A stretch of 20,341 nucleotides of DNA from a virus: the IMG/VR virus record IMGVR_UViG_3300023700_000776, positions 1-20,341 of that record. One strand, 5' to 3'. The translations under genes and the position numbers were made by a program. Shown here piece after piece: positions 1-20,341 of the stretch. Position 1 is the stretch's first letter, and each line of letters begins with the position of its first letter. The notes beneath the pieces were generated by a model. It was not told the DNA's origin. It saw only the letters and a list, made by a program, of their open reading frames with translations, and ran no database searches.

Positions 1-3000
1 GTAACGTTGTAGATACGACCAGCTTTAGCTAGTCTGTGCATCTCACTGTTAGCTCGCTTACGAGCACTCTTATAGTCAGTCTTGTCGGTTACTCCGTTCC
101 AACGCTTCAAATCAAAGATTAAGTGTTTGTAATTCATAAACTGTTTAACAGTGTTAATGAATTGTGCATCACTAATATAGTATTGATCTGGGCGATCGGC
201 TTTAGGCTTCCAACCAGACTTGTCTGATTCTAAGAATTCTTTAAATGCTTTCTCACGAGGGGTTAATTCAGTACCAAAGTATTCATACTCTCTATCTAAT
301 GTTTGTAAGAAACCTTTGTAGGTACCTTTATCACCAATAGAAACTTCACCACCTAACGCTCTTACTTCATTTACAGCTTCTCCGAACTGTTTCTCAAAGT
401 CTTTAACAAAAGCATCTACCATATCCCAGTCTAAGACTTGAGGTAATGCGATGTTGTTAATAGCATGAAGCATTAATGGGTATGATTGTGAATTCAAAAT
501 CAAGTTATCGAATACAGGAGTAAACGGTACCATGTCTGCTGGCTGCTTACCTTCGTTGAAGTGTCGTGCAGCAATAGACAACATTACAGATTCACGATAC
601 TGACCAAAGGCTGGACCAACTTGATTGATCGCTGCAGTACCTGGACCTGGAATTACCTCATTACCAAACTCATCTGTTGTGCCTTTACGTTTGGCAGGTG
701 CCATAGGGTCAAACACTGTAATACTAGTGTTGATCTTACGAGCCTTGCTCTTGTTCTTATTCTTGATCTCAACAGATTTACCTGATTCAATAGACCCGAA
801 TCTACCAAAGCTTAGCTCTTCACCAAACTTACCAATAGGGTGTGGTACTCTATTGAACATTTGTAAAGTAGCTACTGTCTTTTTAGGCGTAGTAAACTGC
901 CATTCTTGTAGAGCTGTTCTCACAGTGTTCTTCAAGATGTCGTTTAGGTCATGCACTAATTTAGTACTATCGCCATTGTACTCAGCTGACTCCAACATTT
1001 CAGTTGCAAACTCAGGGTATTCTTTTAAGAAAGCTCTTGCTTCGTCTACGTGGAACGCTGAAGATTTACCATAGCCAGTTGTAAGTAGAGTTTTCTTAGC
1101 GAACTCTTTGTTAAACTGACCTGCACCTTTGACACCAATACCACCAAATTGATCTAGCTTTTCTTTCCAGAGCGCCGATGTATCGACCTTATCAGGTCCA
1201 AATGTAGTACTGATACTCTGTTCTTTAGCCACATCCGTAAAGTAGCGACGTGGATCACCTTCAGGCATAGTATCTTGGAACTCTGCGTCAGATAAGTATT
1301 CCCAGATCAAACCAACACGGCTTAGAATGTCAAAGTTACCAATGTCAGAAGCAAGGAACATTAAGCCAGCTGAGTTAGCATCAATCGCAATTGTTACCTT
1401 AGGGTTAAATCCAGTACCATTACGCTTAGCGTTGACATAATCAGCAGCATCTACATAAGCTTGTAATACATAGCCCCATGTTTCACGGTCACCAATGCCT
1501 GTAGACAAGTCAGCTACTTTTGCTAATGCTTTTTGCTGTACAGGTTCTAATAAACCAAACTCAATTTTGTCAAATCCTTTAAGCAAATCACCTTTGTTTG
1601 TAGGTACAATACTCTTTAGGGCATCACCAATGAATGCTGCTTCGTGGATAAAGTCAGGTGTTACTAAAGATAGCATCTCAGGGAATACCATCTGTTCAGT
1701 CTTCATACCTACTTTAGAACCAACATCTAAGACACGACCTAATGTAGCTAAGAAGCTTAATTCCTTTTCTTTAGCAGATAAGTTAGCATTCTTGTTCTTT
1801 GATAACTCACCAATACGTTCCCAGAACTTATTAGCGGTTTCACGATTAACACCCTTAGTATGATACTCAGTAGTAGGGTCTAACTGGAATGATGGTGAAA
1901 CAAAAGATTCAACAGCACGAGTGTACTTATTACGTTGAGCATTAAATCGAGGGTCTAAATACACACGGTGTGTACTATAGTCTTCCCATGCAGGTGTAAA
2001 GTAAGCTTGCCCTAAAGCAACCTCATTTAGGTGATCAGTTCTTTCTTTAAGTAAATCAGCAACTTTATCTTTAATAGACTTAGCTTCAGGTGTCAACTCT
2101 TTAACAGGCACCTTAGAGTTTGGCATAAAGTAGTCATCACCAAACATATTGTAAGCATCATTAGCATCTTTTTGACTAATCTTAAATAGATGCAATACAT
2201 TCAAAGGTGTGCTTCGATTAGGGTCTGATAACTGATTTAGTAACTGATTAACATATAAGGAACCAATAACAGCTTTACCAGCACCTACGTGTTTAGCAAT
2301 AGAACCAACAATGCGTTTAGTCTCATCCATTTCTGGTGTGTTTTTGAACTTATGTTTCTTCTTATCACCAGTACGAATGTTCCTTGATGCACCTACTAAA
2401 TTACCCTTAGATGATACAGGCACACGCTGCTTTTGGCCAGCCATAGCTGCGTTCATTTCTTTACCCATAGCACGAGAAGTAACGTAACGCTCATGACCAA
2501 AGCCAGGTGCCATACGGACTAACTCAATACCTTCAGGTGATACATCCTCAACTAAATGACCAGCATCAATCTCAGCTTGCAAGCCAATCTCACCTGCTTC
2601 TTCAGTACTAATATCTTGGCGAGGCATCGTAGAAGGGTCAAGCGGTTGATTGTTAGCATCAAGAGCAGAACCTTGAGCTAACTTCTTCATCAAACGACCA
2701 TATGTCTTAGCTACTGAAGCACGAGGCATAGCACCATCAACAGCAGTCATTTCAACTGGGCCTTCGCCGTCATCACGGAGAAGATCATTGATAGAGTCGT
2801 ATCCAAAGTCTACATCAGACGCTTCTTCGCTAGCAGCTACAGAACCATTACCTTGACTAGCTGCACCTGAAATCATAGGACTCATCAAGATACCTGCCAT
2901 GTTAACTACGTTAGCAGTAGATGCAGTTGATGTGTTTAGTCCTGACTTCAATCGAGTCATTGCTGAAAGCTGAACAGCAGTAGGCGAATTACTGTCACGA

Positions 3001-3539
3001 AGAGTAACAGTAGTATCCGCTAATGTTTCACCAATAGCTTTAGAAGCTCGCTGGATAATACCAGCTTGAGTAGGTTTAGCAGAATCAGGGAACGCATCAC
3101 GAAGTTCTTTAATTGAAGTCCAGTCCTTGTTAAGTGGCTTCATTAAGTTAGCTTGTCGGCTACGTTCTTCTTCATACATTTGTTGGATTGCTTCTGGATC
3201 CGTAATCTCATTACCACGGATATCCATCAAACGAGAAGGCATACCTTCCATGACATCACTGAAAGGTGAAGGTTCATAGGTAGGTGCCTTAACACCCGAA
3301 GCAGCAAAAGAAGGATAATCTTCCTCTTCTCCTTGGTAACCTACAGCAGGTACACTGCCTGTTGATTGCATATTCTGAGGGATTTCTCCCATAGCATTTG
3401 CTTGTCGAGCTGCAATAGACTCGTCTGTTACATCTAGCGATGGTACAACAGGTACTTGCTGTTTAAGTTGATCTTCAAGGAATCGGTTGCTTTGACCTAG
3501 TGAAGGTACATTAGCTCCGGATGGAATGTTAATAGCCAT
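1..3539 (-). CDS. Single-subunit (T7/N4-type) DNA-directed RNA polymerase, probably virion-packaged; 3' end off window
   Basis: The frame is open from the ATG at 3539 to the left edge, giving 1179 codons with no stop seen; the C-terminus is missing. A Shine-Dalgarno GGAG lies 9 nt upstream of the ATG, inside the end of the preceding gene. The landmarks of single-subunit RNA polymerases appear in order. R525 lies in STHRVYLDPRFN, like the T7 R425 region. Motif A is AIDANSAGLMFLA, with catalytic D720. Motif B is KKTLLTTGYG, with K815 and Y823 spaced like T7 K631 and Y639. Motif C is PVFDNLI, with D1011. The A-to-B distance (95) is close to T7 (94). About 170 Pro/Gln/Ser-rich residues precede the conserved part. 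It is the last gene of the virion block, as for phage N4 gp50, so packaging and injection are inferred. Oddities are F1010 in place of the usual His of motif C and Lys at the T7 R627 position. Confidence 0.78.
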   Translation of the reverse strand, partial: MAINIPSGANVPSLGQSNRFLEDQLKQQVPVVPSLDVTDESIAARQANAMGEIPQNMQSTGSVPAVGYQGEEEDYPSFAASGVKAPTYEPSPFSDVMEGMPSRLMDIRGNEITDPEAIQQMYEEERSRQANLMKPLNKDWTSIKELRDAFPDSAKPTQAGIIQRASKAIGETLADTTVTLRDSNSPTAVQLSAMTRLKSGLNTSTASTANVVNMAGILMSPMISGAASQGNGSVAASEEASDVDFGYDSINDLLRDDGEGPVEMTAVDGAMPRASVAKTYGRLMKKLAQGSALDANNQPLDPSTMPRQDISTEEAGEIGLQAEIDAGHLVEDVSPEGIELVRMAPGFGHERYVTSRAMGKEMNAAMAGQKQRVPVSSKGNLVGASRNIRTGDKKKHKFKNTPEMDETKRIVGSIAKHVGAGKAVIGSLYVNQLLNQLSDPNRSTPLNVLHLFKISQKDANDAYNMFGDDYFMPNSKVPVKELTPEAKSIKDKVADLLKERTDHLNEVALGQAYFTPAWEDYSTHRVYLDPRFNAQRNKYTRAVESFVSPSFQLDPTTEYHTKGVNRETANKFWERIGELSKNKNANLSAKEKELSFLATLGRVLDVGSKVGMKTEQMVFPEMLSLVTPDFIHEAAFIGDALKSIVPTNKGDLLKGFDKIEFGLLEPVQQKALAKVADLSTGIGDRETWGYVLQAYVDAADYVNAKRNGTGFNPKVTIAIDANSAGLMFLASDIGNFDILSRVGLIWEYLSDAEFQDTMPEGDPRRYFTDVAKEQSISTTFGPDKVDTSALWKEKLDQFGGIGVKGAGQFNKEFAKKTLLTTGYGKSSAFHVDEARAFLKEYPEFATEMLESAEYNGDSTKLVHDLNDILKNTVRTALQEWQFTTPKKTVATLQMFNRVPHPIGKFGEELSFGRFGSIESGKSVEIKNKNKSKARKINTSITVFDPMAPAKRKGTTDEFGNEVIPGPGTAAINQVGPAFGQYRESVMLSIAARHFNEGKQPADMVPFTPVFDNLILNSQSYPLMLHAINNIALPQVLDWDMVDAFVKDFEKQFGEAVNEVRALGGEVSIGDKGTYKGFLQTLDREYEYFGTELTPREKAFKEFLESDKSGWKPKADRPDQYYISDAQFINTVKQFMNYKHLIFDLKRWNGVTDKTDYKSARKRANSEMHRLAKAGRIYNV

Positions 3540-3543
3540 AGAA

Positions 3544-4917
3544 TTATTCTCCTAATTCTTTTTGTAAATATTTAGCCAAGGCGGGACTTGTTCCAACAAT
3601 AGGAAGCAACCTGGCACCCTTCTCAATTCGCTTACCCTCAGGTGCTGATAAAGCAGAATTGATTTTGTTGATAAATGATAATTGAGGTGATTGATCAGAG
3701 ATCTGGTCATATACTTGACCAAGAATACTGTTAGCCTTTTTATCATTACCAACGGTAGGAGATATAGTATCCCAAATACGTTGACCAGTACCTAGTAAGC
3801 CTACTTGGTTAATCAAACGTTGAAATTCTTTATCTTCTTTTAGCCATTTAGGTGGATGCTCATTGTACTTGATCATGTCTTTTACATACAGAGCAAGCAT
3901 AGATAAAGCAAACATCATGGCAATTGTTGCGGCAGCATTACGCTGGTCATCAGAACCTTTCTTACCTAGATCACCTAGTAATCTTGGAAGAGTAGTTGCT
4001 GTGAATGTTGAGGTGTAACCTTGAAATTGAGTAAACAACTTCAAGTACGGGTCACTATAAAACTTAGGTCTGTTAAGTTGTGAAGGAACAACAACAGCTT
4101 CGTTAACAAAGTTGTATGCACCAGCTTGTAAGTTGGCTAACACTCTCTGTTGATTCTGTGGAGTATCCTTCTCAATGCTAGTCATAAAGTCTAAGTCAAC
4201 ACCAATACGAATCAAATGCTCTTTGGCATCTTGAACTTGTTGAGGTGTGAATGTACCATTACCCTGAGCAACATTAACCCAATGATTAATGGCATCAGCA
4301 GCAATAGCTAGCTTAGCGTGACGAGTAACAGCGGTGATAGAAGTCAAACCAGTAAGCTTGAAGAAACCTTCATTCCACTTCTGGAAATAACCTGTTAAAA
4401 TGTCATTACGATTTCCAATACCACCTTCTCTTAGGAAGCCAGCTTCAGATAATTCCCTACGATGCTTAGATGCCGTAGGGTTTTTAATTCCAAATGATTC
4501 ACCTAGCTCTTTGAATAAAGCGCCAAACTCTTTACCAAAAGTATTGAGAAGAATTCGAGTAGCTTTAACGGACTGAGGTGCATTTAAGTTACGGTATACC
4601 TGAGCAAACTCTACAGTAGAGCTAATAGCAGCTAGTGGTAGCGAAGTAATAGTAGATAAGAAATTAACCAAATTCAATGCACCACGAGCGTACTCATTAG
4701 TAATAGGGTGGAACTTACCTGCTCTCATATCTAGGAAATCTTTAATTTCCTTAGCCATGAATGAAGCTTCTGCTTGAGTAATTGCACCTTTATTAACTGC
4801 ATCTTGAAGTAATGTGGCTAACTTAATACCATCTTTACCAATTAATTCTTTGTTAACTGCAATAGCAGCACCACGAGCAGCTAATGAATAAGCATTGTCT
4901 AGCAAATCGGTAGACAT
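3544..4917 (-). CDS. Internal virion / ejection protein (C-terminal-module type)
   Basis: The product is 457 residues and mostly helical, Ala- and Leu-rich. Residues about 282-351 contain NRPKFYSDPYLKLFTQFQGY, then TFTATTLPRLLGDLGKKG, then a hydrophobic stretch (TIAMMFALSMLALYVKDM). From memory, this block recurs near the C-terminus of very large internal or ejection proteins of podoviruses, where it would be a core or membrane segment. It lies between a nuclease-domain virion protein and the RNA polymerase, which fits a role in the injected core. No clear Shine-Dalgarno precedes the ATG, and the reading frame is open for 11 codons upstream of it with protein-like sequence, ending at a stop inside the last codons of the upstream gene. 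The product may therefore be translated by coupling, or be a split-off part of a once larger protein. No enzymatic motif is recognised. Confidence 0.6.
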   Translation of the reverse strand: MSTDLLDNAYSLAARGAAIAVNKELIGKDGIKLATLLQDAVNKGAITQAEASFMAKEIKDFLDMRAGKFHPITNEYARGALNLVNFLSTITSLPLAAISSTVEFAQVYRNLNAPQSVKATRILLNTFGKEFGALFKELGESFGIKNPTASKHRRELSEAGFLREGGIGNRNDILTGYFQKWNEGFFKLTGLTSITAVTRHAKLAIAADAINHWVNVAQGNGTFTPQQVQDAKEHLIRIGVDLDFMTSIEKDTPQNQQRVLANLQAGAYNFVNEAVVVPSQLNRPKFYSDPYLKLFTQFQGYTSTFTATTLPRLLGDLGKKGSDDQRNAAATIAMMFALSMLALYVKDMIKYNEHPPKWLKEDKEFQRLINQVGLLGTGQRIWDTISPTVGNDKKANSILGQVYDQISDQSPQLSFINKINSALSAPEGKRIEKGARLLPIVGTSPALAKYLQKELGE

Positions 4918-4937
4918 ATAAGGTGCAAATTTAGCTT

Positions 4938-7337
4938 TTAGCTCTGACCATTAAGCTTCTTTTCAATCTCTGCTTTGCTTTTAATTTTATTAGCATCAGG
5001 GTTTAGCCAATCATCGATTGTATCTTCAATACTGTTTACATCATTATTGTTTAATACCGCTTGAGCCATTTGAGTAGCTTCAGCTTGGTCAACACCAAAT
5101 GAACTTTGAATATCAGAAATAAATTGATTGAAGTTTTTAGAAACTAGTGTTTTGTCTAATGGGTGGTTCTCTAAGAATCTTTCTACGGAGATATCACTGC
5201 CTGTTGCTCTGTTATAATCGTTAACTAGGTTATCAATTTTATTAGCGTATTTTAAAATACCTTCTTTGTGTAGTACATCAGCACCAAGGTCAGCATCAAT
5301 ATCAAGACCATCAATAGAACCAGTTAAACGTTTATTACGAATCAATCGGCTAACTACATCAACTACATTTTGTTTAGATAGCAGAGCAGATGCTTCTTTA
5401 GTGGACATGCCATTAAAAGCTGACTGTAGTTCTTCTTTATTACCAAAGTTCTTAAAGATGTTTGATTCTAGTAAGTGTTGAGTTTCATCAATAGATAAAC
5501 CATTAACAGCACGAGTAGAACCAAGTAAGGTGCTTAATGCAGCAAGAGACTCATCAGCATAATCTTTACCCTTCATAATCACATTAGACCACTTACCAAA
5601 CAAAGATGTTAAACCTTTATCCTTGAAGAATGAACCAGTCTTAGCGGCTACACCTTCAATGTTTCGTTTAGTAGTTTCCATCTCAGCTAACTTATCTAAG
5701 TCAGGGATTTCATTTGATTGACTAACATTCTTTTGAGCTTTAACTAAAAGTTCAGAAGCAGTAGGAACAGTAGTTGTATTGTTATCTGCCTTGTATCGTT
5801 CTCTGTATTGTAAGTCAGAACCTTCTTTAGTAGAAGCTGCTGAGTTAGTTAGTGTAGCTAAACCTTTACCAGCACCTGAAAGACCACCACCAAGGATAGC
5901 ACCACCAACCGCAGCATTAGCTGTACGGCTTTGTAGCTTAGCCCATTCCTCAGGTGTCTTTGGTGCTAGTGTAACTTCTTCACCTAAATAAGAAGCAATC
6001 TCTTGTAATGATTCTGTACCACCTTCGGATACAGCGCCTTTACCAATAGCACCCATAACCGCACCAGCACCTAAGTTCTGTTTGATAGCAACAGCTCTCA
6101 TAGCATCTGATACGTCTTTAACCGCTTCTTGAGTAGATTTAAGAACCATTTTCTCAGCGGCTTCTTGGGTAATACCTCTACCCATAAGCTCTTTAACAAC
6201 CATTGACTGTGTAGCTTTGTCAGTAATTTTTAGGGCAGCACCAGCGCTAATACCTTCTAAACCTACTTTATCAAGAACAGCTTGTGTTACACCTGACAAA
6301 ATAGCTGCAGTAGCGTTCTTTTCTTTTTGGGCATTCCATACATTACCTGTATAGATAGCTGCAGGAACTGACATTGAAGCACCATAGGTTAATGGTGAAG
6401 CCATAGTTGCAATAACAGACGCTACCATTTGAGGGGCTGATGATGCAGCCATACCAACTGAATAGTCAACTACTTTACCAAATGAATCTAGCTTCCAATG
6501 ACCTTTATCATCAAAGGCTTCAGCGTTCTTTAGGAAAGGGAGGTCTCTTAAGATAGACTCTTGTTGTTTTACGTTTGCCTTACCCATGTCAGCTAAGAAA
6601 TCAATACCTGTTTTAGTGCCGACTAAGTCTAAAGCACCAAACCAACCTTGTTTCATTTGAGCAGTACCAATGTCTAAACCTGTAGACCAGTTACTCTTGG
6701 CTCTTCCATAGCGATCTTCTTCAGGTCTAATAACTGCAGGACCAGCAAAGTAGTCACTTGACGTACCTTCACCAACAGCTTGACCGAATTCTTTAGCAGT
6801 GTTAGTGTATCGTTTTGCTTGTACACCACCTTGATTACGCTCAATATTAAGGTCAGTTAATAGCTTATCCGCTACTGTCTGAGTACCTTCTGCTTGACGT
6901 TTAGCTCTATCTAGACGACCCAAATAAGCTGAATCCGTTTGCTGTTGTGTAACAGAAATAGATGGATCAACGTAACCTAGCTCAAGTAAACGGTTTGACA
7001 ATGGCTTACCATTAGCATCTGTTAACTCACCTAAGTTACGTTTGTAAATATCTTTGGATGTACCAAGAGAAGGGGTGGCATAACCTTCCTGATTGATAAC
7101 ATCTCTAACTAAGCCTGTCTGTGTGTCGGCTCCCAACTGAGGGGCGATAAAACCCTCTTCTTTAAGCTTGCCCGATTCACGAGCGTTAATACCGGGAACT
7201 CTCAATGTAGTCCCGTTATCAAGAAGGATTGTATCAGCATCCTTCAAGCTACCACCTTCAATTTTAAAGTTAGAGGCTTTAGGGATATCTTTTGAATTGA
7301 CTCCTAACTCCATTAGCGTTTGTTCTAATTTATCCAT
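4938..7337 (-). CDS. Large internal virion / ejection protein with N-terminal thermonuclease-like (SNase) domain
   Basis: The product is 799 residues, and its ATG is preceded by a strong AGAGGTG. Residues about 25-125 read as a staphylococcal-nuclease fold. KDADT (D33, D35) corresponds to D19/D21 of the nuclease. TLRVPGINARES supplies R46 and E54 at the R35 and E43 positions. IYKRNLGEL supplies R100 at the R87 position, followed by a typical LLELGYV end. The usual D40 is replaced by N51. The middle is Ala/Gly/Met-rich, with hydrophobic stretches at about 293-333, 421-436 and 472-492, the last in NAAVGGAILGGGLSGAG. This resembles membrane-active parts of giant phage ejection proteins. The C-terminal 300 residues are polar and helical, with no recognised domain. 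The neighbours are a muramidase-domain protein upstream and a core-like protein then RNA polymerase downstream. Whether the nuclease domain is active is unknown; it could be a binding domain. Confidence 0.65.
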   Translation of the reverse strand: MDKLEQTLMELGVNSKDIPKASNFKIEGGSLKDADTILLDNGTTLRVPGINARESGKLKEEGFIAPQLGADTQTGLVRDVINQEGYATPSLGTSKDIYKRNLGELTDANGKPLSNRLLELGYVDPSISVTQQQTDSAYLGRLDRAKRQAEGTQTVADKLLTDLNIERNQGGVQAKRYTNTAKEFGQAVGEGTSSDYFAGPAVIRPEEDRYGRAKSNWSTGLDIGTAQMKQGWFGALDLVGTKTGIDFLADMGKANVKQQESILRDLPFLKNAEAFDDKGHWKLDSFGKVVDYSVGMAASSAPQMVASVIATMASPLTYGASMSVPAAIYTGNVWNAQKEKNATAAILSGVTQAVLDKVGLEGISAGAALKITDKATQSMVVKELMGRGITQEAAEKMVLKSTQEAVKDVSDAMRAVAIKQNLGAGAVMGAIGKGAVSEGGTESLQEIASYLGEEVTLAPKTPEEWAKLQSRTANAAVGGAILGGGLSGAGKGLATLTNSAASTKEGSDLQYRERYKADNNTTTVPTASELLVKAQKNVSQSNEIPDLDKLAEMETTKRNIEGVAAKTGSFFKDKGLTSLFGKWSNVIMKGKDYADESLAALSTLLGSTRAVNGLSIDETQHLLESNIFKNFGNKEELQSAFNGMSTKEASALLSKQNVVDVVSRLIRNKRLTGSIDGLDIDADLGADVLHKEGILKYANKIDNLVNDYNRATGSDISVERFLENHPLDKTLVSKNFNQFISDIQSSFGVDQAEATQMAQAVLNNNDVNSIEDTIDDWLNPDANKIKSKAEIEKKLNGQS

Positions 7338-7352
7338 ATCACCTCTTTTAAA

Positions 7353-10103
7353 TTATTTCTCAAGGCTCTTTCTCAGAGCTTCTGTAGCGAATTGATAGAA
7401 AGCAGTTTCGTTGCTTGTACCTTTGAATTGCTCTCTTAACTTAGCACTCTTAGGGTTAGCCCACACTTGATGTAGTCTTTGAATTTCACTTGTTGCCTGA
7501 GCTTCATTAGGTTTACCGTCATTACTTACTGCAGAGAATCTACGAGCAAGGTTATTCAAGTCAACAATCTTTTCAGCTGGCATTGGTTTATCTTTTTCTA
7601 ACATCAAAGCGTTAGGATCAATACCCATGCGTTGAGTAATTACGTTACGAGCTAAGTACGGCTCAATGCTGTTTATTTTAGTACCAGCATTTTTAGCTGC
7701 AAGCATATCTTTAGTAGCATTACCCATTAACAATCTTGCTTCTTGCATCTGACGACCATCTTCTAAATTGAAACCAATATTAGAGAAATAACTACCAGCT
7801 TGATCAGTAATTTGTTTAGGTCCAGGAATACCTTGACGGTTAGGGTTGGCTTTACCTTTGACGTTATCAGCACCTAATTCAGCAGTAAGAATTTCATCTG
7901 CTACTTCCGAAGCAAACTTAGTATTCTTAATCTGACGTTCAGTCTTACCTGTTACACCATGAGTAGATTCGCTCCAAGGTGTTAATGATAATCCCTGCTT
8001 TTGTAATGCGTCTAGAGGTACTTCTCGACCATCAATAGTTGCAACTTCATAACGATCGCCTTTACGTTTACCTGTCTTTTCTTCAACTGTATGTACAACA
8101 ATAGGCTTGTTATACAATGCAGGATCAGTAGACATCATAGTACGAGACTCACCAACACGAACAGTAGTTCTTGTAGGCTCACCTAATTGACGAGCATCGT
8201 TTGTCTTGAAGTATTTATCAATAGCTTCTTGTGGGTAACCTGCTTCAATGAGTTTAGCTTCAATAGTTCTACGGTGCTGTTCGTTAAGCATGTTAACTTG
8301 ACGAGCATCTGCACGATCTTGTAGTGCCATACTGTTCTTAAACTGCTCTTCACGATCTTGTCTGTGTAGAGAATTTTCAAAAGTAGTACGACCAGCAAAT
8401 GATAATGAACGGGCACCATCATAACCACGAGCACGAGAACCTAAGTACATTGCACCCATACGAGCAACATCTTGGTTATTCAAACCTAAAGCATCTTTCA
8501 AACCTTTGTAAGAGAAAATGTCTTTAAATGTTTCTAAGAATGTACGGTCATCACCTTTAGAAGCATCAAAAGCTTTATTAACAGCATCTTGTTGGCCTTT
8601 CAAGGCATTAGAAACAACTTGAGGCGTTGGAACAGTTGCAGTTGGTACAATTTCTGTAGTTGGTTTTACTTCAACTTTAGGAGGTAACTCTGGACCTTGC
8701 GCACGATATTTACCACCACTTTCTACTCGGGTAATAATGTCAGCCATTAAACCAAGCTTGTCAGCAGGTACTTTGTCTGTTGGCTTAATACCTAATTCTG
8801 CAGCAATAGTGTTTGCGTATGCTTCAGGATTGTTTCTGTCAGACGCTGGTGCATACTTCTTCATAGTATCTATTAGAGTCATGCCACGTTTTTGGGTATC
8901 TAAAGCAATTTGCGCTTCGAGAGCTGCGCGACCTTCTTCATGTGATTTAAATTTAGCAAATCCACCTTCGCCTAATTCAGCACCTTCTTGTTTGGCAAAC
9001 TTAAGATTACCCGGATTAAAGTTTCTTTCAGCAATAGTTAAAGGTGAAGAACTAACAGCAGGTACAGCAGGGTTTACAACTTCTGCTTTAGGCACTGCAA
9101 CAGGAGTAACTGCAGTAGGGGCTGAAACTTCAGCAACAGGTACTGGCTTAGGTTGAGAAGCTACAGGTTGATTTTCATTAACTGTTTGCCTTACTTTATC
9201 ATAGTAAGGAGTAGCAGTACCAGAACCAATACGAGGTAAAGTTACTGAGTTAACATCATTATCATAAATACCTAATGCGCGACCAATACGAGGAACACCA
9301 ACAGCATTAGCTAACCATTCAGTACCAGCAGATATTGCGTTAACAGGGCCACCAACTAAAACGTCAGCGGCGGCGGCGGGGATTGCCATCGAATTAGCAC
9401 CAGCAACTGCCATTGCTCTGCGATCATTTTGTGCTTGTAATTCGTTGTCTTCTACGCTTGTAACACCATCCTTATAGTACTGTGGTTCAACTTGAGTGGT
9501 ACCATCTTCCATAGAAGCAGCACTATCAGTGTGGTAGTAGTTATTTAAATTAGGGACTGATTCAGTACCTTCGGCATATCCTTTTGGATTACGCTTAGGC
9601 GCTACCTTAGGTAGGATAGGGATTAAGTTTTGTTGTTGAACAATACCAGTAGTCCCTTGAGCATGATACTGTGCTTGACGACCTTGTTGAACCATTTGTT
9701 TAATTAAAGGCTTATTCTTTGGGTCTTGAGCAGCAGCTTTAGGAATAACAGCTTCACCTGGAGTGAGCATTGCAGGTACGGTATCAGTACCTTTAGGTAA
9801 CATGTGCTGACCTCTGTGGAATACCTCAGCTCCGGCTAAAGGGTTGTTACTTGGTAACCCCATCTTTTCTCGGTTCATACGCTTACCAGAAAGCGGACCG
9901 CCTAATTCTTTTACTTTGAGATTATGTAGCTCTTCTTTGTGAGCAACACCTTGACCAGCTTTAACAGCTGCTTCTTGCATTTTAATCTCGTGTAATTCTT
10001 GTTTACGACTTTCCTCGTTCTCCATTTTCTTGGTTTCACGAGCTTCTTTAGCGTGGTGTTTAGCCCACTCACGTTCTTGTTTTGCAGACAAAGGTGCAAT
10101 CAT
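7353..10103 (-). CDS. Composite virion protein with predicted peptidoglycan hydrolase (muramidase/transglycosylase-like) domain
   Basis: The product is 916 residues, and its ATG follows a strong AAGGAG. Residues 1-70 are highly charged and probably coiled coil. Residues 105-122 carry GTDTVPAMLTPGEAVIPK, a motif common in tape-measure and other virion proteins. Two looser relatives, GTESVP (about 179) and GVTSVED (about 213), follow. Residues 310-355 are a Pro/Val/Ala linker. Residues about 357-463 begin ERNFNPGNLKF and include GFAKFKSHEEGRAALEAQI and KYAPASDRNNPEAYAN. This is the pattern of phage lysozyme-like virion domains of the NPGNL type. The remaining 450 residues are helical and unrecognised. 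The position in an internal-protein block suggests an injected wall-piercing protein, functionally like T7 gp16. The catalytic residue cannot be assigned by eye. Confidence 0.65.
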   Translation of the reverse strand: MIAPLSAKQEREWAKHHAKEARETKKMENEESRKQELHEIKMQEAAVKAGQGVAHKEELHNLKVKELGGPLSGKRMNREKMGLPSNNPLAGAEVFHRGQHMLPKGTDTVPAMLTPGEAVIPKAAAQDPKNKPLIKQMVQQGRQAQYHAQGTTGIVQQQNLIPILPKVAPKRNPKGYAEGTESVPNLNNYYHTDSAASMEDGTTQVEPQYYKDGVTSVEDNELQAQNDRRAMAVAGANSMAIPAAAADVLVGGPVNAISAGTEWLANAVGVPRIGRALGIYDNDVNSVTLPRIGSGTATPYYDKVRQTVNENQPVASQPKPVPVAEVSAPTAVTPVAVPKAEVVNPAVPAVSSSPLTIAERNFNPGNLKFAKQEGAELGEGGFAKFKSHEEGRAALEAQIALDTQKRGMTLIDTMKKYAPASDRNNPEAYANTIAAELGIKPTDKVPADKLGLMADIITRVESGGKYRAQGPELPPKVEVKPTTEIVPTATVPTPQVVSNALKGQQDAVNKAFDASKGDDRTFLETFKDIFSYKGLKDALGLNNQDVARMGAMYLGSRARGYDGARSLSFAGRTTFENSLHRQDREEQFKNSMALQDRADARQVNMLNEQHRRTIEAKLIEAGYPQEAIDKYFKTNDARQLGEPTRTTVRVGESRTMMSTDPALYNKPIVVHTVEEKTGKRKGDRYEVATIDGREVPLDALQKQGLSLTPWSESTHGVTGKTERQIKNTKFASEVADEILTAELGADNVKGKANPNRQGIPGPKQITDQAGSYFSNIGFNLEDGRQMQEARLLMGNATKDMLAAKNAGTKINSIEPYLARNVITQRMGIDPNALMLEKDKPMPAEKIVDLNNLARRFSAVSNDGKPNEAQATSEIQRLHQVWANPKSAKLREQFKGTSNETAFYQFATEALRKSLEK

Positions 10104-10113
10104 TTATTTCTCC

Positions 10114-10560
10114 TTAAGCGGCTTCTGCAGCAGTAGTTAGCATAGCTATAAGCCCACCTGAACCTTGTTGAGCTAATTGTTCATCTAATAAGGCTTTGGC
10201 TTGAGCGTCAGCAGCTGCACTACCTACATCTAAAGTAGGAACTGTGTTTGCAGCTTGAGGTTGTGATACAGGTGTGGGTACAGCATCTTCTACCGGAACC
10301 TTGGAAGGATCATGCGGTGTTGGTGGTACTTCTGGCTTTGAAGGGAATGCTTTATCGTACTCTGTATCAATCTTTTTAAACCCAGCATTCATAGCTCTAT
10401 TAGTCATAGCCTGTTGGAATGGACTAGAATAAGGTGCTACTGGAGGAGGTGCTTGGGTATTCCCTTGACCACCCACAGGTACAATTTGCGAAGTTAAAGC
10501 TTGTAATTGAGGGTCAACCTTAAAAGGCGTTGACCAATCCCAAGGGTCTTGTCTGTTCAT
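10114..10560 (-). CDS. Pro/Ala-rich hypothetical virion-block protein
   Basis: The product is 148 residues and not recognised. The start codon overlaps the stop of the upstream gene by one base (TAATG), so translation is probably coupled. The sequence is low in complexity: Pro- and Gln-rich through the first two thirds (APPPVAPYSSPF near 37-48; SKPEVPPTPHDP in the middle) and Ala-rich at the C-terminus. No membrane segment, signal peptide or enzyme motif is visible. It sits between an internal-virion-like protein and the muramidase-domain protein, so a structural or scaffolding-type role in the internal core is possible. That is inferred from position only. Confidence 0.6.
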   Translation of the reverse strand: MNRQDPWDWSTPFKVDPQLQALTSQIVPVGGQGNTQAPPPVAPYSSPFQQAMTNRAMNAGFKKIDTEYDKAFPSKPEVPPTPHDPSKVPVEDAVPTPVSQPQAANTVPTLDVGSAAADAQAKALLDEQLAQQGSGGLIAMLTTAAEAA

Positions 10561-11204
10561 TATTTACCACCCATAGCAGTTTGTTTAGCAGGGTTACCAT
10601 ACACAGCAGATGACATACGTTGTACACCTTGCCATGTAGAATCTAGTTGTGACTGATCTACAGCACGTTCTTGGCTACCTAAACCAGTTAGGGTATTAGC
10701 AGTACCACTAATCAATGAACCTTCATTAGCAACGTTACCTGATAATGCAGCTTCTGCAGCAGCTTTATTAGCCATAATCTGCTTCTCGTTATCAGCAATA
10801 ATAGCGCCTTTAGCGGTATCTTCTGCTAGTGCATGTCGTGCAGAACCTAATGTACCTGCTGCGCCGTATTGATTACCAATACCAGCACTAGTCTTACCTA
10901 GGTTTAAATCAAGAGCAGCTTGTAAGTCCTCACGACCACCACCTTGAGCCATCTTCAAAATCCTAGCTTGCTGTTCTTCCAGCGTCCCTAGATTCTTTCC
11001 CGTAGTGTCCTTCATAGTCTGCCCAAGATCAAAACCACTTGTTAAGTTTTGATTCTCACCAGCTACTTTACTTAGTTCACCTGCATCGTAAGCGCTAGTT
11101 GCAGTGCTAGCGGCTTTCTCCATGAATGGTTGTAACCAAGCAGGGACTGATTGAGTGGTTGTACCACTATTACCACCACCAAAGATATCACTAAAAATAC
11201 TCAT
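10560..11204 (-). CDS. Internal virion-like protein (Ala/Gly-rich, T7 gp14-type position)
   Basis: The product is 214 residues, starting MSIFSDIFGGGNSG. It is rich in Ala, Gly and Gln, with a hallmark GAAGTLGSARHALAEDTAKG near 115-134. Similar Gly-Ser-Ala-Arg motifs recur in internal or DNA-ejection membrane proteins of podoviruses. The order GNAT-like protein, this protein, larger internal proteins parallels T7 genes 13, 14, 15 and 16, although I see no direct sequence match to T7 gp14. The start overlaps the previous gene by 4 bp (ATGA). The helical, small-residue-rich character fits insertion into a membrane during DNA entry. The function is inferred from context and motif. Confidence 0.6.
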   Translation of the reverse strand: MSIFSDIFGGGNSGTTTQSVPAWLQPFMEKAASTATSAYDAGELSKVAGENQNLTSGFDLGQTMKDTTGKNLGTLEEQQARILKMAQGGGREDLQAALDLNLGKTSAGIGNQYGAAGTLGSARHALAEDTAKGAIIADNEKQIMANKAAAEAALSGNVANEGSLISGTANTLTGLGSQERAVDQSQLDSTWQGVQRMSSAVYGNPAKQTAMGGK

Positions 11205-11617
11205 TCTATTTCCTTTCGCATAACTACGTATGCTTGTTCAAATCCGGGTACATACTTAGGAAGTACCTTAGCCCACCCTTGTCGGCCCCATTGTTCAATA
11301 GCTTTACAGCCGCTATTCTTAGCGAAATCTTCCACAGTGGAAAATACCTTTGATTGCTTCTCAAAGTCCTCACCAGAGAACGTAATGATATGAAGCGTTT
11401 TGTGAGTAGCATATTGTAGGAATTCAGTTAAACCAATTCCAGTAATACGTGCATCCTCTATAAGTGCCCAACATTGAGCATCATTGTTTAAAATCTTTCG
11501 GAGATAGTCAGAGAGTTGAGACTCACCTTGACCATACACCATTGCTTTCTTGAGATGAGTAGCTACTGTGTCCCAAAAAGCTATTACATCCTCATGGGAC
11601 ATCATTACTAATTTCAT
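11201..11617 (-). CDS. GNAT-like (acetyltransferase-fold) phage protein
   Basis: The product is 138 residues. The middle and end (ALIEDARITGIGLTEFLQY, KTLHIITFSGEDF, then KAIEQWGRQGWAKVLPKYVP and a final VVMRKEI) follow the strand-helix pattern of short GNAT-like phage proteins found in virion gene blocks. T7 gene 13, needed for virion morphogenesis, has a comparable size and position. A classical acetyl-CoA pyrophosphate loop (Q/RxxGxG/A) is not evident, so it may have lost catalysis and act in assembly. Start and stop overlap the neighbouring genes by 4 bp, pointing to coupled translation. The family assignment is tentative. Confidence 0.5.
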   Translation of the reverse strand: MKLVMMSHEDVIAFWDTVATHLKKAMVYGQGESQLSDYLRKILNNDAQCWALIEDARITGIGLTEFLQYATHKTLHIITFSGEDFEKQSKVFSTVEDFAKNSGCKAIEQWGRQGWAKVLPKYVPGFEQAYVVMRKEIE

Positions 11618-12282
11618 TGAGCCTCCAAGAAAGGTTTAGATAAGAACTCTTTGATTAAATCTAATCTACGGGCTTTCTTAGCAAAGATCATATACAACAT
11701 TTGCCAGTTAGCTAACACACCCATATCACCCTCAATAAAGTTAGTGTATCTACGAATTGATTTAATCTCATCATTAACAACTAATGCGCTATACACTGTA
11801 TCTTTATTAATATCTGTTAAGTCTAAACCAAGAGTAACTAATGTTTCGGTTGGGGCAATAAAGAAATACTCTTTAAACTCAAGCATCTTAGGGTTAACTG
11901 GTCGAGTGTATTCTTCGTGATGTTCTGTTACACCTAAGATAAAAGCGTCTTGAGGTAGCCATGAAGGATTTTCATCTTCAAACAAAGATGTAGTGTACAA
12001 CATAGAAGTGTTTGAATCTACATCAAAGAGTCGATGAGCAGTAGCTACAGACTTACCTACAAGATTCTCTGCAGTTTTAAGTACTACGCAAGTTCTAATT
12101 ACATTTGCGTTAATATACTCATGGTAATATTTTTCAGCTACAGCTCTGTAGTCATCATCAACTACCCAGTCAAACTTAGATTTTAATTCTTGAATAAGAG
12201 GGATTGATTCATCATCTGTTAAGTTAATGTTCTTAACTTTTGTACCGTCTTGTTTGTATAATACGTCTGGCATTACATCCAC
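11614..12282 (-). CDS. Hypothetical virion-block protein
   Basis: The product is 222 residues and not recognised. It is acidic in the N-terminal half, with aromatic and Leu-rich stretches later (EYFFIAPTETLVTLGLDL; MGVLANWQMLYMIFAKKARR). No membrane segment, signal peptide or known catalytic motif is seen. The ATG at 12282 overlaps the end of the upstream small gene by 10 bp; a second ATG three codons on (12273) is an alternative start. The stop overlaps the next start by 4 bp. It lies between tail-tip genes and internal-protein genes, so a minor structural or assembly role is possible, inferred from position only. Confidence 0.6.
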   Translation of the reverse strand: MDVMPDVLYKQDGTKVKNINLTDDESIPLIQELKSKFDWVVDDDYRAVAEKYYHEYINANVIRTCVVLKTAENLVGKSVATAHRLFDVDSNTSMLYTTSLFEDENPSWLPQDAFILGVTEHHEEYTRPVNPKMLEFKEYFFIAPTETLVTLGLDLTDINKDTVYSALVVNDEIKSIRRYTNFIEGDMGVLANWQMLYMIFAKKARRLDLIKEFLSKPFLEAQ

Positions 12283-12485
12283 CCCGAATTCTTTAAGCTA
12301 AACAACATAGTGTTGTCTATATTTTCACTTGGAGCTACGTATACAGCAGACTCCAATGTTAATGTTTTATAACGTTCGCCTTCAATTTTTTCTGTCTTAC
12401 TTACTCTAAAGAAAACAGTTTGACCACCATCAGGTTCTTCTCTGATATGAAGTATTTTGTAGGGTTTAATCATAACGTGATGCAT
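12273..12485 (-). CDS. Small hypothetical protein
   Basis: The product is 70 residues from the ATG at 12485, or 66 from the ATG at 12473 (MIKPYK). The GGAG sits directly against the first ATG and about 12 nt from the second, so the start is uncertain. The pattern KILHIREEPDGGQTVFFRVSK then ERYKTLTLESAVYVAP looks like a compact beta-rich domain. It overlaps the upstream gene by 20 bp at most and the downstream gene by 10 bp. No family is recognised. It is probably a minor tail or structural accessory protein, going by location. Confidence 0.5.
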   Translation of the reverse strand: MHHVMIKPYKILHIREEPDGGQTVFFRVSKTEKIEGERYKTLTLESAVYVAPSENIDNTMLFSLKNSGWM

Positions 12486-13392
12486 CTCCTACAATAAGCG
12501 TTGCTGCAGATAAATTAATAGTCTCATTTGAATAGGGGAAGTAGCCACCTGAGCCACCATCACCACCAGTACCAATACCACCAAATGAGGAGTCTCTTGT
12601 GTAGGTCCAATTACAACCGTAATCAGCACACATCCAACCTGCATACACAGTGTTTGTACTTCTCTTAATACCACCTCGATAGAAGCACCAGTAAGTGCTA
12701 TTCCAATAGTAGTAACGATACGCACCTACACAATTACCCTTAACCCACACACCATCACATTCTTCCTCAGAGCTAGTGTATGTTCCTTCCCTTTCTGCTT
12801 GAGCAAGTGAAGGGTAATAGAACATAGGTTTGCTAGGTAATGATAACGAGTAAGTGTTGTATTCGGTAGGAATAAACACGCCACTAGAATCACTTGCAGA
12901 TGAATTACAGTGCTGCGAGTTAAGCCCATAAGGGAAAGTTGGTTTAGGATTACTAGGATGAGTTAAATTCAAACCACCTGTAATAGCTAAAGGAGAAAGT
13001 CTACTGTCAAATGCAGCTGTACCATCATCCTTAAAAACTTTCATACCATAAGCATCAGTAGGTGTAGCTCCTCTAGGGTCCGCAAATACGTAGACTTCAG
13101 GATAAGCACTTGCACTACCCGATTTCAAAATCTCAATGTCCCACAGACCTGTTCCTGCAGATGTAACACGAGTACATCCGTAGAAGTCACTAGTAGAAGG
13201 CATTGTAAAGAAAGGAACAGGAGTTACATTACAAGTAGCCCTGTACCGCAGTACTCTGATACCACCATAAACATCAATACTAACTGTTACTTCAGTAGGT
13301 GAAGATATCTTTTGAATCAAGTGTAAGTTACGAGTATCACTCGAAATCAATACCTGATTGCTGTTGTTAGTTGCAATAAAACCATAACTCAT
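12466..13392 (-). CDS. Tail-tip / receptor-interaction candidate, Cys- and aromatic-rich C-terminus
   Basis: The product is 308 residues. The N-terminal 110 residues (starting MSYGFIATNNSNQVLISSDT, beta-rich, through VYVFADP) resemble a small domain common in phage tail-tip proteins that begin MSYG. Residues about 210-262 are rich in Cys, Tyr and Trp (C212, C221, C236, C255, C260, with YRYYYWNSTYWCF between). A Gly-rich run (GGIGTGGDGGSGG, 271-283) follows. Eight cysteines in all is unusual among its neighbours. The ATGA overlap with the upstream 92-residue gene suggests the two are made together. A surface-exposed tip or adhesin role is inferred; no homologue is named. Confidence 0.55.
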   Translation of the reverse strand: MSYGFIATNNSNQVLISSDTRNLHLIQKISSPTEVTVSIDVYGGIRVLRYRATCNVTPVPFFTMPSTSDFYGCTRVTSAGTGLWDIEILKSGSASAYPEVYVFADPRGATPTDAYGMKVFKDDGTAAFDSRLSPLAITGGLNLTHPSNPKPTFPYGLNSQHCNSSASDSSGVFIPTEYNTYSLSLPSKPMFYYPSLAQAEREGTYTSSEEECDGVWVKGNCVGAYRYYYWNSTYWCFYRGGIKRSTNTVYAGWMCADYGCNWTYTRDSSFGGIGTGGDGGSGGYFPYSNETINLSAATLIVGDASRYD

Positions 13393-13667
13393 CTCATTAA
13401 CACCAATATGTAAGCATCTTCAGAACCTCCTGAAACAGATACTGTTGTACCTGATACTGTGATCGTATGAGCCAAAGCTCTACGTGTAAATGGAGGAGCA
13501 TTAATCAGCATTTGAGCTGTAAGAACTTCTCTGCCAGAAAGAATAGGGTAAGTGTACGAGGCTGAACCACCACCAGAGACCATAAAGAAGTCTACTTGAT
13601 TCCATGTAACATCATCTGTGCTATATGATAAACTTCCATTTGCTTTGAATGTATTTAACCCGTACAT
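13389..13667 (-). CDS. Small beta-rich tail-tip-like protein
   Basis: The product is 92 residues, starting MYGLNTFKANGSLSYSTDD, and its ATG follows AAGGAG with good spacing. It is predicted to be all beta, with a Gly/Ser patch (MVSGGGSASYTY) and a regular C-terminal beta pattern (ITVSGTTVSVSGG). The MYGL opening echoes the MSYG opening of the next gene, suggesting related domains. It sits between a fibre-like protein and the Cys-rich tip candidate. A minor tail or tip role is inferred from context. Confidence 0.5.
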   Translation of the reverse strand: MYGLNTFKANGSLSYSTDDVTWNQVDFFMVSGGGSASYTYPILSGREVLTAQMLINAPPFTRRALAHTITVSGTTVSVSGGSEDAYILVLMR

Positions 13668-13676
13668 AGTTTCTCC

Positions 13677-14522
13677 TTAAGCAGATAGATTACCAATCTG
13701 TACTCTTAGTACACCTGCATTATAAACCTTGATTGTCTTGTTATCTGCACTAATAATGACACCATTAGTAGTGTTGCCAGCAGCGATAGTACCCGCATTA
13801 ATAGTACCTAAGTTAGCACTGATAGCGCTTAGAGCAAGTACCTTAATAGAAGCTAAGTATGGAGCTGACCAAGTAGTATAGCCTGTACCGGCATCGTATA
13901 CACCAGAGATAATATACAAACCTTCACCCTCACCTAATGTAGGTGGAGTACCTTGCCACGTTTCTCCAGCACCCCATTGGTTGTACACTGGGTACGATTG
14001 ATTACCAATAGTAGTTACAGTTGCAGGTGTAGATGCAATAGTGTATGCTGTAGCTGTTGCATAACCTACACGACCAATCTTACCACCAACAGTAGAAATA
14101 ACATCCATGTCAATAGCTGTACCTGCATCAACAGACCAAAGCAAGTTAGGTGCAGTAGTACCAATGAATGTCTGGATGAGACGTCCACCCAGTACTACAT
14201 ACCATAAATTCTTTGTAGTACCAAATCCGTTAGCTACTCTAAACCAAGTGTAGTCAGCAACGTTAGTTGACTCAGTGCTTGATGCTGAGTTATATAAACC
14301 AAAATAGGTTTTATTTGTAGGTGAATTAGTTAATCCAGTACCTACGTCATCATCAGCATATTTAATATGGAGATATTGTTGAGTATAACCCACAGCAGCG
14401 TTACCTGTAACACCATTGCTAATATCTGAATATGAAGTTGGTGTAGTAGGGTCAGACCAAAATTGAATCTGATATAGATAAGCGTCTAGCTCATCATTAC
14501 CAGTAATAGGTGGGTTAAGCAT
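13677..14522 (-). CDS. Tail fibre-like protein
   Basis: The product is 281 residues, and its ATG follows GGAG at 7 nt. The sequence is beta-rich and dominated by Thr, Ser, Gly, Tyr and Ala. The C-terminal part (LSAISANLGTINAGTIAAGN, then GVIISADNKTIKVYNAGVLR) resembles the segment of tail-fibre and host-specificity proteins that combines Ala/Gly/Thr repeats with a short beta module. The N-terminal half contains YTWFRVANGFG and aromatic-spaced strands typical of fibre domains. It lies directly after the nozzle-like gene, so it may be a fibre anchor or side protein of the tail. The exact structural role cannot be read from sequence. Confidence 0.6.
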   Translation of the reverse strand: MLNPPITGNDELDAYLYQIQFWSDPTTPTSYSDISNGVTGNAAVGYTQQYLHIKYADDDVGTGLTNSPTNKTYFGLYNSASSTESTNVADYTWFRVANGFGTTKNLWYVVLGGRLIQTFIGTTAPNLLWSVDAGTAIDMDVISTVGGKIGRVGYATATAYTIASTPATVTTIGNQSYPVYNQWGAGETWQGTPPTLGEGEGLYIISGVYDAGTGYTTWSAPYLASIKVLALSAISANLGTINAGTIAAGNTTNGVIISADNKTIKVYNAGVLRVQIGNLSA

Positions 14523-14524
14523 TA

Positions 14525-16066
14525 TTATCTCCGATCTGCTTGTTTAGCATCAACAGCAATTAAAGCAAGTCTCCAAGGACCATCTGAGGTAATACGGTAA
14601 TTTAATACACGACCATTAACACGAGGGTCAACCTTATAACCTTGTGACTTCTCATTATTAGGTTGAAATACAAACGTATCTTTTAAGTTAGGATCATCAG
14701 TTGATAAATCAGCATAATCAACATAATTGTTTTGACCTTTAATTCGAACTGTAATAGTAGCGTTACTAGGTACCTTATCAAACACAGGATAAATAGAACT
14801 AATTAAAGAACTACCTGTAATATCACCTGTATTCATCTTTAGTTTTTCAACATAAGAAGTAAAGGAAGTTAATGCAGTACCATTCCACATTAAATATCCA
14901 TCATCAGTAACTAATGTCTGAGTACTATTAGTACACATATATACTACTTCTTTTGAATATAGGAAAGTATTACTAATATTCTGTGGACCAGTAAATGAAT
15001 ATGTCAATGAAGGTAATACTCTCTTTGACCATGTATCATTTCTATAATTATAAATAAGAGCTTCATTACAAACAGTAGAATTACCTTCAGGAAAATTAAT
15101 CCAAATCTCTTTATAATAAGGGTGTTTAGTAATATGTACTTTATTTAAAGCAGCTCTATTTAATTCATTGAAGAAATATTTCTTTACACGCCAATCAGCA
15201 ATAGATTTAATTTGGCCTGAACCGTTATGAATATAAATATCATTACGATCTACTACAAAATGATTACCATCAAATTCAGCTACACAATCTGTATTTAGAA
15301 TACCATATGATTTACTATATGAAGATACACGAGTAGTTGCACCAATAGAAATTAATGAAATACTATCTTGGGAATATACAAACATATTACCACGTAATTC
15401 CATCATATCAAGTACAGGTGATGTAGATGATAATTCGAATTCATCTGCTGTGTCAGTGGTTAAGCCGGGTTGCCATACAGTAGGGATAGCACCAGTAGCG
15501 GCTTGCACAGAGATTCTAATAGTTCCGGGTGCGTAAGTAGTTACACCACCAGAAACAACTGTTAAGTTAGCTGCAACTAAAGAATAGTTCAATGACCTAA
15601 TTACTTTTGCTGTAACGGTAAGTCCTGAAGTATAGTTCCAGCCAGGTAGGGGTTGGAAAGAACTACCAGCGGTAGAGCTTCCATATAGACAATATAGAGG
15701 GGTAGAAGTACCATTATTAAGGACAATTGCATAGCCTCCGTTAAATAAAGTACCTTGCCAGTCACTGTTATTGTATTCTGTACCAGTACTATGAAACATA
15801 GATGAGGTATTACCTGCAGCATCTACACGTACAATATCCCCGTTTTTAGCGAAGATATTGTAACCTTGATCTGGTCTTGCCCAATGAACACCGTAGTCAG
15901 GAGCAATAGCGACTGTTTTATAGGTAGTCTCACCTGTAATTGTTTGTACACTCTCATCATCAAAACGAATATTATATCCATCCGTGAAAGTATTTGGAGG
16001 CACAAGCATAGGAGGTAAGTCTTTATTAAGACCACCCTTTCCTAAGCCGCTAATTGGTTCTGCCAT
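14525..16066 (-). CDS. Tail / DNA-stabilisation (nozzle-like) structural protein
   Basis: The product is 513 residues, and its ATG follows AAAGGAAT. The opening GLGKGGLNKDLPPMLVPPNT, followed by DGYNIRFDDESVQTITGETT, matches a pattern I know from podovirus tail structural proteins: a Gly-x-Asn-Lys-Asp-Leu start with a naming strand N-(I/V)-R-F. Such proteins are often annotated as tail, stabilisation or nozzle proteins. The rest is strand-rich with repeating aromatic and Asn-Gly turns, consistent with a beta-propeller-like body. The sequence coding residues beyond about 215 is clearly more AT-rich than the first part. The gene starts the tail block after PhoH and precedes fibre-like genes. 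No T7 gp12 match is claimed. Confidence 0.6.
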   Translation of the reverse strand: MAEPISGLGKGGLNKDLPPMLVPPNTFTDGYNIRFDDESVQTITGETTYKTVAIAPDYGVHWARPDQGYNIFAKNGDIVRVDAAGNTSSMFHSTGTEYNNSDWQGTLFNGGYAIVLNNGTSTPLYCLYGSSTAGSSFQPLPGWNYTSGLTVTAKVIRSLNYSLVAANLTVVSGGVTTYAPGTIRISVQAATGAIPTVWQPGLTTDTADEFELSSTSPVLDMMELRGNMFVYSQDSISLISIGATTRVSSYSKSYGILNTDCVAEFDGNHFVVDRNDIYIHNGSGQIKSIADWRVKKYFFNELNRAALNKVHITKHPYYKEIWINFPEGNSTVCNEALIYNYRNDTWSKRVLPSLTYSFTGPQNISNTFLYSKEVVYMCTNSTQTLVTDDGYLMWNGTALTSFTSYVEKLKMNTGDITGSSLISSIYPVFDKVPSNATITVRIKGQNNYVDYADLSTDDPNLKDTFVFQPNNEKSQGYKVDPRVNGRVLNYRITSDGPWRLALIAVDAKQADRR

Positions 16067-16076
16067 GTGTATTCCT

Positions 16077-16760
16077 TTAAATCTTTTCTTTAATAAACAT
16101 CCTTACTAAATCACCTACGATATCTGATCTAACGATATCATCTACTGTGAACCTCACAATAGGAATTTCAATACCGTTATTCTCACACATTTTACAGAAC
16201 TTAAGGATATTAGTTCCTCTGTCAATATCAGACTGAGAAGCATCACCCATAAGAACCATCTTACTATTCTCACCCAAGCGAGTAGTAATAGCTTTGAGTT
16301 CTTCAAGGGTAATATTTTGTACTTCATCAACTAGGATAAGGGAGTTCTCAAATGAACGCCCTCTAATAGTTTCAATAGGCTGATACTGAATGCTGTCTTT
16401 AGCGAGTAAATATTCGTACTTAGTTTTAGTTAATTGTTTTTGTAAAACACTAATCATGGGAAGTAGCCAAGGAGCTAACTTCTCTTTGATATCACCGGGG
16501 AAGAAACCTAATGACCGTCCGGTGGGGACATTACTACGAGTAAGAATGATGTGGTCGTAGTTGCCTGATTGAAATAATTGTGCTATTTTACTTGCCGCAC
16601 AGTAGGTCTTGCCTACACCAGCAGCACCTAAAGTTACTGTGATTGGGAAGTGTTCAATAGCTTCTAACAACAAACCCTGATCACGGGTCTTTGGCTGGAT
16701 GTGGAAAGACTTAGGAGCCTTAGCAAGTTCATCCATTTGTTTTCTGTGGTTTCTTTTCAA
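16077..16760 (-). CDS. PhoH-like ATPase
   Basis: The product is 227 residues of the PhoH P-loop NTPase family, common in phages; its cellular role is uncertain (RNA- or phosphate-starvation-related in bacteria). Walker A is GAAGVGKT at 45-52. The PhoH signature TRSNVPTGRSLGFFPGDIKE spans 74-93. Walker B is LILVDEVQN at 141-149 with D145 and E146, and MVLMGDASQSD at 168-178 is the following strand. The start is TTG at 16760, chosen because AGGAAA lies 6 nt upstream; the first in-frame ATG (codon 9, 16736) has no such site. It sits between the endolysin and the tail block, so it is expressed with late genes. Length and motifs are complete. Confidence 0.9.
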   Translation of the reverse strand: MKRNHRKQMDELAKAPKSFHIQPKTRDQGLLLEAIEHFPITVTLGAAGVGKTYCAASKIAQLFQSGNYDHIILTRSNVPTGRSLGFFPGDIKEKLAPWLLPMISVLQKQLTKTKYEYLLAKDSIQYQPIETIRGRSFENSLILVDEVQNITLEELKAITTRLGENSKMVLMGDASQSDIDRGTNILKFCKMCENNGIEIPIVRFTVDDIVRSDIVGDLVRMFIKEKI

Positions 16761-16765
16761 GAGTG

Positions 16766-16771
16766 TTTCCT
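16766..16771 (-). promoter_or_regulatory. Ribosome binding site deciding the TTG start of PhoH
   Basis: AGGAAA on the minus strand lies about 6 nt before TTG at 16760. No comparable site precedes the in-frame ATG at 16736, so TTG is the preferred start. Confidence 0.6.
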
Positions 16772-16783
16772 ATTAGGTACCGA

Positions 16784-17236
16784 TTACGCTGCGTGGTATT
16801 CTGCTTCTGTGAGGATGCCAGGTTTGTACTTGTTTTCTGGACGGAAGATAGTGAGTTCTTGTTGACGCATTTCAGGGGCAAAGCTAATGTGCATCCAACG
16901 ACCGAACTCGTGGATCATCTGGTCAAACTTGATACCAGCTTTCTTTACTTCTTGGCATAGTTGAATAGGAGTCAACTTAGAGCTAGATACGTCAATAGCC
17001 CAACCATCCATATGTGAGGATACTTTAGAACCACCTACAGCAACGTTAACATCAGGTAAACGTAACCATGAGTTAATGTTTAATGGACCAGTAACAGCAC
17101 GGAGTTGTTCTAGTTTTTGAGCAGCTACCTTCATGTTCTCTAGTTGTAGAGTAGACGGTTGGTTAGGGATACCCATACGAATAGCCGTATCAGAGTGAGT
17201 AGCTTCTTCTAGTGTGAAGTGTTCAGATAAGTTCAT
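16784..17236 (-). CDS. Endolysin, M15-family peptidase (zinc D-Ala-D-Ala-type)
   Basis: The product is 150 residues. The start HFTLEEATHSDTAIRMGIPN, the body VAVGGSKVSSHMDGWAIDV and QMIHEFGRWMHISF give the M15_3 layout. H75 and D82 lie in the SxHxxGxAxD motif, E110 is the likely catalytic base and H116 the third zinc ligand. It should cleave peptide cross-links of the wall at lysis. There is no signal peptide, so it depends on a holin for access. The ATG overlaps the Rz stop by 4 bp (ATGA), placing it in the lysis operon directly after the spanins. Length fits the family. Confidence 0.92.
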   Translation of the reverse strand: MNLSEHFTLEEATHSDTAIRMGIPNQPSTLQLENMKVAAQKLEQLRAVTGPLNINSWLRLPDVNVAVGGSKVSSHMDGWAIDVSSSKLTPIQLCQEVKKAGIKFDQMIHEFGRWMHISFAPEMRQQELTIFRPENKYKPGILTEAEYHAA

Positions 17237-17640
17237 TTAACGTTCCTTACTTGGTTATAACGATCAATACAGAGATTCAAATCTCTTATTGCTTCGTCTC
17301 CGTCTGTTGTGATGGTGATAAGAGCTTGACTAGTCTGTCTGTCAAGTTCGGCTCTCGCTTCTGAATTTCCAGAGGCGGTATTTGGTAGGGTACTGGGGAT
17401 TGACAACCTGACAGTGCCAGCATCAATATCAGCCCTAAGCTTATTGATTTTAATTTGTGCATCTTGTTTTTCCTTAGTATACTTTGCGTTAGTCTGAGCA
17501 GCTTCTTCTGCCATTACTGCGTTGAGTCTACCAATCTCGGCTTGTTGCTCAACGTATGCTTGATGGTGGCCCCAACCAAATGAGGCACCCATCGCAATAA
17601 TAATACCAAGAATAACCGAAGGGTTAAACAGGCTTAGCAT
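17233..17640 (-). CDS. i-spanin (Rz-like)
   Basis: The product is 135 residues with an N-terminal signal-anchor (PSVILGIIIAMGASFGWG). A charged helical periplasmic part follows (QQAEIGRLNAVMAEEA to KLRADIDAG) and a C-terminus ending DLNLCIDRYNQVRNVK. This is the Rz inner-membrane spanin plan and would join the outer-membrane spanin to fuse the membranes at lysis. The ATG at 17640 was chosen because AGAGGA lies just upstream. The longer frame from GTG at 17715 adds only an artificial hydrophobic run lying inside the holin gene. A second spanin is nested inside this gene in the +1 frame. It overlaps the holin by 17 bp. Confidence 0.85.
   Translation of the reverse strand: MLSLFNPSVILGIIIAMGASFGWGHHQAYVEQQAEIGRLNAVMAEEAAQTNAKYTKEKQDAQIKINKLRADIDAGTVRLSIPSTLPNTASGNSEARAELDRQTSQALITITTDGDEAIRDLNLCIDRYNQVRNVK
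17286..17462 (-). CDS. o-spanin lipoprotein (Rz1-like), nested within Rz
   Basis: The product is 58 residues in the +1 frame relative to Rz and lies wholly inside it. The ATG at 17462 follows AAGGA at 8 nt. MHKLKSISLG is the charged start of a lipoprotein signal; LILMLALSGC ends in a lipobox with the lipid-attachment Cys at residue 20. A Pro-rich start of the mature part (QSPVPYQIPP) and a short polar tail (to TETKQ) complete the Rz1 plan. It should be lipid-anchored to the outer membrane and bind the Rz C-terminus. This nested architecture is known for lambda and other Gram-negative phages. Confidence 0.88.
   Translation of the reverse strand: MHKLKSISLGLILMLALSGCQSPVPYQIPPLEIQKREPNLTDRLVKLLSPSQQTETKQ
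17471..17475 (-). promoter_or_regulatory. Internal ribosome binding site for nested Rz1
   Basis: AAGGA on the minus strand, inside Rz, lies 8 nt before the ATG of the nested lipoprotein at 17462. It supports independent translation of Rz1. Confidence 0.65.
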
Positions 17641-17887
17641 CTTCCTCTTTCTTCTCGCCCTTATTAAAAGCAGAGATACCAAGGATAGCAGCAAAGGCAA
17701 TATGCACAAAGCCACCGTTAGTTAGTGTCAATGGAACCCACTGACGGAAGGCATCGTTAGCTGCCTGTACTTCCCAGAACTGTACAATAGTGTACATGAT
17801 AGGGAATATAATAAAGTCAGCAATGTTAATTGCCATGTAAGTAAGACCCATTAAATAGGTCCACTTCTTTTTCATCATTTCATCCAT
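17624..17887 (-). CDS. Holin candidate (GTA-type holin-like)
   Basis: The product is 87 residues, and its ATG follows AGGAG with a 6 nt gap. Two hydrophobic spans are evident: about 10-36 (YLMGLTYMAINIADFIIFPI) and about 55-74 (NGGFVHIAFAAILGISAF), with WVPLTL just before the second. The QWVPLTL...HIAFAAILG pattern recalls small phage and gene-transfer-agent holins with a charged tail (here KGEKKEEDAKPV). Its stop lies 17 nt into the Rz gene. In a cassette with Rz, Rz1 and an endolysin, a pore-forming lysis role is likely. The precise family is from memory. Confidence 0.65.
   Translation of the reverse strand: MDEMMKKKWTYLMGLTYMAINIADFIIFPIMYTIVQFWEVQAANDAFRQWVPLTLTNGGFVHIAFAAILGISAFNKGEKKEEDAKPV
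17643..17648 (-). promoter_or_regulatory. Ribosome binding site deciding the Rz start
   Basis: AGAGGA on the minus strand is just upstream of the ATG at 17640, inside the holin coding sequence. It supports the 135-residue form of the i-spanin over a GTG start at 17715. Confidence 0.65.
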
Positions 17888-17889
17888 GA

Positions 17890-18036
17890 TTATCTCCTAC
17901 ACGCATCAACTGCGTCTTTAACGATTATATAGAGGTATAACTCAAAGGGTAATATAATAAAGAATAATAAGGTAAGTAATATAAGGAAGCTTATATATGC
18001 GGTTTCGCTAGATGAATTGTTAATATCAACCCCCAT
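17890..18036 (-). CDS. 48-residue membrane peptide in the lysis cassette
   Basis: The start is the ATG at 18036, giving MGVDINNSSSETAYISF, then one long hydrophobic helix (LILLTLLFFIILP, continuing to LYLYIIV), and a basic end (DACRR). A longer form from TTG at 18072 is less likely. It overlaps the end of the 243-residue gene by 46 bp in another frame. It stops two bases before the ATG of the holin candidate, whose Shine-Dalgarno lies in its last codons. That spacing supports it being translated. The function is unknown; it could be a holin helper or antiholin. Confidence 0.55.
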   Translation of the reverse strand: MGVDINNSSSETAYISFLILLTLLFFIILPFELYLYIIVKDAVDACRR

Positions 18037-18722
18037 ACTTCTAAAATAATTACTGCCATGACAATTATCCAAGAAATTCTACTATGAAACTTATTTATAA
18101 GTCTCTGCTTTCTTTGATATGCCTCTTTCTTTTTTCTCATATTAAGCAAATGAGTTGCTTCTTGTTTTTCTTGTACAATACCAAACATATTAACTACGTC
18201 TGTATATAATGCACCTAACTCGGGAGGACTCTGGTAAACCATTATCTCACGAATTTCTTTTTGTAGCTTCTCCATTTCTTTAAGAGCAACTACATGGTCA
18301 AGAGAGATATCTAAGAGTTCATCAGGATTTATTTCAGTATTATCAATACGTTCCTGTTGTTCTGCAATCTTCTTTTTCATAGCGATCATAGCCTTGAAGA
18401 ATACTTTGAGGTTTTTAATGAGGTCATTCTTAACAGACTGTTCATCAAACTCTTCGTATTCCTCTTTAGGTTTAGTGATCTTTTTAATTTCTTCTACGGC
18501 TTTAGGAGCAACTACTTGAGGAGGTTCTTCAGGGAATAACTTTGATTTAAGAAATCCCCATATACCTGTACTAACATTAGTAACTTCGGTAGCAATACCC
18601 TTGACTTCATCAAAAGTCTTCTTTGCTTTAAGAACTGTTCCTTTGTATTCCTTATACATTTCGCATCCTTGCTGGATTGCTTCAACTGCTTTGATTGCTC
18701 CTGCAAGAATGAGTAATGGCAT
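17991..18722 (-). CDS. Coiled-coil membrane protein of unknown function
   Basis: The product is 243 residues, and its ATG follows AAGGAG. The first 15 residues are hydrophobic (PLLILAGAIKAVEAI). Residues about 85-200 are charged Lys/Glu-rich with heptad-like spacing, suggesting a long coiled coil. Near the C-terminus is one membrane helix (WIIVMAVIILEVWGLIL, about 219-235). It sits between a T7-type holin and a second holin candidate. A spanin-like, tail or membrane role cannot be told apart by eye. No known family is recognised. Confidence 0.6.
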   Translation of the reverse strand: MPLLILAGAIKAVEAIQQGCEMYKEYKGTVLKAKKTFDEVKGIATEVTNVSTGIWGFLKSKLFPEEPPQVVAPKAVEEIKKITKPKEEYEEFDEQSVKNDLIKNLKVFFKAMIAMKKKIAEQQERIDNTEINPDELLDISLDHVVALKEMEKLQKEIREIMVYQSPPELGALYTDVVNMFGIVQEKQEATHLLNMRKKKEAYQRKQRLINKFHSRISWIIVMAVIILEVWGLILTIHLAKPHI

Positions 18723-18916
18723 TATGGCTCCTTAAACTCTTTGTAGATCTGATAGGATTTATGACCAATCATTAAGATAGTATAGATCAGAGTAGCCCAT
18801 AGGACTAGCTCTGACACTTGATAACCTGCGACTGTCGCTATAGAGACTGTCACTGGAGGAGTAGCTTTAGTAATCATTGCTACCCCCGTTTCTGTTGTTA
18901 ATTGATGGTCACTCAT
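18722..18916 (-). CDS. Small holin, T7 class II-like
   Basis: The product is 64 residues, and its ATG follows GGAG. A hydrophobic stretch (VSELVLWATLIYTILMIG) is followed by a basic tail (HKSYQIYKEFKEP), with a weak hydrophobic stretch before it. The layout and spacing resemble T7 gp17.5 (a single strong helix AIAYTVVQIGAKV with a charged end), which is about the same length. The gene comes directly after the fibre cassette, as in T7 where the holin follows the fibre. It overlaps the preceding 54-residue gene by 8 bp and abuts the next gene by 1 bp. A lysis role is likely. Confidence 0.65.
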   Translation of the reverse strand: MSDHQLTTETGVAMITKATPPVTVSIATVAGYQVSELVLWATLIYTILMIGHKSYQIYKEFKEP

Positions 18917-19073
18917 CGGCTTGCTCCGGAGTATTGCCCTCGGCCAGCCATTTCAAATAGACTTGGTAGTCTGTGTTGGCTTCGCTTTTTGGTATAAAAC
19001 CTCTTTGATGACACAAAACAATATTTGATTCTTGCCCATCAAGACCTAAAACAATTTGATATGTAAGTTGCAT
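18909..19073 (-). CDS. 54-residue fibre-associated protein, paralogue of the small ORF at the right edge
   Basis: This ORF was found by translating the interval between the fibre and the holin. The ATG at 19073 follows the fibre stop with no gap and has GGAG 6 nt upstream. The product ends with [20 protein letters not shown]. The same ending (NTDYQ[12 protein letters not shown]) occurs in the partial ORF upstream of the fibre. Its stop overlaps the holin start. Small proteins with this ending are common beside phage tail fibres and may aid fibre assembly or act as a small tail protein; that role is inferred. Confidence 0.7.
   Translation of the reverse strand: MQLTYQIVLGLDGQESNIVLCHQRGFIPKSEANTDYQVYLKWLAEGNTPEQADE
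18964..18980. repeat. 17-bp direct repeat, left copy
   Basis: The 17 bp tggtagtctgtgttggc is identical to 20238-20254. It codes for the shared ANTDYQ part of the two paralogous small ORFs flanking the fibre gene. It could be conserved coding sequence or a short homology used for exchange. Confidence 0.9.
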
Positions 19074-20177
19074 TTATAACTCCGCAGATGCTGTGTAGAA
19101 AAACGCAAGAGTAGCGCAAGAAACACCGTTGTTAATAAACACCCCAAAACTTCTTTCGCCGCCGTTATATACAGAAGCGGCCTGATTGTTTGTGTAAGAG
19201 CCTACGTTGTCGTTAGATGCTTTGTTAATATTTCCTGCAATATCGTACAAGGTAACAGTTCCTTGAGTTCTCATCGGTACTGGATAAACCACTGTTACAG
19301 ACTTTAACGATGTGCTATTTGCAGCGCCAACAGAACCTGAGATTAAACCGTAATTGTTTGTTGGATTAGCGGTAGATGGAACAACACCCATGTCGTAAGA
19401 TTTTGTGTAGTACCGCTGACACAAAGCCAACTCAGTACCATACGGGCGATAGTCAAACGATGTGGCTGTGCTGCCTTTTTCTAGTTGAACGCCTGTGATG
19501 TAGAAGGTGGCTCCAGATGTGCCCATCATGTTATTGGTCGTAGTAGCAAACGAATTAGCAAAAACAGAGAAAGTCCCCCATGTATTAACAGTTGCACCGT
19601 TAAAAGACGAGCCATATACAAACCCGATACGAAGTGACAACCCTTTTCCGTTTGTTGTCAACCATGTTCCAGCAGTTGTAGCAGGGACAGTAATTGTTTT
19701 ATATTCCCAAGTGTTTGCCGAATTGATAGTAAACGTAGAAGGATAGCAACGACTTCCATCGCTGTTTGACAATGCTACGGAATATGTGCCTGTTTGGCTT
19801 GCTTTAACCCAAAAAGAAACTATAAAACCAGAGGCGTTTGCCGACCCTAAGTTAAAGTCAGCTACGTTGTAACCTTCAATGTTATGTGTTAATTGGTAAT
19901 AATCACCAGCCGCAATAGATGAATCAACCGTGGTTACGGTGGTTTTCAAGCTGTTTGTAAAGCCTGAAGGAGCATCGGTACTTTGTTGTGAAGTTAAAAC
20001 ACCGCCACCTGCAAATTCTTGTACAAATCTATCAACAGGAAAAGTGACTGGTGCGGTAACACTAGCCCCCGCATTGCGCTGGTCAATCATCATCGCACCG
20101 TTGATGATGCGGTTCTTGAATCCTGTGTACTGCGCTTGTGGGCCAAGCAGGCCTTGATCAACTGTAGTCAAGCTCAT
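19074..20177 (-). CDS. Tail fibre / receptor-binding protein
   Basis: The product is 367 residues, and its ATG follows GAGGT. The N-terminus carries [20 protein letters not shown], a very common opening of phage tail-fibre and capsid-decorating proteins. The middle is beta-rich with many Thr, Ser, Asn and Gly (jelly-roll-like carbohydrate-binding pattern, e.g. [19 protein letters not shown]). Near residues 240-260, [20 protein letters not shown] followed by [12 protein letters not shown] is a typical signature of such fibres. The C-terminal 100 residues are probably the variable host-contact part. Base composition is GC-richer than genes to the left. It is flanked by two related small ORFs. 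Confidence 0.75.
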
Positions 20178-20341
20178 TGTGTTACCTCATCTGCGGGTTG
20201 TGGGGTGTTGCCTTCAGCAAGCCATGCTAGGTATTGCTGGTAGTCTGTGTTGGCGGGGTCGAAGGGGATGAAGGCGTTGTCAGAAAGACGTTGCACACAT
20301 TGCGCAGTCCCGCCCATAAATGTGTTTGGTTGAAGTTTGTA
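20174..20341 (-). CDS. Small fibre-associated protein, 5' end off window
   Basis: The frame is open from the right edge to a TGA overlapping the fibre ATG (ATGA). The 55 visible residues begin [11 protein letters not shown] and end with [19 protein letters not shown]. This matches the C-terminus of the 54-residue ORF at 18909-19073, which has nearly the same length. The missing part may therefore be only one or a few residues. It is GC-rich compared with the rest of the window. It is likely the partner of another fibre gene further right. Confidence 0.7.
20238..20254. repeat. 17-bp direct repeat, right copy
   Basis: This is the second copy of the 17 bp found at 18964-18980, in the same orientation and inside the partial paralogue. 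The two copies bracket the whole fibre gene, about 1.27 kb apart. Confidence 0.9.

Follow-up and report, generated by a model that had tools for sequence, protein, structure and literature searches.

Results

Organization of the putative ejection cluster

The window, that is, the whole 20,341-nucleotide stretch of viral DNA analysed here (IMG/VR record IMGVR_UViG_3300023700_000776, positions 1 to 20,341), carries a putative ejection cluster of three large genes, one of them split, with the following features.

3..3539, minus strand: 1179-aa protein encoded by the third of the large genes in this putative cluster, downstream and running off the window; no family match
3544..4917, minus strand: 457-aa ORF encoding the C-terminal body of the putative ejection protein that begins in the 799-aa ORF; match to virion structural protein phrog_6958 and similarity to particle proteins of the Vibrio KIT05 group
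4938..7337, minus strand: 799-aa ORF with SNase domain, linker, Gly/Ala-rich stretch (residues ~280-500) and middle part of the putative ejection protein; early end by frameshift
4944..4949 (near 4946), minus strand: one base missing relative to intact relatives, splitting a gene of ~1264 aa
6960..7256, minus strand: SNase-like (thermonuclease, OB-fold) domain, residues ~28-126, assigned from AlphaFold2 with Foldseek, hhalign, invariant catalytic residues and PF00565 matches in relatives
7038..7040, minus strand: R100, equivalent to SNase R87; invariant (27/27)
7176..7178, minus strand: E54, equivalent to SNase E43; invariant (27/27)
7185..7187, minus strand: N51, at the position of SNase D40; N in 13, S in 9 and D in 5 family members
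7200..7202, minus strand: R46, equivalent to SNase R35; invariant (27/27)
7233..7235, minus strand: D35, equivalent to the SNase metal ligand D21; invariant (27/27)
7353..10103, minus strand: adjoining upstream gene, its product a putative ejection protein in which residues ~343-467 form a peptidoglycan-hydrolase-like domain; GH108 or SLT in relatives

The ATG of the 799-aa ORF is preceded by AGAGGT, which resembles a Shine-Dalgarno sequence. The gene is present in the window as 799 + 457 aa and is unsplit in all relatives covering the site, the intact copies being single ORFs of ~1260-1455 aa; the one-base deletion is either a sequencing error or a genuine mutation. The first-pass annotation had described a large protein with a thermonuclease domain fused to its front; the fusion stands, but the ORF on which that description was based is a frameshifted piece of the real gene.

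The murein hydrolase domain of the adjoining upstream gene is swapped among relatives, being endolysin-like in the window, GH108 in L001 (gene at 2980-5982) and SLT in L010 (2295-5534) and L011 (2-2152). The nucleotide match between the window and the otherwise near-identical L001 is interrupted at this domain (8567-9475). Elsewhere in the window, a PhoH-like ATPase gene lies within the late/structural region (16077-16760, minus strand), and a lysis cassette (16784-17887, minus strand) encodes an M15 peptidase-type endolysin, a spanin resembling Rz and a possible holin, which is a small membrane protein. A PADLOC search returned nothing relevant.

Relatives of the putative ejection gene

The domain, a 10-row alignment and the 457-aa ORF served as queries for scans of IMG/VR, the broadest of which yielded 37 loci. 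The patterns used in that scan, YNF[VI]NEA and PKFYSDP, sit in the C-terminal body, so the relatives were not selected for SNase residues. They range from the near-identical virus L001, whose aligned blocks are 99.5% and 89% identical to the window, to marine viruses at ~25% identity. The N-terminus was reached in 34 of the 37 loci (L042, L043 and L054 start inside the gene), and the SNase motif was present in every one of those read. Since tblastn searches of phages starting from the 799-aa ORF and from its N-terminal part were uninformative, distant relatives were taken as queries, and two cultured carriers were found, Roseobacter phage CRP-7 (gp34, MK613349) and Aeromonas phage phiA008 (gp66, OL774570), both proteins being annotated as hypothetical. 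No match was obtained with phiA008 as query against the viral contigs, and a scan of genome contigs for prophages gave none. The phiA008 protein is 2050 aa long (L058 844-6993) and combines an N-terminal SNase domain, a central HELGH zincin-like motif and an ejection-type C-terminus.

The N-terminal domain is a divergent SNase homologue

Searched alone against Pfam SNase, NCBIfam and PDB sequences, the window protein gave no SNase match, and we therefore examined the SNase assignment through its relatives. PDB sequence searches with the domain (phmmer and profile) likewise did not find SNase; the profile search matched HPr at E ~0.3, which was regarded as chance.

An AlphaFold2 model of the domain, built on relatives, reached a pLDDT of 77.5 and a pTM of 0.67. 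Foldseek comparison of this model with the PDB placed SNase entries (and SND1) at all 50 ranks among the matches listed, and the best of them were SNase entries with TM scores of 0.51-0.55. In the viral library the best match was a 1368-aa protein, probably CRP-7 gp34 itself, which has the same length; a 1342-aa uncultured phage protein auto-named SNase-like was also among the matches. When the phage domains were aligned by hhalign with nine bacterial and phage thermonucleases, the E-value was 7.4e-7 for the 10-row profile and 7.3e-9 for the 26-row profile (score 59), with the catalytic positions in register. PF00565 matched four of ten relatives (best E 1.9e-4). Against the Pfam cut-off of 21 bits, L011 scored 24.3 and phiA008 gp66 29.9 (E 7.9e-7), and the window copy gave no match.

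That the resemblance is a chance motif match, as might be suggested by the failure of the window protein on its own to match SNase in Pfam or among PDB sequences, is extremely improbable in view of the predicted fold, the invariant catalytic residues described below, the passing of the Pfam cut-off by L011 and the profile score; 30 column-shuffled control profiles reached at most 15.6, which rules out a chance resemblance at the profile level. We conclude from the profiles and the predicted model that residues ~28-126 are a divergent SNase domain. The first-pass annotation had proposed such a domain at 6960-7260 (residues 26-126) and recommended structure prediction and comparison with PF00565 as checks; both agree with the proposal, and its placement of D35, R46, N51, E54 and R100 is correct as read.

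Conservation of the catalytic residues

Besides M1, only D33, D35, T36, R46, E54, R100 and G110 are invariant across 27 aligned domains, and the first six of these correspond to SNase D19, D21, T22, R35, E43 and R87, respectively. Identity in the domain drops to ~20% among the 27 homologues, with the catalytic set constant throughout. The seven invariants among 100 positions include all four SNase catalytic positions; given the alignment, the hypergeometric p is 9e-6. A conserved loss of catalytic residues, which would have spoken against the assignment, was sought in close and distant homologues alike; they keep the Arg/Glu/Asp set except at the D40 position. The phage domains thus share with SNase/thermonuclease (PF00565, COG1525) the OB fold, the D19-x-D21-T22, R35, E43 and R87 equivalents, a D-x-Y-x-R motif in many family members and an identical spacing of R35, the D40 position and E43. 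They differ in that D40 is N or S in most members, that the window copy lies below Pfam detection, and that the domain is part of a phage virion-type protein of >1200 aa whereas SNase is a small enzyme. As judged from dN/dS values of 0.06-0.27 in ten pairs, similar to those of the body, the SNase domain is under purifying selection.

D40, which in SNase is a metal ligand binding Ca2+, is replaced by N51 in the window, as already pointed out in the first-pass annotation. This is no peculiarity of the window copy, because the site varies across the family (N or S in 22 of 27 domains, D in five). Loss of R35, R87 or D21 impairs SNase activity far more than substitution of D40 does, so N or S at this position would be tolerable; kinetics of SNase D40 mutants were not found in the literature searched. 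With N51 in place of D40 the window copy is not to be called a canonical active thermonuclease, and its homology to SNase is unaffected. The complete catalytic set including D40 is found in CRP-7 gp34, phiA008 gp66, L011, L038 and L048, and five further CRP-7-like contigs also retain it.

The body resembles particle proteins of short-tailed phages

The C-terminal ORF matched the virion structural protein family phrog_6958 (E 4e-19) and, by tblastn, Vibrio KIT05-group phages (E down to 3e-8), and family relatives matched structural proteins of Pseudomonas phages tf, KPP25, PaP3 and UFV-P2. AlphaFold2 gave a low-confidence model of the body, with which Foldseek matched no solved ejection protein. 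The near-identical contig G001 encodes SU10-type portal (1.2e-127), capsid (4.4e-73) and adaptor proteins, as well as a class II ribonucleotide reductase and a T7-like RNA polymerase. The portals of G001 and CRP-7 share 52% identity, and CRP-7 is a short-tailed phage (podovirus) by TEM (PMC6918029). These genes and the kinship to CRP-7 place the body gene in a late virion cluster of the short-tailed phage type.

By sequence, the body is a homologue of the phage particle protein that short-tailed phages of the LUZ24/PaP3 type encode (LUZ24 gp50, tf gp51, UFV-P2 ORF58), sharing the hydrophobic and C-terminal parts and the position of a late gene near the end of the virion cluster. The LUZ24 homologue bears the name phage particle protein (PMC3890496), and mass spectrometry of LUZ24 virions identified nine particle proteins (PMC3517423). 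In SU10, gp20-24 are ejection proteins, one of them a transglycosylase (PMC9509320), and the exchangeable hydrolase domains on the upstream gene product here would fit an ejection protein like SU10 gp20. By analogy to the LUZ24 mass spectrometry and to SU10 gp20-24, virions would contain the protein and lose it when the genome is released. The reading of the part behind the nuclease domain as an ejection protein, put forward in the first-pass annotation, is thus supported by homology and gene context. Among the smaller neighbour genes, one 138-aa protein clearly matched phage tf and the other two pairs were non-significant; with just this one clear match, we do not claim that synteny with LUZ24-like phages is complete.

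Unlike the intact protein of ~1264 aa, tf gp51 (1021 aa) has neither the SNase domain nor the linker, and SNase is also absent from the KIT05 and KPP25 versions of the body protein inspected. A hidden SNase upstream of the annotated start of KPP25 ORF088 was considered, and none was present when the frame was read. The annotated start of ORF088 is the GTG at 550; the frame runs on without a stop well beyond it on the upstream side (L060 551-1327), and the true start probably lies further upstream. CRP-7 gp34 and phiA008 gp66 resemble the window protein in carrying an N-terminal SNase on a homologous ejection-type body and differ from it in keeping D40 and, for phiA008 gp66, in its extra regions. 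In a tree of the C-terminal body, phiA008 groups with KPP25 on long branches, which tentatively implies at least two gains or losses of SNase; the domain of phiA008 gp66 may be an independent acquisition.

Discussion

A candidate nuclease acting at genome entry

The SNase homology, the conserved catalytic set, the purifying selection and the in-frame fusion to a virion-type body, as read from sequences and predicted models, lead us to propose, with a probability of roughly 0.6, that the gene encodes a LUZ24-type podovirus ejection protein whose N-terminal SNase-like domain is a packaged and ejected nuclease acting at genome entry. The protein would be packaged in the phage head and exit with the genome or just ahead of it; its body would help to form a trans-envelope DNA conduit, and the N-terminal domain would meet divalent metal outside the capsid and then cleave nucleic acid inside the infected cell at about the time of entry. 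We consider it more likely that the target is host nucleic acid, or other foreign or defence nucleic acid close to the point of entry, than the DNA of the phage itself. Several points count against this proposal. D40 is replaced in the window and in most homologues, the window copy taken by itself matches SNase in neither Pfam, NCBIfam nor PDB sequences, the low-confidence fold of the body resembles no solved ejection protein, and a nonspecific nuclease would threaten the phage's own DNA unless kept apart or regulated; perhaps that DNA is spared through a metal-free capsid or because the nuclease remains at the envelope.

The loss of D40 in 22 of 27 homologues bears on whether the domain is still an effective enzyme at all, or instead an OB-fold nucleic-acid-binding module that holds or guides packaged or incoming DNA. 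SNase-fold domains without catalytic residues do exist, as in SND1, entries of which are among the Foldseek matches. However, the equivalents of R35, E43, R87 and D21 are invariant, a whole set that would not be expected to be kept for pure binding, and D40 itself is retained in five divergent members, both isolates included; we consider a mere binding role unlikely. If the domain does cleave, its substrate might be the phage's own DNA, with the nuclease trimming or nicking the first-threaded genome end or clearing DNA stuck in the conduit. SNases cut without site specificity, which argues against such a role, even though the protein carrying the domain probably acts on the genome as it is ejected. 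The LUZ24-like phage tf is known to have nicked genomes (PMC3517423), but the ejection homologue of tf itself is without SNase, and we regard self-cleavage as improbable. Still less credence is given to a late-made structural or assembly protein that is never ejected and whose nuclease works in the producing cell, for example in host DNA breakdown or packaging clean-up: the gene does lie within the late cluster, yet its body has homologues among the virion particle proteins of LUZ24-like phages and the swapping murein hydrolase domains of its neighbour are typical of ejected proteins. An ejected nuclease acting at entry therefore remains our preferred reading.

Ejection proteins are usually regarded as conduit builders and murein hydrolases. 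Like T7 gp16 and SU10 gp20, the window protein would have an enzyme domain built into an ejection protein, N-terminally as in T7 gp16; unlike these transglycosylases, the domain is of nuclease type by sequence, and a murein hydrolase-like domain is found on the neighbouring gene product. The arrangement is also reminiscent of polyvalent proteins, large proteins that enter together with phage or plasmid DNA and carry effectors, predicted DNases and RNases among them (Iyer et al. 2017, PMC5512222), delivery being presumed for the window protein. Polyvalent proteins have several effector domains, whereas a single enzyme domain is recognisable in the window protein, and that through its relatives; the DNases discussed among them are ParB-like, and SNase or staphylococcal nuclease is not mentioned in the main text of that paper (PMC5512222). 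The word nuclease does not occur in a 2022 review of ejection proteins (PMC8954989). The first-pass annotation knew of no description of such a fusion, and we likewise found no combination of a thermonuclease with an internal virion protein in the literature searched, which covered openly available main texts. Part of the family is already public as hypothetical or auto-annotated SNase-like proteins, the ejection context apparently having gone unnoticed.

Many aquatic short-tailed phages thus have an SNase-tipped probable ejection protein and may deliver a DNA- or RNA-cutting enzyme at entry. A conserved nuclease at this tip would mean that the phage attacks host or defence nucleic acid from entry onward. 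In a bolder and frankly tentative version, a widespread lineage of aquatic podoviruses would inject an active nuclease within its DNA-entry machine and cut host or defence nucleic acid before phage gene expression, and N or S in place of D40 may retune metal use, keeping the enzyme inactive within the capsid yet working in the host. Because CRP-7 and phiA008 are cultured carriers, enzyme assays and virion proteomics are within reach.

As a separate observation, Roseobacter phage CRP-810 encodes a 2016-aa protein, gp35 (L061 1559-7606), which adjoins a homologue of the ejection body and gives a weak match (E 7e-5, under Pfam's cut-off) to ART-PolyVal (ADP-ribosyltransferase).
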